DNA of 64,000 bases from Allomuricauda sp. F6463D. Lineage in GTDB: Bacteria; Bacteroidota; Bacteroidia; Flavobacteriales; Flavobacteriaceae. This document shows, piece by piece, positions 1 through 64,000 of the stretch. How positions within the stretch are numbered: the first letter of the stretch is position 1; every line of letters starts with the position of its first letter. Below the pieces are notes generated by a model, which saw nothing but the letters and a program-made list of their open reading frames with translations, searched no databases and was not told the DNA's origin. Where the stretch lies: contig NZ_JALKAN010000001.1 of assembly GCF_023015965.1 (NCBI RefSeq), forward strand, positions 1,820,160-1,884,159. Reading direction: 5' to 3'. Both the position numbers and the translations under genes were made by a program.

Positions 1-39
1 TTTACCTAAAAATTGTTTCTTGCTTACTTAAAGGTAAGA

Positions 40-225
40 ATGAACATAGAAGAATATTTACCACAATGGATTGAAGACTGGTACGGCTCTCCTGAAGAAC
101 TTGCCAAGGTTTTAGATTTGGCAGTAGAAATGCTATTTTATTTGGAGGAAGATACGTTTGACCAAAAAGCAGTACAACAGGTAGTGATTGCGCTTAGAGG
201 GATTGTGGTTGGGTTGAGGGAATAA
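40..225 (+). CDS. small acidic hypothetical protein
   Basis: A 61-residue frame starting at the ATG at 40, preceded by a purine-rich AAGGTAAG stretch that could serve as ribosome binding site. An in-frame TTG at 13 would add nine residues and is less likely. The protein is acidic and probably helical, with no cysteine, signal peptide or membrane segment. I do not recognise a family. It lies at the window edge, so upstream partners are not visible. Confidence 0.5.
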   Translation: MNIEEYLPQWIEDWYGSPEELAKVLDLAVEMLFYLEEDTFDQKAVQQVVIALRGIVVGLRE

Positions 226-282
226 TATGATTTTACTTGGTATTTAAGCATCCGATTTTATGTGTCAAATCCATTAGATACC

Positions 283-423
283 TGACGAAATCTCATCATC
301 CCAGGTATTATGCTGAAACAAGTCCTGCATGGCGAATTAAATAATTTCAAAATGAGTCGCGATGTAACGATTGAAAAAATCTCGCAATTCTCATCTTTCT
401 CACTTTCGTTCGAAATGCAGTAA
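283..423 (+). pseudogene. possible remnant of a HigA-type XRE antitoxin
   Basis: In the frame opened after the TGA at 283-285 the translation contains IPGIMLKQVL, followed by a stretch with MSRDVTIEKISQFSS and ending SFEMQ before a TAA at 421. HigA-type antitoxins begin with HPG(E/I)xLK and end with a segment like (S/T)xDxAxxxxxFxGxSxxFWxxMQ. The helix-turn-helix that should sit between is missing. No start codon and no intact toxin gene are visible. This reads as a deleted relic, but the match is short and could be chance. Confidence 0.25.
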
Positions 424-465
424 TGGCTATCTATATTGAATTAAGTAGAGTTTACGAATTAACAC

Positions 466-1083
466 CTATTTTCTCGGCTGCAGTAATTTGCCCAAAAAAT
501 AAAGTCCTGCCATAATCAAAAACATCAATAGACACACAAAACTGACATTCAACATTGTTGGCCCAAACCCAAGTTCGTCCTTATTTAAAAACGCATAAGG
601 ATAAAACCCTGAAAAATGCCCGCGCACGATTATAAAAACCAGATACACTATAGGAAATAACAACCACTTGGAGAGTTGTTTCCAAGCAATAGCCGTCTTG
701 GCACAAAACATAAGCCAATACACGTACATAAACACAGGTATAATGGTATGCAACAGTTCGTCGACTACCATTTGCAAACCAGTTGGATTCCAAATTTCAC
801 GTAGTACAAATTGATACACAAGACCAACCACTACACTAAATGTTGTTAATGCAATAGCAGTTGTTTTTTTATGAAAAAGTGCCAATCGTTTTTGGTCAGC
901 TCCAAATACCCGGGTTGTAAAGAAAAACGCCACCAACGTATTGGTGAGTATGGTAAAGTAACTTACAAATCGAACCAAACTCTCTACAATACCAGCTTCG
1001 CGGTTTTGTAACATAAGGTAAAGTTGGGCCAGGACGGCAAACCATGCCATACAAAGTCCCAAGATTTCAAAATTTCTGCGCAT
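466..1083 (-). CDS. Pr6Pr family integral membrane protein
   Basis: A 205-residue protein that is hydrophobic almost throughout, with about six predicted transmembrane helices. The helical blocks and the RFVSYFTILTNTLVAFFF segment near residue 37 match the Pr6Pr (FAR-17a/AIG1-like) group of small bacterial membrane proteins, whose function is unknown. The ATG start at 1083 begins MRRNFEILGL. The gene stands alone between the antitoxin relic and ctlX, on the same strand as ctlX but 60 nt downstream of its stop. Confidence 0.7.
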   Translation of the reverse strand: MRRNFEILGLCMAWFAVLAQLYLMLQNREAGIVESLVRFVSYFTILTNTLVAFFFTTRVFGADQKRLALFHKKTTAIALTTFSVVVGLVYQFVLREIWNPTGLQMVVDELLHTIIPVFMYVYWLMFCAKTAIAWKQLSKWLLFPIVYLVFIIVRGHFSGFYPYAFLNKDELGFGPTMLNVSFVCLLMFLIMAGLYFLGKLLQPRK

Positions 1084-1143
1084 GGCCGAATTTAATTAAT
1101 TCACGGTTTATAATGGTCAATTATATGTCTAATCGATCATGTG

Positions 1144-2079
1144 TTATGCCTTTGGCAAAAATACTTCGGCCATCATACAACGGGCACTTCCGCCCCCACA
1201 AGTTTCTATGGTGTCCAACGAACTATGAATAATGGCACAATGTTTTTCTATTGCTTTGATCTGAGCTTGCGTCAAACTATCATAGGCTTGAGTACTCATT
1301 ACCATATAACGCTGATCATCCGCTCCAATTACCTGAAGCATATTACCTGCAAAGTGATACATCTGTTCTTCGGTAATTCGGATAACTTCCCTACCATCCA
1401 TTTTTATGTGTTCTACCACATTTTTTCTTTCCTTTTTATCATCTATGGAATCCAAACAGATTACGACAAAGGTTTCTGCCATAGCCATCATCACGTTCGT
1501 GTGATAAATTGGCAGTCGTTTACCCTCTACAGTTTGGTTGGCATGAAAAATTACTGGAAAGCAATCGAAATCCTCGCAGAATTCAATAAAAAGCTCTTCG
1601 TCCGCTCGTTCGGAAAGAGCGCAGTATGCTTTTTGGTTTACTCTATCCTTTAGGATACTGCCGGTACCTTCCAAAAAAACGCCATCATCTTCGGCTACTG
1701 TATAGTCCATGATGTTGTTAATTACAAAACCATTTTCCTCCAATAGCTCCAAAATATCTTCCCTACGTTCTTTTCTACGGTTTTCGGCGAACATAGGATA
1801 TACGGAAACGGTACCGCTGGTATGAAAAGAGACCCAATTGTTCGGGAATATGGAATCCGGTGTGTCTTGCTCCATATTATCGCTAATGGTTATCACATTA
1901 ACACCGTGCTCCCTTAGCATCTTTACAAATTGATCGAACTCTTGCTGTGCTTTTTTATTGATCTCCGCATTTTTAATATCCGGGTCTTCTTGAAAATAAT
2001 TGTTTACAGCAGTTTGCTCGTTCATCCTAAAGTTTACAGGACGTACCATAAGAATGGTGTTGGTAATCTGTTTTCTCAA
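1144..2079 (-). CDS. ctlX: CtlX-type citrulline/arginine-metabolism hydrolase
   Basis: A 311-residue protein of the amidinotransferase (arginine deiminase/DDAH) superfamily, five-bladed beta/alpha propeller fold. The call rests on the N-terminal ITNTILMVRPVNFRMNEQT, the acidic DDGVFLEGTGS, the histidine motif IYHTNV and the C-terminal GGGSARCM whose Cys301 should be the catalytic nucleophile. CtlX proteins are linked to citrulline use. No ATG gives the full N terminus. The start is taken as TTG at 2079 because family members carry QITNTIL before the first internal Met; an ATG at 2049 would remove it. It follows the DDAH-like gene by about 50 nt on the same strand, so the two superfamily members are probably co-transcribed. 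Confidence 0.8.
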   Translation of the reverse strand: MRKQITNTILMVRPVNFRMNEQTAVNNYFQEDPDIKNAEINKKAQQEFDQFVKMLREHGVNVITISDNMEQDTPDSIFPNNWVSFHTSGTVSVYPMFAENRRKERREDILELLEENGFVINNIMDYTVAEDDGVFLEGTGSILKDRVNQKAYCALSERADEELFIEFCEDFDCFPVIFHANQTVEGKRLPIYHTNVMMAMAETFVVICLDSIDDKKERKNVVEHIKMDGREVIRITEEQMYHFAGNMLQVIGADDQRYMVMSTQAYDSLTQAQIKAIEKHCAIIHSSLDTIETCGGGSARCMMAEVFLPKA

Positions 2080-2128
2080 TACTTTGATTATTTTAATATA
2101 CCTGTGGCAGCAGGAAGTTGGGTTAAAA

Positions 2129-3040
2129 TTAAACTCTGATCAAAGGCATCGTACTACAACGTAACAGGCCTTCTTGTTTTGCAATTTCGGAATACGGAAT
2201 TTCCTCAACGGTAAATCCCTGGTCCCGAAGCCAATTGTTCAATCGGGTAAAACTCCTTTCCGACACCACTACCTCAGGTGATATGGAAAATACATTACTG
2301 AACATTTGATACATTTCCTCTTTATCAATCTCAAAAATATTTTCCGCACCGAAGAAATCCACTAAGTACTGGTATTCCTCCTCGACCAAAAATCCATTTT
2401 TATGTAAAATTGCTTTGTCCTTTCCAATAGGTTGGAAACAACAATCCAAATGCAGTGCATTTTCTTTTGGATTGGTGTTCGATTTTCTCAACTCGAAAGA
2501 TTTTACGGTTTTATGAGGGAACATTGCACGAATATATTCCACTGCTTCCAAGTTGGTTCGAGCTGTAATATAATCAGCATAATCTACCCCTGAATAGGTT
2601 CCAATGAAAATATGATCGTTCCAGGGCATTACATCCCCTCCTTCTATATGTACTTCTTCAGGCGGACGAACAATCTTTATGGGATCAATTTTATCGAGAA
2701 CTTCATGTATTGCAACAAATTCACGTTCTCGGTTGGGCAAAATATTGGCATGAAACAGTTTATCTTCAATAACAAAAGCTATATCGCGCGTAAATATTTG
2801 ATTACAACCCTCCAACACTTCTGGTCGGTACACATCAACTCCATATTTTTCAAAGACTGCGGCAAAGGCTTCAATTTCTTTGACCATATCTGTTTCTTTG
2901 GGATAGGTTCCAGCTTTTATGTGTTCTATGGACTTAGGATCGTAAGCTTCGTCAATTGTAGGAACCGGACCGCTATTTTGGGCAGTTCCCAATATAACAG
3001 CTTTTAATCTACTGGTCTCATCAATAATGTTCAATTCCAT
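2129..3040 (-). CDS. DDAH/arginine-deiminase family amidinohydrolase
   Basis: A 303-residue member of the guanidino-group-modifying superfamily. Recognisable pieces are FTRDIAFV, the substrate-contacting HIEGGD, the LHLDCCF histidine motif and the C-terminal LRCSTMPL with the presumed nucleophilic Cys295. Database entries for close relatives are usually called dimethylarginine dimethylaminohydrolase or amidinotransferase. The substrate cannot be read from sequence and may be arginine, methylarginine or citrulline. The start is set at the second of two adjacent ATGs (3043 and 3040), giving MELNIIDE; a TTG at 3064 is unlikely. It precedes ctlX in a two-gene unit. Confidence 0.8.
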   Translation of the reverse strand: MELNIIDETSRLKAVILGTAQNSGPVPTIDEAYDPKSIEHIKAGTYPKETDMVKEIEAFAAVFEKYGVDVYRPEVLEGCNQIFTRDIAFVIEDKLFHANILPNREREFVAIHEVLDKIDPIKIVRPPEEVHIEGGDVMPWNDHIFIGTYSGVDYADYITARTNLEAVEYIRAMFPHKTVKSFELRKSNTNPKENALHLDCCFQPIGKDKAILHKNGFLVEEEYQYLVDFFGAENIFEIDKEEMYQMFSNVFSISPEVVVSERSFTRLNNWLRDQGFTVEEIPYSEIAKQEGLLRCSTMPLIRV

Positions 3041-3300
3041 CATAAAAGGTTTATTAGGTACCAAAAATATATATCACAGGAATCAATACGGGAAAACCCT
3101 GAAAATTCTGTGGCAAATCTAGTGTTTTAGTTCATTTTATCTGTCAATGAAAATGATAAAATCACCTACAAAGTATCGGGAAAGAACTTTTAAAATAAAA
3201 CATTTAATAATTAGTCAAAAACTTGTATGTCAAATAGATAAAATTAACGTTAAAACTTAAAAAATTGACAGATGTAAAGTTACCAATAGAATTTAATGAT

Positions 3301-3308
3301 TACATTTG
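3301..3308 (+). promoter_or_regulatory. -7 promoter element TACATTTG
   Basis: TACATTTG matches the Bacteroidota -7 consensus TAnnTTTG exactly and lies 19 nt before the ATG at 3328. I find no TTG -33 element at 17-24 nt upstream, so only half the promoter is supported. Confidence 0.4.
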
Positions 3309-3327
3309 CAATCAGATTTTTCTTACA

Positions 3328-3789
3328 ATGAAAAAAATAGTATTTACATCGATTTTATTGGCGACCGTATTTATCGTTTTAAAAGACATAGATGCTTTCC
3401 AAAAAATAGAAGAAATAAAAATCGTTTCTACATCGAATTCAGAATTAAAGAAATCGATTTACACTGTTAAATATGAGGACTGTATTCATAAAAGTGGGTT
3501 TCCAGATAACGATGCTTTATTCTCCAATGAAACCAGTGCCGATGTTGCGGAGAGTTTTGTAAAGGTGGACGCGTCCTTAAAAAAATATAAAAAATCATTG
3601 GATTCAACTATAAAAAACTTGAGCGTTGTGGATGCCCATGATTTTATCCATCAAACTTTTAAAAAGACCCGAATAGCCATTGCCAACAAAAATATCTCTG
3701 ACATTCAAAAACATTACTACTTTGGAATTATGCAAATTTGCTATGATAGTGACAAGTATTTGAATCAAAATGCCGTAGGAAGACTTTAG
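3328..3789 (+). CDS. hypothetical exported protein
   Basis: A 153-residue protein with an N-terminal hydrophobic segment after MKK, consistent with a Sec signal peptide or one membrane anchor. The remainder is hydrophilic, lysine-rich and probably helical, with two cysteines (YEDCIHK and MQICYDS). I do not recognise a family. The ATG at 3328 is preferred to a TTG at 3265 because it places the hydrophobic signal at the N terminus and sits just after a TACATTTG promoter element. The gene is monocistronic and converges on gltA across a bidirectional terminator. Confidence 0.6.
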   Translation: MKKIVFTSILLATVFIVLKDIDAFQKIEEIKIVSTSNSELKKSIYTVKYEDCIHKSGFPDNDALFSNETSADVAESFVKVDASLKKYKKSLDSTIKNLSVVDAHDFIHQTFKKTRIAIANKNISDIQKHYYFGIMQICYDSDKYLNQNAVGRL

Positions 3790-3810
3790 CTCAAAGAAAG
3801 ATAGCAATAA

Positions 3811-3840
3811 AAAAAAGGAGCTATACCGCTCCCTTTTTTT
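3811..3840. terminator. bidirectional rho-independent terminator
   Basis: An A-run is followed by GGAGC, a TATACC loop, GCTCC and a T-run. The A and T flanks give a U-tract in both directions. It separates the plus-strand hypothetical gene ending at 3789 from gltA, whose stop is at 3865 on the minus strand. Confidence 0.8.
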
Positions 3841-3864
3841 CCTTTTCGTCCCAAATCTTACCTT

Positions 3865-5148
3865 CTACCTTTTTTCCAATGAAACAAAGTTCCTAAGGTT
3901 TTCTCCTATATAAACTTGTCTAGGCCTTCCTATCGGCTCTTTTCTCAATCTCATTTCTCTCCATTGTGCAATCCATCCTGGCAATCTGCCCAAAGCAAAC
4001 ATTACAGTGAACATCTCGGTTGGTATACCCAATGAACGATAAATGATTCCTGAATAGAAATCTACATTGGGATAAAGTTTTCTATCTACAAAATACTTGT
4101 CCTCCAAGGCTTCTTTTTCCAATCCTTTGGCTATATCTAAAATAGGATCTTGAATACCAAGGTTGCCAAGTACTTCGTCTGCCGATTTTTTAATGATTTT
4201 TGCTCTAGGGTCAAAGTTTTTGTATACCCTGTGTCCAAAGCCCATTAAACGGAAAGGATCACTTTTGTCCTTTGCTTTGGCCATATACTTTTTGGTGTCG
4301 CCACCATCTGCTTCTATTGCTTCCAGCATTTCCAAAACAGCTTGGTTAGCCCCTCCGTGCATGGGACCCCATAACGCAGAGATTCCGGCTGATAGAGAAG
4401 CAAACAACCCTGCATGGGAAGATCCAACGATACGTACAGTAGAAGTTGAACAGTTTTGCTCGTGATCTGCGTGTAAAATTAATAGTTTATCCAGAGCATC
4501 TATGGCAATCGGGTCTCTCTTATATTCTTGATTAGGTCTTTTAAACATCATTTTATGAATGTTCTCTACATAACCAAGACTATCATCTCCATAATCCAAG
4601 GGTAGCCCTTTCTTCTTACGCATAGCCCACGCCACCAAAACAGGGAATTTGGCCAAAATACGTACTATGGAACCGTACATTGCAGATTCGGATGACACAT
4701 CCACACAAGATGGGTTAAAAGCCACTAAAGCACTCGTTAAAGAAGATAACACGCCCATTGGGTGTGCTGATTTAGGGAAACCATCCAAGATTTTCTTCAT
4801 TTCCTCATCTACTTGGGACTCTTCCTTAATATCATTATGGAATTTTTCCAGTTCTTCTTTATTTGGTAATTCACCAAAAATCAAAAGATAGGCCACTTCC
4901 AAAAAGTCGGCCTTCTCCGCTAAATCCTCAATCGAATATCCGCGATATCTCAAAATCCCTTTTTCGCCATCTAGAAAGGTAATTTCACTTTCGCAAGATC
5001 CAGTGTTCTTATAACCGGGATCTAAAGTTACCATTCCAGTTGCGGCCCTTAAGGTTTTAATATCTATGGCCAATTCATCTTCAGTACCTTTGATAACGGG
5101 GAATTCAAATCTTTCACCCCCATATTCGAGTATAGCTTTATCCGACAT
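3865..5148 (-). CDS. gltA: citrate synthase
   Basis: A 427-residue type II bacterial citrate synthase, the same length as E. coli GltA. It condenses acetyl-CoA and oxaloacetate at the entry of the citric acid cycle. Visible family landmarks are RYRGYSIEDLAE, HADHEQNCSTSTVR, the catalytic-histidine MHGGANQAV, the signature GFGHRVY and YPNVDFYSG with the catalytic aspartate. The start is the ATG at 5148 (MSDKAILEYGG); an upstream in-frame start at 5220 would add 24 residues that do not fit the family. It is the last gene before the bidirectional terminator and lies 121 nt downstream of the starch-synthase-like gene. Confidence 0.96.
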   Translation of the reverse strand: MSDKAILEYGGERFEFPVIKGTEDELAIDIKTLRAATGMVTLDPGYKNTGSCESEITFLDGEKGILRYRGYSIEDLAEKADFLEVAYLLIFGELPNKEELEKFHNDIKEESQVDEEMKKILDGFPKSAHPMGVLSSLTSALVAFNPSCVDVSSESAMYGSIVRILAKFPVLVAWAMRKKKGLPLDYGDDSLGYVENIHKMMFKRPNQEYKRDPIAIDALDKLLILHADHEQNCSTSTVRIVGSSHAGLFASLSAGISALWGPMHGGANQAVLEMLEAIEADGGDTKKYMAKAKDKSDPFRLMGFGHRVYKNFDPRAKIIKKSADEVLGNLGIQDPILDIAKGLEKEALEDKYFVDRKLYPNVDFYSGIIYRSLGIPTEMFTVMFALGRLPGWIAQWREMRLRKEPIGRPRQVYIGENLRNFVSLEKR

Positions 5149-5269
5149 CTTATATTTTAATAGATTAGTAAAAATAGAAAGCGAAAAATACGAAAAAGCA
5201 CAGCCATTAACAATTCCCAATCGCTATTTCTGCCGCTATTTACGATAAAATATAGGGGGAAACAGTCCT

Positions 5270-6808
5270 TTAGTCCTGTTTGTAAAGCAACTTATAATAT
5301 TGGTCTACAGATTTCTTCCAGGTAAAGCGTTTTTTCCTTGCAGCCACTTGTATTTTTTTCCAGTTGGGCTTATCGTTTTCGAACACATCCAAAGCCATAT
5401 CAAACGCTTCTAACATGTTTTTTATTTTTTCATCATAACTGTCTCCGTCAAACGTAAAACCTGTTTTCCTGTGTTCTACCGTATCCTTTAATCCCCCTGT
5501 ATAATGAACCAAACAAGGGTTCCCATTTCTCATGGCCAACATTTGACTGATTCCACAGGGTTCAAATAGACTTGGCATTACATAGAGATCGGACTCTAGG
5601 TATATGGAGTCTATCAATTTTTCGGATTGACCATTGGTAAAGATAAAATTCTTGTGTTCGTAGCTTAATTTTCTAAATAGTTCTTCGTACTCAGGAGCGC
5701 CTGTTCCCAACAGCATAAAAATGCCGTCAATCTTCTCCAGTTTGTGCAATATTTCCACAAATGCTTCTGGTGAACGCATAAAAAAATAAAATTTTTGTTC
5801 GGTTAGCCGTGCGACACTGGACGCTATAAACTTGGGTCTTTGATCTACATAAGTCATGATTTTTTCACCCGTGTGGGCCAAAAAATCAGCTTTGTACTTT
5901 TTTGATTCTTCTTGCAGCCACCTAAAAAGAGCTTTTACCGTGTTCCGGTAGATATTTCCTTTTTTCTCATTGTTGATATTCTTGTAGTTGCACCCATTCA
6001 AAATACCAAACAACCGTCCTTCTTGATCGGCGATTTGTAAATCCTTTTCCAAACTTTCTCCTCCAATGAATTCTGGTGGCGAACTTGGTTTGAGCACATC
6101 TTCTTTATACGATGGTGAAACAGTGTGCACAGCGTCGGCAAAACGAATACCCACGGCCATTAAGTTGATACAATCTTGGTATCTATAATCCATCAATTTT
6201 TGATAATCTAAAGATACATTAGGGAACCAGTGTTTAACGGACGAGTAGTTTCCATCGAACGGACGTATGCCTTGAATAGCTAAATTATGGATGCTATATA
6301 TAATTCGAATATCCTTTAGATTGGTATAATCTTGATGATATTCCCTTAGGAACAATAGCAAACTTGAATGCCAATCATGTAAATGGATAATATTTAAATC
6401 GCCAAACGCTCCCTGTTTGATTGCCTCGGCCACAGCCGTACAAAATATGAAGTATTTAATGGCATCGGTAAAGAAGGGTTCTTCAGGATCGTTGTGGTAA
6501 ATATGTGCAATATCCCCAGCTTCTATCTCAGGGTGATGCAATACATAGTGAAATATATTCGAAAACTCTTTTTTTGGCTTTACCTCGTATAATTCAGCCG
6601 TGTAACCAATACCACGTAACGAAAAATTTAAGGTGGCCCGGGGCAATCCTCCTTGGTGTAATCTAGAATAGGAAGGAACCACAACATGAACCTTATCACC
6701 CCTTTCCGAAATCTGCCTGGGCACGTCTCTAACCACATCTCCCATACCACCTGCTTTACAATTTTCTATAGCATCATTTTCGGCGGCAACAAAAAGAAAG
6801 TTATTCAT
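5270..6808 (-). CDS. glgA: glycogen/starch synthase (GT5)
   Basis: A 512-residue GT-B glycosyltransferase of family GT5, which extends alpha-1,4-glucan from ADP- or UDP-glucose. The N-terminal nucleotide-sugar loop is KAGGMGDV (Lys18), corresponding to KxGGLADV, and the C-terminal half carries PSLFEPCGISQM and YTGGLKDTV typical of the family. It is somewhat longer than E. coli GlgA. No glgC, glgB or glgP gene is in the window, so a role in glycogen storage is inferred from family only. A terminator separates it from eno, so it is probably transcribed on its own. Confidence 0.85.
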   Translation of the reverse strand: MNNFLFVAAENDAIENCKAGGMGDVVRDVPRQISERGDKVHVVVPSYSRLHQGGLPRATLNFSLRGIGYTAELYEVKPKKEFSNIFHYVLHHPEIEAGDIAHIYHNDPEEPFFTDAIKYFIFCTAVAEAIKQGAFGDLNIIHLHDWHSSLLLFLREYHQDYTNLKDIRIIYSIHNLAIQGIRPFDGNYSSVKHWFPNVSLDYQKLMDYRYQDCINLMAVGIRFADAVHTVSPSYKEDVLKPSSPPEFIGGESLEKDLQIADQEGRLFGILNGCNYKNINNEKKGNIYRNTVKALFRWLQEESKKYKADFLAHTGEKIMTYVDQRPKFIASSVARLTEQKFYFFMRSPEAFVEILHKLEKIDGIFMLLGTGAPEYEELFRKLSYEHKNFIFTNGQSEKLIDSIYLESDLYVMPSLFEPCGISQMLAMRNGNPCLVHYTGGLKDTVEHRKTGFTFDGDSYDEKIKNMLEAFDMALDVFENDKPNWKKIQVAARKKRFTWKKSVDQYYKLLYKQD

Positions 6809-6877
6809 GCGGGAGAATTTAAAAGGTAGTTTAGTGACCCCTTAAGTTAACCAAACTTTGTTATTGAAACAAAAAAA

Positions 6878-6904
6878 AGCCTTTTCCAATTGGAAAAGGC
6901 TTTT
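6878..6904 (-). terminator. rho-independent terminator after eno
   Basis: A perfect inverted repeat AAGCCTTTTCC / GGAAAAGGCTT with an AATT loop is followed, on the minus strand, by a long T-run. It lies 24 nt beyond the eno stop. Confidence 0.9.
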
Positions 6905-6927
6905 AATATGCTAAATAATTATTATGC

Positions 6928-8226
<1,299 letters not shown>

Positions 8227-8336
8227 TCAATATTTTAGTTGTGATTATTGGGCTAAGATACAAAAGGTGACGTTGTTAACTTCATGATATTGCCCACAAA
8301 ACATACATAATTCCTTAAAAACAAAACTATAACGTT

Positions 8337-9449
8337 TTAGTTTTTACTTGCCTTGATCAAATCAAAGAACTGGTCGAACAGATAATCTGCATCGTGTGGG
8401 CCTGGACTTGCTTCTGGGTGATATTGCACCGAGAAAACGTCTTTATTCTTCATTTTAATACCGGCCACCGTTTGATCGTTCAAATGTGTATGGGTAATCT
8501 CAAGCTCAGCATTTGCTTCGGTTTCTTCCCTGTTAACAGCGAACCCGTGGTTTTGGGAAGTAATCTCCCCTTTTCCCGTCATTAAATTTAAGATAGGATG
8601 ATTGATTCCCCTATGTCCATTGTGCATTTTATAGGTAGAAACTCCGTTGGCAAGTGCCAATACTTGGTGTCCCAAACAAATTCCAAACAAGGGCTTATTT
8701 GAGTCGATGATTTCTTTGGTAGCTGCAATAGCATCCGTTAATGGTTCTGGATCTCCGGGTCCATTGGAAATGAAATATCCATCCGGGTTCCAGGCCTTCA
8801 TTTCATCATAAGATGAATTATAAGGGAATACTTTGATATGCGCTCCTCTCTTAGCCAAGTTTCTTAGAATATTCTTCTTGATTCCGATATCTAATGCAGA
8901 TATTTTAATTTCGGCATTTTCATCTCCGTAGTAATAGGGTTCTTTCGTGGAAACTTTGGACGAAAGCTCCAACCCTTCCATACTTGGCACTTGTTTCAAT
9001 TCTTCTTTTAAGGCATTTATATCATCCACTTTGGTGGAGATCAACGCATTCATTGCACCATTATCCCTAATATAGCTCACCAAAGCACGTGTATCCACAT
9101 CGGAAATAGCTAATAGATTGTTCTTGTCCAAGAATTCCAATAGGCTCATCTCTGCACTGGGTCTTGAGTATTCATAACTGAAATTTTTACAGATAAGCCC
9201 CGAAATTTTAATTGAATCTGATTCAACTTCTTCCTTGTGGGTACCATAATTCCCAATATGTGCATTGGTGGTTACCATTAACTGTCCGTAATATGATGGG
9301 TCGGTGAATATTTCCTGATATCCGGTCATCCCAGTATTGAAACAAACTTCTCCAACCGCGGTACCTTCTTTACCTCCTACGGCCTTTCCATAAAATATGG
9401 TTCCGTCCGCTAACAAAATCAACGCTTTCTTCTTTGTGTGATACTTCAT
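8337..9449 (-). CDS. carA: carbamoyl-phosphate synthase small subunit
   Basis: A 370-residue glutamine amidotransferase subunit that supplies ammonia to CarB for carbamoyl phosphate, feeding arginine and pyrimidine synthesis. The N-terminal domain includes GYQEIFTDPSYYGQ, and the class I amidotransferase domain has FGICLGHQVLA with the nucleophilic cysteine and VQYHPEASPGPHD with the catalytic His/Glu. The carB gene is not adjacent, which is common in this group. It begins 37 nt after the terminator that ends the ribosomal block, so it probably has its own promoter. Confidence 0.97.
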   Translation of the reverse strand: MKYHTKKKALILLADGTIFYGKAVGGKEGTAVGEVCFNTGMTGYQEIFTDPSYYGQLMVTTNAHIGNYGTHKEEVESDSIKISGLICKNFSYEYSRPSAEMSLLEFLDKNNLLAISDVDTRALVSYIRDNGAMNALISTKVDDINALKEELKQVPSMEGLELSSKVSTKEPYYYGDENAEIKISALDIGIKKNILRNLAKRGAHIKVFPYNSSYDEMKAWNPDGYFISNGPGDPEPLTDAIAATKEIIDSNKPLFGICLGHQVLALANGVSTYKMHNGHRGINHPILNLMTGKGEITSQNHGFAVNREETEANAELEITHTHLNDQTVAGIKMKNKDVFSVQYHPEASPGPHDADYLFDQFFDLIKASKN

Positions 9450-9484
9450 TTCGTGTTCTAGTTTCAGTTAAGACAAAAAAACAT

Positions 9485-9516
9485 AAAAAAAGGATAAGTT
9501 TTCACTTATCCTTTTT
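9485..9516 (-). terminator. rho-independent terminator of the ribosomal block
   Basis: AGGATAAGT, a four-base loop and ACTTATCCT form a nine-pair stem, flanked by A-runs and T-runs so that the minus-strand transcript ends in U. It lies just beyond rplQ and marks the end of the 17 kb ribosomal protein block. Confidence 0.9.
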
Positions 9517-9546
9517 CCTAAAATATAATAATTAATAACATTCTTC

Positions 9547-10050
9547 TTATTCTTCAGAATCGTCAGTTTTGGTTTCGGCCGCTGGAGCCGGAGTTTCAGC
9601 TTTTTTGGTGCTTCCTCCTCTTCTACTTCTTCTTGTTGATTTCTTTTTGGGCTTACCAGCATTGTATAGCTCATTAAAATCCACCAACTCGATCATCGCC
9701 ATATCGGCGTTATCTCCCAAACGGTTACCCAATTTAATAATTCTTGTATAACCTCCTGGTCTGTCACCTACTTTCTCGGCAACTGTGCTGAACAATTCAG
9801 TTACTGCCTCCTTACTTCTCAAGTTACTAAAAACAACCCTTCTATTATGTGTACCTTTTTCGGTAGTTTGGTTGTTCTCTGTTTTTGCTTTAGTAATCAA
9901 AGGCTCAATGAACTTCTTCAACGCCTTGGCTTTAGCAACCGTAGTGTTGATTCTTTTGTGTTCTATAAGGGAACTTCCCATATTGGCCAACATGGCCTTT
10001 CTGTGGGCAGCTGTTCTACCTAAGTGATTAAACTTTTTTCCGTGTCTCAT
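9547..10050 (-). CDS. rplQ: ribosomal protein L17
   Basis: A 167-residue 50S protein, last gene of the alpha operon. The core ([20 protein letters not shown] to about residue 127) is standard L17. It continues into a low-complexity tail of about 40 residues, first Lys/Arg/Ser-rich ([12 protein letters not shown]), then Ala/Thr/Glu-rich, ending DDSEE. E. coli L17 stops near residue 127. Such tails occur in Bacteroidota. Their role is not known to me. Confidence 0.97.
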
Positions 10051-10111
10051 TGTTCTATATTATCATCTTGCTACCAAATCCCAAATTAATTGAGAGAGCA
10101 AAATATGATTA

Positions 10112-11104
10112 TTAATCTTTATCTAATTTGTATTTGGAAAGGTCCATACCAAACTGTAGGCCTTTGTTGATGACCAATTCTTCCAACTCGGTCAATGATT
10201 TTTTACCGAAGTTTCTGAACTTCATCAAATCATTTTTATTAAAGGAAACCAAATCTCCCAAAGAATCAACTTCAGCAGCTTTGAGACAGTTCAATGCCCT
10301 TACGGACAAGTCCATATCTACTAATTTGGTCTTTAATAACTGACGCATGTGCAATGATTCCTCATCGTAGGTCTCTGTTTGTGCAATTTCGTCGGCTTCC
10401 AACGTAATGCGCTCATCGGAGAACAACATAAAGTGGTGAATCAAAACCTTGGCTGCCTCGGTCAAGGCATCTTTTGGATGGATAGAACCATCTGTGATGA
10501 TTTCAAAAACCAATTTTTCGTAATCGGTCTTTTGTTCTACCCTAAAGTTTTCGATACTGTATTTTACGTTCTTTACAGGAGTATAAACAGAGTCTACCGC
10601 TATGCTGCCCAAAGGTGCATTGGCCTTTTTGTTTTCCTCAGCGGGAACATATCCACGACCTTTTTCGATAACAACCTCAAGGTTAATACTTACCTTAGGA
10701 TCCATATTGCAGATTACCAAGTCTGGATTCAGTACTTGATATCCTGAAATAAACTTTTGGAAGTCACCAGCAGTCATTTGCTCTTTTCCACTTACGGAAA
10801 TAGATACAGTTTCACTCTCAACATCATCAATCTGTCTTTTAAACCTAACCTGTTTAAGGTTCAGGATTATTTCTGTAACGTCTTCAACAACGCCAGGAAT
10901 AACAGAAAATTCATGTTCAACTCCATCTATGCGCACAGAAGTGATGGCAAAACCTTCCAAAGAGGAAAGTAATACCCTTCTCAGCGCATTCCCAACTGTT
11001 AATCCATAACCAGGTTCCAAAGGACGAAATTCGAATTTCCCTTCGAAATCTGTTGAATCGATCATTATAACTTTATCGGGCTTCTGAAAATTAAGTAATG
11101 CCAT
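10112..11104 (-). CDS. rpoA: RNA polymerase alpha subunit
   Basis: A 330-residue alpha subunit. The N-terminal assembly domain includes [14 protein letters not shown], and the C-terminal domain holds the helix-hairpin-helix region [16 protein letters not shown] and [11 protein letters not shown] that contacts UP-element DNA and activators. It lies between rpsD and rplQ as in most bacteria. No insertion or truncation is seen. Confidence 0.98.
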
Positions 11105-11125
11105 AATTGGATTAATGTTGAATTC

Positions 11126-11731
11126 TTATTTAGAGTATAATTCGACAATCAGTTGCTCCTTGATATTCTCAGGGATCTGAAGTCTTTCTGGAACGGCAAC
11201 AAATGTACCTTCTTTCTTTTCAGAGTTCCATGTAATCCATTCGTAAACACTGCTATTGTTAGCTAAAGAGTCCTCAATGGATTGTACGGATTTAGATTTT
11301 TCCCTAACACCAACTACATCACCTGCTTTTAGTGAATAGGATGGAATATTAACTACTTCTCCGTTTACGGTAATGTGACGGTGCGAAACCAATTGGCGCG
11401 CTCCTCTTCTTGAAGGGGAAATTCCCATTCTATAAACGACATTGTCCAAGCGGGATTCACACAATTGAAGTAAGATTTCACCAGCAACACCTTCTTTTCT
11501 TTTGGCTTGAGCAAAAAGATTACGGAATTGCTTTTCTAATATACCATAGGTATATTTTGCTTTTTGCTTCTCCATCAACTGGATTGCATATTCAGACTTT
11601 TTACCACGACGTCTGTTGTTACCGTGTTGTCCTGGAGGATAATTTTTCTTTTCGAAAGCTTTGTCGTCTCCGAAAATCGCTTCTCCAAACTTTCTAGCGA
11701 TTTTTGATTTTGGTCCTGTATATCTTGCCAT
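11126..11731 (-). CDS. rpsD: ribosomal protein S4 (zinc-free form)
   Basis: A 201-residue 30S assembly protein. The N terminus [17 protein letters not shown] lacks the four-cysteine zinc motif found in many bacteria, so this is the C-minus form. The S4 RNA-binding domain is seen in [23 protein letters not shown]. It follows rpsK after a 107-nt gap and is 21 nt before rpoA. The gap contains a small CCC-TTTT-GGG inverted repeat, which might be part of a leader; I cannot show a pseudoknot. Confidence 0.98.
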
Positions 11732-11838
11732 CTTCTTTTAGTTTGAAAGTGCGATTATGAATTAAGGCTTATCCTTCGATAATCTAACTGCACCTTCTAG
11801 TGAAGACCCTTTTGGGGCCATTTATCTATTAATGATTA

Positions 11839-12231
11839 TTAAACTCTTCTTCTCTTTGGTGGTCTACAACCGTTGTGAGGTAGTGGAGTAACGTCTATGA
11901 TTTCTGTCACCTCAATTCCTGAATTGTGAATTGAACGGATAGCAGATTCTCTACCGTTACCTGGTCCTTTTACGTAAACTTTTACTTTTCTTAGCCCTGC
12001 TTCGTTAGCTACCTTGGCACAATCCTCAGCTGCAATCTGTGCTGCGTAAGGAGTATTCTTTTTTGAGCCACGGAATCCCATTTTCCCAGCGGAAGACCAT
12101 GATATAACATCACCTTTCTTATTGGTAAGGGAAATAATGATGTTGTTGAAAGAAGCAACAATATGTGCCTCTCCAGTAGATTCTACTACTACTTTACGCT
12201 TTTTAGCTGTTTTGGTACTTGCCTTTGCCAT
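11839..12231 (-). CDS. rpsK: ribosomal protein S11
   Basis: A 130-residue 30S platform protein. The N-terminal basic segment is followed by conserved IHSTFNN-like sequence (here [17 protein letters not shown]) and the C terminus ends [15 protein letters not shown], as is standard. It lies 98 nt after rpsM in the alpha operon. That gap shows no feature I can name. Confidence 0.98.
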
Positions 12232-12329
12232 ATTTTTTAGTTTCTAGTTGTTAGCTCTTAGTTATTGGAATCCTAGACTTTTACATTTCAAACAGATTCT
12301 TCTAACGTCTAAATACTAATGACTACTGA

Positions 12330-12704
12330 TTATTTAGTTGCTTTTTTCTTGTTGGCAACTGTTTTTCTTTTTCCTTTTCTGGTCCTAGAGTTGTTCTTTG
12401 TACGTTGACCTCTTAATGGCAATCCAGATCTATGACGAATTCCACGGTAACACCCAATATCCATCAATCGCTTGATGTTCATTGAGGTTTCTGAGCGAAG
12501 CTCACCTTCTATTGTATAAGCGGATACTGCTTCCCTAATCTTTCCGATTTCATCATCGGTCCAATCAGAAACCTTTGTATCTTCACTTACTTGGGCTGCT
12601 TCCAAAATTTTTTGCGCTCTGCTATTACCTATTCCGAAGATGTAGGTAAGCGCGATAACGCCACGCTTTTGTTTAGGTATATCTACCCCTGCAATTCTTG
12701 CCAT
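12330..12704 (-). CDS. rpsM: ribosomal protein S13
   Basis: A 124-residue 30S head protein that contacts the 50S subunit. [15 protein letters not shown] at the start and [18 protein letters not shown] near the C terminus are diagnostic. The ATG at 12704 lies 2 nt after the rpmJ stop, so the two are probably translationally linked. Confidence 0.98.
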
Positions 12705-12706
12705 AA

Positions 12707-12823
12707 TTACCCTTGTCTTTGTTTAAATCTAGGATTCTTTTTGTTGATTACGTACAATCTGCCCTTTCTGCGAACAATTTTGCAGTCGGCACTTCTCTTT
12801 TTTATTGATGCTCTTACTTTCAT
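12707..12823 (-). CDS. rpmJ: ribosomal protein L36 (zinc-free form)
   Basis: A 38-residue frame beginning [20 protein letters not shown] and ending FKQRQG. L36 normally binds zinc through three cysteines and a histidine. Here only Cys14 remains, so it is the C-minus form. It lies between infA (start codon 4 nt from the infA stop) and rpsM, the expected position. Confidence 0.95.
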
Positions 12824-12827
12824 GTAA

Positions 12828-13043
12828 CTAGTATCTATAAGTAATTCTTGCTTTTGTTAAATCGTATGGACTCATTTCCAACTTTACTTTATCTCCAGGA
12901 AGTAACTTAATGTAGTGCATGCGCATTTTCCCCGAAATATGAGCTGTTACCACATGTCCATTTTCCAATTCTACCCTGAACATTGCATTGGACAATGCTT
13001 CAATAATAGTCCCGTCTTGTTCTATTGCTGGCTGCTTTGCCAT
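12828..13043 (-). CDS. infA: translation initiation factor IF-1
   Basis: A 71-residue S1/OB-fold factor that occupies the A site during initiation. It has [20 protein letters not shown], then [16 protein letters not shown] and [12 protein letters not shown], which is a full-length IF-1. It sits directly after secY. Many bacteria have map, or adk and map, in this position; neither is present here. Confidence 0.98.
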
Positions 13044-13120
13044 ATTCAGTTATTCGTTTTACGTTTTTAAAGTAGTAGGTTAGTCTAGCAAAAATTCCGC
13101 TAGCTTCCAACCTTTATTAT

Positions 13121-14464
13121 TTATGCTACTTTTCTATTTTTACCTGTCTTCATTAAGCCATCGTAATGCCTGTTCAACAAATAAGAATTTACTTGTTGTA
13201 CAGTATCAATTGCCACACCAACCATAATTAACAGTGATGTACCACCATAAAACAATGCCCATCCAGCCTGTACATCCATCAATTTTACAACTACCGCTGG
13301 TAATACAGCTAATAGCGCCAAAAAGACAGAACCAGGAAATGTGATCAAAGACATTATTTTATCTAAATAATTCCCTGTTTCCTTACCTGGACGTATACCC
13401 GGGATGAAACCACCACTTCTCTTAAGGTCATCCGCCATCTTATTGGTAGGCACGGTAATCGCCGTATAGAAATAAGTAAATATTATGATCAATACTGCAA
13501 ATAGTATATTGTATGCTAAACCAAAAATATCTGCAAACTGAACTTCCATCCATTGGCCTGCAGCCGTATCGTTAAATGTTCTACCAATCAAACTTGGTGC
13601 AAACATAATCGCTTGTGCAAAAATAATGGGCATTACACCAGATGCGTTCAACTTTAAGGGGATATACTGACGTGCTCCCATAACGTTCTTCTCATATCCA
13701 CCAGAAGCAGTTCTTCTTGCGTACTGAACTGGGATTTGTCTGATAGCCATTGTTAAGTAAACACATGCCAAGATAACCAAGAACCAAACTATAACCTCAA
13801 TCAGCATGAACATGATACCACCTGTATTATTGGTGGTTCTGGAAACAAATTCCTGGGCAAATGCTTGGGGTAATGTTGCGATAATACCCACCATGATCAA
13901 TAAAGAGATTCCGTTTCCGATTCCCTTATCGGTGATTTTCTCACCTAACCACATTGCAAATACACATCCTGTTACCAATATAATAACAGCTGGAGCTATA
14001 AAATCCAATCCTTTACCCAAAACAAATGCACTATCCGGTACACCTAAGGCACTTAAACCGTACAAATATGCAGGAGCTTGAACTATACAGATACCTATTG
14101 TTAACCAACGTGTTATCTGGTTAATGGTCTTTCTGCCACTTTCTCCTTCCTTTTGTAGTTTTTGAAGATAGGGAATAGCAATTCCCATCAACTGTACCAC
14201 AATGGATGCGGAGATGTAGGGCATAATACCCAAAGCAAATACCGAAGCATTCGCAAAGGCACCACCCGTAAAAGCATTAAGAATACCCAAGATACCATTT
14301 TCGGTATTCGATGATAATTGGGCCAATTGGGCGGTATCAATACCGGGAAGAACTATTTGGGCTCCAAATCGGTAAACCAATAACAGTCCCAATGTAAGGA
14401 TGATCCGTTGTCTCAATTCCTCAATCTTCCAGATATTTGATATGGTCTCAATAAATTTCTTCAT
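13121..14464 (-). CDS. secY: preprotein translocase subunit SecY
   Basis: A 447-residue central channel protein of the Sec translocon with ten transmembrane helices. Recognisable parts are GALNAFTGGAF-type plug sequence (here ILNAFTGGAFANASVFALGIMPYI), KITDKGIGNGISL and GIRPGKETGNYL near the cytoplasmic loops. It follows rplO by 10 nt in the spc part of the block. Confidence 0.98.
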   Translation of the reverse strand: MKKFIETISNIWKIEELRQRIILTLGLLLVYRFGAQIVLPGIDTAQLAQLSSNTENGILGILNAFTGGAFANASVFALGIMPYISASIVVQLMGIAIPYLQKLQKEGESGRKTINQITRWLTIGICIVQAPAYLYGLSALGVPDSAFVLGKGLDFIAPAVIILVTGCVFAMWLGEKITDKGIGNGISLLIMVGIIATLPQAFAQEFVSRTTNNTGGIMFMLIEVIVWFLVILACVYLTMAIRQIPVQYARRTASGGYEKNVMGARQYIPLKLNASGVMPIIFAQAIMFAPSLIGRTFNDTAAGQWMEVQFADIFGLAYNILFAVLIIIFTYFYTAITVPTNKMADDLKRSGGFIPGIRPGKETGNYLDKIMSLITFPGSVFLALLAVLPAVVVKLMDVQAGWALFYGGTSLLIMVGVAIDTVQQVNSYLLNRHYDGLMKTGKNRKVA

Positions 14465-14474
14465 GCTATAATTC

Positions 14475-14927
14475 TTATAAACTTATTGCTTCACCTCCTG
14501 CTGATTCTATGGCAGCTTTAGCGGAAGCAGTAAATTTATGTACCGATATTTTTAGAGCAGCTTTCAATTCGCCATCTCCCAATATTTTTACCAAATCGTT
14601 TTTGTGAACCACACCATTTTCAATTAGCAGTTCCAAGGTGACCTCTTTTTTGATTGTTCCTTTATCCACCAATTCTTGGAGTTTGCCCAAATTGATGCCG
14701 GTATACTCTTTTCTGTTTATGTTAGTGAAACCGAACTTGGGTACACGTCTTTGCAATGGCATCTGTCCACCTTCAAAACCAATCTTTTTGGAATATCCAG
14801 ATCTAGACTTGGCTCCTTTGTGTCCACGGGTAGAAGTTCCTCCTTTACCTGAGCCTTCTCCTCTTCCTACACGTTTTCCTTCTTTGTGCACAGCGCCATC
14901 CGCTGGTTTTAGATTATTTAAATCCAT
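14475..14927 (-). CDS. rplO: ribosomal protein L15
   Basis: A 150-residue 50S protein. The flexible glycine-rich N-terminal region ([22 protein letters not shown]) and [18 protein letters not shown] are typical. It lies 13 nt after rpmD. Confidence 0.98.
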
Positions 14928-14940
14928 GTGCCTTTATATT

Positions 14941-15120
14941 TTAAGCTTCCTCTGTGGAAACCAAGTGTTTTACCTTATTTACCATTCCAAGGATACTCGG
15001 AGTTGCTTCATGTTCAACTACCTGTCCGATCTTATGCAATCCAAGAGCCTCCAAAGTTCTTTTTTGGTTCTGTGGTTTTTTAATACCGCTCTTTACTTGT
15101 TTAACTTTAATCTTTGACAT
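14941..15120 (-). CDS. rpmD: ribosomal protein L30
   Basis: A 59-residue frame starting MSKIKVKQVKSGIKKPQNQ and ending HLVSTEEA. The IKVKQVKS start and the TLEALGLHKIGQVVEH middle are standard L30. It fits exactly between rpsE (12 nt upstream) and rplO. Some bacteria lack L30; this one keeps it. Confidence 0.95.
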   Translation of the reverse strand: MSKIKVKQVKSGIKKPQNQKRTLEALGLHKIGQVVEHEATPSILGMVNKVKHLVSTEEA

Positions 15121-15132
15121 AATACCCTCTAT

Positions 15133-15657
15133 TTATCCTTTAAAGACTTTTTCCAAAGAAACTCCTCTTTGCTTAGCAACGGTGTCAGCACTTCTCAATT
15201 GCAATAATGCATCAAAAGTAGCTTTTACCACATTATGCGGATTGGAAGATCCTTGTGATTTAGACAATACATCCTGAACACCTACAGCTTCCAATACGGC
15301 TCTTACGGCCCCACCGGCAATTACCCCGGTACCATGTGATGCAGGTTTGATATAAACTCTTGCTCCACCATATTTACCTTTTTGTTCATGAGGAAGTGTT
15401 CCTTTGTTCAATGGAATACGTACCAAGTTTTTCTTGGCATCCTCAATAGCTTTGGCGATTGCTGTGGCAACTTCTTTGGATTTTCCCAAACCATGTCCAA
15501 CAACTCCGTTTTCATCACCAACAACCACTATAGCCGAAAAACCAAAGGCTCTACCACCTTTTGTTACTTTGGTAACCCGTTGTACTCCAACCAATCGGTC
15601 TTTCAACTCAAGTCCACCTGGCTTTACTGTTTCTACGTTTTTGTATTTCTGGTACAT
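15133..15657 (-). CDS. rpsE: ribosomal protein S5
   Basis: A 174-residue 30S protein involved in mRNA entry and decoding accuracy. The N-terminal double-stranded RNA binding fold has [21 protein letters not shown], and the C-terminal part has [19 protein letters not shown]. It follows rplR by 7 nt. Confidence 0.98.
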
Positions 15658-15664
15658 AGTTTTA

Positions 15665-16021
15665 TTAGAATTTTAGTCCTGCTTCCCTAGCTCCTTCTGC
15701 CAATGATTTTATTCTCCCGTGATATAGGTTTCCTCCCCTATCAAAAGCTACGGCTTCTACTCCTAATTTAAGAGCCTTTTCAGCTATGGCCTTTCCCACG
15801 TTGCTTGCAATTTCGGACTTGGTCCCTTTAGTTGCCTCAACATCCTTGTCTCTGGATGAAGCTGCCGCCAAAGTTACACCTTTATCGTCGTCAATCAACT
15901 GTGCGTATATTTCTTTATTGCTTCTGAACACAGACAACCTTGGTCTTGCTTCAGTTCCGAAGGATACTTTTCGAATTCTTCTTCGGATACGTAATTTTCT
16001 TTCAGTCTTAGATAACCCCAT
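15665..16021 (-). CDS. rplR: ribosomal protein L18
   Basis: A 118-residue 5S rRNA-binding protein. [20 protein letters not shown] and the C-terminal [20 protein letters not shown] are diagnostic. It lies 11 nt after rplF. Confidence 0.98.
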
Positions 16022-16032
16022 AGTCTTAATTA

Positions 16033-16575
16033 TTAAGCTGATTTACCTGCTTTTCTTCTTAATTGTTCACCGACAAACTTAACACCTTTTCCTTTGTAAG
16101 GCTCTGGCTTACGGAAGCCTCTGATTTTAGCAGCGACCTGACCTACCAATTGTTTGTCGTACGATGTTAATTTAATGATAGGATTCTTTCCTTTTTCCGA
16201 GATAGTCTCAATCTTTACTTCAGGAGCAATATCCAAAACAATATTATGAGAAAACCCAAGGGCCAAATCTAATTTTTGTCCTTGGTTGCTAGCTCTATAA
16301 CCAACTCCTACAAGTTCCAATTCTTTGGTCCATCCGTTGGTTACTCCTTCTACCATATTATTGATAAGAGCGCGGTACAAACCATGCTTTGCTTTGATAT
16401 CCTTGTTATCCGAAGATCGTTCCAAAACAACGTTTCCATCTTCCACCTTTATGTCAATTCCTGAAAACTCTTGTGTAAGTTCTCCTAATTTACCTTTTAC
16501 AGTAACAACAGAGTCTTTCACCTCTAAAGTGACTCCATCAGGAATTTTAACTGGACTGTTACCTATTCTTGACAT
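16033..16575 (-). CDS. rplF: ribosomal protein L6
   Basis: A 180-residue 50S protein near the factor-binding site. It has [15 protein letters not shown] at the start and the signature [11 protein letters not shown] near the C terminus. It is separated from rpsH by 19 nt. Confidence 0.98.
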
Positions 16576-16594
16576 TTCTATTCTCTTTTCTCAA

Positions 16595-16993
16595 TTAATA
16601 TACGTAGCACAATACCTCGCCACCTACGTTCTCTTGTTGGGCTTGCTTACTTGTCATTACCCCGTGAGAAGTAGAAACGATAGCAATTCCCAATCCATTC
16701 AAAACCCTAGGCAAATCATTAGAGCCTGAATACTTGCGCAGACCGGGCTTACTTACCCTCTGCAATTTTTTAATAATAGGTTCCTTGGTAAATTTATCAT
16801 ACTTAAGGGCTATTTTTATGTTACCCTGTACTTCATTTTCCTCGAACTTATAGCTCAAAATATATCCTTGATCGAACAATATTTTGGTAATTTGTCTCTT
16901 TAGATTGGAACCGGGGATATCTACAACCCTATGACCTGCCTTACTGGCATTTCTCAATCTGGTCAAATAATCTGAAATTGGATCTGTAAGCAT
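16595..16993 (-). CDS. rpsH: ribosomal protein S8
   Basis: A 132-residue 30S assembly protein. The N terminus MLTDPISDYLTRLRNA and the C-terminal GIAIVSTSHGVMTSKQA are standard. In E. coli S8 represses the spc operon through a site near rplE. I looked for a comparable structure here and cannot show one. Confidence 0.98.
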   Translation of the reverse strand: MLTDPISDYLTRLRNASKAGHRVVDIPGSNLKRQITKILFDQGYILSYKFEENEVQGNIKIALKYDKFTKEPIIKKLQRVSKPGLRKYSGSNDLPRVLNGLGIAIVSTSHGVMTSKQAQQENVGGEVLCYVY

Positions 16994-17011
16994 TTCTTTT
17001 CTTTATCTAAA

Positions 17012-17281
17012 TTACCAACTTGCCTTTTTAACTCCCGGAATCAAACCCTTATTGGCCATTTCCCTGAACATAACCCTGGATACACCAAATGTTCTCATGT
17101 ATCCACGAGGTCTACCAGTTAATTTACAACGGTTCCTCATGCGAACAGGAGAAGCGTTCTTTGGCAATTTCTGCAAAGCCTCATAATCTCCCGCCTCTTT
17201 AAGAGCCTTTCTTTTTTCGGCGTATTTTTCTACCATTTTAGCCCTTTTTCTTTCACGGGCTTTCATTGATTCCTTGGCCAT
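17012..17281 (-). CDS. rpsN: ribosomal protein S14 (zinc-free, long form)
   Basis: An 89-residue S14 of the long C-minus type: [16 protein letters not shown] at the start, then [21 protein letters not shown], with no CxxC zinc pairs. With S4 and L36 this makes three cysteine-poor proteins in one block. It starts 1 nt after the rplE stop. Confidence 0.98.
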
Positions 17282-17282
17282 A

Positions 17283-17834
17283 CTAGTTCTTTTTAAAGGG
17301 TACTCCCAGTTCGGTTAACAATGATTTTGCTTCTTTATCAGTATCAGCAGATGTCACAAACGTAATGTCCATACCGTTGATCCTGTTTATTCTATCTATA
17401 TTGATTTCTGGAAAGATGATTTGTTCTGCAACTCCTAAGTTGTAGTTCCCTCTACCGTCAAAACCTGTAGCTCTAACTCCAGAGAAATCACGAACCCTAG
17501 GAAGGGCACTGGTAATCAATCTATCTAAAAACTCGTACATACGTTCTCCTCTAAGAGTAACTTTTGCACCAATCGGCATTCCTTTTCTCAATTTGAACGT
17601 AGCAACGTCTTTTTTGGAAAGGGTAGCGACAGCTTTCTGACCAGTAATATTGGTCAATTCATCTAGAGCATGATCAATTAGCTTTTTATCTGAAACAGCA
17701 GCACCGACTCCTCGGCTGACCACTATTTTTTCCAACTTAGGAACTTGCATTACATTTTTGTAACCAAATTCTTCTGTTAGCGCCTTGATCACGCGCTCCT
17801 TATATTCTTGCTTTAATCTTGGAATGTAACTCAT
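17283..17834 (-). CDS. rplE: ribosomal protein L5
   Basis: A 183-residue 5S rRNA-associated protein with [28 protein letters not shown]-like sequence (here [15 protein letters not shown]), and [18 protein letters not shown]. It overlaps no neighbour and is spaced 2 nt from rplX. Confidence 0.98.
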
Positions 17835-17836
17835 GA

Positions 17837-18148
17837 CTAAATTACTTCATTGGATTTTTTGGAAACTCTTACTTTATTTCCATCCCTTACTTCGTATCCA
17901 ACTCGAGTAGTTTCACCCGATTTTGAATCGATCAAGGAAAGATTGGAAATATGCATTGGAGCCTCCTTTTTTGTTATGCCTCCTTGAGGGTTGTTTGCGC
18001 TCGGCTTTTCGTGTTTGGACACCTCATTGATACCCTCCACGATAGCTTTGTTCTTTTCACGGTCTACACGAAGTACTTTACCTTCGCTGCCTTTGTGGTC
18101 TCCCGCAATGACTCTTACCGTATCCCCTGTTTTTATTTTCAACTTCAT
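17837..18148 (-). CDS. rplX: ribosomal protein L24
   Basis: A 103-residue 50S assembly initiator with a KOW motif ([18 protein letters not shown]) and [11 protein letters not shown]. The start is the ATG at 18148 (MKLKIKTGD). An upstream frame opening at 18193 lies inside rplN and would add 15 residues foreign to L24. It follows rplN by 16 nt. Confidence 0.97.
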
Positions 18149-18164
18149 CTCTCTGATATTTCTT

Positions 18165-18533
18165 TTATAGCACTTCAGGCGCCAATGAAACAATCTTCAT
18201 GAATTGTCTGTCCCTCAACTCCCTTGCAACAGGACCAAATACACGCGTTCCCCTCATCTCCCCGGTCGGGTTCAACAACACACATGCATTGTCATCGAAT
18301 CGGATATAAGAACCATCTGGCCTTCTTACTTCCTTCTTAGTTCTAACAACAACCGCTGTAGAAACAGATCCTTTTTTTACAGTACCATTTGGAGTCGCTT
18401 CTTTAACGGTAACAACGATTTTGTCACCCAAGGAAGCGTATCTCCTTTTTGTTCCTCCCAGTACACGGATGGTCAAAACCTCTTTTGCACCTGTATTATC
18501 CGCAACTTTTAATCTTGATTCTTGCTGTACCAT
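18165..18533 (-). CDS. rplN: ribosomal protein L14
   Basis: A 122-residue protein at the 30S interface, beginning [18 protein letters not shown] and containing the signature [10 protein letters not shown] followed by [13 protein letters not shown]. It starts 2 nt after the rpsQ stop. Confidence 0.98.
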
Positions 18534-18535
18534 AA

Positions 18536-18793
18536 TTATTTAGCTCTTTCTAGGATTTCTACCAACCTCCAGCATTTTGTTTTGCTCAATGGTCGTGTTT
18601 CCATTATTTTAACGGTATCACCTTCGTTGCAATCGTTCTTCTCGTCGTGGGCAACATATTTTTTGGTCTTCAGAACGAACTTCCCATACATGGGGTGCTT
18701 CACTCTTTTTACCTCAGAAACCACTATCGATTTCTCCATTTTGTTGCTGGTAACAACGCCTATTCTTTCTTTTCTTAAATTTCTGTTTTCCAT
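18536..18793 (-). CDS. rpsQ: ribosomal protein S17
   Basis: An 85-residue OB-fold 30S protein. [19 protein letters not shown] and the signature [20 protein letters not shown] are diagnostic. It is spaced 13 nt from rpmC. Confidence 0.98.
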
Positions 18794-18806
18794 AAGGCAG
18801 AACCGA

Positions 18807-18998
18807 TTATTGTAATTCCCTTTTAGTTAATTCAGTTGCAAGTCTTGCTACCGTCCTTCTTGTCTTTCTGATCTGTAAAGGATTTTCCAAAGGAGTAACA
18901 GCGTGCGCCATTTTAAGATCAGCGTGTTGTTTTTTGAACTCGGCCAATCTCTCCTTTAGCTCTTCAATTGAAAGTTCTTTTATTTCTGATTGTCTCAT
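18807..18998 (-). CDS. rpmC: ribosomal protein L29
   Basis: A 63-residue two-helix protein near the peptide exit tunnel. The start is the ATG at 18998 ([14 protein letters not shown]); an in-frame TTG at 19010 would only add four residues. [20 protein letters not shown] is the family signature. It follows rplP by 19 nt. Confidence 0.97.
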
Positions 18999-19017
18999 CT
19001 TTCTTCTCAATTAAAAA

Positions 19018-19437
19018 TTAGGCGGAATAATCCCTAGCTACAACAAACTTGGTTTTAACCGGCAGTTTTTGCGCTGCTAGCCTCAAGGCTTCCTTAGCAA
19101 CATCCATTGGTACACCACCGACTTCGAACATGATTCTACCAGGTTTTACCACGGCTACCCAATATTCTGGAGCACCTTTACCTTTACCCATACGAACTTC
19201 AAGAGGTTTTTTGGTTATAGGTTTGTCCGGAAATATTTTAATCCACAATTGACCTTGTCTTTTCATGTATCTTGTCGCAGCGATACGCGCAGCCTCTATT
19301 TGACGGGATGTAATAAAGTGCGAATCCATAGATTTGATACCAAACATCCCATTGGAAAGCTGGTGCCCTCTCTGCGAGTTCCCCTTCATACGCCCTTTCT
19401 GGGCCTTACGAAATTTTGTTCTTTTTGGCTGTAACAT
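19018..19437 (-). CDS. rplP: ribosomal protein L16
   Basis: A 139-residue 50S protein at the A site and the central protuberance. [19 protein letters not shown] and [19 protein letters not shown] are diagnostic. It follows rpsC by 19 nt. Confidence 0.98.
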
Positions 19438-19456
19438 TTTACCTTACTTTATCTTA

Positions 19457-20167
19457 TTACTTTCTGCGGCGAGATTTCTTATTATCCTTACCACCTTTTC
19501 CTTGACTCTTACTCAATCCTACCAACGGAGAAAGATCTCTTTTTCCATACACTTCCCCTTTCATAATCCATACCTTAATCCCTAATCTACCGTAAGTAGT
19601 ATGGGCCTCATGCAAGGCATAGTCAACATCTGCACGGAAAGTGGATAATGGAATCCTTCCTTCTTTGTAAGATTCGGACCGTGCCATTTCAGCACCGTTC
19701 AAACGTCCGGAAATCTGAATCTTGATACCTTCTGCATTCATACGTATTGCCGCAGCAATCGCCATTTTAATGGCACGTCTGTATGAAATCCTGCTTTCTA
19801 TCTGTCTTGCAACACTCGCTGCAACCAAGTTGGCATCAACCTCAGGTCTCTTGATTTCGTGAATATTGATCTGAACCTCCTTGTTGGTAATTTTCTTAAG
19901 CTCTTCCTTAAGTTTATCAACTTCTTGCCCACCTTTACCAATAATAATACCAGGCCTTGCCGTAGTAATGGTAATTGTGATCAATTTTAAGGTTCTTTCT
20001 ATAATTACCCTAGATACGCTAGCTTTGGCCAAACGTGCAAAAAGGTATTTTCTGATCTTATCGTCTTCAGCCAGTTTATCGCCGTAATCATTTCCTCCAT
20101 ACCAGTTGGATTCCCATCCTCTGATAATTCCTAAGCGATTTCCTATTGGATTGGTCTTCTGTCCCAT
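19457..20167 (-). CDS. rpsC: ribosomal protein S3
   Basis: A 236-residue mRNA-entry protein. The type II KH domain has the [16 protein letters not shown] loop, followed by the C-terminal S3 domain and a Lys/Arg/Ser-rich tail ending KKSRRRK. It is 9 nt from rplV. Confidence 0.98.
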
Positions 20168-20176
20168 ATTATTCTT

Positions 20177-20584
20177 CTAGCTTTCAACGTTGTTATTGGC
20201 CTCCAAAATCATAGTAACATGATTGGAACGCTTTCTAATTCTATGTGCTCTACCTTGTGGAGCTGGTCTCAATCTCTTCAACATAGTTCCCCCGTCCACA
20301 CGAATTTCCTTGATATAAAGATCAGCTGCCTCAATATCTGCACCCTCATTTTTAGCTTCCCAGTTAGCTATTGCAGACAGCAAAAGCTTTTCTAGTTTTC
20401 TGGATGCTTCTTTAGGATTGAACCTTAGGGTAGCCAATGCCATCTCAATTTGCTTCCCTCTTATCAAGTCAGCGACCAAACGCATTTTTCTTGGAGAGGT
20501 TGGACAATTGTTAAGCTTTGCAATAGCAAGTTGCTTTCTTTCTTCCTTTAACCTTTCGGCCATTTGTCTTTTACGAACTCCCAT
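20177..20584 (-). CDS. rplV: ribosomal protein L22
   Basis: A 135-residue exit-tunnel protein. After a basic N-terminal extension ([18 protein letters not shown]) it has [18 protein letters not shown], and the tunnel loop [16 protein letters not shown] near the C terminus. The leading 20 residues are longer than in E. coli L22. Confidence 0.97.
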
Positions 20585-20591
20585 AGCTTAC

Positions 20592-20870
20592 TTACCTTTT
20601 ACCTTTGTTTTTAGCTCCTGCATGACCTCTAAAAGATCTTGTAGGTGAAAATTCCCCTAGTTTGTGACCCACCATATTCTCAGTAACAAATACGGGAACA
20701 AATTGTCTACCGTTGTGTACTGCGATGGTTTGCCCAACAAAGTCTGGCGTTATCATTGAGGCCCTAGACCACGTTTTGATAACTGATTTCTTACCTGATT
20801 CTATATTGGTCTGGACTTTTTTCTCCAAACTAAAATGAACGTATGGTCCTTTTTTTAACGAACGTGCCAT
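20592..20870 (-). CDS. rpsS: ribosomal protein S19
   Basis: A 92-residue 30S head protein beginning [18 protein letters not shown] and containing [23 protein letters not shown]. It is spaced 7 nt from rplV and 11 nt from rplB. Confidence 0.98.
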
Positions 20871-20881
20871 TTACTTTTCTT

Positions 20882-21706
20882 TTATTTCTTTCTACGTTCT
20901 ATGATATATCTGTTGGTGTCCTTAGTCTTGGAACGGGTTCTAAATCCTTTTGCAGGAATACCGTTCTTAGATCTTGGATGACCTCCTGAAGCTCTACCTT
21001 CACCACCTCCCATTGGGTGATCAACAGGGTTCATAGCTACTGGTCTAGTTCTTGGTCTTCTACCTAACCATCTACTTCTACCCGCTTTACCGGATACCAA
21101 TAATTGATGATCAGAGTTGGAAACTGCCCCAATCGTAGCCAAACAAGTAGCTAAAACCATTCTAGTTTCCCCTGAAGGCAACTTCATTGTCACAAACTTA
21201 CCGTCCTTTGCCATTAACTGAGCAAAAGTTCCAGCACTTCGCGCCATAATTGCACCTTGACCAGGTCTCAATTCTATACAAGATACAATAGTACCCAATG
21301 GAATTTCACTCAATGGAAGTGCATTTCCAATCTCGGGAGCTGAACCAGAACCAGACTTGATTGTCTGACCTACCTGCAATCCGTTTTGGGCAACCACATA
21401 TCTTTTTTCTCCATCCTTGTATTCTACCAAGGCGATAAACGCAGTTCTATTGGGATCATACTGAATCGACACCACAGTAGCCTCGACACCTTGCTTGTCC
21501 CTTTTGAAATCGATTATTCGATATCTTCGTTTATGACCGCCACCTCTGTGACGCATCGTCATTTTTCCTTGACTGTTCCTACCACCTGTTCTTTTTATCG
21601 GAGCAAGCAAGCTTTTCTCCGGCTTATCAGTAGTAATCGCGTCAAATCCGTTTACTACTCTAAAACGCTGCCCAGGGGTTATCGGTTTTAATTTTCTAAC
21701 TGACAT
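20882..21706 (-). CDS. rplB: ribosomal protein L2
   Basis: A 274-residue 50S protein needed for subunit joining and the peptidyl-transferase centre. The signature [12 protein letters not shown] contains the conserved histidine, and [12 protein letters not shown] and the basic N-terminal half are standard. It is spaced 9 nt from rplW. Confidence 0.98.
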
Positions 21707-21715
21707 CTCTTGTCT

Positions 21716-22006
21716 TTATAGATTACTGTAAAAATCAATAATATCACCTTCAGCCACATCAACAATTGCTTTTTTGGTAACATTTGTCTTACCATGCTGA
21801 ATTCCGGTTTTTGTATAACGACTCTTACGCGTTGGACCATAATTCATGGTTCTTACCTTTTCAACAGAAACACCATAAGTTGCCTCTACCGCCTCTTTGA
21901 TTTCCAACTTGTTAGCCCTAGGGTCAACAAAGAAACCATAGCGATTGAAAAGCTCGCTGTCAGCGGTCATCTTTTCCGTAATTATCGGTTTTATCAACAC
22001 ACTCAT
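21716..22006 (-). CDS. rplW: ribosomal protein L23
   Basis: A 96-residue tunnel-exit protein that docks trigger factor and SRP. SVLIKPIITEKMTADSE and the NKLEIKEAVEATYGV helix are typical. It is 7 nt from rplD. Confidence 0.97.
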   Translation of the reverse strand: MSVLIKPIITEKMTADSELFNRYGFFVDPRANKLEIKEAVEATYGVSVEKVRTMNYGPTRKSRYTKTGIQHGKTNVTKKAIVDVAEGDIIDFYSNL

Positions 22007-22013
22007 GATATTG

Positions 22014-22643
22014 TTATTTCTTTAGGTTCGATTCAATTCCTTCCAAAGCACTTTCGGTCAAGACTAAACTCGTTGCATTAACGATTTTGTAAGTGTTTAA
22101 TTCTGAGCCTGTTATGACTTCGGAGCGTTCCAAATTACGCGACGACAAATATACGTTATTATTTGAATCGCCCAACACAATAAGGGACTTTTTATTTTCT
22201 ATTCCCAAGGAAGACAAGAAATTAACAAAGTCCTTTGTCTTTGGTGCTTCAAAACTAAAGTCTTCCACAACAACCAAAGCTTTTTCTTTGGACTTTAAGC
22301 TCAAGGCAGATTTTCTTGCCAATCGCTTCATATTCTTGTTCAATTTCTGGGTATAATCCTTTGGCCTAGGACCAAAAATTCTACCACCTCCTCTAAATAC
22401 AGGTGATTTTATACTACCTGCTCTTGCAGTACCTGTACCTTTTTGTTTTTTAATTTTTCTGGTACTACCAGTTATCTCAGCTCTTTCTTTGGCTTTGTGC
22501 GTTCCCTGTCTTTGATGGGCCAAGTACTGCTTAACATCCAAATAAATAGCGTGCTCATTAGGCTCTATGGCGAAAACATCGCTAGAAAGGTCTACCTTTC
22601 TACCCGTTTCTTTTCCTTTGATATCTAAAACTGCAACCTTCAT
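22014..22643 (-). CDS. rplD: ribosomal protein L4
   Basis: A 209-residue 50S protein whose extended loop lines the exit tunnel ([21 protein letters not shown] region followed by [12 protein letters not shown]). Its ATG overlaps the rplC stop by one base (TAATG), implying translational coupling. L4 represses the S10 operon in E. coli, which makes the structured gap just upstream of rplC worth noting. Confidence 0.98.
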
Positions 22644-23260
22644 TACTTCTCAATTGTTACGTAAGCATTCTTATGACCTGGAACACATCCTTTAACTACT
22701 AAAAGGTTTTTCTCAGGAACCACTTTCAATACTCTCAAGTTTTGAACTGTCACTCTTTCACCGCCCATTCTACCGGCCATACGCATACCTTTCACAACTT
22801 TTGAAGGGTAAGATGCTGCACCAATGGAACCAGGGGCTCTCAATCTATTGTGCTGACCATGGGTCGCTTGTCCGACTCCAGCGAATCCATGACGCTTTAC
22901 AACACCCTGGAATCCCTTTCCTTTTGATGTCCCAATGACATCAACAAATTCTCCTTCTACAAAAAGGTCAACACCTACGGTGTCACCTAATTTGAAATCT
23001 CCTTCAAACCCTTGGAACTCGATGACTTTTTTCTTCGGAGAAGCACCTGCTTTTTTGTAATGACCTGATTCGGCCTTATTAGCACGTTTTTCTGCCTTGT
23101 CATCGAAACCTAGCTGAAGGGCACTGTACCCGTCGACCTCTTCGGTTCTGACTTGGGTAACCACGCATGGCCCAGCTTCCAACACGGTACATGGAATATT
23201 CTTTCCATTCTCGTCGAAAATGCTGGTCATACCGATTTTCTTACCTATTAACCCAGACAT
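22643..23260 (-). CDS. rplC: ribosomal protein L3
   Basis: A 205-residue 50S protein. [20 protein letters not shown] and the central-extension signature [20 protein letters not shown] are diagnostic. It is preceded by an unusually long 164-nt gap for this tightly packed block. Confidence 0.98.
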
Positions 23261-23424
23261 ATTTAATTAATTAACTATTAGTTACTCTTTAAAACTCCTG
23301 CCAATTTTTTGGCAAAAAAAGTGGGTCTAGAAAATATTCTGTTCTGACCCAGATTTTTTTCTTTCTCCGTTTTTCCCGAACCATCGTTCGAGACATGTTG
23401 CTCCCACCTAGGGCAGAAACATCA
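23261..23424 (-). promoter_or_regulatory. structured intergenic leader before rplC
   Basis: This 164-nt gap between rpsJ and rplC is the longest inside the str-S10-spc block, where most gaps are under 25 nt. It contains an inverted repeat at 23322-23351: TGGGTC-(T)-AG pairs with CTGACCCA, eight pairs with one bulged base and a loop of about 13 nt. A second short repeat lies at 23300-23313 (GCCAA-TTTT-TTGGC). Neither is followed by a U-tract on the minus strand, so they do not look like terminators. A leader for autoregulation by an S10-operon protein, or an internal promoter, is the inference. Confidence 0.35.
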
Positions 23425-23730
23425 TCAGACCTTTATCTCTACCTCAACTCCACTAGGAAGCTCAAGCTTCATAAGGGCGTCGATAGTTTTTGATGAAGAA
23501 CTGTAAATATCCAACAACCTCTTATAAGAACTCAATTGGAACTGCTCTCTAGATTTTTTGTTCACGTGAGGTGAACGCAAAACCGTAAATATTTTTTTGC
23601 GTGTTGGCAATGGAATTGGTCCAGTCACCACAGCACCTGTTGTTTTTACTGTCTTCACGATCTTCTCAGCAGATTTGTCCACTAAATTGTGATCGTAAGA
23701 TTTCAATTTTATTCTAATTTTTTGACTCAT
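23425..23730 (-). CDS. rpsJ: ribosomal protein S10
   Basis: A 101-residue 30S protein with [21 protein letters not shown] and the signature [30 protein letters not shown] split across the middle. S10 also acts as NusE in antitermination. It starts 11 nt after the fusA stop; tuf, common at this spot in other bacteria, is absent. Confidence 0.98.
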
Positions 23731-23741
23731 CTTGCTGAAAA

Positions 23742-25868
<2,127 letters not shown>

Positions 25869-25876
25869 TGTCTTGA

Positions 25877-26353
25877 TTAGAATCTAAAGTGCGAGAATGC
25901 TTTATTGGCCTCAGCCATTTTATGTGTATCAACTCTTTTCTTAACTGCAGCACCTTCTTCTTTTGCTGCCGCCAAGACTTCCGCAGCCAATTTCTGCGCC
26001 ATTGATTTCTCATTACGCTTTCTTGAAAAGCTGATCAACCATTTCATGGCAGTGGAAATTTTCCTGTCTGGACGAATCTGCATTGGAATCTGAAATGTTG
26101 CACCACCCACTCTTCTACTACGAACCTCCACGTGTGGCATAACATTGGAAAGAGCATCTTTCCATAACTCCAATCCTGTTTTTTCTTCGTCGGTGTTTTT
26201 TTCATCAACGATTTCAATTGCATCATAGAAAATCTTAAACGCAACTGATTTTTTACCGTCCCACATCATCATGTTTACAAAACGTGTAACAAGTTGATCG
26301 TTAAACTTTGGATCCGGTAATAAAGGTCTCTTTTTTGCCTGCTTTTTTCTCAT
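25877..26353 (-). CDS. rpsG: ribosomal protein S7
   Basis: A 158-residue 30S head assembly protein with [20 protein letters not shown] at the start and [16 protein letters not shown] in the middle. It follows rpsL by 19 nt. In E. coli S7 represses the str operon at the rpsL-rpsG junction; the gap here is too short for a large structure. Confidence 0.98.
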
Positions 26354-26372
26354 CGCTTCTTCTTAAAAATGA

Positions 26373-26747
26373 TTAATTTTTAGGACGCTTTGCACCATAC
26401 TTAGATCGTCGTTGCGTTCTTCCCGCAACACCTGCGGTATCCAATGCACCACGAACGATGTGATATCGCACACCAGGCAAATCCTTTACTCTTCCGCCCC
26501 TAACCAATACTATCGAGTGTTCTTGGAGGTTGTGTCCTTCACCAGGGATGTATGCATTCACCTCTTTACCATTGGTCAACCTTACCCTTGCTACTTTACG
26601 CATTGCAGAGTTTGGCTTTTTAGGTGTAGTAGTGTAAACACGTGTACAAACCCCTCGTCTTTGAGGACACGAATCCAAAGCAGCCGATTTACTCTTCTTG
26701 GTCATCGTGGCCCTTCCTTTTCGTACTAATTGTGAAATTGTTGGCAT
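26373..26747 (-). CDS. rpsL: ribosomal protein S12
   Basis: A 124-residue decoding-centre protein and first gene of the ribosomal block. The loops TTPKKPNSA and [13 protein letters not shown] carry Lys43 and Lys88, the residues mutated in streptomycin-resistant strains, so both sites are wild type here. A consensus promoter lies 44-73 nt upstream. Confidence 0.98.
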
Positions 26748-26772
26748 TAAATTTCTTTTAAAAACTAAATAA

Positions 26773-26787
26773 CCCTCTTTTTGAGGG
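26773..26787 (-). promoter_or_regulatory. hairpin at the predicted 5' end of the rpsL transcript
   Basis: CCCTC-AAAAA-GAGGG on the minus strand, a five-pair stem ending 4 nt from the -7 box. From the promoter spacing the transcript should start at about 26785-26787, so the hairpin would be its very first nucleotides. It has no strong U-tract. Confidence 0.4.
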
Positions 26788-26790
26788 CTG

Positions 26791-26820
26791 CAAATGTAAT
26801 GATATTTCCCAATAATTCAA
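26791..26820 (-). promoter_or_regulatory. promoter of the ribosomal protein block
   Basis: On the minus strand TTG (26820-26818), a 19-nt spacer and TACATTTG (26798-26791) match the Bacteroidota consensus TTG-N19-TAnnTTTG at every fixed position. It is correctly oriented 44 nt before the rpsL start. Confidence 0.8.
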
Positions 26821-27266
26821 ACCCTAATTAATTTAATTTAAAGGAAGAACAAAAAAAGTTTGAACACGCACCATAAAACAACCTTCTCAACCAAGAAATC
26901 ATTCACACCTTATTTAATTACAACAGAACAAAACATCAAAATTATACCTTAATATATATACAAACTCAAAAATGACCCCACAATATCTTTTTTCCGCAGT
27001 CACCACAATATCTAGATAAAGTTGGAATCTGAATCAAAATAAAAAGGAAAAATAAAACCCATTAACTCGCCGTGAATAGTGATAGCGTATAGGAAGTTGC
27101 ATAAAAAACAATTCCGCCCCCATAAAATTACATATATGATAATGCATTTTCACAATGTTACAAATCCAACATTTTCGTAACATTTCTTAAAGATTTTATA
27201 AAATTAGTTTGGATTATTAACATGAAATTGTGATTTTAGCAACTAGCTAATTCAAATAATTTAACA
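26821..27266. other. AT-rich intergenic region between rpsL and the SusC gene
   Basis: The gap between the divergent rpsL and SusC genes (26748-27266) holds the rpsL promoter at one end. The remaining 446 nt are AT-rich, with no frame, RNA gene or repeat I can support. Near the SusC start, TTG at 27209-27211 is followed after 19 nt by TGATTTTA (27231-27238), which misses two fixed positions of TAnnTTTG. It is only a weak promoter candidate. Confidence 0.5.
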
Positions 27267-30200
27267 ATGAGAACAAAACTTAATGGATTGTTAACGCTAT
27301 TATTGGCGTTTGTTGTGCATATATCCTATGCACAAGACAAGACGATTACAGGTACTGTTTCGGATGCTGATGGGCTTCCGTTACCTGGAGTCAACATTGT
27401 CGTTGAAGGGACCATGACCGGTACCCAAACAGATTTCGATGGAAATTATGCCATCAGTGCAAGTGAAGGGCAAACATTGCTATTCACTTATATTGGACAA
27501 AAACCTTCTACAAGGATTGTCGGTGCTGCCAGCGTAATTAATGTTCAAATGGAGGCGGACACCCAAGCCCTTGAAGAGGTGATTGTTACCGCACAAGGTA
27601 TCAAACGTGAAAAGAAAGCCTTGGGATACGCAGTTTCATCTGTTGGTGAAGAGGACTTGGAACAGCGCGCCGATGGCGATGTTGCCCGGGTACTTTCCGG
27701 TAAAGCCTCAGGGGTAAACATTACTGCTGCAGGTGGTATGTCAGGTTCTGGTACAAACGTCGTAATTAGAGGTTTAAGCTCCTTTAGTGGAAGTAACCAA
27801 GCACTTTTTGTAGTGGATGGTGTTCCTTTTAGTAGCGACACCAACGCCCAAGGTAACTTCTTGGATGGTAATACAGGTTCTTCCAGATTCTTGGATTTGG
27901 ATCCGAACAACATTGCCAGCGTGGAAGTACTGAAAGGTTTGGCAGCTGCCACACTATATGGTACACAAGGTAAGAATGGTGTAATCTTGATTACTACCAA
28001 AGCCGGTTCCGGTGGAGGTGGTGCCAAAAAAACAGAGATTACGGTAAACCAATCGTACTTTGTTAATGAAATGGCCTCCTTACCAGATTTCCAAGATGAG
28101 TATGGTGGTGGTTTTGACCAGTCTTTTGGATGGTTCTACAGTAACTGGGGACCCTCCTTTAATAAAGAAGGAGTTGCCGGTTGGGGAAATCAGCCTGCTA
28201 TCGACGATAACGGCACCCTTGCACACCCTTATTCAACTACTGCAATTGCAGCAACTAGGGATGCTTTTCCAGAACTTCAAAGTGCAAGATATGACTGGAA
28301 GCCATATGACAGTGTTGAAGACTTCTTTAGCCCTGGCGGTGTAAGCAACACATCCATCAACATTAACGGTGGAACCCAGGATGGCACAACATCATTCAAT
28401 GTTAACCTAGGTTACTTGAACGATGAAAGTTTTGTTCCCGGTAACGATTTACAGCGTTTTAACATCTCTGTTGGAGGTAGAACGCAGCTTACCAATAAAT
28501 TTACCATTAGCGCTGCTATGAACTATTCAAGAACCGACTATCGTACACCTCCCATTGCGGCGAGTAGAGGTAATGGAACGCTAGGCTTTTCTACATTTGC
28601 TGCCGTTTTCTTTACACCTAGAAACGTGGATTTGATGGGGCTACCTTTCGAAAACCCCATAGATGGATCTAGTGTGTACTATAGAAATGGTAATGATATT
28701 TTGAACCCGAGATGGACTGTAGCGAATGCGCAAAACTCCCAGTTGACCAATAGGTTCTTCTGGAATGCTGCCGCTACTTATGCATTAAACGACAACTTGG
28801 ATCTAACCTATAGAGCCGGTATGGATTTCTATACTGAAAGAAACACTCAATATTCAAATAAAGGTGGTGTTACTTTCAACGATGCAATTTTTGGTTTCTT
28901 GAACACTTATGATAACAATAATACGATTTGGGATCATTATGTGGCACTTAATGGAAACTACGACCTTTCTGAAAAATTAGGCATGACCTTTACTGCAGGT
29001 GCAACAACAAGGTCTACCACATTCGATCAGCAAGGTGTTGCCAGTACGGGACAATTGGTTTATGGAGTGGTACGTCACTTTAACTATTCCAACCAATTAC
29101 CTATCCAATACTCGGAAAGAAGAAATATCGCGGGTGTTTTAGGACAGGTAACTTTAGATTACGACAACATGTTGTTCTTAACAGGTTCTACAAGGACTGA
29201 CTGGGTTTCTAACTTGATCACAGAGAACAACAGTAAAACATATCCCAGTGGAAGTATATCTTTCTTGCCAACGGCCGCTTTTCCAGAATTGCAGTCACAA
29301 GGAGGTCTAAACTTTTTAAAGTTAAGAGCTGGTATTGGATCTTCCGCAACATTCCCAACAGCTTACCCAACAGTAGGTATTGTTGAGCAGAACACACAAG
29401 TCTTTGGTGAAGGTGGTGAAATTACCACAAACCAAGTTGCTAACTTTAAGGCAAATCCAGACTTGAAGCCTGAGCTATTATCTGAATTCGAATTAGGTTT
29501 TGAATCAAGATTTTTCAATAGCAGAGTTTCTTTGGATTTCACCTATTTTGACCGTACAACAACAGACTTGATCGTACGTGAGCCTCTATCGCCATCAACA
29601 GGATTCACATTCACTCAGAGTAATGTTGGTAAGATTGAAGGTGACGGTATCGAAGTTGATGCCTCCGTGGATTGGTTCAGAAGTGATTCTCCAGATGGAT
29701 TTAACTGGAACACTAGAGCAAATTTCTCTACGTATAAGCCAGTAGTTACTGAGCAAGAGCAAGACATCATTATCTATGCAGGTAGTTCTACTTTGTTTGT
29801 AGGTGGTAACGCCGCTATCGAAGGCAAACCTCTTGGATCTATGGTAGGTACAGCTGTTGGTAGAGATGCAGACGGCAATCTATTGGTTAACGATGCAGGT
29901 GATTACGTAATTGTTGAACAAGATTTAGATGGTAACGTTCCAGTAATAGGTGATCCAAACCCAGATTATGTAATGAACATCATCAACACGATGTCTTATA
30001 AAAACTGGAACTTTGGTTTCCAATTGAGCCACACTAAAGGTGGGGACATTATGTCAAGTACAGTTGCAACCCTTCTTGGTCGTGGTTTGATTACCGAGAC
30101 TTTGAACAGGGAGAACACATACATATTGCCAGGTGTATTGCAAAGTACAGGTGAAGTGAACAACAAGCAGACAAACAATGCGTCTTACTATTTCGACAAC

Positions 30201-30491
30201 GTTTTGTTCGGTCCTGCCGAGCTTAAGGTTTATGATGCGTCTGTACTTAGATTGCAAGAGGTCTCTTTGGGTTATTCCTTCCCAAAAAAGTTCTTGGACA
30301 AAACTCCATTTGGAACTTTGACCATCACTGCGCAAGGATTCAACCTTTGGTATGATGCTTATAACATGCCCGCTGGAGCTAACTTTGACCCTAACGTTCA
30401 AGGTGCAGGAATCGGTAATGCTCAAGGGTTCGATTTTATCAACGGACCAAGTGCTAGGAAATACGGTTTGAGCGTCAAAGCATCGTTTTAA
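27267..30491 (+). CDS. SusC/RagA family TonB-linked outer-membrane transporter
   Basis: A 1074-residue outer-membrane barrel. A signal peptide ending SYAQ is followed by a carboxypeptidase-regulatory-like domain (about residues 25-100, GTVSDADGLPLPGVNIVVEGT), the SusC hallmark ALEEVIVTAQGIKREKKALGY, a plug domain (about 120-250, VIRGLSSFSGSNQALFVVDG) and a 22-strand barrel ending in phenylalanine. With the next gene it forms a SusCD pair that imports bulky nutrients using TonB energy. The substrate cannot be inferred, since no degradative enzyme lies nearby. Confidence 0.95.
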   Translation: MRTKLNGLLTLLLAFVVHISYAQDKTITGTVSDADGLPLPGVNIVVEGTMTGTQTDFDGNYAISASEGQTLLFTYIGQKPSTRIVGAASVINVQMEADTQALEEVIVTAQGIKREKKALGYAVSSVGEEDLEQRADGDVARVLSGKASGVNITAAGGMSGSGTNVVIRGLSSFSGSNQALFVVDGVPFSSDTNAQGNFLDGNTGSSRFLDLDPNNIASVEVLKGLAAATLYGTQGKNGVILITTKAGSGGGGAKKTEITVNQSYFVNEMASLPDFQDEYGGGFDQSFGWFYSNWGPSFNKEGVAGWGNQPAIDDNGTLAHPYSTTAIAATRDAFPELQSARYDWKPYDSVEDFFSPGGVSNTSININGGTQDGTTSFNVNLGYLNDESFVPGNDLQRFNISVGGRTQLTNKFTISAAMNYSRTDYRTPPIAASRGNGTLGFSTFAAVFFTPRNVDLMGLPFENPIDGSSVYYRNGNDILNPRWTVANAQNSQLTNRFFWNAAATYALNDNLDLTYRAGMDFYTERNTQYSNKGGVTFNDAIFGFLNTYDNNNTIWDHYVALNGNYDLSEKLGMTFTAGATTRSTTFDQQGVASTGQLVYGVVRHFNYSNQLPIQYSERRNIAGVLGQVTLDYDNMLFLTGSTRTDWVSNLITENNSKTYPSGSISFLPTAAFPELQSQGGLNFLKLRAGIGSSATFPTAYPTVGIVEQNTQVFGEGGEITTNQVANFKANPDLKPELLSEFELGFESRFFNSRVSLDFTYFDRTTTDLIVREPLSPSTGFTFTQSNVGKIEGDGIEVDASVDWFRSDSPDGFNWNTRANFSTYKPVVTEQEQDIIIYAGSSTLFVGGNAAIEGKPLGSMVGTAVGRDADGNLLVNDAGDYVIVEQDLDGNVPVIGDPNPDYVMNIINTMSYKNWNFGFQLSHTKGGDIMSSTVATLLGRGLITETLNRENTYILPGVLQSTGEVNNKQTNNASYYFDNVLFGPAELKVYDASVLRLQEVSLGYSFPKKFLDKTPFGTLTITAQGFNLWYDAYNMPAGANFDPNVQGAGIGNAQGFDFINGPSARKYGLSVKASF

Positions 30492-30513
30492 ATAAAAAAA
30501 TAGCTAAAATATT

Positions 30514-32238
30514 ATGAAAAAAATAGGTAAATATATAACCGTTGTCTTTCTACTAGCAGGATTATTAAATTCTTGTGAGACAACCGATTTGGATCTCCTA
30601 GTGAGTCCCAACGACCTTGCTGCCGACCAGGCAGACCCTGCATTGCTACTGAACTCGATTCAGCTTGCATATGCCGGCAACATGTACGATTTAAGTATCT
30701 TGGGAGGTGAATTAACCAGGATTGAATACATGAGCGGAAGAAACTACTTTAACAACTACCCTGGTAACGTCCTGGACGATGTCTGGGAAAGAACATACAG
30801 TAGTGGCTGGGGAGCTGATGAAGTGTATTCTTCGGATTATGATTTGGGTATTTTCACCAATGTTCAACGTTTGGAGGACGTAAATGCTACCAGTGATGTG
30901 GATTATTCATTCCATATTGCGGTAGGTAAAACCATTCAGGCACATATGCTTATGCTGCTTACCGATTATATTGGTGAGGCCGTGTATTCCGAAGCCGGTG
31001 ACCCAGACCAATTCCCTGCTCCTTTAATGGACGATGGCGCTTCTGTATATGCAAGTGCATTGGCTTTATTGGACGAAGCGGAAAGTTTGTTAGCTACAAA
31101 CCCTGGTACGGTTGGAGCTACGGATTTCTTTTACGATGGAGATACTTCTTTATGGATTAAAGCAGTAAACTCCATTAGGCTGAAAGCGTATATTACTACA
31201 GGCAACACAGCTGCTTTTGATGCTGTAATTGCAGAGAACAATTATATTGATGAAGCTGAGGAAGATTTCCAATTTAATTACGGAAGCCGTGATTTGCAAC
31301 CCGATACACGTCACCCTGATTACGCCGATGATTATACCCCAAGTGGTGCCGACCTTTACCGCTCCCTTTGGTTGATGGAGTATATGCAAAATGTCGATGA
31401 TCCTAGGATCCGTTACTATTTTTATCGTCAGGTTGGTGAAACTCCCGGAGCACCTGGGGTTGATCCGAATGAGGAAACCTTGGCCTGTTCATTGGCCGTA
31501 CCACCATTACACTATCAAACAGGTGACTGGGCATACTGCAGCCTACCGAACGGTTATTGGGGTAGACAACACGGTAACAACGAAGGTAACCCACCAGATG
31601 GATTCAATAAAACTGCAATTGGGGTTTACCCAGCAGGTGGTAAATTTGACGATAGTGATTTTGCTGTGGATGACGAAGATCCTGCCTATGATCCTACAGT
31701 TGGTTTGGGCAAAGGTGGTGGTGGAGCCGGACTCCAACCAATCATCCTTTCTTCGTATGTAGATTTTTGGAGAGCTGACAACGCCATAGCCAAAGGGGAA
31801 CCTGATGCTGTAGTGGCTGATTTATTCGAGTCTGCTTTAATCAAATCCATGGCTAAAGTACGTCCATACGCTTCCTTGGACCCAACTGCTGACTTGAGCT
31901 TTGCGCCAACAGATGCACAAGTGACCACTTGGATTGACGAGATTATAACTGATTTCTTGGCAGCTACTGGAGATGATCAAATGAACATTTTTGCAGATCA
32001 GTATTTTGTGACATTGTACGGTGGTTCTATTGAAGCGTACAACTATTACAGAAAAACAGGATATCCAACAAACTTGGCTCCTAACTGGGAAGCTAATCCA
32101 GGACCGTTCCCAAGAACCTTCCTTTACCCTCAAACTGAGGTGATCACAAATCCGAATTTAACACAAAAAACGGATATGACAGGACAGGTTTTCTGGGATA
32201 CCAATCCAGCATCACCAGCATTCCCAGCAGCTCAATAA
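30514..32238 (+). CDS. SusD/RagB family nutrient-binding lipoprotein
   Basis: A 574-residue surface lipoprotein, 22 nt after the SusC gene. The signal peptide ends in the lipobox LLNSC with Cys21 as lipidated residue. The body is of the SusD type, with the early segment DPALLLNSIQLAYAG and the YNYYRKTGYP and RTFLYPQTE pieces near the C terminus that are typical of the nutrient-binding subgroup. It should form the lid over the SusC barrel. The acidic composition suits a surface-exposed marine protein. Confidence 0.93.
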   Translation: MKKIGKYITVVFLLAGLLNSCETTDLDLLVSPNDLAADQADPALLLNSIQLAYAGNMYDLSILGGELTRIEYMSGRNYFNNYPGNVLDDVWERTYSSGWGADEVYSSDYDLGIFTNVQRLEDVNATSDVDYSFHIAVGKTIQAHMLMLLTDYIGEAVYSEAGDPDQFPAPLMDDGASVYASALALLDEAESLLATNPGTVGATDFFYDGDTSLWIKAVNSIRLKAYITTGNTAAFDAVIAENNYIDEAEEDFQFNYGSRDLQPDTRHPDYADDYTPSGADLYRSLWLMEYMQNVDDPRIRYYFYRQVGETPGAPGVDPNEETLACSLAVPPLHYQTGDWAYCSLPNGYWGRQHGNNEGNPPDGFNKTAIGVYPAGGKFDDSDFAVDDEDPAYDPTVGLGKGGGGAGLQPIILSSYVDFWRADNAIAKGEPDAVVADLFESALIKSMAKVRPYASLDPTADLSFAPTDAQVTTWIDEIITDFLAATGDDQMNIFADQYFVTLYGGSIEAYNYYRKTGYPTNLAPNWEANPGPFPRTFLYPQTEVITNPNLTQKTDMTGQVFWDTNPASPAFPAAQ

Positions 32239-32257
32239 CATTAAAAAATTGAAAATT

Positions 32258-33142
32258 ATGAAAATAATAAATAAATCACTTTCAGTTGCAGCATTAGCGC
32301 TATTAGGACTCACATTCAACTCCTGTGATGATGGCGATACTGTGATTGATGAAGTATTTGCAAATACCACCAGTGGTATTGTGCTAAGAACAGTGAATGT
32401 GGAATCAGACGAATTGCCTATAGGTCAATCTGACTCCTACTTTGCTGTTGAATTGGAAATGCAGGACGAAGAGGATGGCGCCTTGGTAGAAAGTTTAGAT
32501 GTGTTTGTTTCCTTCAGTGACCGTACAGTTGAAGAAGGAGAAACTGATTATAGCGCATCAGAAGTTCAGGTAGCTACCATTTCAAGTTCTGAATTTACAA
32601 CTGGACAATATGGGTTTCCAAGAACCACCTATTCCATTACGTTACCAGAAATGTTGAGTGCACTTTCTTTATCAGAGACCAATGTAGATGGGGGCGATAA
32701 TTTTTCTATCCGTTTTGCAGCTAATATGACTGATGGAAGAACATTCTCAAATGGCCAAAATACGGATACCTCTACAGGATCATTCTTTGCATCTCCGTTT
32801 CAGTACAATGCAGCAGTTGTTTGTCCACCGACTACTCCAACAGCTGGGGAATGGACAATTGATATGCAAGATGCCTATGGAGATGGTTGGAATGGAGCTT
32901 CAGTAGCTATTACCATTGATGGTGAAGAAACCAGCTATACCATCGACGATGGGGCTTCTGTTTCAGCAACTTTCGACGTTCCTGATGGAACTGAGGTAAT
33001 TTCCATTAAATTTGTATCAGGAGATTGGGATTCAGAAGTGACATTTCAAGTTACATCCGCTAATGGCGATACCATATTGGACCTAGGTCCAAGTCCAACT
33101 GCTGAAGTTGAATTACTCAACTACTGCTTGGACAACTTATAA
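32258..33142 (+). CDS. lipoprotein with DAYGDGWNG domain, SusCD partner
   Basis: A 294-residue lipoprotein, third gene of the SusCD unit. The ATG at 32258 (MKIINKSLS) is preferred to a TTG at 32249. The signal peptide ends in FNSC with Cys26. Residues about 30-185 are an acidic region I do not recognise. Residues about 195-275 form a beta-rich domain with DAYGDGWNGASV, a motif seen in secreted Flavobacteriia proteins. Position suggests a surface binding protein helping the SusCD complex. No catalytic motif is visible, so the function is inferred from context only. Confidence 0.75.
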   Translation: MKIINKSLSVAALALLGLTFNSCDDGDTVIDEVFANTTSGIVLRTVNVESDELPIGQSDSYFAVELEMQDEEDGALVESLDVFVSFSDRTVEEGETDYSASEVQVATISSSEFTTGQYGFPRTTYSITLPEMLSALSLSETNVDGGDNFSIRFAANMTDGRTFSNGQNTDTSTGSFFASPFQYNAAVVCPPTTPTAGEWTIDMQDAYGDGWNGASVAITIDGEETSYTIDDGASVSATFDVPDGTEVISIKFVSGDWDSEVTFQVTSANGDTILDLGPSPTAEVELLNYCLDNL

Positions 33143-33167
33143 TGGACAAGTGAAGATTATAACATTA

Positions 33168-33198
33168 AAAAGCCTGGAAAAATCCAGGCTTTTTTTTT
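33168..33198 (+). terminator. rho-independent terminator of the SusCD operon
   Basis: AGCCTGG, a six-base loop and CCAGGCT are followed by a run of eight or more T. It lies 28 nt after the lipoprotein stop and closes the three-gene unit. Confidence 0.95.
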
Positions 33199-33277
33199 CA
33201 CTTTTAGTTAGGCAAAACCCTATCTTTTTTCTTATATTATACCCTATTATTTTAGTTTACTCTTTAACATCAATCAC

Positions 33278-34030
33278 ATGAAAAAAAATTTTGCACCCTT
33301 ACTAATTCTTTTTACAGCACATACATTATCAGCACAATACGCTGGGCAAGTTGCATCTGGCAGTTCATACAACGCTGCATCCTCCGCTATGGTCTCAAGC
33401 GTAATTGGAGATATGGACAATCAATATGATCGGTTGTCCAAGCAAACCGGGATAGATCAGTTCTCAGGATCTCCTTATACCAACGACGGTTTTAAACAAG
33501 CTCCAGTTTTTTACAATGATGAAAGCATGGGCAACTTCTATTACAGATATAATGCTTACAACGAAGAAATTGAACTTAAAAAGACCGCTTTACCTGAAGA
33601 AAAAGTAAGTGCGCTAACAAAAGATAAGGCCATTAAAGTGATGGCCCAAGGTAAACCTATGGGGTTTGCCACTTTTATAGATAGCAAAGGAAATACCTTA
33701 AATGGTTACTTAACCACCGTTTTCGACGGTGAAAATTATGACCTCTTTAAAAGGGTCAATGTTAAATTTACCGAAGGACAAAAAGCCCAAAACTCTTTTG
33801 TTAAAGCCGTGCCTAACAGGTTTACACATTTTATAGAATATTATTATCAGGAAAAAGGGGTTAATAGAATCGATGAGGTTCCTTTGAAAACCAATAAAAT
33901 GATCAAATTATTCAAAGAACCCTTAAAGTCAACAATCAAAACTTACATAAAAGACAATAATTTAGACCTTAAAAACGAAGCAGATCTCATAAAAACCTTT
34001 GAATTTTTAAATGAGAAAAAGCAGGGTTAA
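33278..34030 (+). CDS. hypothetical secreted protein
   Basis: A 250-residue protein with a clean Sec signal peptide (MKKNFAPLLILFTAHTLSAQ). The mature part begins with a small-residue stretch and then a mixed, lysine-rich sequence with YNAYNEEIELKK and a region resembling a beta-sheet repeat (TTVFDGENYDLFKRVNVKF). I do not recognise a family. It is 31 nt upstream of the arylsulfotransferase-type lipoprotein on the same strand, so both are probably one transcript independent of the SusCD operon. Confidence 0.7.
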   Translation: MKKNFAPLLILFTAHTLSAQYAGQVASGSSYNAASSAMVSSVIGDMDNQYDRLSKQTGIDQFSGSPYTNDGFKQAPVFYNDESMGNFYYRYNAYNEEIELKKTALPEEKVSALTKDKAIKVMAQGKPMGFATFIDSKGNTLNGYLTTVFDGENYDLFKRVNVKFTEGQKAQNSFVKAVPNRFTHFIEYYYQEKGVNRIDEVPLKTNKMIKLFKEPLKSTIKTYIKDNNLDLKNEADLIKTFEFLNEKKQG

Positions 34031-34061
34031 AAATAACACCCAAGTACTATCATAAATACAA

Positions 34062-35387
34062 ATGTTAAAACATTTATTCGGAAAATTCTTTATCTTCTTT
34101 GTTTACATACCATTATTATTGTCCTGTTCTAACGATGATAACACTGGTTCAATGCAAGACCCTGAGGAGTACGTAGAAGAACCTGAAGAAAATAATACCG
34201 AACAGGAAGTCATTAAAGGCGATAAGGGCTCTGTAACCTACTACAACAAAGATCTGGTACAGGATGGCTACATACTGGTTAACGACCCTCAAAATGTGGC
34301 GGTTTACCTTATGGATAAAAATGCCGATGTAATTTTCGAGTGGGATCTTGGGGATAGGAAAATTGGCAACGATGTCGTACTTCAAGATGATGGTTCACTT
34401 TTAGCTTCGTTACGATACAATACAAGTGAAGATATACTTTTTGGAGGTTATGGAGGACAAATTCAAATCATGGACAAAGAAGGTACGGCACTATGGGATT
34501 TCACCTATGCCACCAGTGAACATAGAACCCATCATGATCTTGAGCGTTTGCCCAATGGCAATGTCTTGGCAATAGTATGGGAAAAAATCCCTCAAACTGA
34601 AGCAACAGAAAAAGGATCTACGCACAATATGGATCTTTATTTGGAATCCATTATCGAGATAGATCCAAATACCGATGATATTATATGGGAATGGCACTCC
34701 ATAGATCACATTGTCCAAGATGTTGATGATACCAAATTAAATTTTGGTTCCATCTTAGAAAACCCACAATTAATTAATATTAATTTCAACAGTAATGACA
34801 CAGGCAACCTTATGCATATCAATGGAATTGATTATGACGCGTCAAATGATCTAATCTATCTCAGTGTCAATTATTATAGTGAAGTTTGGGTAATAGACCA
34901 TAGCACCACAACCACATCAGCGGCATCGCATATAGGAGGAAACTTTGATAGAGGTGGGGATTTGGTATATCGATTCGGAAATCCTTCGGCTTACAACGAC
35001 CAGGAAACTGAAAGAATATTTCGTAATAATCATCACCCAAATCTTTTTGAACCCGGAAAATTACTGATTTTTTCCAATGGTGGAGATTTGGAGCAATCCA
35101 CTGTATATGAAATGCAATTACCCCATGCATTAGACCAACAAAGCGTTCCACCCAATACAGCTCCCGAAATACTTTGGAGCTTCACCGATACAGAACTTTA
35201 TAGTGATCGGGTTTCTGGAGCAGTTCGTCTTCCCAATGGAAATACATTAATCACAGAGGGAGATTATGGTATCTGGGAAGTTACTGAAGATGGAGAGGTG
35301 GTTTGGAAATTCTCCGGGACAGGCTTTTTCTGGAGATCTTACTATTATTCCAAAAACCATCCCGGTGTCAAAGCTTTGGGATTATAA
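34062..35387 (+). CDS. arylsulfotransferase-type (ASST) lipoprotein
   Basis: A 441-residue protein with lipobox LLLSC (Cys22) and an acidic linker (about 25-50). The rest is a beta-propeller of the arylsulfotransferase (ASST/Arylsulfotran_2) family. Diagnostic pieces are THHDLERLPNGNVLAI, IDPNTDDIIWEWHSIDH, MHINGIDYDASNDLIYLS and the C-terminal VSGAVRLPNGNTLITEGD. Known members transfer sulfate between phenols through a catalytic histidine, but many bacterial propellers of this type are uncharacterised. The lipid anchor implies periplasmic or surface location. Confidence 0.8.
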   Translation: MLKHLFGKFFIFFVYIPLLLSCSNDDNTGSMQDPEEYVEEPEENNTEQEVIKGDKGSVTYYNKDLVQDGYILVNDPQNVAVYLMDKNADVIFEWDLGDRKIGNDVVLQDDGSLLASLRYNTSEDILFGGYGGQIQIMDKEGTALWDFTYATSEHRTHHDLERLPNGNVLAIVWEKIPQTEATEKGSTHNMDLYLESIIEIDPNTDDIIWEWHSIDHIVQDVDDTKLNFGSILENPQLININFNSNDTGNLMHINGIDYDASNDLIYLSVNYYSEVWVIDHSTTTTSAASHIGGNFDRGGDLVYRFGNPSAYNDQETERIFRNNHHPNLFEPGKLLIFSNGGDLEQSTVYEMQLPHALDQQSVPPNTAPEILWSFTDTELYSDRVSGAVRLPNGNTLITEGDYGIWEVTEDGEVVWKFSGTGFFWRSYYYSKNHPGVKALGL

Positions 35388-35462
35388 CTACTAAAAATAC
35401 TTCGACCAATAAAATGAGAGTTTGTCACTTTGTTGCATCTTTGCAAATCAATTGTAGAAACA

Positions 35463-36194
35463 ATGAGTAGTCAAATCTATGGAATCAGGGCCGTTATGGA
35501 AGCAATAAACGCGAATCAGCCCATAAATAAGATCTTTGTACAAAAAGGGCTAAAAGGAGAACTTTTCAAAGAATTGGAATCCTCTGTTCGAAAAAATGGT
35601 ATTAGCCTATCCTATGTACCCATTGAAAAGCTAAATCGCCTTACAAGGAACAATCACCAAGGAGTAGTAGCGCAAATATCACCTGTGCAGTTTCACAATT
35701 TTGAGGAATTGGTGGAACAAGTCCTCAACAACGAAAAAAAACCACTTTTCTTAATGCTTGACGGAGTATCGGATGTACGAAATTTTGGTGCTATTATCCG
35801 TACGGCAGAATGCTGTGGGGTTCATGCCATCATCATTCCAAAAAGTGGCGCAGCTCCCATAACCGACGACACAGTAAAAACTTCTGCAGGAGCTGCATTC
35901 AATGTCCCAATCACCAAAGTGGATCATTTAAAGGATGCTATTTTTTATCTACAATCCTCTGGTATAACGGTGACTGGAGCTACCGAAAAAGCGGATGATG
36001 ATATTTATGGGGTGGATTTTAACCAACCTACTGCCATAATCATGGGCTCAGAGGATAAGGGCATCTCCCCTTCTACCTTAAACACACTTGATCACCAGGC
36101 AAAGGTGCCACTATTGGGCAAAATTGGTTCTTTGAATGTTTCCGTAGCCTGTGGCGTGTTCCTATACGAAGTGGTTCGGCAACGAAAAAAATAG
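35463..36194 (+). CDS. rlmB: 23S rRNA 2'-O-methyltransferase RlmB
   Basis: A 243-residue SpoU/TrmH-class enzyme that methylates G2251 (E. coli numbering) of 23S rRNA. An N-terminal substrate-binding domain precedes the knotted SPOUT domain, with motif 1 DGVSDVRNFGAIIRTAECCG, motif 2 IIMGSEDKGIS and motif 3 LNVSVACGVFLYE. The start is the ATG at 35463; an in-frame upstream codon at 35430 adds residues outside the family. CATCTTTG at 35436-35443 is one mismatch from a -7 element. Confidence 0.93.
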   Translation: MSSQIYGIRAVMEAINANQPINKIFVQKGLKGELFKELESSVRKNGISLSYVPIEKLNRLTRNNHQGVVAQISPVQFHNFEELVEQVLNNEKKPLFLMLDGVSDVRNFGAIIRTAECCGVHAIIIPKSGAAPITDDTVKTSAGAAFNVPITKVDHLKDAIFYLQSSGITVTGATEKADDDIYGVDFNQPTAIIMGSEDKGISPSTLNTLDHQAKVPLLGKIGSLNVSVACGVFLYEVVRQRKK

Positions 36195-36197
36195 ACA

Positions 36198-36923
36198 TTA
36201 GTCTTTTTTGGATGTTTTGTAATGGTATTTAATTTCGATTTGTTCCTCAGTTTTTTCCTCACTGGAAATTTCTATAAAATTCCCATTTTCGTCAAAGTGT
36301 TTTAGGAAAGGGTCATTGTCCTCATTATAATCCTCTAGTTCCCAATCGTATTTACGAACCTCAGGGACTCGGACCCTAGTTACAAATGCCAGCACAAGAC
36401 CCGTTAAGAATCCGGCGAGGTGCCCCTCCCAAGAAATACCATCCTTTACCGGGAATATATACCAGATCATGCTCCCATAAATAAATACAACCACCAATGA
36501 AAGCGCCACCAACCGATAATTTTTTGCCAGCACTCCTTTAAAGAAAATAAAACTGGCCAATAAATAAATTACCCCGCTCGCCCCAATATGGTATGATGGT
36601 CGCGCAATGGCCCATGTGAGTAAACCTGAAACCAGGGTACCTAACAGCAATACCTTGAGTGCTGCACTTCGATAAAAATAAACCAAGAACGCCATCAGAA
36701 CTGCCAAAGGAATGGTATTATTGTACAAATGCGATAAGGAACCATGTATAAATGGACTGAACAATACGCCTTTTAACCCAGACAGTCTTCTAGGGTAAAT
36801 ACCATAATCGTTCAGGTTGACACTGAATTGTATTTCTATCCAAAACACGGTCCAAATGGACAATACAGCCAATAATGGCGCCAACAGTACTGTATTTGAA
36901 AATTTTAATGTATCTGAACCCAT
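36198..36923 (-). CDS. rhomboid family intramembrane serine protease
   Basis: A 241-residue polytopic membrane protein of the rhomboid family. The catalytic serine sits in GASG (Ser116), the catalytic histidine in GHLAG (His168), and the HGSLSHLYNN segment supplies the oxyanion-hole residues. A soluble acidic C-terminal tail of about 50 residues (after LAFVTRVR) is present. It is convergent with rlmB with a 3-nt gap. Substrates are unknown. Confidence 0.92.
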   Translation of the reverse strand: MGSDTLKFSNTVLLAPLLAVLSIWTVFWIEIQFSVNLNDYGIYPRRLSGLKGVLFSPFIHGSLSHLYNNTIPLAVLMAFLVYFYRSAALKVLLLGTLVSGLLTWAIARPSYHIGASGVIYLLASFIFFKGVLAKNYRLVALSLVVVFIYGSMIWYIFPVKDGISWEGHLAGFLTGLVLAFVTRVRVPEVRKYDWELEDYNEDNDPFLKHFDENGNFIEISSEEKTEEQIEIKYHYKTSKKD

Positions 36924-37042
36924 ATTTTCATAAAATCAAACATCCCGCCATAAATCCAATTATGACCAAATTGTCAGGCGACAAACCAAATCCTTCTTAA
37001 AGTAAGAACCCAAGACCGTCAAATTTATTTTATTTTTACCCC

Positions 37043-38320
37043 ATGAACGAACCTTTGGCAGAACGGATACGCCCGAAAACTTTAGAGGATTATATAAGTC
37101 AACAACATCTTGTAGGAAAACAAGGTGCTTTGACCAACCAGATTAAAAATGGTATTATTCCCTCTTTGATTTTTTGGGGGCCGCCAGGAACAGGAAAAAC
37201 AACCTTGGCCAACATTATTGCATCAGAAAGTCAAAGGCCTTTTTATACTTTGAGCGCAATTAGTAGCGGAGTCAAGGATGTAAGGGAAGTTATTGATAAA
37301 GCCAAACAAAGTGGAGGATTGTTCACATCCAAAAACCCCATTCTTTTTATTGATGAAATTCATCGTTTTAGCAAATCACAACAAGATTCACTTCTTGGTG
37401 CCGTAGAAAAAGGTTGGGTTACCCTTATTGGTGCAACTACCGAAAACCCGAGTTTTGAAGTAATACCGGCACTTTTATCCAGATGTCAGGTATATACCCT
37501 GAACCCATTTGGTAAAGATGATCTGATTGCGCTATTGGAGCGAGCCATAAAAACAGATACAAGTCTGTCCAAAAAACAAATAGCGTTAAAAGAAACCGAA
37601 GCACTATTACGTTTATCCGGAGGAGATGGAAGAAAATTGCTCAATATTTTTGAACTGATCATCAGCTCAGAGGAAGACAATAGCATTGTAATCACAAATG
37701 ACCTCGTGCTAAGTAAGGTTCAAAAAAACACCGTTTTGTATGACAAAACTGGGGAACAACATTACGACATTATCTCGGCCTTTATTAAAAGTATTCGCGG
37801 CAGTGATCCCAACGCCGCAGTGTATTGGTTGGCCCGTATGATCGAAGGTGGCGAAGATGTTAAGTTTATTGCCCGTAGAATGATCATATTGGCTTCTGAG
37901 GATATTGGAAATGCCAATCCAACCGCACTAGTATTGGCCAATACCACTTTTCAATCGGTCACTATTATTGGGTACCCTGAAGCACGGATTATTTTGAGTC
38001 AATGTGCTACGTATCTAGCTAGCTCGCCAAAAAGTAATGCCAGCTATATGGCCATCAACGAAGCACAACAAAAAGTACGTCAAACAGGAGACCTATCCGT
38101 TCCAATGGGCCTTAGAAATGCCCCAACCAAATTGATGAATGATTTGGGATATGGCAAAGGATACGATTACGCCCATAACCACGACAATAATTTTGTGGAC
38201 TTTGAATTCCTTCCAGATGAAATTAAAGGAACTACATTCTATAAACCAGGAAACAACCCAAGGGAAAATTCCATGAAAGACTTTTTAACGAAACGATGGA
38301 AGAACAAGTATGATTTTTAG
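37043..38320 (+). CDS. rarA: replication-associated recombination protein RarA
   Basis: A 425-residue AAA+ ATPase of the RarA/MgsA/WRNIP1 family that acts at stalled replication forks. Walker A is GPPGTGKTT and Walker B ILFIDEIH, with the arginine finger in LLSRCQVY. The C-terminal tetramerisation region includes [17 protein letters not shown] and [12 protein letters not shown]. Its stop codon overlaps by two bases the stop of the convergent gene on the minus strand. Confidence 0.96.
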
Positions 38321-39165
38321 AACTTGATGTTCAATTCTTTCTGTACTTTGTTACCGTTCTCGGAATACTCCAACATCCATGTACCTTTTTGCTGAAAAAC
38401 CACGGCGTTATTACCTTGAAAATCGGTAATATAAATATTTTCCATGGAGGTTTCCTCCAATTTTAGCACCACTTTTGGAGTGCTATCCACAAGTTGATAA
38501 CCGTTCTCTATAGGCTGGGCATATAAAACCCCCGTAAGATTCGAAGCATCTATTTTGTCTTCACCAACTGTTTTCGCAATAGTTGTTCGTTTTGGTTCGA
38601 CCGCCTTATATACTTGTTCCTCCATAGTGGCCTTTTGCTCTATTACATGTTCTTTGGACTCTTTTTCAACCGATTTCACATCATCTTTAAAACTAATGGT
38701 GACGGGAGCTGTTTCCTTTGCGACATCTTCCTTTCTAGGCTCATACTCATGGTTCATACCTGTATAGGAAACAAATGCATTTTTAAGGGCTTGTTTATAG
38801 GATTCATTATATTCTTTAATCTTGCTCCTACCCTCTACGGACCTAAAAACCTCAACATTGTTGCAATCCCTCAGGGCAATATTTACTTTTGTGGTAAACA
38901 TGGATGAATCATCTATAATGTCCGCTACAAGACCTAAGCACCTATCGCCAGCTAAATCTACCGGAAAGGCATCATCGTAAACAACATCGAACCCATTTTC
39001 AGCAAAATAATATTTCAACAAAGTGCTGGATTGATATTTATTCTCTGCGTTGAACGCATCAAATTTCTTCGGAACAATAATATATTTATAATTGTTCAGT
39101 TGTGCATTGACCGCGCCGCTCATTATCATTGCAAAAAATAATATGTACAATACTTTAGATTTCAT
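38317..39165 (-). CDS. hypothetical periplasmic protein
   Basis: A 282-residue protein with a signal peptide ending VNAQ. The first 120 residues are compact (YIIVPKKFDAFNAENKYQSS and LVADIID), then comes a low-complexity charged stretch of about 70 residues (KETAPV..EKESKEHV), then a short beta-rich C-terminal domain ending [10 protein letters not shown]. The ATG at 39165 is chosen because it begins the signal peptide. I recall similar unnamed proteins in other Flavobacteriaceae. It is the last gene of the barrel/lipoprotein unit, 14 nt after the barrel gene stop. Confidence 0.65.
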   Translation of the reverse strand: MKSKVLYILFFAMIMSGAVNAQLNNYKYIIVPKKFDAFNAENKYQSSTLLKYYFAENGFDVVYDDAFPVDLAGDRCLGLVADIIDDSSMFTTKVNIALRDCNNVEVFRSVEGRSKIKEYNESYKQALKNAFVSYTGMNHEYEPRKEDVAKETAPVTISFKDDVKSVEKESKEHVIEQKATMEEQVYKAVEPKRTTIAKTVGEDKIDASNLTGVLYAQPIENGYQLVDSTPKVVLKLEETSMENIYITDFQGNNAVVFQQKGTWMLEYSENGNKVQKELNIKF

Positions 39166-39178
39166 ATAGTAAGAGTAT

Positions 39179-40636
39179 TCAATTATTGTTCCAAGATATA
39201 ATATTAAATCCGAACTGTAAAGAAGCATAGTGACTGTCAGCAATATTGCTGTAACTTAAAAGGTTATCGGCCAACACATAAAAATTTACCGGACCCATTT
39301 GAAAATTTGCTCCCAATCCAATATTTGTATATGAATACTTGTCAATGGTGTAAGTAGTTTTCAAGGAAAAGGCCTTTCCAAATCTTCGTTGATAAAAAGC
39401 GGTCAATGCGGCCTGTACCCCTCTTGGTCTTTTCATCATAAACAATTGTCCTCCCACACCGTTTCTGTAATAATCCCTGTTACTCCCACTTTCCGCATTG
39501 ATTGCGCACCCACAATTCTCAAACAACGAGCTTCCTCCTTCTCCAAAATCATATCTAACGGAACCATAAACTTTTACAGGCCTCCATGAAATATAGCTTG
39601 ATTCGTTTTCACCATGGGGCAATGCTTGATCAATTTCGTCGATCAGTTCCTGCCATAGATCGTTGTCCACATTATTTATATCCTCCGGAAGAAATACAGA
39701 AATCCCATCGGTTGTAGTACTTCCACTAAAGGTATAGTTCCAAACATCTTTGGAATTACTGATAAACCCAAGGTCCAAAAGACTACCTGTAATGGTGGTT
39801 TGTGGATTTAGTTGATAGCTAAACCCAAAGTCCAGACCAAGGCCAAGATTTCCCCCTAACAAGACGCGCTCTGTGAACAAATTTGTTACATCCTTACGTG
39901 TTGTACCGGTATCTTCCTCAACAATATCGTAAAACCTTCTAATTCCAGCGGTCTGCAATTGCATGTCGGCACTAATGGAACTTTCGTACATATTGTTCGC
40001 ACCTTGGGTGGTAGCAAATGACCCGGAATTATTTATGGATTGAAACTGAAAAATACTGGAATAAATCTTGGCCCTCGCACCTAAAGTAAGTACTGAATTA
40101 ACCTTTCTATTGATGCCAAAGTGAAACACATTGACCATTTCGCCACGAAGGTTTAAATCGCCAAGGTCAAAAGTCCTGCCTATATTATTACCACCGTTAC
40201 CTTCAAAAGCCAAAATAGCCAAATCCTTGGGCCAATAAGAGATAATGTCCATTTCTCCGTACATTCCAAAGGAATAATAATCATCTGGCCTGTTTTTTCC
40301 TCTAAATCCAACTGTGAAGCCCTCTATCTGACTAGTAGAACTAAAGTCATCCTTATCCTTCATCACATCAAGAAGTCGTTCCTGAACTTTTGTGGTAAAG
40401 TCGATGCCATCGTTGGCAAAAAGATTGTTCACAGTAACCCCACTAGTAGCTCCCTGAACCGAAACTCCTGATATTACAGGTATTCCAGCATGCCATTTTT
40501 GCGATGTTTTCACCCCAGGGTTTACCAATAACGACTGTGGGATTTCGTAAAAATCGTACAACAGCTCCTTGTTTTGGGCAAAACCATTTACACCAAAAAA
40601 AAGGGCTATGAAGCTAATTTTAAGTATGGCTTTCAT
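39179..40636 (-). CDS. DUF5723-like outer-membrane beta-barrel
   Basis: A 485-residue protein with signal peptide ending NGFAQ and amphipathic beta-strand repeats throughout, ending FGFNIISWNNN. The pattern of NPG near the N terminus (SLLVNPGVKTSQKWHAGIP) and strands such as NSVLTLGARAKIYSS resembles the DUF5723 family of Bacteroidota outer-membrane proteins; this is from memory. It overlaps the upstream lipoprotein gene by 4 nt (ATGA), so the two products are probably made in equal amounts and may form a complex. Confidence 0.7.
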   Translation of the reverse strand: MKAILKISFIALFFGVNGFAQNKELLYDFYEIPQSLLVNPGVKTSQKWHAGIPVISGVSVQGATSGVTVNNLFANDGIDFTTKVQERLLDVMKDKDDFSSTSQIEGFTVGFRGKNRPDDYYSFGMYGEMDIISYWPKDLAILAFEGNGGNNIGRTFDLGDLNLRGEMVNVFHFGINRKVNSVLTLGARAKIYSSIFQFQSINNSGSFATTQGANNMYESSISADMQLQTAGIRRFYDIVEEDTGTTRKDVTNLFTERVLLGGNLGLGLDFGFSYQLNPQTTITGSLLDLGFISNSKDVWNYTFSGSTTTDGISVFLPEDINNVDNDLWQELIDEIDQALPHGENESSYISWRPVKVYGSVRYDFGEGGSSLFENCGCAINAESGSNRDYYRNGVGGQLFMMKRPRGVQAALTAFYQRRFGKAFSLKTTYTIDKYSYTNIGLGANFQMGPVNFYVLADNLLSYSNIADSHYASLQFGFNIISWNNN

Positions 40637-41184
40637 TGTAGTTCGAATAGAAATTCGCCTCCAGATTGCAATATTATTTTTGAATCTTGTGTTGAAGATT
40701 CACTGGTGCCATCTCCAAGGTTTCTTGCTAAAATCCTAAAACCTGTGGTGTTTACAAGTATATCCAGGCTTTTGCCTCCTGTCCCATAAAAAACTTCTCT
40801 GGTCAAAATTCCGGAAGGGTCTGCTTCTATATCAAAGATTTCGGTGTCCAATACACGGCCGTCATCATTTAAAAACTGAATGGCAATTTGAATTTCCTTG
40901 CTAGTGGTGTTCTCTATTACATAGCCAATGGAACCTTCCAATACATGTTCGGCCACGAATCTTTCACTAAAAGCATTAAAGGTTGCTTCCCGAGAATAAA
41001 ATGTGCTAAGTGCACCGGCAGTATTTATGGTCTCCTCATCCGATTCAAAATAAAAAAGACCAGAACTAATAGTCGGAGTAATATTCAAATCATCTATTTG
41101 AGAAAAATCCTGCTCATCGGAACATGATGTCACAAAGAACAGTAGACCCATGGCCAAGAGACCGAGATAGCGTAATTTTTTCAT
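40633..41184 (-). CDS. hypothetical lipoprotein
   Basis: A 183-residue lipoprotein. The ATG at 41184 gives MKKLRYLGL, and the signal peptide ends VTSC at Cys21. The mature part is acidic with a beta-rich core (EHVLEGSIGYVIENTTSKEIQIAIQF) and ends EFLFELQ. No family is recognised. It is coupled by overlap to the barrel gene and lies 55 nt downstream of yjjG. Confidence 0.65.
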   Translation of the reverse strand: MKKLRYLGLLAMGLLFFVTSCSDEQDFSQIDDLNITPTISSGLFYFESDEETINTAGALSTFYSREATFNAFSERFVAEHVLEGSIGYVIENTTSKEIQIAIQFLNDDGRVLDTEIFDIEADPSGILTREVFYGTGGKSLDILVNTTGFRILARNLGDGTSESSTQDSKIILQSGGEFLFELQ

Positions 41185-41238
41185 TGCCAAAACATTTCCA
41201 AGTGTTCAAAAATGGGGTATGCCACTCTTATGATAACT

Positions 41239-41928
41239 CTACAAAATGTTTTTTATTTCAATAAGATTGTTAATCATTTTGCATATACCATGTTCAGAAT
41301 CATTATGGAAATTATAGTGCAGTACCTGCATTCCCATGGTCTTGGCCCCCAGAATATCAGCCTCGAGATTATCTCCAATCATTAATGCGTTTTGTGGGCG
41401 TACCTGAGCTAAGTCTAAAGCCATTTCAAAAATATATGGATCAGGCTTTTTTACCCCGGCCATTTCAGAATCTATAACCTTTTGAAAATAATGATCTATA
41501 CCACTTCCTTTAAGCTTTTTTGTCTGTATTTCTTGAAAACCATTGGTTATGATATGCAATTTATATTTTGGAAAAAGGTATTCCAACGTTGGAACGGTAT
41601 TGGGCAATAAATGGTTAAATGAGGACAGTTGTGCTATATAATCATGAGCTAACATATTGATTACGTCATCTGAGATAGGGGCACGAAGGGCATCGAAAGT
41701 TTGTTTTAATCGTTGATATCGCAATTCTGATTTACTAATTCCATTTTTGCGGTACAACGCCCACATTTGAAAGTTTATAGGGGAATATACTTCCAAAAAT
41801 CCATCTAAATCCACTGGCACTTTATGGTGCTCCAAAATTTTGGCAAAAGTAAGTGAAGAGTTTTTTTCGAAGTCCCAAAGGGTATGGTCCAAATCAAAAA
41901 AGATATCGGTTACCTTATAATCAAACAT
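41239..41928 (-). CDS. yjjG: HAD family noncanonical pyrimidine nucleotidase YjjG
   Basis: A 229-residue HAD hydrolase: motif I FFDLDHTLWDFE, a helical cap, motif II HIITNGF, and KKPDPYIFEMAL with motif III/IV GDNLEADILGA. The YjjG group dephosphorylates nucleoside monophosphates such as dUMP and unusual pyrimidines. The DHTLWDFE variant of motif I is typical of this subgroup. Its start overlaps the end of the deacetylase-like gene by 8 nt. Confidence 0.85.
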   Translation of the reverse strand: MFDYKVTDIFFDLDHTLWDFEKNSSLTFAKILEHHKVPVDLDGFLEVYSPINFQMWALYRKNGISKSELRYQRLKQTFDALRAPISDDVINMLAHDYIAQLSSFNHLLPNTVPTLEYLFPKYKLHIITNGFQEIQTKKLKGSGIDHYFQKVIDSEMAGVKKPDPYIFEMALDLAQVRPQNALMIGDNLEADILGAKTMGMQVLHYNFHNDSEHGICKMINNLIEIKNIL

Positions 41929-43216
41929 AATAACGTTTTAATATGGTTTGATAAAGTTCCATCCAGTCCAATTGCTCTTTCCCTCCCAATAATTCATTGG
42001 AAAAAACCAAATTAAAATCTCCTTTTACCTGCTTTACCATTCGATATACCCGATCCATTTTATCGAAAACCTCATCTTTGGAGCTATACTTTAGCAGGGC
42101 ATAATCGTGCATGGCGAAGGGATGTATTTTTATAGGCTGCCTTACTTCGGTATTAATGTCGTAAAAATAAAATGGTGTGCATGTTCCTGCTCTAAAACCT
42201 ATTTCGTGGGTGTAGCCCATGGAAAAATCATCTGTAAACTCGGTTTCGACCAAATTTCTATAGGTGGCGGGAACATTTACTTTATTGTATCTGAGCCTAG
42301 CATAGTTAATAGGCCTGTTGATTAAGTTCCCTAACTGCTTTTTCTCTTCAAGTAGCACCTTTTTATCCAAGGACGAAACAAATGATGTACTGAGTGAAAC
42401 AATGCTGTAATCCGCTACGGACTTTATTAAATACCTGAACTTGTTATTATTGGTGGACACATTTTTATCATGGGCGGAATGTTTCGCAAATTGAAAAAAG
42501 AACATCGTTTGGATCGGAAACTTTTTATGGATCTCCACCAATTCCAAAAAATTATCATACGGGTCTTTTTTCAGTCTCAACAAAACAGATAAGCGTTCCC
42601 AAACATTTCGGAATTTAAAGTTGGTCAAGTCCAATAAGAAACCACCAATCGTCCTAGAGAACCCTCTCATTGCATAAGAATGTGAGGTGGTAACATTAAT
42701 TATTGAAGTAAAGCGATAGTTGCGCTCCTTCGCCTCTAAATCGGGAAAGCGTTCTTTGAGTGCTTCTAATAATTTTTGTGCCCAAAGATCTACCATCGGC
42801 AGCTCCAAAAAATTGTTTTGATAGGCAATACTTTCCTTTACCGGAAACCTACCAACCGCGTCCTTAACATGTGGCAAATACTCTTCGTACCTGCTCAAAA
42901 GGAAAAAACTTGCAGAGAATATATCAAAGGGAACCGTACTTTTTTCTCCCGATGAAAAAAAACAGGGAATACCTTCCCAATCCGAAACCTTGACCTCCAA
43001 GTCATTGATGCCCTGCTCAAACAATAAGTCGTTGCTCCGAATAAAAAATTCGTTCTGCAACGGCTGTTTGGAATAGGTCATTTTTGGTCCATTATGCTTT
43101 ATGAAATCCTCCACCTTGGTGGTAAAACCGATTTCCACTCCCAAGATCTTAACAAAAATCTGCTTGGCAGTATAGCTCAACCGGTTGGTTACTTTATGGG
43201 TAAATATTAATAACAT
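41921..43216 (-). CDS. polysaccharide-deacetylase-like protein, active site lost
   Basis: A 431-residue relative of the two-domain deacetylases of Bacteroidota (N-terminal DUF7033-type domain, then a NodB-like barrel). The scaffold is preserved: RYEEYLPH near 110, VDLWAQKLL near 143, PATYR (316-320), DDFSMGYTHEIGFRAGTCTPFYFYD (329-353, read in parts). The metal and catalytic positions are not. Where homologues have an aspartate pair after the IxF/TxD strand, this has TTSHS (176-180). The HPS motif is STS (276-278), and the RQH motif is changed to YARL (305-308). It is probably catalytically inactive. This comparison is from memory. Confidence 0.65.
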   Translation of the reverse strand: MLLIFTHKVTNRLSYTAKQIFVKILGVEIGFTTKVEDFIKHNGPKMTYSKQPLQNEFFIRSNDLLFEQGINDLEVKVSDWEGIPCFFSSGEKSTVPFDIFSASFFLLSRYEEYLPHVKDAVGRFPVKESIAYQNNFLELPMVDLWAQKLLEALKERFPDLEAKERNYRFTSIINVTTSHSYAMRGFSRTIGGFLLDLTNFKFRNVWERLSVLLRLKKDPYDNFLELVEIHKKFPIQTMFFFQFAKHSAHDKNVSTNNNKFRYLIKSVADYSIVSLSTSFVSSLDKKVLLEEKKQLGNLINRPINYARLRYNKVNVPATYRNLVETEFTDDFSMGYTHEIGFRAGTCTPFYFYDINTEVRQPIKIHPFAMHDYALLKYSSKDEVFDKMDRVYRMVKQVKGDFNLVFSNELLGGKEQLDWMELYQTILKRYYV

Positions 43217-43219
43217 GCC

Positions 43220-43918
43220 CTACAGTATTCCTTTATCTGCAAAACTAATATATTGGTGTCGGGCCAAAATCAAATGGTCCAGAATTTTTATATCCAAAGC
43301 TTCCGCAGCAATTTTCAATTTATTGGTTATCTGTCTATCTGCCGTGCTTGGTTTCAATGTTCCGGATGGATGGTTATGGGCTAGGATAATCCCCACGGCA
43401 CCCAATTCCAATGCTTGCTTCAACACCAATCTGACATCAACCAAAGTTCCCGTAATCCCGCCTTTACTTAATTGCGCCTTATGCACAACTTTGTTGGAGT
43501 TGTTCAGGTAAACAATCCAGAACTCTTCATGCTGCAACTCACCTATCAATGGATAAAGCAATTCGAACACATCGTGGCTACTCTTTATTTTGGTGATTTT
43601 TGAGGTATCCTCCATTCTTCTGCGCCTGCCCATTTCCAAAGCGGCAGCAATGGTAACCGCTTTTGCCTCTCCAATGCCCTTGAATCGCATCAACTGATTT
43701 ACGGACAGGTTGCCAAGTTCATTTAAATTATGGTTAACTGAGGCCAATATTCTTTTAGAAAGTTCCACAGCACTCTCCTCCCTGCTTCCAGACCCGATTA
43801 AAATAGCAATCAATTCGGCATCGGACAGTACATAACTGCCTTTTTGCACCAATTTTTCCCTTGGCCTATCATCGTCGGCCCAATTTTTAATGGAAAAGGA
43901 AGCTGCTTTTTCTTGCAT
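43220..43918 (-). CDS. radC: RadC family JAB-domain protein
   Basis: A 232-residue protein with an N-terminal helix-hairpin-helix (LMRFKGIGEAKAVTIAA) and a C-terminal JAB1/MPN metal site HNHPSGTLKPSTAD. Its old role in DNA repair is not well supported and the exact function is unknown. It lies 3 nt upstream of the deacetylase-like gene and 53 nt from the divergent DUF1569 gene. Confidence 0.93.
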   Translation of the reverse strand: MQEKAASFSIKNWADDDRPREKLVQKGSYVLSDAELIAILIGSGSREESAVELSKRILASVNHNLNELGNLSVNQLMRFKGIGEAKAVTIAAALEMGRRRRMEDTSKITKIKSSHDVFELLYPLIGELQHEEFWIVYLNNSNKVVHKAQLSKGGITGTLVDVRLVLKQALELGAVGIILAHNHPSGTLKPSTADRQITNKLKIAAEALDIKILDHLILARHQYISFADKGIL

Positions 43919-43971
43919 GGTCTAAAGATAGAAGAATAATTTTATGTAATTTCCATGATAATTCATTCAAA

Positions 43972-44424
43972 ATGAAATCCCTTTTCAACAACGAGGCCCA
44001 CGAAGAAATTATATCCAGGATCAACAAACTTTCAGATGCATCCGAAGGACAGTGGGGCAAAATGAAAGTCGCACAAATGCTTCACCATTGCCAGTATCCT
44101 TTGAAAATTTCGTTGGGAAGGTATAATCCCGACAACAAACCAAACCCAATGCTTAAACTAGCGGGTATATTTTTTAAGAAGAGTCTTTACAACGATAAAC
44201 CATGGCGGCATGGCCTCCCAACTGCCAAGGGTTTAATAGTTGTGGATGAAAAAATATTTACTGAAGAGAAAGAGGTTTTGATTGACTTGACCAATGATTT
44301 TCATTTGGAAAAAAATAGAAAAAGTTGGGACCCACATCCTGTATTTGGTTCTTTTACACACGAACAATGGGGACAGATGCAGTACAAACATCTAGACCAT
44401 CATCTTCGACAATTTGGGGTTTAG
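43972..44424 (+). CDS. DUF1569 family protein (DinB-like)
   Basis: A 150-residue protein of the DUF1569 group, related to the DinB four-helix bundle. MKVAQMLHHCQYPL and the C-terminal KHLDHHLRQFGV give the conserved histidines that may bind a metal. The ATG at 43972 lies 53 nt from the divergent radC start. It is convergent with the Mur-like gene, with only 4 nt between the stops. Confidence 0.8.
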   Translation: MKSLFNNEAHEEIISRINKLSDASEGQWGKMKVAQMLHHCQYPLKISLGRYNPDNKPNPMLKLAGIFFKKSLYNDKPWRHGLPTAKGLIVVDEKIFTEEKEVLIDLTNDFHLEKNRKSWDPHPVFGSFTHEQWGQMQYKHLDHHLRQFGV

Positions 44425-44428
44425 ATAA

Positions 44429-45319
44429 TTATTTATACGTCGCCATAGCTTCGTAGAACTCCACTTCGTCCACCCCCATTTGCTGACATATCCACTTGGC
44501 TCCTGCCATATTTCTTAAATCTGAAGTTCTTGAAATTTCCAATGGCATTTCGCCATCGGGCGTGTCCAAGAAAAATTCTCCATCGACTTCTTGATAATCC
44601 GGAGTGCCATACAGAAACTTTCTAATGGGATTTTCCGATGATTCCACAAGTTTTCTCACTTCTTCATCTTCTTCGTTATAGGTAATGCTTCCACCTTTTA
44701 CAATCCCGTCCACATATGCACTATATTGTTCCACATAGTTTTCAAAACCTGAGTAAACCCCATTATTCTCAAATCGAATATCACTCAACAAAGCTATATT
44801 GGGTTGATATAATTGAAGTTGTGGAGTTCCATCGATTCCAGATAATGAACTATCACCTTCAATAACAATAAAGTCGTTTTCCTCGGTCAGATGAATTCCA
44901 TGTGGGGCAGATGATGCATAGTCCGCGGCAACATCATTATAATCCAATACATGTAAAATCATAGTAGCAATTGTTGTTTTACATTGGCTACCAGCAACTA
45001 CAACCCTTGTTTTGTATTTTGATAGTTCGTAGAGGAACTCAGGATAAGAAAAAATATGGTGCCCCAATTCTTGGGCCTTGACCAACTCAGGATTACCTTG
45101 TTTTACGCTTGACCCGATTACAACGGCATCTAATTGTGCGTGGATTTTACTGGGCGACCACCCTGTTTCGTTGGACAAAAGTCCTTGCCCTTTCATCAAG
45201 GATGTCAGTGATTCATCAAACACCTCATCACTTCCTGTTATGGTTTCTCCTTTTTTTTGTAGCGCAACGGCCAAGTTGCTCAAATTAGCTTCACCCAATC
45301 CTATAAAATGTACCTGCAT
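44429..45319 (-). CDS. Mpl-like Mur ligase relative, truncated and catalytically altered
   Basis: A 296-residue protein clearly homologous to the N-terminal and central domains of Mpl/peptidoglycan synthetase (usually about 450 residues). HFIGLG.. SNLAVAL, YPEFLYELSKYKTRVVV, TIATMILHVLDY, HLTEENDFIVIEGD, YQPNIALL and NMAGAKWICQ all fit. Every ATP or substrate motif has changed: the P loop is GSQCKTT (110-116) for GSHGKTT; the DH of the central domain reads FENNGVY (183-189); GEHN is RTSD (264-267). The C-terminal ligase domain is absent. The frame is intact with a consensus promoter, so this looks like a maintained pseudoenzyme and not a decaying gene. Family residues are quoted from memory. 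Confidence 0.65.
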   Translation of the reverse strand: MQVHFIGLGEANLSNLAVALQKKGETITGSDEVFDESLTSLMKGQGLLSNETGWSPSKIHAQLDAVVIGSSVKQGNPELVKAQELGHHIFSYPEFLYELSKYKTRVVVAGSQCKTTIATMILHVLDYNDVAADYASSAPHGIHLTEENDFIVIEGDSSLSGIDGTPQLQLYQPNIALLSDIRFENNGVYSGFENYVEQYSAYVDGIVKGGSITYNEEDEEVRKLVESSENPIRKFLYGTPDYQEVDGEFFLDTPDGEMPLEISRTSDLRNMAGAKWICQQMGVDEVEFYEAMATYK

Positions 45320-45336
45320 TGAATCAATTTATCTGT

Positions 45337-45366
45337 CAAAAATAGCCAATGTGCGTACCATTACAA
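45337..45366 (-). promoter_or_regulatory. promoter of the Mpl-like gene
   Basis: On the minus strand TTTG (TTG at 45366-45364), a 19-nt spacer and TATTTTTG (45344-45337) match TTG-N19-TAnnTTTG exactly. It points to the ATG at 45319, only 18 nt away. Confidence 0.75.
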
Positions 45367-45376
45367 ATAAAGAAAC

Positions 45377-45408
45377 TTGTTATTAATTTCTATCTTGGTC
45401 TAAATTTG
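45377..45408 (+). promoter_or_regulatory. promoter of the cupin gene
   Basis: TTG at 45377-45379, a 21-nt spacer and TAAATTTG at 45401-45408 match the Bacteroidota consensus. The ATG follows only 6 nt after the box, so the transcript would be leaderless or nearly so. Confidence 0.6.
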
Positions 45409-45414
45409 AGAACT

Positions 45415-45726
45415 ATGAACCTATCAGAAATCCAACCAAAGGAAATTATGCCGGGCTACCATGGCAAACTGGTGCATGGTGAACGTATGAGCTGGGTGTT
45501 TTGGGATGTAGACCAAGATGCCGAAGTACCAGAACACCAACACGATCACGAACAAATCATGCACGTAGTCGAGGGTACTTTTGAATTTACCTTGAACGGC
45601 GAAAAAAAAACCTACATAGCTGGTGATATTGTAATTATCCCATCCAACATTCCGCATAGTGGAAAAGCATTGACCCCATGTAAGTTAATGGACATTTTTA
45701 GTCCTGTAAGAGACGAATACCGATAA
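45415..45726 (+). CDS. cupin domain protein
   Basis: A 103-residue single-domain cupin. The first metal motif is EHQHDHEQIMHVVEG (His, His, His/Glu), and the second is the IPSNIPHSG segment with the fourth ligand His. The ATG at 45415 gives MNLSEIQPKEIMPGYHGK; an in-frame upstream codon at 45349 overlaps the promoter. It is 4 nt upstream of the SDR gene; I recall such cupin-SDR pairs in Flavobacteriaceae near aromatic amino acid degradation genes. The substrate is unknown. Confidence 0.85.
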   Translation: MNLSEIQPKEIMPGYHGKLVHGERMSWVFWDVDQDAEVPEHQHDHEQIMHVVEGTFEFTLNGEKKTYIAGDIVIIPSNIPHSGKALTPCKLMDIFSPVRDEYR

Positions 45727-45729
45727 GCC

Positions 45730-46515
45730 ATGAATATATCATTAAAAAGTAAAAATGCCCTTGTGGGCGGGAGCAGTAAAGGAATTGGAGCCGCCATTGC
45801 ACAACAACTCGCCCTAAGTGGTGCCAGTGTAACTATTATGGCTCGTAGTGAAAATCGCTTGAAAGAATTGGTTAATGAGATGGATACCTCCCTAGGGCAA
45901 AAACACCAATATCTGGTTGTAGACTTTTCTAGTTTTGATAAGTACAAAGAAGTGATTTCTTCATACTTTGAGCACAATACCGTAGATATTTTGATCAACA
46001 ATACGCAAGGCCCTGAAGGCGGTGGCGCATTGGAAAAAAATGTGGAGGATTATCAACAAGCTTTTGACCTGTTGTTCAAATCGGTTGTATATACTACCGA
46101 ACTTGCACTGAAACATATGCAGGAAAACAAATGGGGAAGAATAATCAATATCGCCTCCATTTCGGTAAAGGAGCCCCTGAATTATTTGGCGCTTTCCAAT
46201 ACCATAAGAGCTGCAGTGGTTACATGGGCCAAAAGTTTGGCGTATGATGTGGCCAAGGACGGCATCACGGTAAACAGTACATTGACTGGTTATTTTGATA
46301 CAGACCGCATAGCGCAGTTGAACTCCAAAAAAGCAGAAAAATTGGGAATCTCTCCAGATAAAGTGCGCGTCAATATGGAAGAGCAAGTCCCAATGAAGCG
46401 AATAGGCGACCCAAAGGAATATGGATATTTGGTGGCGTTTTTGGCTTCGGAGCAAGCGGCATTTATTACGGGAACCAATATTCCGATTGATGGAGGGTTA
46501 TTGAAATCTCTCTGA
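45730..46515 (+). CDS. SDR family oxidoreductase with altered active site
   Basis: A 261-residue short-chain dehydrogenase. The cofactor loop GGSSKGIGAA (13-22) and NNTQG (90-94) are present and the C terminus IPIDGGLLKSL fits. Aligning the segment IINIAS..AKSLA with E. coli FabG puts Ser143 at the catalytic serine, but the catalytic tyrosine is Ser156 and the lysine Arg160 (SNTIR for YxxxK). This SxKEPxxxxxLSN-type substitution marks a recognised-looking subgroup and is not damage. A different chemistry or a binding role is possible. Confidence 0.85.
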   Translation: MNISLKSKNALVGGSSKGIGAAIAQQLALSGASVTIMARSENRLKELVNEMDTSLGQKHQYLVVDFSSFDKYKEVISSYFEHNTVDILINNTQGPEGGGALEKNVEDYQQAFDLLFKSVVYTTELALKHMQENKWGRIINIASISVKEPLNYLALSNTIRAAVVTWAKSLAYDVAKDGITVNSTLTGYFDTDRIAQLNSKKAEKLGISPDKVRVNMEEQVPMKRIGDPKEYGYLVAFLASEQAAFITGTNIPIDGGLLKSL

Positions 46516-46526
46516 TTATATGTTAA

Positions 46527-47273
46527 ATGGATTTTTTTAACAGGCATCTAAAAATTACGCTGAGTTTTAACTGGAAGTTGGGACTTGCCTTCATCTTTAT
46601 TTTTGGTGTTCCCCGGTTTCTTGCGGTACTCAATGCAAGTAAAACAGGGGATTATGGGTTTACATCTATCATTTTTGTGGTAATGTGGATTACACCTTTT
46701 CTTTTGCTGACCAAACAGGGAAGGACAGCAATAGGAATCAAAAAACCTGATAATTACAGTGCTATCTTCCTTGGGTTTATTTTGGGTGGACTTGTTTGTC
46801 TAGTAGTTTGGCTGGTGGGAACGTGGCTATATAACGACACTGTTCAAAATTGGCTGGTATATATCTCAAGGTCCTATCAAGTGCCCATGGATCAGAATTT
46901 TGACTCAGTCAAGTTAAAATATTTCATCATTTTTGGAGTTACGAGCATGATATTTAGTCCCATTGGGGAAGAATTTTTGTACCGCGGACTCATCCACAGG
47001 TGTTTTTCCGAAAAATTTGGGGAAAATAAAGCATCAATTATAGACAGCCTTGCCTTTGGGCTGACCCATTTAGCTCACTTTGGAATTCTTTTTATTGATG
47101 GAAGGTGGGTGTTTTATTGGATTCCTGCCATATTATGGGTCATGCTGATGTTTTTTGCCTCTCGTGTGTTCTTTATGCTCAAACAAAAATCCAACTCCAT
47201 ATGGGGAGCTACCTTATGTCATGCAGGTTTTAATTTAATGATGACCTACCTTATCTTCTACCATATATTTTAA
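46527..47273 (+). CDS. CPBP family intramembrane metalloprotease
   Basis: A 248-residue membrane protein with about six helices and the three CPBP (CAAX protease/Abi) motifs: GEEFLYRG with the glutamate pair, FGLTHLAHFG with a histidine, and HAGFN near the C terminus. It should be an active-site-complete Rce1-like protease. It starts 11 nt after the SDR stop and is the last gene of the cupin-SDR unit. Confidence 0.88.
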   Translation: MDFFNRHLKITLSFNWKLGLAFIFIFGVPRFLAVLNASKTGDYGFTSIIFVVMWITPFLLLTKQGRTAIGIKKPDNYSAIFLGFILGGLVCLVVWLVGTWLYNDTVQNWLVYISRSYQVPMDQNFDSVKLKYFIIFGVTSMIFSPIGEEFLYRGLIHRCFSEKFGENKASIIDSLAFGLTHLAHFGILFIDGRWVFYWIPAILWVMLMFFASRVFFMLKQKSNSIWGATLCHAGFNLMMTYLIFYHIF

Positions 47274-47308
47274 GAATGAGTGGTGTTTTGCAATCATAAG
47301 CTCATTCT
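47273..47308. terminator. candidate convergent terminator hairpin
   Basis: AGAATGAG and CTCATTCT pair perfectly over eight bases with a 20-nt loop, between the stops of the CPBP and LytTR genes; the outer bases TTTTA and TAAAA extend it imperfectly. The loop is large and there is no clear U-tract, so this is tentative. Confidence 0.3.
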
Positions 47309-48019
47309 ATCCTTAAAAATGTAAGATTGCCTTCTGGAAACCTCGACTTCCTCACCATTTTTTATGGTAAGCTTTAATTTACCATTGAACCAAGGCACCA
47401 CATTTTCGATGTAATTGGTATTCACAATTTGTTGACGATTGGCCCTAAAAAAAGAATCCTCCGGCAACTTTTCTTCTACTTGGTTGAGCGATTTATACAG
47501 CATAGGCTTTTTATCCTCAAAATACACACGGGTATAATTGCCCATAATCTCAAACAGGGAGATATCTCCAATTTTCACCAACCAGCACGAATCCCCATCT
47601 TTTATGAATATTTGGCTATCCTCGGTAAGTTTTTTGGTCGTCGATTTAGCTTCCGAATTTGAAGATATTTTGTCCCTCACCTTGTCCATGGCCATATTGA
47701 ACCGTTTATCGCTAACCGGTTTCAAAAGATAATCCAAGGCATTGTACTCAAATGATTTTATGGCGTATTCGTCGTATGCGGTGGTAAAAACCGTGATTGG
47801 AACCTCATCCAACATTTCCAAAAGATCAAATCCATCTTTTTCTGGCATATTGATGTCCAAAAAAAGTAGGTCCGGAGATTCGGATTCAATCAGTTTCACC
47901 CCATCGTCAACATTACTGGCTTCTCCCACAATCTCCAAATCATCATGGAGTTTGATCAATTCCTTCAACTCGTTACGTGCCAAACGGGAGTCTTCAACTA
48001 TTACCGCTCTGATTTTCAT
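47294..48019 (-). CDS. LytTR-family response regulator
   Basis: A 241-residue response regulator. The receiver domain (1-120) has Asp9-10 and phosphoacceptor Asp55 in LLFLDINMPEKDG, then Thr and Lys in TVFTTAYDEYA and DYLLKPV. The C-terminal LytTR DNA-binding domain (about 145-241) has FFRANRQQIVNTNYI. It overlaps the histidine kinase gene by 4 nt (ATGA), so it should be the cognate partner. Confidence 0.95.
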   Translation of the reverse strand: MKIRAVIVEDSRLARNELKELIKLHDDLEIVGEASNVDDGVKLIESESPDLLFLDINMPEKDGFDLLEMLDEVPITVFTTAYDEYAIKSFEYNALDYLLKPVSDKRFNMAMDKVRDKISSNSEAKSTTKKLTEDSQIFIKDGDSCWLVKIGDISLFEIMGNYTRVYFEDKKPMLYKSLNQVEEKLPEDSFFRANRQQIVNTNYIENVVPWFNGKLKLTIKNGEEVEVSRRQSYIFKDRMSL

Positions 48020-49074
48020 ATCAAAGGAATTTTGATTTGTGCCACCACCTCATCGGATATTTCCTCTAGTTTAAAAGATGCACGACCAGCGTACAACAAC
48101 TTCAACCGCTGTTCAATGTTTTTCAACCCCAGTTGCGTGGAATCCTTGGAAATCTTCAATTTACCGGTATTATTCACCTCAATATAGAGGTCATTGTCCT
48201 TTTTAAAAACAGCCAAAACAATCCGTCCCCCATCCTTAAGGTTGGAAATACCATGTTTTGCCGCGTTTTCTATCAACAATTGAATGATCATAGGCGGAAT
48301 TCGAACATCCAGTATATCCTCATCCACTTTTTTAACGAACTCCAGACGATTTTCAAATTGGATTTTTGACAAATCGATATAATTGTCCACCACCTCCAAT
48401 TCTTCATGAACTGGTATATCGTTTATATTGTTTTTGGTTAGGGAATATCGGATTATTTCGGAAAGTTTAGTGAGCATTTCTCTGGACTTCTCCACATCTT
48501 CCAACATCAAGCCTCGAATATTGTTGAGACTATTGAACATAAAATGTGGGTTGATTTGTCCCTTTAACGTATTTAATTGTGCTTGCTTCAAAGTAGTGTT
48601 CAACTCTAAACGCTCTATCCGGTTTTGGTTTAATCTAAGAAGAAGTTTGATCACCAAATACGTTATCACCCAAGCACCGACCAAAAATACAGAGTTGAGC
48701 ACCTGAACCATGATTTTGTCGTACCCCTCGAATATGTGCATTTCTGTTTCGGTGAGTTCTGGCCCAAATTTCACATAGAGATATCCAAAAAAAACGTTCA
48801 AAAGGCCAAAAAGTGTAGCTACCAGCAATGTGGAAACGATTATCTTAATGACTTCTTTTCCTCCAAAAGAATCAAAATGAACGTTTCTTTTGAGGTACCA
48901 TCTCAATATGGAGGTTGAAAACACACCAATAAAAGTTCCAACGATAATCGAGAATACAATCATCTCAAAACTTATATTTTGCGGAATCAAAGCCCCTATG
49001 GAATTAATAAAACCCCAACCAAGAAATTGGAGAACCCAAAATGCAATATTCCTTTTTCGTGTACTTAACTCCAT
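48016..49074 (-). CDS. LytS-type sensor histidine kinase
   Basis: A 352-residue kinase of the His_kinase (LytS/YehU) group. Four transmembrane helices fill the first 150 residues, then a short coil (RIERLELNTTLKQAQLNTLKGQ), the phosphoacceptor INPHFMFNSLNN and an ATPase domain with QLLIENAAKHGI and LGLKNIEQRL. There is no extracytoplasmic sensor domain, so the signal is probably sensed in or by the membrane. Confidence 0.95.
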   Translation of the reverse strand: MELSTRKRNIAFWVLQFLGWGFINSIGALIPQNISFEMIVFSIIVGTFIGVFSTSILRWYLKRNVHFDSFGGKEVIKIIVSTLLVATLFGLLNVFFGYLYVKFGPELTETEMHIFEGYDKIMVQVLNSVFLVGAWVITYLVIKLLLRLNQNRIERLELNTTLKQAQLNTLKGQINPHFMFNSLNNIRGLMLEDVEKSREMLTKLSEIIRYSLTKNNINDIPVHEELEVVDNYIDLSKIQFENRLEFVKKVDEDILDVRIPPMIIQLLIENAAKHGISNLKDGGRIVLAVFKKDNDLYIEVNNTGKLKISKDSTQLGLKNIEQRLKLLYAGRASFKLEEISDEVVAQIKIPLI

Positions 49075-49094
49075 TATGTTGAGCTTGAATTACC

Positions 49095-49129
49095 CAAATT
49101 TACATTAAACTTATATGGGATAACCTCAA
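49095..49129 (-). promoter_or_regulatory. candidate promoter of the LytTR operon
   Basis: On the minus strand TTG (49129-49127), a 24-nt spacer and TAAATTTG (49102-49095), 20 nt before the kinase ATG. The -7 element is perfect. The spacer is slightly longer than usual. Confidence 0.45.
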
Positions 49130-49143
49130 TTTATATATTGACC

Positions 49144-49353
49144 TTAAGATTTCTGGACTTCCTTCTTCTTAAATGGATTATAACAAGATTTTTTATTCGG
49201 TAAAAATGCTATCCACATCAGGGTAGCACCTGAATAGAAAAATGGAAAGTACTCCATATATTCCCAAGTATTAAACTTGCCGTATATCCCTATCATAATG
49301 CCAAGGGCACCCATTGCTAAAATTACTTTTTGTTTTGTATTAAGTTTGCTCAT
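49144..49353 (-). CDS. small hypothetical membrane protein
   Basis: A 69-residue protein with two hydrophobic segments (VILAMGALGIMIGIYG and FFYSGATLMWIAFL) and a lysine-rich C-terminal tail NKKSCYNPFKKKEVQKS on the cytoplasmic side. No family recognised. The stop is 69 nt upstream of the kinase gene; a tiny hydrophobic frame lies just before its start. Confidence 0.55.
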   Translation of the reverse strand: MSKLNTKQKVILAMGALGIMIGIYGKFNTWEYMEYFPFFYSGATLMWIAFLPNKKSCYNPFKKKEVQKS

Positions 49354-49384
49354 ATCGATTGATTTTAACTGTCGCTTCTGCGAA

Positions 49385-49438
49385 TTAAAGAATAATAGTA
49401 ACTAAAAGTGTGATTATTAATTTAGCCAGTGCTATCAT
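49385..49438 (-). CDS. possible 17-residue hydrophobic micropeptide
   Basis: ATG at 49438 opens MIALAKLIITLLVTIIL and then stops. It is entirely hydrophobic apart from one lysine, and lies 31 nt upstream of the small membrane protein gene on the same strand. A frame this short occurs easily by chance in AT-rich DNA; no ribosome binding site supports it. Confidence 0.15.
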   Translation of the reverse strand: MIALAKLIITLLVTIIL

Positions 49439-49602
49439 GATTCTTCGGTTTTAGATTATAATTCTATAGCTAAAGTAATGGACAACTATTGCCTGGTGAA
49501 GTGAATTATGACAAGTGGCAATTTTGTGATACCGAACGGTAAAACCGATTTGTTCTATGGATGAAAATCAACCGGAAATTGCGCAACAACCTGATTAATA
49601 GT

Positions 49603-50127
49603 CTATTTTACTTTAGGAGGGAATTTGGAAAACACTTTTTCTATCAAGGCCTTTAACTTCTCTTCTCTTACATTGGGAGATGCATTGTCCCTGAAGCCAC
49701 TTTCTGTCGTAGCTTGCCAAACTAGAGCATCGCGTTGCGCATCCACCACATCAAACTGAATACTTCGCTGTATACTGGAACCACCTAAAGGCAACCCAAC
49801 AGAAATACCGCCTCCAACATTTCGACCGCCACCTCCAATGCCGACCCCAACATTGTTACTCGGGGCTTTTCTATATGCATCGCTCAAAATATTGATAAAG
49901 AGTTCCGGTTCTTCGGCCAATCGATAACCTCGCGCTTTTAAAGTCGAATCCAAGGACCGGAGCAATCTTTTTTCATCCAGTTGACTCAATCCAGATTGCA
50001 TATCCGAATAGTAGTTGTACGTAGAATAGTTCGAAAAATCAACTGCCTTGTCATAGTCATAATTCACCTTTATGCCACTACAGGACAAAAGTGTCGACAC
50101 CAATATTAAGGAAAGAAAAAAACGCAT
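49603..50127 (-). CDS. DUF4136 family lipoprotein
   Basis: A 174-residue lipoprotein with lipobox LLSC (Cys16). The body follows the DUF4136 pattern: KVNYDYDKAVDFSNYSTYNY, a glycine-rich middle (VGIGGGGRNVGGG), and DALVWQATTESGFRDN near the C terminus. The function of the family is unknown. It stands alone between the small membrane protein and obgE, with 65 nt to the latter. Confidence 0.85.
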   Translation of the reverse strand: MRFFLSLILVSTLLSCSGIKVNYDYDKAVDFSNYSTYNYYSDMQSGLSQLDEKRLLRSLDSTLKARGYRLAEEPELFINILSDAYRKAPSNNVGVGIGGGGRNVGGGISVGLPLGGSSIQRSIQFDVVDAQRDALVWQATTESGFRDNASPNVREEKLKALIEKVFSKFPPKVK

Positions 50128-50192
50128 TATAGGACATTTGGGTTCCTTTAAAATTAATCAATATATTGATTAAGTGGGCAGAAGAATACCTA

Positions 50193-51194
50193 TTATTCGT
50201 TCAACAACTTCCAAAAGTTATCCTTGAGTTGTTGAATTCCCAAGCCACTTACCGATGATATGAAAGTGTATGGGACATCTTTAAAATCTTCTTTCATATC
50301 CGCATCCATTTCATCAATCAATTCTTGGTCCAACATATCGCATTTAGAGATAGCCACCAGGCGATTTTTATCCAACAATTCGGGATTATATCTTCTTAGC
50401 TCATCCAAAAGAATTTCATATTCCTGGCTAATATCCTTACTATCGGCAGGAATTAGAAACAATAAGGATGCATTGCGCTCTATATGGCGCAGAAAATAAT
50501 GTCCAAGTCCTTTGCCCTCTGCGGCACCTTCTATGATCCCGGGAATATCCGCCATCACAAAACTCCGAAAATCACGATATTCCACAATACCCAAATTGGG
50601 TTTTAAAGTTGTAAACTCATAATTGGCAATTTTAGGTTTTGCGGAGGTCATTACGGAGAGCAATGTGGATTTTCCTGCATTTGGAAAGCCAACAAGACCT
50701 ACATCGGCCAAAACTTTCAGTTCTAAAGTAAGTTGTCCTTCCTGACCATCAATTCCGGGCTGGGCATATCTTGGAGTTTGGTTGGTAGGGCTTTTAAAGT
50801 GCCAATTACCTCGACCTCCCATACCTCCTTCAAGAACAATTTTCTCCTCCCCGTCCTCGGTAATTTCAAAAAGTACTTTGTTTGTGTCAGCATCTCGTAC
50901 AACCGTTCCCAATGGCACTTCAAGATACACATCTTCGCCATCTGCACCGGTGCTACGGCTTTTACTTCCGTGTTCACCATGACCTGCCTTGAAATGCTTT
51001 TTAAACTTGTAATGTACGAGCGTCCACAAATTTTTGTTCCCTTTGACTATAACATGTCCTCCACGGCCACCATCACCTCCATCTGGCCCGCCCTTGGCCA
51101 CATATTTTTCGCGTCGCAAATGCGCAGAGCCCTGCCCCCCCTTACCAGAAGAAACATGCACTTTTACGTAATCCACAAAGTTGCCCTCGGTCAT
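50193..51194 (-). CDS. obgE: Obg family GTPase
   Basis: A 333-residue ribosome-assembly GTPase. The glycine-rich Obg fold fills residues 1-160 ([25 protein letters not shown]), and the G domain has [18 protein letters not shown] and ISKCDM in place of the usual NKxD. The C-terminal OCT extension of some Obg proteins is absent. It follows the hpt-adk fusion by 31 nt on the same strand, a pairing I recall in Flavobacteriaceae. Confidence 0.95.
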
Positions 51195-51225
51195 ATATAT
51201 GTGTTAAGTCCTAGTTGAACTGTTA

Positions 51226-52341
51226 TTATAGGGAATCGATCACCTTACTCAAGCGCTCAGTGATGTCTTCGATTTCACCAATTCCGTTTACAGAATGAAA
51301 TTTACCTTGCGCTTTGTAAAACGCTTTCAACGGAGCAGTTTTTTGATTGTACTCATCAAAACGATTACGGATCTTGCTTTCATCTTGATCATCGGAACGT
51401 CCACTGCTTTTGCCACGTTCCAGTAAACGTGCCACTAGAATATCATCTTCTGCTTCTAACGCAATGGTCGCATTGATTTTCATGTCCTTGGATTCCAAAA
51501 AATTGTCCAATGCTTCAGCTTGGGCGGCCGTACGCGGAAATCCATCAAAAATGAAGCCTGCCGCATCTGGACTTTTCTCGACTTCTGCCTTCAACATTTC
51601 TATGGTCACCTCATCTGGCACCAAATCACCTTTATCCATGTAAGACTTGGCCAAGTTTCCAAGTTCCGTCCCGTTTTTTATATTGAAACGGAAAACATCC
51701 CCCGTGGAAATGTGTCTCAAATTATATTTTTCTTTTAGGAACCCGGCTTGAGTACCTTTTCCTGCTCCTGGCTTTCCAAAAAGCACTAGGTTGATCATAT
51801 CTGTTTGATTTAATTGGTAAACTTCTCTTAGATTTCGACCCAACTCGTTATAGTCCAAACCATATCCCACAATAAAATGATCGGGGATTTCCAAACCTAC
51901 ATAATCTATGGCATATTCGCCATTGTACACATCGGACTTGTAAAAAAGTGTACCGATTTTAAACTCTTTAACGTTGGTATTGGAGAATAGATGAACAAGT
52001 TGTTTCAACGTACGGCCAGTGTCCACAACATCTTCCAAAATAATCACACTCTTCCCCTCAATTTCCTCGGGAACGTCCAAAAGAGTCTCCACAATTCCTG
52101 TTGAAGTAAGTCCCTGATAGGAGCTCAGACGCACAAAAGAAACCTCACAAGGGTGCTGATAAGCTTTTAGAAAATCGGCCACAAACCTAAAAGCTCCATT
52201 TAACACACCGACGAACAAGGGTGTTTCATCCTTATATTCTTCAGCGATTTCCTTGGCCATTTTATCTATGGCGGCAAGGATTTCCTCCTCCTTAATGTAT
52301 GGCTTAAAAAACTTGTCGTGGAGTTTAATCAATGTGTTCAA
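51226..52341 (-). CDS. hypoxanthine phosphoribosyltransferase-adenylate kinase fusion
   Basis: A 371-residue two-enzyme protein. Residues 1-178 are a HPRT: the PRPP loop ILEDVVDTGRTL (101-112), FVGVLNGAFRF and the C-terminal VGYGLDYNELGRNL. Residues 182-371 are adenylate kinase: P loop GKPGAGKGTQ (189-198), FDGFPRTAAQAEAL, a short LID (RGKSSGRSDDQ) and the C-terminal helix. The short LID is the form without the extended zinc domain. Together the halves salvage hypoxanthine/guanine to IMP/GMP and interconvert adenine nucleotides. This fusion is known in Flavobacteriaceae. It replaces the adk gene missing from the ribosomal block. Confidence 0.92.
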   Translation of the reverse strand: MNTLIKLHDKFFKPYIKEEEILAAIDKMAKEIAEEYKDETPLFVGVLNGAFRFVADFLKAYQHPCEVSFVRLSSYQGLTSTGIVETLLDVPEEIEGKSVIILEDVVDTGRTLKQLVHLFSNTNVKEFKIGTLFYKSDVYNGEYAIDYVGLEIPDHFIVGYGLDYNELGRNLREVYQLNQTDMINLVLFGKPGAGKGTQAGFLKEKYNLRHISTGDVFRFNIKNGTELGNLAKSYMDKGDLVPDEVTIEMLKAEVEKSPDAAGFIFDGFPRTAAQAEALDNFLESKDMKINATIALEAEDDILVARLLERGKSSGRSDDQDESKIRNRFDEYNQKTAPLKAFYKAQGKFHSVNGIGEIEDITERLSKVIDSL

Positions 52342-52357
52342 GTTATGGTCAGGTTGG

Positions 52358-52365
52358 CAAAGATA
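52358..52365 (-). promoter_or_regulatory. -7 element of the hpt-adk promoter
   Basis: TATCTTTG on the minus strand matches TAnnTTTG, 17 nt before the ATG at 52341. No clear TTG -33 element is seen. Confidence 0.35.
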
Positions 52366-52419
52366 ATATTTTTAAAGGTGCTAAACTCTCACTTCTTTTA
52401 TAGCCTCGTAGATTTCATG

Positions 52420-52427
52420 TATTTTTG
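52420..52427 (+). promoter_or_regulatory. -7 element of the purK promoter
   Basis: TATTTTTG on the plus strand, 22 nt before the purK ATG at 52450, matches TAnnTTTG. No clear TTG -33 element is seen. Confidence 0.35.
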
Positions 52428-52449
52428 TTCACATTCAATTTACAAATCA

Positions 52450-53604
52450 ATGCAATTTTTCTCTTCCGACTTTAAACTAGGAATATTAGGTGGTGGGCAG
52501 TTGGGCAAAATGATGCTCTACGAAACTCGTAAATGGGACATCCAAACCAAGGTGATGGATGCTTCTGAAGATGCTCCTTGCAAAATAGCTTGCAACGAAT
52601 TTGTCCAAGGCAATTTAATGGATTTTGATGCGGTCTATAGTTTTGGGAAAGATGTGAACGTGCTCACCGTAGAAATTGAAAATGTAAATGTGGATGCACT
52701 TGAAAAGTTGGAACATGAGGGAGTAGAAGTGTACCCTCCTACCAAAACCTTGAGAACCATTCAGAACAAAGCAGTACAAAAACTGTTTTATACAGATCAT
52801 AATATTCCAACTGCTTCCTTTACACGGTTTGCCTACACTTCCGAAATCGAGGACAGCATAAGCAACGGAGGACTTTCATTGCCGTTTATTTGGAAAAGTG
52901 CACAGTTTGGCTACGATGGACAAGGCGTCAAAGTCGTCCGCAAGATCGAAGACCTTAATGACTTGCCCAATGTGGAGTGCATCGCCGAAAAAATGATTGA
53001 TTTTAAAAATGAATTGGCGGTTGTGGTAGCACGGAACACCAAAGGTGAAGTAAAAACGTATCCCGTGGTGGAAATGGAATTCCACCCCGAGGCCAATCAA
53101 GTGGAATATGTAATCTGCCCCGCACGAATTGATGATACCGTGGCCAAAAAGGCCCAAGCAATAGCTTTAAAGGTTTCGGAGCATATAAAGCATGTAGGCT
53201 TATTGGCTGTGGAAATGTTCCAAACCAAGGATGATCAAATTCTAGTAAACGAATCTGCGCCGAGACCACACAACAGTGGACACTACAGCATTGAAGCCAG
53301 TTATACCAACCAGTTTGAACAAGATATCCGAGCCATTTTAGGCCTTCCTTTGGGTAAAACCGATAGCAAAGTGGCTGGAATTATGGTTAACTTGGTGGGT
53401 GCCGAAGGATATACCGGGGATGTTGTATATGAAAACATCGAAAAAATATTGGGGATAGATGGTGTCACTCCACACATCTATGGAAAAAAGCAAACAAGGC
53501 CTTTCCGTAAAATGGGCCATGTTACTATTGTCGATGAAAATATGACCAGAGCCAGAGAACTGGCACAACAGGTAAAAGAAACCATTAAAGTGATAAGCAA
53601 ATAA
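52450..53604 (+). CDS. purK: N5-carboxyaminoimidazole ribonucleotide synthase PurK
   Basis: A 384-residue ATP-grasp enzyme of purine synthesis, converting AIR, bicarbonate and ATP to N5-CAIR. LGILGGGQLGKMM near residue 10 and the ATP-grasp pieces FIWKSAQFGYDGQGVK, VEMFQTKDDQILVNESAPRPHNSGHYSIE (read in parts) are typical. The start is the ATG at 52450; the frame runs open upstream but into the divergent promoter. PurE follows after 3 nt, and the two act in sequence. Confidence 0.95.
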   Translation: MQFFSSDFKLGILGGGQLGKMMLYETRKWDIQTKVMDASEDAPCKIACNEFVQGNLMDFDAVYSFGKDVNVLTVEIENVNVDALEKLEHEGVEVYPPTKTLRTIQNKAVQKLFYTDHNIPTASFTRFAYTSEIEDSISNGGLSLPFIWKSAQFGYDGQGVKVVRKIEDLNDLPNVECIAEKMIDFKNELAVVVARNTKGEVKTYPVVEMEFHPEANQVEYVICPARIDDTVAKKAQAIALKVSEHIKHVGLLAVEMFQTKDDQILVNESAPRPHNSGHYSIEASYTNQFEQDIRAILGLPLGKTDSKVAGIMVNLVGAEGYTGDVVYENIEKILGIDGVTPHIYGKKQTRPFRKMGHVTIVDENMTRARELAQQVKETIKVISK

Positions 53605-53607
53605 AAT

Positions 53608-54099
53608 ATGAGCAAAGTAGCCGTGATTATGGGAAGTACAAGTGACCTCCCAGTAATGCAAGATGCCATTGATATATTAAAAGAATTAGGGGTTGATGTT
53701 GATGTTGATATAGTTTCCGCACACAGAACCCCCGAAAAATTGTTCAGTTTTAGCAAAAGTGCCCACACCAATGGTTATGCTGTAATAATTGCTGGAGCAG
53801 GCGGGGCAGCTCATTTGCCAGGAATGGTAGCATCATTATCTCCCCTTCCCGTTATCGGAGTTCCTGTAAAAAGCAGCAACTCCATTGATGGCTGGGATTC
53901 AGTTTTGTCCATTCTACAAATGCCTGGTGGGGTTCCCGTTGCCACGGTAGCCCTTAACGGTGCAAAAAATGCAGGAATACTCGCAGCTCAAATCATCGGA
54001 AGCTCCAATACTGAAATAATGAACAATATTATTTCTTACAAAGAAGGACTAAAAGACAAGGTTATCAAAGGTGCTGAAGAAGTAAAGAAATCTTTTTAA
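53608..54099 (+). CDS. purE: N5-carboxyaminoimidazole ribonucleotide mutase PurE
   Basis: A 163-residue class I PurE. MGSTSDLPVM, SAHRTPEKL, AGAGGAAHLPGM and GVPVKSSNSIDGWDSVLS are the family signatures; SAHRTP carries the active-site histidine. It converts N5-CAIR to CAIR downstream of PurK. Confidence 0.97.
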   Translation: MSKVAVIMGSTSDLPVMQDAIDILKELGVDVDVDIVSAHRTPEKLFSFSKSAHTNGYAVIIAGAGGAAHLPGMVASLSPLPVIGVPVKSSNSIDGWDSVLSILQMPGGVPVATVALNGAKNAGILAAQIIGSSNTEIMNNIISYKEGLKDKVIKGAEEVKKSF

Positions 54100-54117
54100 A
54101 GATAACTTAGGTTGACT

Positions 54118-54516
54118 ATGAACTATAATCAAATTGGGATATTATTAAGCATCTGCGTCATTGCTTTTCTCGGAATTACATGGAAAAAAGCGAACAACCC
54201 ATACATAAAAGGGCTATGGAAAAGTGCTCTGTTGGTTTTCACCTTATATGCCGCCCTGTTGATTTTTATTGAAATCCGTTGGCAATTTATATCAGAATAC
54301 GCCAATGCATATGATTTGAATGGCAATGGTTTTGTGGACCTCAATGAATATTCAGATGAGGCAATCAAGGCCATGAACAAAAAAACCTATGGCTCAACCG
54401 TTCGTGGATATGCCCCACTGACCATGGCAGCATTTTCTTCGATAATTGGTTTTGCTTATTTAGTGAGCGATTGGTTTGTGACACGTTTAAAAGACAAAGA
54501 ATCAAAAAATAAATGA
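54118..54516 (+). CDS. three-helix membrane protein with EF-hand-like loop (copy a)
   Basis: A 132-residue protein with three hydrophobic segments (about 7-22, 33-53, 100-120). Between the second and third, residues 66-77 read DLNGNGFVDLNE, which places Asp/Asn at loop positions 1, 3 and 5, Gly at 6, a hydrophobic residue at 8 and Glu at 12 of an EF-hand. A conserved IEIRW (51-55) closes the second helix. The ATG at 54118 is used; a TTG at 54112 adds two residues. Its neighbour is a co-linear paralogue, 4 nt away. Calcium sensing on one side of the membrane is an inference. Confidence 0.6.
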   Translation: MNYNQIGILLSICVIAFLGITWKKANNPYIKGLWKSALLVFTLYAALLIFIEIRWQFISEYANAYDLNGNGFVDLNEYSDEAIKAMNKKTYGSTVRGYAPLTMAAFSSIIGFAYLVSDWFVTRLKDKESKNK

Positions 54517-54520
54517 AGTT

Positions 54521-54916
54521 TTGAGTCCAAATATCAGCGCTCTAATTCTTACCCTTGGATGTATAATTATAACCCTATGGGCAAGAAAAAGGATTCATCA
54601 ATCCTATTCAAAAAGTATTTGGAGAACTACCCTTTTACTATTTTCATTTTATTTTTTGGTCTTGACCATTGTAGAAATTCGTTGGTATTATTTTCATGAA
54701 TATGCCGCAAGTTTTGATCTTAACAACAATGGTTTTATCGATTGGAGAGAAACCAATTCAGAATCACAAAACGCAGTAAGAAAGATAATAGATGATGCCC
54801 CCAGAAATTTTGCATTTCTGACTGTTGGCGTATTTTCTTTCCTAGTATCATTATTATATTTACTTATTGATGTTGTAATTACTTTTTTAAAAATTAAAAG
54901 AACTTATAATACATGA
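54521..54916 (+). CDS. three-helix membrane protein with EF-hand-like loop (copy b)
   Basis: A 131-residue paralogue of the preceding gene with the same layout. VEIRW is at 51-55 and the loop DLNNNGFIDWRE at 66-77, identical positions to copy a, with EYA just before it in both. The start is a TTG at 54521 (MSPNIS); I see no in-frame ATG nearby, so the N terminus is uncertain. Its stop overlaps the M3 peptidase ATG (ATGA), giving a likely single transcript purK-purE-a-b-peptidase. Confidence 0.6.
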   Translation: MSPNISALILTLGCIIITLWARKRIHQSYSKSIWRTTLLLFSFYFLVLTIVEIRWYYFHEYAASFDLNNNGFIDWRETNSESQNAVRKIIDDAPRNFAFLTVGVFSFLVSLLYLLIDVVITFLKIKRTYNT

Positions 54917-56934
54917 ATAATCCACTATTGGAACCTTTTGACGAGGCTCCATTTTCAAAAATAAAGAACGGACATTTCAAGCCTGCATTTCTTCAGGCTA
55001 TCGCGGATGCCAAAAAGGAAATCGATGAAATCGCGAACAACCCAGCTCTCCCAACATTTCAGAATACGTTGGAGGCGTTGGATTTTTGCGGTCAGCAATT
55101 GGACCGTGTCTCCAGTGTGTTTTTCAATTTGAATTCTGCCGAAACCAATGAGGAGATTCAAAAAATAGCTCAAGAAATCTCCCCCCTATTGTCTGAATTC
55201 AGTAATGACATTACTTTAAACGAAGTACTTTTTGAGCGTATCAAAACTATTTATGGGCAACGGGATTCATTGGACCTCACCAAAGAACAGCAAACACTAC
55301 TGGAGAAAAAATACAAGAACTTTAGTAGAAACGGAGCCAATCTTAATGAAGAGGACAAAAAACGTCTTCGTGAAATAGATGCCGAGCTTTCTAAATTGAA
55401 GTTGACATTTGGCGAAAATGTTTTGGCCGAGACCAATAAATTCGAAATGTTGCTGACGGATGAAAAAGATGTTGACGGTCTTCCCGAAGGTGCCAAGGAA
55501 GCGGCCGCACAACTCGCCGAATCCAAAGATAAAAAGGGATGGTTGATTACATTGGATTACCCGAGCTACATTCCTTTTATGAAATATGCCAAGAACAGAG
55601 TACTGCGCAAAGAACTTTCCTTGGCGTTTGGCAGTAAAGGTTTTCACAATGATGAACTGGACAACCAAGAAAACGTAAAGCAGATTGCGAAACTACGGTA
55701 CGAACGTGCCAATCTTTTGGGATATAAAACCCATGCCCATTTTGTGCTCGAAGAACGCATGGCCCAGACTCCCGAAAAGGTATTGGACTTTTTGAACGAA
55801 CTTTTGGAAAAAGCCAAACCTGCTGCGGAAAGAGAGTTCGCAGAACTGGAAGCGTTTGCCAAAGAACTGGACCACATAGATCGGCTGGAAAAATGGGACA
55901 GCGCATACTACTCTGAAAAATTGAAACAAAAGCTTTTCAATTTGGACGATGAAAAACTGAAACCCTACTTTAAACTCGAAAATGTGATCAACGGGGTGTT
56001 CAAGGTAGCAGAAAAATTGTTCGGACTTACTTTTAAAGAGGTTGACCATGTGGACAAATACCATGAAGAGGTAAAAACTTTTGAAGTTTATGAAAACGAC
56101 AATTTCATCTCACTGTTTTATGCCGACTTTCATCCCAGACCCGGAAAACGCGGTGGTGCCTGGATGACATCCTACAAACCACAATATACCTTAGACGGAA
56201 AAAACAGTAGACCACACATTTCCAATGTGTGCAATTTTACAAAACCAACGAGTTCAAAGCCCTCTCTACTTACTTTTAACGAGGTGACTACCCTTTTCCA
56301 TGAATTTGGACATGGTTTGCACGGCATGCTGGCCAACACTACATATCCTAGTTTATCCGGCACCTCCGTATATTGGGATTTTGTGGAATTGCCCAGTCAG
56401 GTAATGGAGAATTGGTGTTATGAAAAAGAAGCATTGGAACTCTTTGCACATCACTATGAAACCGGTGAACTGATCCCTATGGAACTGGTGGAAAAAATTA
56501 AAGAATCGGCAACTTTCCAAGAAGGTTTGGCAACGGTACGTCAATTAAGTTTTGGATTGTTGGATATGGCTTGGCACGGAAAAGACCCATCAAACATAAA
56601 AGATGTAAAAGTTTATGAAACACAAGCCTTTGAAAGCACCAAACTGTTCCCAGAGACAGCAGAAACCTGCATGAGCACTTCTTTCTCCCATATTTTTCAA
56701 GGCGGGTATTCTTCCGGTTACTACAGCTATAAATGGGCCGAAGTTTTGGACGCAGACGCCTTTGCATATTTCAAAGAAAATGGAATTTTCAGTAAAATGG
56801 TGGCAAATAAGTTCAAGGAACATGTACTATCCAAAGGAGGTACGGAAAACCCTATGGATCTGTACAAACAATTTAGAGGTGCCGAACCCAAAATTGATGC
56901 CTTATTGAAAAGAGCAGGATTGCTAAAAAGCTAA
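54913..56934 (+). CDS. M3 family zinc oligopeptidase
   Basis: A 673-residue cytoplasmic metallopeptidase of the thimet oligopeptidase/peptidyl-dipeptidase (Dcp, OpdA) family. The zinc site is LFHEFGHGLHGML, followed by the distal glutamate in YWDFVELPSQVMENW. FHPRPGKRGGAWM and the C-terminal FQGGYSSGYYSYKWAEVLDADAFAYF (read in parts) are family signatures. It degrades short peptides. Its start overlaps copy b of the membrane pair by 4 nt. Confidence 0.95.
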   Translation: MNNPLLEPFDEAPFSKIKNGHFKPAFLQAIADAKKEIDEIANNPALPTFQNTLEALDFCGQQLDRVSSVFFNLNSAETNEEIQKIAQEISPLLSEFSNDITLNEVLFERIKTIYGQRDSLDLTKEQQTLLEKKYKNFSRNGANLNEEDKKRLREIDAELSKLKLTFGENVLAETNKFEMLLTDEKDVDGLPEGAKEAAAQLAESKDKKGWLITLDYPSYIPFMKYAKNRVLRKELSLAFGSKGFHNDELDNQENVKQIAKLRYERANLLGYKTHAHFVLEERMAQTPEKVLDFLNELLEKAKPAAEREFAELEAFAKELDHIDRLEKWDSAYYSEKLKQKLFNLDDEKLKPYFKLENVINGVFKVAEKLFGLTFKEVDHVDKYHEEVKTFEVYENDNFISLFYADFHPRPGKRGGAWMTSYKPQYTLDGKNSRPHISNVCNFTKPTSSKPSLLTFNEVTTLFHEFGHGLHGMLANTTYPSLSGTSVYWDFVELPSQVMENWCYEKEALELFAHHYETGELIPMELVEKIKESATFQEGLATVRQLSFGLLDMAWHGKDPSNIKDVKVYETQAFESTKLFPETAETCMSTSFSHIFQGGYSSGYYSYKWAEVLDADAFAYFKENGIFSKMVANKFKEHVLSKGGTENPMDLYKQFRGAEPKIDALLKRAGLLKS

Positions 56935-57089
56935 CCCAATTCTACAAACAATTTGACAATTATCATGTAAAAGGTATTGCAAATTTTATAACTTGTTGAT
57001 TTTTAATCAATGAAGATTTATCCAATAATTTCAACACGGTTTATGTTTAAATTGCAAACTTCCTTTTATTGCAAAATCCTATAGCTAGT

Positions 57090-59327
57090 ATGAAGAATTT
57101 AGATCAGAACGGAACTAGGGAATTGTTTGAAAATACAGCTAAAATTGCACGAATCGGATTATATGAACTAGATGCAATCTCCCATGAAATTTACTGGAGC
57201 GAGATTACCAAAGAAATTACGGAAGTTTCAGAGGAGTTTGTTCCAAAACTTGATAATATTGAGTTTTTTTTTAAGGAAGGTCAATGCAGAGAGAATGCCA
57301 AGAAGGCATTGCATGAAGCTCTAACTAAAGCCAAACCATTTGATTTGGACATGGAGATGATCACGGCAAATGGTAATCAACGCTTTGTCCGAAACATAGG
57401 ACATCCTAAATTTGAAAACGGTAGTTGTGTAACGATTTTTGGTATACTTCAAGATATTACCGAACGTAAAAAAACTCGATTTGAACTTGCCAGAAAGAAT
57501 CAATTACTAAGTTTTGCCGAAAAAATATCCAAAATAGGCCATTGGAAATGGAATGCCAATACTGGGGAAGTAATATGGTCTGATAGCCTTTATGAAATCT
57601 ATGGCCATCCAAAAAAAGAGACCGTGTCCTATGAAACATATTTGAACTACATACACAAAGATGATAGGCTTTTTGTAGAAAAAAAAATACACAAGGCAAT
57701 TGAAACTGAAATATATGAAGATCTTATCTATCGCATTCAATTAAATGATCAATCCATAAAAACCATTAAATCTACTGGTGTTGTAAAAAAAACCAGCGAA
57801 AAAGCATTGGAAATACTGGGCACTTGTCAGGATATTTCTGAACAGATCACTAGAGAACAAGAACTAGTGAAAAAAAACCAACAGTTGACATTCGCGGAGG
57901 AATTGGCAAAAATAGGCTACTGGGAATGGGATGTGGTGAACGACCATCTTTCGTGGTCCGATAACATGTACCGAATCTTTAATATGGAAATAGGAACTCC
58001 GCTTGGTTTCGAGAATGTAGTAGCTGCCCTACATCCCGATGACAGGGATATGTTCCGCGCCCATGCAGAGGAATTTATTGCTGAAAAAAAATTCAGAAAG
58101 TTCATGCATCGGGTTGTTTATAAAGATGGTACGGTGCGAACAGTTGAGCTTTACGGGGAAGTCATTACTAACAATGCAGGGAACGTGGTAAAAATAGTGG
58201 GAACAACCCAGGACATAACAGAACAGCGAATGTCCGAAATCAAGTTTAGGGGGCTTTTAAATTCCGCACCGGACACCATGGTAATCATTGATCAAGAAGG
58301 GTCTATCCAGTTGATTAATGAACAAGCGGAAAAAATGTTCGGTTATAAATCTGCAGAACTTATAAACCAACATGTATCCTCTCTCGTTCCAAATCGACTC
58401 TGGGACACTATGGAATACTATGCTATCGAATTTTTTAAAGACCCGAAACATACTGGACTTCCAACTAATCTCGATTTTTTCGTGCACAACAAAACGGGTT
58501 TTCAAATACCCGTTCAAATCACCCTTAGTCCTCTTGAAACGTCCGAACGACTCCTTGTTTCCATTGCAATCAGAGATATCACGGAACAAAAACAATCGGC
58601 CCATCGCATTTTGGAAACCAACAAAAGCCTTAAGGAGTCGGCAAGACTGCTCAAGGCCCAAAACAAACAACTGGAAGAATTCAATCATATTACGTCACAT
58701 AACCTGAGATCTCCCGTAAGTAACTTGAATGCTTTACTAACAATTTATAAAACAGAAGAGGATCCTAACATAAAAGAATCTCTCATTGAAAAAATAGAGT
58801 CCGTCACCAACCATTTAACATGGACATTGGACACCTTGGTGGAATCTTTGGTAATCAAAAACAAAACACCGCTATCCCTAGAAGAAACCTTTTTTGAAGG
58901 CACTTTACAAAGAACAAAGGAAATGCTTGCTGCTGAAATATTGAAAACCAAAGCAATTATAAAATATGACTTCACCGAATCACCTAAAGTAATGTACAAT
59001 AAGATTTATTTGGAGAGTATTTTTCTTAATCTAATCAGCAATTCCCTTAAATATAAAGCTGAAGACAGAATACCGGAGATTTTGATTAAATCTAAGGACA
59101 TCGAAGGCAAAACACAACTTGAATTCAAGGATAATGGACTAGGAATAGATCTAAAGAAAAACGGACATAAACTTTTTGGATTCAGTAAAGTTTTCCATAG
59201 AAATAAGGACGCCAAAGGAGTTGGACTGTTTTTAACAAAAGCGCAAATAGATGCCATGGGTGGAAAAATTTGGGCAGAAAGCGAACCTGGAGTAGGCACT
59301 TCTTTTTTTATAAATCTAAATCAATAA
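57090..59327 (+). CDS. multi-PAS sensor histidine kinase
   Basis: A 745-residue soluble kinase; the ATG at 57090 replaces an in-frame TTG at 57069. Four PAS domains run in tandem (about 10-125, 135-255, 265-385, 390-505), each closed by a PAC-like DITE/DISE element. The histidine kinase core follows: SHNLRSPVSNL with the phosphoacceptor His, NLISNSLKYKAE (N box), DNGLGIDLKKNG (G1) and GVGLFLTKAQIDAMGG (G2). No membrane segment is present, so it should sense cytoplasmic signals such as redox or small ligands. It is translationally coupled to the following receiver gene. Confidence 0.95.
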   Translation: MKNLDQNGTRELFENTAKIARIGLYELDAISHEIYWSEITKEITEVSEEFVPKLDNIEFFFKEGQCRENAKKALHEALTKAKPFDLDMEMITANGNQRFVRNIGHPKFENGSCVTIFGILQDITERKKTRFELARKNQLLSFAEKISKIGHWKWNANTGEVIWSDSLYEIYGHPKKETVSYETYLNYIHKDDRLFVEKKIHKAIETEIYEDLIYRIQLNDQSIKTIKSTGVVKKTSEKALEILGTCQDISEQITREQELVKKNQQLTFAEELAKIGYWEWDVVNDHLSWSDNMYRIFNMEIGTPLGFENVVAALHPDDRDMFRAHAEEFIAEKKFRKFMHRVVYKDGTVRTVELYGEVITNNAGNVVKIVGTTQDITEQRMSEIKFRGLLNSAPDTMVIIDQEGSIQLINEQAEKMFGYKSAELINQHVSSLVPNRLWDTMEYYAIEFFKDPKHTGLPTNLDFFVHNKTGFQIPVQITLSPLETSERLLVSIAIRDITEQKQSAHRILETNKSLKESARLLKAQNKQLEEFNHITSHNLRSPVSNLNALLTIYKTEEDPNIKESLIEKIESVTNHLTWTLDTLVESLVIKNKTPLSLEETFFEGTLQRTKEMLAAEILKTKAIIKYDFTESPKVMYNKIYLESIFLNLISNSLKYKAEDRIPEILIKSKDIEGKTQLEFKDNGLGIDLKKNGHKLFGFSKVFHRNKDAKGVGLFLTKAQIDAMGGKIWAESEPGVGTSFFINLNQ

Positions 59328-59731
59328 TGATTATGGAACCTATCAATGTCTTTATTATTGATGATGATGATATTTATCAATTCACTATGGGGGTAACCCT
59401 GAAAAATGTTCCGGAAATAGGGTCTACAAGTACTTTTAGTGATGGAGCCGAAGCACTAGAACATATTATAGCTAATCAAAATACACCGGATGCACTCCCA
59501 GATATTATCTTCTTAGATATTAATATGCCGGTAATGGATGGTTTTCAGTTTATGGAAGAATTTGTTGACTTGCTTCCTAAACTAAAAAAAACAATAAAAG
59601 TATATCTGGTTTCCTCTTCCATAGACCCGAAGGACATCAAAAAAGCAAAAAGAATTAATGCTATATCTGATTATCTGGTAAAGCCCTTAAAAGCGAATGA
59701 TATTAAAGAAATCTTATCGCAACTTACATAG
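59327..59731 (+). CDS. receiver-only response regulator
   Basis: A 134-residue single receiver domain. Asp12-14 form the acidic pocket, Asp64 in FLDINMPVMDG is the phosphoacceptor, and Ser/Lys occur in VYLVSSS and DYLVKPL. The ATG at 59327 overlaps the kinase stop (TAATG); an upstream in-frame codon would lie inside the kinase gene. With no output domain it must act by protein contact or as a phosphate sink. Confidence 0.9.
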   Translation: MIMEPINVFIIDDDDIYQFTMGVTLKNVPEIGSTSTFSDGAEALEHIIANQNTPDALPDIIFLDINMPVMDGFQFMEEFVDLLPKLKKTIKVYLVSSSIDPKDIKKAKRINAISDYLVKPLKANDIKEILSQLT

Positions 59732-59924
59732 CACCCCGTATTCATTAAAGTACACAACGTATACATCAACAGAGAGCATAAAAGGCAAAAAGCTAACAAT
59801 TGAGGGTTCTATTTTAAAATTTCCCAATTCAAAAATCTGTGTTAAACTCCAGTTCCTTTGTCAGTACTGAATCCATAATACGTCGAAGTCGTTTCAGACC
59901 ATCGATTTATATGTCCAAAACCAT

Positions 59925-59932
59925 TACTTTTG
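59925..59932 (+). promoter_or_regulatory. -7 element of the sigma factor promoter
   Basis: TACTTTTG matches TAnnTTTG and lies 16 nt before the sigma factor ATG. No TTG is found at the right distance upstream. Confidence 0.35.
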
Positions 59933-59948
59933 GAAACACGATAGAAAT

Positions 59949-60503
59949 ATGGGCAAACATAAACTACAACCAGACAATTGGGTAAGCCATTATGCGGATT
60001 ACTTGTTCAACTATGCAGTTTCTCGTGTAAGCGACGCCGAAATAGCAAAGGACTTGGTCCAGGAAACTTTTTTCGCAGGTCTTAACTCAGCTAAGAACTA
60101 CAAAGGTGATGCAGCCGAGCGCACTTGGTTAATATCCATCTTAAAAAGAAAAGTAGTTGATCATTATAGAAAAATAAACTCTAAAAAGGGCAAAGCAGAA
60201 GTTCGGATGAACTACAAGTCCGACCCTGATTCCGAAGGAGATTGGCTAGAAGAGCAAGTGGCCGACCCTTTTAGCAAAGACGGGGACTATGTTCTTGAAA
60301 ATGAAGAATTGGGATTGGCCATTCAAGACTGTATTACCAAACTACCACAAAAACAGGCCTTGGTTTTTAAACTGAAAACAATTCAAGGTATGAGCACCGA
60401 AGATGTTTGTAATGAACTGAGCATAAATCCGTCCAACCTATGGGTAATGATTCATAGGGCCAGAGTGACACTTATGGGTTGTTTAAATGATAATTGGTTT
60501 TAG
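59949..60503 (+). CDS. ECF-like sigma-70 family factor
   Basis: A 184-residue sigma factor. Region 2 spans DYLFNYAVSRVSDAEIAKDLVQETF and TWLISILKRKVVDHYRK; region 4 spans LPQKQALVFKLKTIQGMSTEDVCNELSI with the helix-turn-helix PSNLWVMIHRARVTLM. An acidic linker (about 75-120) joins them. It resembles the SigZ-type ECF subgroup. The next gene, 2 nt downstream, encodes a small zinc-finger-like protein that is the probable regulator. Confidence 0.9.
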   Translation: MGKHKLQPDNWVSHYADYLFNYAVSRVSDAEIAKDLVQETFFAGLNSAKNYKGDAAERTWLISILKRKVVDHYRKINSKKGKAEVRMNYKSDPDSEGDWLEEQVADPFSKDGDYVLENEELGLAIQDCITKLPQKQALVFKLKTIQGMSTEDVCNELSINPSNLWVMIHRARVTLMGCLNDNWF

Positions 60504-60505
60504 AT

Positions 60506-60745
60506 ATGAAGATTTCATGTAAAGAAGCAGCGAATATTTGTGACAAATCCCAGTACAAGGAAGCAGGTTTTTGGGATATTGTAAAACTACGTGTTCACAT
60601 ATTATTTTGTAAGGTATGTAAAGGTTATTCCAAAACGAATACCGAACTCACCTCTTTATGCGATCGTGCAGGGCTGACCATGCTTTCCGAGGATGACAAG
60701 AAAAAAATGGAAAGAGACCTTAAAGACAAAGAGCTTCAAAAATAA
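60506..60745 (+). CDS. small HxxxCxxC protein, likely anti-sigma partner
   Basis: A 79-residue protein whose ATG at 60506 follows the sigma factor stop by 2 nt. Cys5, Cys12, His31, Cys35 and Cys38 are present. HILFCKVC is the HxxxCxxC core of ZAS-type anti-sigma factors. It has no membrane anchor. The C terminus is charged and helical (SEDDKKKMERDLKDKE). Binding to the sigma factor is inferred from motif and position. Its end overlaps the convergent gene by 10 nt. Confidence 0.75.
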   Translation: MKISCKEAANICDKSQYKEAGFWDIVKLRVHILFCKVCKGYSKTNTELTSLCDRAGLTMLSEDDKKKMERDLKDKELQK

Positions 60746-61560
60746 CGTTCGGCCCACCAGAACATACAAAACCAGAAAATCGGAATTGCCTCAACCCAGA
60801 AGACTACAAAATACTTTGAATGCGTGCGCTTGCCACCTATAAGTACCAAGATGAGCACTATTGCCAACACCAATCGAAACACAATCTCAATTGAATAAAG
60901 CTGATCTTTTAAAAAAGTTAGTAAAAAGAAACCTAGGGTAAGTCCTACTCCCAATCGTCTTGTGTTTTTAACGCCCAGTATTTGCGGTAAGGTTCTCAAT
61001 GATTTATCATCCCATTGCATGTCCCTTATTTCAAAAGGCAAGATTAGCACCAAGACCAATAACATTCTTTGAATAAATGTTACGAAAAAATCCCAATCCA
61101 AAGACATTTTTGCGTCAAGAACCGGCAACAAAACTGTAAAACCTGCCCACACAAAGGCAACTATATAAATCTTTAGTCCTGCCAAGCTTCTTAGGTTTTT
61201 GGCTCTCGGCATCAATGGTATTGCATAAAGTGCCGTAAGCAACCCAAGTACAATGGTTGCCACCAAAATATTTCTATCTAATTGTAGTAAAAAATAAATA
61301 GCGCAAACAAAGGAAGCAAAACTAAAAGCTTGAATGATTTTGTGATAAGAATTTGAAACAATCAGATATTTATAAGCTTCCACGCCATACTTGATAAAAT
61401 TGTAGCAAACAATTACACTAAAAAAAATAAATCCCAAAAGATTGATGTCCGACGAACTTCCCAATAGATGAAAAGTGACCCCGGCCATGGAAATTACCGA
61501 TACAGCCACATGTATACTGGCGTCCAGATAAAAATTTAAAATTTTTTTTAACATTGCCAT
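60736..61560 (-). CDS. UbiA-like integral membrane protein
   Basis: A 274-residue protein with about eight hydrophobic segments. The second aspartate motif of UbiA prenyltransferases is recognisable in FEIRDMQWDDKSLRTLPQILG. The first (NDxxDxxxD) is replaced by YNFIKYGVEAY. ATGs at 61560 and 61554 are both possible starts. I recall this form as a common unnamed family in Flavobacteriaceae. Prenyl transfer is doubtful with one motif lost. Confidence 0.6.
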   Translation of the reverse strand: MAMLKKILNFYLDASIHVAVSVISMAGVTFHLLGSSSDINLLGFIFFSVIVCYNFIKYGVEAYKYLIVSNSYHKIIQAFSFASFVCAIYFLLQLDRNILVATIVLGLLTALYAIPLMPRAKNLRSLAGLKIYIVAFVWAGFTVLLPVLDAKMSLDWDFFVTFIQRMLLVLVLILPFEIRDMQWDDKSLRTLPQILGVKNTRRLGVGLTLGFFLLTFLKDQLYSIEIVFRLVLAIVLILVLIGGKRTHSKYFVVFWVEAIPIFWFCMFWWAERYF

Positions 61561-61632
61561 CAAGCTGAAACCTTATCATGTTTTTTAAAGGTTAACCAGT
61601 GGTTAACAACTTTGCTCTCGAGACTATCAAAA

Positions 61633-61666
61633 TTGACCATTTTCATCGAATAAATCCCTAATTTTG
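61633..61666 (+). promoter_or_regulatory. promoter of gcvP
   Basis: TTG at 61633-61635, a 23-nt spacer and TAATTTTG at 61659-61666 fit the Bacteroidota consensus at the long end of the spacing range. The ATG is 20 nt further. No glycine riboswitch is seen. Confidence 0.5.
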
Positions 61667-61686
61667 TTCACTTTATTGGATAGGAC

Positions 61687-64000
61687 ATGAACACAGAAGT
61701 TTTTGCTGCCAGACACATAGGCATTACAGAGAGAGACTTGCCCCGCATGCTCGAAACCATTGGGGTAAAAAGTATGGAACAGCTCATTTATGAGACAATT
61801 CCAGATGACATTAAATTAGGAACACCTTTAGATCTTCCTAAAGGAATCAGTGAGCACCAGTTCTTAAGCCACTTGAGCGAACTGGCCAAGAAAAATAAAG
61901 TTTTCAAAAGCTATATTGGTCTAGGCTACCATGAGTCGCTGACACCTTCCGTTATAAAACGAAACATCTTGGAAAACCCAGGATGGTACACGGCCTACAC
62001 ACCATACCAAGCTGAGATTGCCCAAGGTAGACTAGAAGCTCTCTTAAACTTCCAGACCGTGATCAGTGATCTTACTGGAATGGAGATTGCCAACGCATCA
62101 CTTTTGGACGAAAGCACAGCTGCCGCGGAAGCCATGAGCATGCTGTTTGAACTTCGTAGCCGCCAACAAAAAAAGGATGGCACTGTAAAATTCTTTGTTT
62201 CCGAAGAAATACTCCCCCAAACCATGAGTTTGCTCCAAACACGAGCTTTACCTTTAGGTATAGCGTTAGTGGTGGGTAATCACGAAACCTTCGATTTTTC
62301 CGAAGGTTATTATGGCGCGTTGTTGCAATACCCTGGTAAACATGGGCAAGTAAACGACTATGCCTCCTTTGTTGAAAAAGCCAAGGAAAACGATATTAAA
62401 GTTGCCGTTGCTGCAGATATTTTGAGTTTAGCGATGCTCACCCCTCCAGGAGAATGGGGTGTGGATGCAGTGGTTGGAACCACACAACGATTTGGGATTC
62501 CACTGGGTTATGGTGGGCCACATGCTGCATTTTTCGCAACCAAAGAAGCCTATAAAAGAAACATTCCCGGAAGAATAATCGGAATTACAAAAGACACCGA
62601 TGGCAACCCCGCTCTGCGTATGGCTCTACAGACTAGGGAACAGCACATTAAAAGGGACAAGGCAACTTCCAACATCTGTACCGCTCAGGTGCTTTTGGCC
62701 GTCATGGCTGGAATGTACGCAGTATATCACGGACCAGAAGGTTTGAAATTCATCGCCGGAAAAGTTCATGATAATACTAAAAAATTAGCCAAAACCTTAG
62801 AAGCTTACGGATTTGAACAACTGAACAGCGCTTATTTTGACACTATTCAGATAAAAGCCAAAGATTTAGAGCGACTAAAAGAGGCAACAGAGAACAAGGG
62901 CATCAACTTATATTATGTCGATGATTCAACGGTTTCCATCTCCTTGAACGAAGCCGTTTCCGAAGATGACTTAAATACTTTGGTTTCATGCTTTTTGGAG
63001 TCACAAGACCTAAAAGAAAAATCTTTGGAAGAAATAGATTTAGGTGAAGCCATTCCATCAAATCTACAAAGACGAACTCCTTTTATGGAGCACCAAGTAT
63101 TCAATTCCTATCACTCTGAAACAGAATTGATGCGTTATATTAAAAAATTGGAGCGCAAAGATTTAGCATTGAACCACTCCATGATCTCTTTAGGCAGCTG
63201 TACCATGAAATTGAATGCAGCTTCGGAAATGCTGCCATTAAGTTGGCCAGAATGGGGCAACCTGCATCCATTTGCACCAATAAATCAGGCCGAAGGATAC
63301 CAGGAAATGTTAAAATCTCTGGAAGAACAGTTAAATGTAATTACAGGATTTTCAGCAACATCACTGCAGCCAAATTCAGGAGCTCAAGGAGAATATGCCG
63401 GATTAATGGTTATCCGAGCTTATCACGAATCGAGAGGCGAAAGTCACCGAAACATATGCCTCATTCCTGCATCGGCACATGGAACAAACCCGGCGTCGGC
63501 AGTAATGGCAGGCATGAAAGTAGTGGTCACCAAAACTGATGACAAAGGAAACATCGATATGGACGATTTGGTGGAAAAGGCGGAACAGCATGCGGAAAAC
63601 TTAGCCGCATTAATGGTCACCTATCCTTCAACCCATGGCGTTTTTGAGTCATCCATAAAACAAATCACAAAACTAATTCACGATAATGGTGGACAGGTTT
63701 ACATGGATGGCGCCAATATGAACGCACAGGTAGGATTAACCAATCCCGCTACTATCGGGGCTGACGTATGCCATCTCAACCTACACAAAACATTCGCAAT
63801 CCCTCATGGAGGCGGAGGCCCTGGAGTGGGACCAATTTGTGTTGCAGAACAATTAAAACCTTTTTTGCCTTCTAATCCTGTAATTACCACTGGTGGAAAT
63901 AAAGCTATTACAGCGATTTCTGGTGCACCATGGGGTAGTTCGTTGGTGTGCTTAATTTCTTATGGCTATATAAAAATGTTAGGTGCCGAAGGACTTACGA
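61687..64000 (+). CDS. gcvP: glycine dehydrogenase (aminomethyl-transferring), partial
   Basis: The frame is open from the ATG at 61687 to the window end, 771 codons of an expected 950 or so, so the 3' end is missing. This is the homodimer-type P protein of the glycine cleavage system, which decarboxylates glycine and passes the aminomethyl group to the lipoyl arm of GcvH. The start MNTEVFAARHIGITERDL, YTAYTPYQAEIAQGRLEAL, GVDAVVGTTQRFGIP and SLGSCTMKLN fit. The PLP lysine is Lys701 in NLHKTFAIPHGGGGPG. gcvT and gcvH are not in view. Confidence 0.96.
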   Translation, partial: MNTEVFAARHIGITERDLPRMLETIGVKSMEQLIYETIPDDIKLGTPLDLPKGISEHQFLSHLSELAKKNKVFKSYIGLGYHESLTPSVIKRNILENPGWYTAYTPYQAEIAQGRLEALLNFQTVISDLTGMEIANASLLDESTAAAEAMSMLFELRSRQQKKDGTVKFFVSEEILPQTMSLLQTRALPLGIALVVGNHETFDFSEGYYGALLQYPGKHGQVNDYASFVEKAKENDIKVAVAADILSLAMLTPPGEWGVDAVVGTTQRFGIPLGYGGPHAAFFATKEAYKRNIPGRIIGITKDTDGNPALRMALQTREQHIKRDKATSNICTAQVLLAVMAGMYAVYHGPEGLKFIAGKVHDNTKKLAKTLEAYGFEQLNSAYFDTIQIKAKDLERLKEATENKGINLYYVDDSTVSISLNEAVSEDDLNTLVSCFLESQDLKEKSLEEIDLGEAIPSNLQRRTPFMEHQVFNSYHSETELMRYIKKLERKDLALNHSMISLGSCTMKLNAASEMLPLSWPEWGNLHPFAPINQAEGYQEMLKSLEEQLNVITGFSATSLQPNSGAQGEYAGLMVIRAYHESRGESHRNICLIPASAHGTNPASAVMAGMKVVVTKTDDKGNIDMDDLVEKAEQHAENLAALMVTYPSTHGVFESSIKQITKLIHDNGGQVYMDGANMNAQVGLTNPATIGADVCHLNLHKTFAIPHGGGGPGVGPICVAEQLKPFLPSNPVITTGGNKAITAISGAPWGSSLVCLISYGYIKMLGAEGLT

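Follow-up and report, generated by a model that had tools for sequence, protein, structure and literature searches.

A putative pseudoenzyme derived from a MurC/Mpl-type ligase and cut at the same domain border in several flavobacterial lineages

The short protein and its closest described relatives

The closest described relatives of the protein studied here are MurC (UDP-MurNAc:L-alanine ligase) and Mpl (UDP-MurNAc:tripeptide ligase; 3eag, 3hn7). According to the accessible part of PMC3060825, the GKTT motif of MurC holds the triphosphate, a His/Asn pair holds the adenine, a glycine-rich loop holds the UDP and the C-terminal domain makes further ATP contacts; the same part places the border between the central and C-terminal domains of E. 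coli MurC at 325/326 and reports Psychrobacter Mpl to be a dimer. A Mur ligase relative working inside another protein complex has a precedent in PAP11, the MurE-like subunit of plastid RNA polymerase (available section of PMC9456514), which differs from the present case in being a plant protein of MurE type. The literature searched yielded no description of a non-catalytic or truncated Mpl or MurC. PAP11 itself is not known to carry a truncation of the kind described below.

We analysed a 64,000-nucleotide stretch of the genome of Allomuricauda sp. F6463D (the window), in which a sequence-only reading had singled out an intact frame for an Mpl-like protein without any catalytic motif and without the C-terminal domain (Table 1). 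The frame starts with ATG and contains no internal stop codon, as claimed. Comparison with 52 long-form relatives revealed that the P loop reads GSQCKTT instead of GSHGKTT, that the DH site reads FENNGVY instead of WDHINVF and that residues 264-267 read RTSD instead of GKHN, the HN pair thus being replaced by SD. The claim that every catalytic motif is gone therefore holds for GKTT, DH and HN but not for the functional residue Asp31, which the window protein retains; since Asp31 contacts the UDP diphosphate (accessible part of PMC3060825), some functional residue survives and the loss is not total. The stop codon directly follows residue 296, where the long forms run on with GASKRMEK or a similar sequence. 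A Pfam scan detected the first (PF01225, 35.6 bits, cut-off 21) and middle (PF08245, 27.2 bits, cut-off 24) domains in the window protein and no C-terminal domain (PF02875), in agreement with the reported truncation, the Mur_ligase_C cut-off of 28.4 bits being such that a long form itself scores slightly below it (27.9). Among the 37 members of our set A1, PF01225 matches 36 and PF08245 only 21.

Table 1. Features of the short-form locus (positions in the window).
Feature	Position	Strand	Remarks
DUF7033 protein, weakly VimE-like	41921..43216	-	downstream of the ligase in 19/19 short and 7/7 long genus loci compared
RadC	43220..43918	-	next same-strand gene downstream (context)
DUF1569/DinB-like protein	43972..44424	+	convergent; ends 4 bases from the short-form stop
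Short Mur-ligase putative pseudoenzyme, N-terminal and central domains	44429..45319	-	296 aa
Residues 200-296, second half of central domain	44432..44722	-	most constraint left; RTSD at the GKHN site
Residues 103-199, ATP-site half of central domain	44723..45013	-	erosion of the P loop (AGSQCKTT) and the DH site (FENNGVY); relaxation is fastest here
Residues 1-102, former UDP-MurNAc-binding domain	45014..45319	-	GLGEANL for long-form UDP loop AIGGSAM; loop function from the accessible part of PMC3060825
Promoter-like TTG-N19-TATTTTTG	45337..45366	-	47 bases upstream of ATG; position kept across the genus

Structure prediction, which had been proposed as a check, indicated that the two-domain Mur fold is retained over the full length of the protein (AlphaFold2 run on 37 aligned proteins from the window and the loci, pLDDT 90.0, pTM 0.89; long homologues included in the alignments behind our models raise model confidence). 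Residues 1-296 of the model superpose on residues 20-322 of E. coli MurC. The fold of the first two domains is like that of Mpl (Neisseria 3eag_A, Z 31.1, 2.7 Å, 292 residues aligned) and of MurC (Z up to 29.9), and the best sequence match is MurC (NCBIfam E 1.5e-30, PDB 7bva E 7.1e-16). The MurC model TIGR01082 outscores the Mpl model TIGR01081 for the window protein (106.7 versus 62.7 bits) and for both long forms scanned (219.8 and 220.3 versus 165.5 and 163.4 bits), all of these scores missing the respective cut-offs of 335.1 and 388.7, those of the window protein by far. The label Mpl is thus provisional. Unlike either enzyme, the window protein lacks GKTT, DH, HN and the third domain, and its genome codes for a separate MurC above cut-off. 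Its orthologue is an intact ligase of about 450 aa found in other flavobacteria (for example in genomes G009 and G314), with 60% identity over the 296 residues and the same neighbours; this long form differs in having three domains and canonical motifs, and itself falls below both cut-offs.

Short and long forms within the genus

The window genome (G000, 99.98% complete) contains the short-form gene and a single other match (E 8e-4), a frame of 449 aa whose motifs are canonical; it scores 368.6 bits against the MurC cut-off of 335.1 and follows a frame that we take to be MurG-like. This MurC was also the only hit when the long-form C-terminal domain served as query, and the window genome holds no intact second copy of the short-form gene, for which the sequence-only reading had suggested looking.

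All 71 genomes of the genus Flagellimonas/Allomuricauda carry a match. The short form is present in 25 and the long form (about 450 aa, C-terminal domain at E 1e-56 or better) in 45, including a frameshifted gene (G476) and one divided between two contigs (G024); G029, a fragment in a genome that is 71% complete, is undecided and was not counted. Dropped from the short-form counts were G073 and G362 (frame cut off by the end of the contig), G204 and G289 (fragments or at a contig edge), G433 (just a 456-aa frame, 24% identical), G024 and G476, which was not mended. None of the 71 genomes carries both forms. DH and HN are lost in 25/25 aligned short forms of the genus, and canonical GKT[TS] is left in only one, that of G475 (81% identical), the nearest relative of the window protein. 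The earlier reading would have been undone by relatives with canonical residues around a single decaying copy: canonical long orthologues do exist in 45 genomes, but 25 of the 71 share the short form with its motifs lost, and a single decaying copy is ruled out by these relatives together with the dN/dS values below. The long form is the ancestral state.

Individual genomes depart from the general picture. G475 (L072) has lost DH, HN and the C-terminal domain but still has a canonical GSHGKTS P loop. In G476 (L118, 8956-10352), a one-contig genome, a canonical long form is frameshifted into frames of 287 and 202 aa, which may be a real loss or a sequencing error.

That the short form is one part of a split ligase whose C-terminal domain comes from another gene is scarcely credible. 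The C-terminal domain query found at best a weak frame of about 450 aa in 24 of the 25 short-form genomes of the genus (E 1e-4 to 3e-7) and nothing in the remaining one, and the first two domains have lost their active-site residues as well; no observation in favour of a split ligase was found. No C-terminal relic was detected downstream in the 26 short loci searched, apart from two short chance matches (E 0.59 and 0.94), nor downstream of the short form of G089, from another genus. These searches of genomes and downstream regions rule out a split gene in the genus.

Selection, a promoter-like element and regional constraint

The dN/dS ratio lies between 0.08 and 0.18 in 13 short-form pairs (NG86; dS saturated, above 1, in 5/13) and between 0.02 and 0.05 among long forms (4/9 pairs unsaturated), far from the value near 1 that the sequence-only reading had named as evidence against itself. 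The same reading had described a perfect promoter. The element is present, and it lies at -47/-48 in 19/19 short-form and 5/7 long-form loci examined in the genus; the TTG-N19-TAnnTTTG pattern by itself is weak, occurring 6 times in the window against 1.7 expected. A pseudogene in decay, in which stop codons have simply not yet arisen, would fit the lost catalytic residues, the relaxed rates and the frameshifted long form of G476. It is nonetheless highly improbable, for in addition to the dN/dS values and the conserved promoter position, the frame is open in 25/25 short forms of the genus and separate genera share the end point.

Constraint is unevenly distributed along the protein. Among short pairs, dN/dS is 0.10-0.35 for residues 1-102, 0.08-0.26 for 103-199 and 0.05-0.14 for 200-296, each region being computable in 12/13 pairs. 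The last region is not the lowest in 3/13 pairs, namely G002/G019, G013/G022 and one of G018/G464 or G459/G017, whose regions are not fully rankable owing to saturated dS. Since dS is no lower in residues 200-296, it is the protein that is constrained and not a DNA element. Measured against a species tree built from 12 marker proteins of 60 genomes (3297 columns), short forms evolve faster than long forms by 5.5x, 12.4x and 2.1x in the three successive regions (half-sample ranges 3.9-7.2, 8.4-20.4 and 1.6-2.9; 17 short and 11 long forms). In plain identity, residues 200-296 reach 76.1% among short forms of the genus and 78.5% among long forms; because the short set is younger, we used the species-tree-normalised 2.1x in its place. 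Of 97 columns nearly invariant among 52 long forms, eight short groups retain on average a share of 0.45 for residues 1-102, 0.56 for 103-140, 0.41 for 141-199 and 0.73 for 200-296.

Rebuilding of the active site for a new enzymatic activity would be compatible with the fold retained in the model. We consider it very unlikely, as the half of the central domain that held the former active site is the least constrained and newly fixed residues are few, with 5 positions reaching at least 92% across the 25 short forms of the genus.

Short forms beyond the genus and the number of truncations

A match was found in 377 of the 397 genomes sampled within the family, and comparison by eye of the match table with that of the C-terminal search left 13 with a match but without the C-terminal domain at 1e-20. 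Two of these are contig ends, one has a MurC-like frame only and 10 are short: two each in the window's genus, g43, g114 and g139, and one each in g72 and g51. G046, from another family of the order (f12, represented by this one genome), has a short form too. Truncation at the border between central and C-terminal domain is thus seen in short forms from five further genera and a second family, and the 15 short forms whose ends were inspected stop at -1 to +6 residues relative to it. The g139 proteins start at about residue 93 and consist of the central domain alone (about 93-296), the N-terminal domain being gone; their model (pLDDT 95.6) is closest to the central domains of MurC and Mpl (Z 22.7 and 21.7). 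The most clear-cut case is genus g51, which comprises both G314, long and canonical, and G089, whose short form ends four residues beyond the border and reads GSQSKNT and RENIN, with GEHN still there; the flanks of G089 are colinear, with RadC and DUF7033 coming next.

Across the short forms, GKT[TS] is left in 2/33 (G475 and G329, with GKTS) and HN in 0/33. Position 10 of the UDP loop is Gly in 52/52 long forms and still in G089, and is Asp or Glu in 30 of the 31 short forms with that residue (Ser in G081); this change in separate lineages was possibly selected against phosphate binding. If the short form were a small-molecule sensor that no longer ligates, for example of muropeptides or a nucleotide, one would understand why most short forms retain both binding domains, why the window protein retains Asp31 and why GKTS is left in two genomes. 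The acidic UDP loop, the loss of GKT[TS] from nearly all short forms, the missing N-terminal domain of g139 and the low constraint on the ATP site, the least constrained of all, make such a sensor unlikely.

The species tree has short forms at six positions: the main group of the genus, G481 next to the long G030, g114 with g43, g139, g72 next to the long G347, and f12; g51, which is outside the tree, would make a seventh. Taken together with synteny, this tree points to six or seven truncations, while gene trees alone give fewer. The full-column gene tree requires 3 changes and gathers 21 of the 24 short rows into a single starred group, as would be expected if all short forms were one old paralogue or transferred lineage, and the grouping of g1, g114, g43 and g139 is tolerated by the AU test on columns variable among long forms (p 0.444). 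Such a single lineage is nevertheless improbable. A single clade of all 24 short rows was rejected (p 0.018); without the columns invariant among long forms the short forms are dispersed, with 7 changes, though well-supported branches force only 1; G089 pairs with the long G314 of its own genus; and short forms occupy the ligase locus in g1, g114, g72 and g51. The AU tests, which used 135 columns variable among long forms, a quick tree and groups named after the trees had been seen, also gave p 0.461 for G481 with G030 and p 0.666 for g114 with g43, a better fit than the free tree. Long branches are in play in these tests of origin (G329, G046, G152 and G347).

The sister species G030 (L027, long) and G481 (L117, short) are paired by the markers, and the long form of G030 groups with that of G028. 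Recombination may have given G030 its long form back, in which case that part of the genus would have seen a single loss.

A role that may have outlived ligation

With catalytic motifs lost and both frame and predicted fold kept under purifying selection, the short form is very probably a maintained pseudoenzyme. The motif loss, its presence in 25 of 71 genomes of the genus and the dN/dS of 0.08-0.18 all bear out this proposal of the sequence-only reading. A full-length MurC/Mpl-type ligase gene would have lost catalysis and been cut exactly at the border between the central and C-terminal domains, its product being retained as a folded, putatively expressed protein. What has been lost (ATP site, UDP site and third domain) serves ligation and what is kept is the second half of the central domain; the simplest account would place a second, non-catalytic role there, with the short form embodying that role alone. 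The intact flavobacterial enzyme would accordingly do two jobs, ligation in recycling and a non-catalytic one residing mainly in that half, and all parts serving ligation only would be shed once ligation is no longer selected. The second job was probably already present in the long form, and a protein contact is the somewhat favoured guess as to its nature: perhaps scaffolding or regulation of some other protein of the cell wall or envelope, rather than binding of UDP-MurNAc or ATP. The sequence-only reading had suggested a regulator or a binder of muropeptides or of Mur enzymes; binding of UDP-MurNAc by the short form is unlikely because the UDP loop is altered and the whole domain is lost in one genus.

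The explanation that we favour overall, and hold to be fairly likely, is that of a former ligase kept for a remaining role in residues of about 200-296, probably protein contact. Even chances are given to the wider reading that the flavobacterial Mpl-type ligase is bifunctional and that its non-catalytic role in the second central-domain half, the more indispensable one, outlived catalysis in several lineages, each pared to the same border and one to the central domain alone. Residues 200-296 are themselves relaxed about twofold, the full-column gene tree groups most short forms together and short-form genomes still have the recycling genes tested, all of which counts against the favoured explanation; maintenance of the fold alone could also explain part of the constraint pattern. 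Pseudoenzymes are already known; here the domain dissection of a cell-wall ligase would have been repeated by nature several times, showing which part can be shed. The same cut in separate branches suggests a second, non-enzymatic job for the enzyme family, and one genus with both short- and long-form species makes it possible to test whether an intact recycling enzyme hides such a function.

There is no support for the idea that catalysis was lost because the entire recycling route had gone, the LdcA family being present in 25/25 short-form genomes of the genus and an AmpG-like match, called so only because all scores fall below the family cut-off, in 24/25. The AmpG-like match (TIGR00901, E 1e-10) is present in 69/71 genomes of the genus and absent from the window genome, which could be an assembly gap. 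A match to the LdcA family (PF02016) is absent from 11/71 genomes of the genus, and all eleven have the long form of the ligase.

Every locus compared in the genus, 19 short and 7 long, has the gene order SDR, ligase, DUF7033; clustering did not find RadC between the ligase and DUF7033 in three short loci (G018, G464 and G478). The DUF7033 protein is a candidate for functional linkage with the ligase, and its match to the deacetylase VimE is below cut-off.
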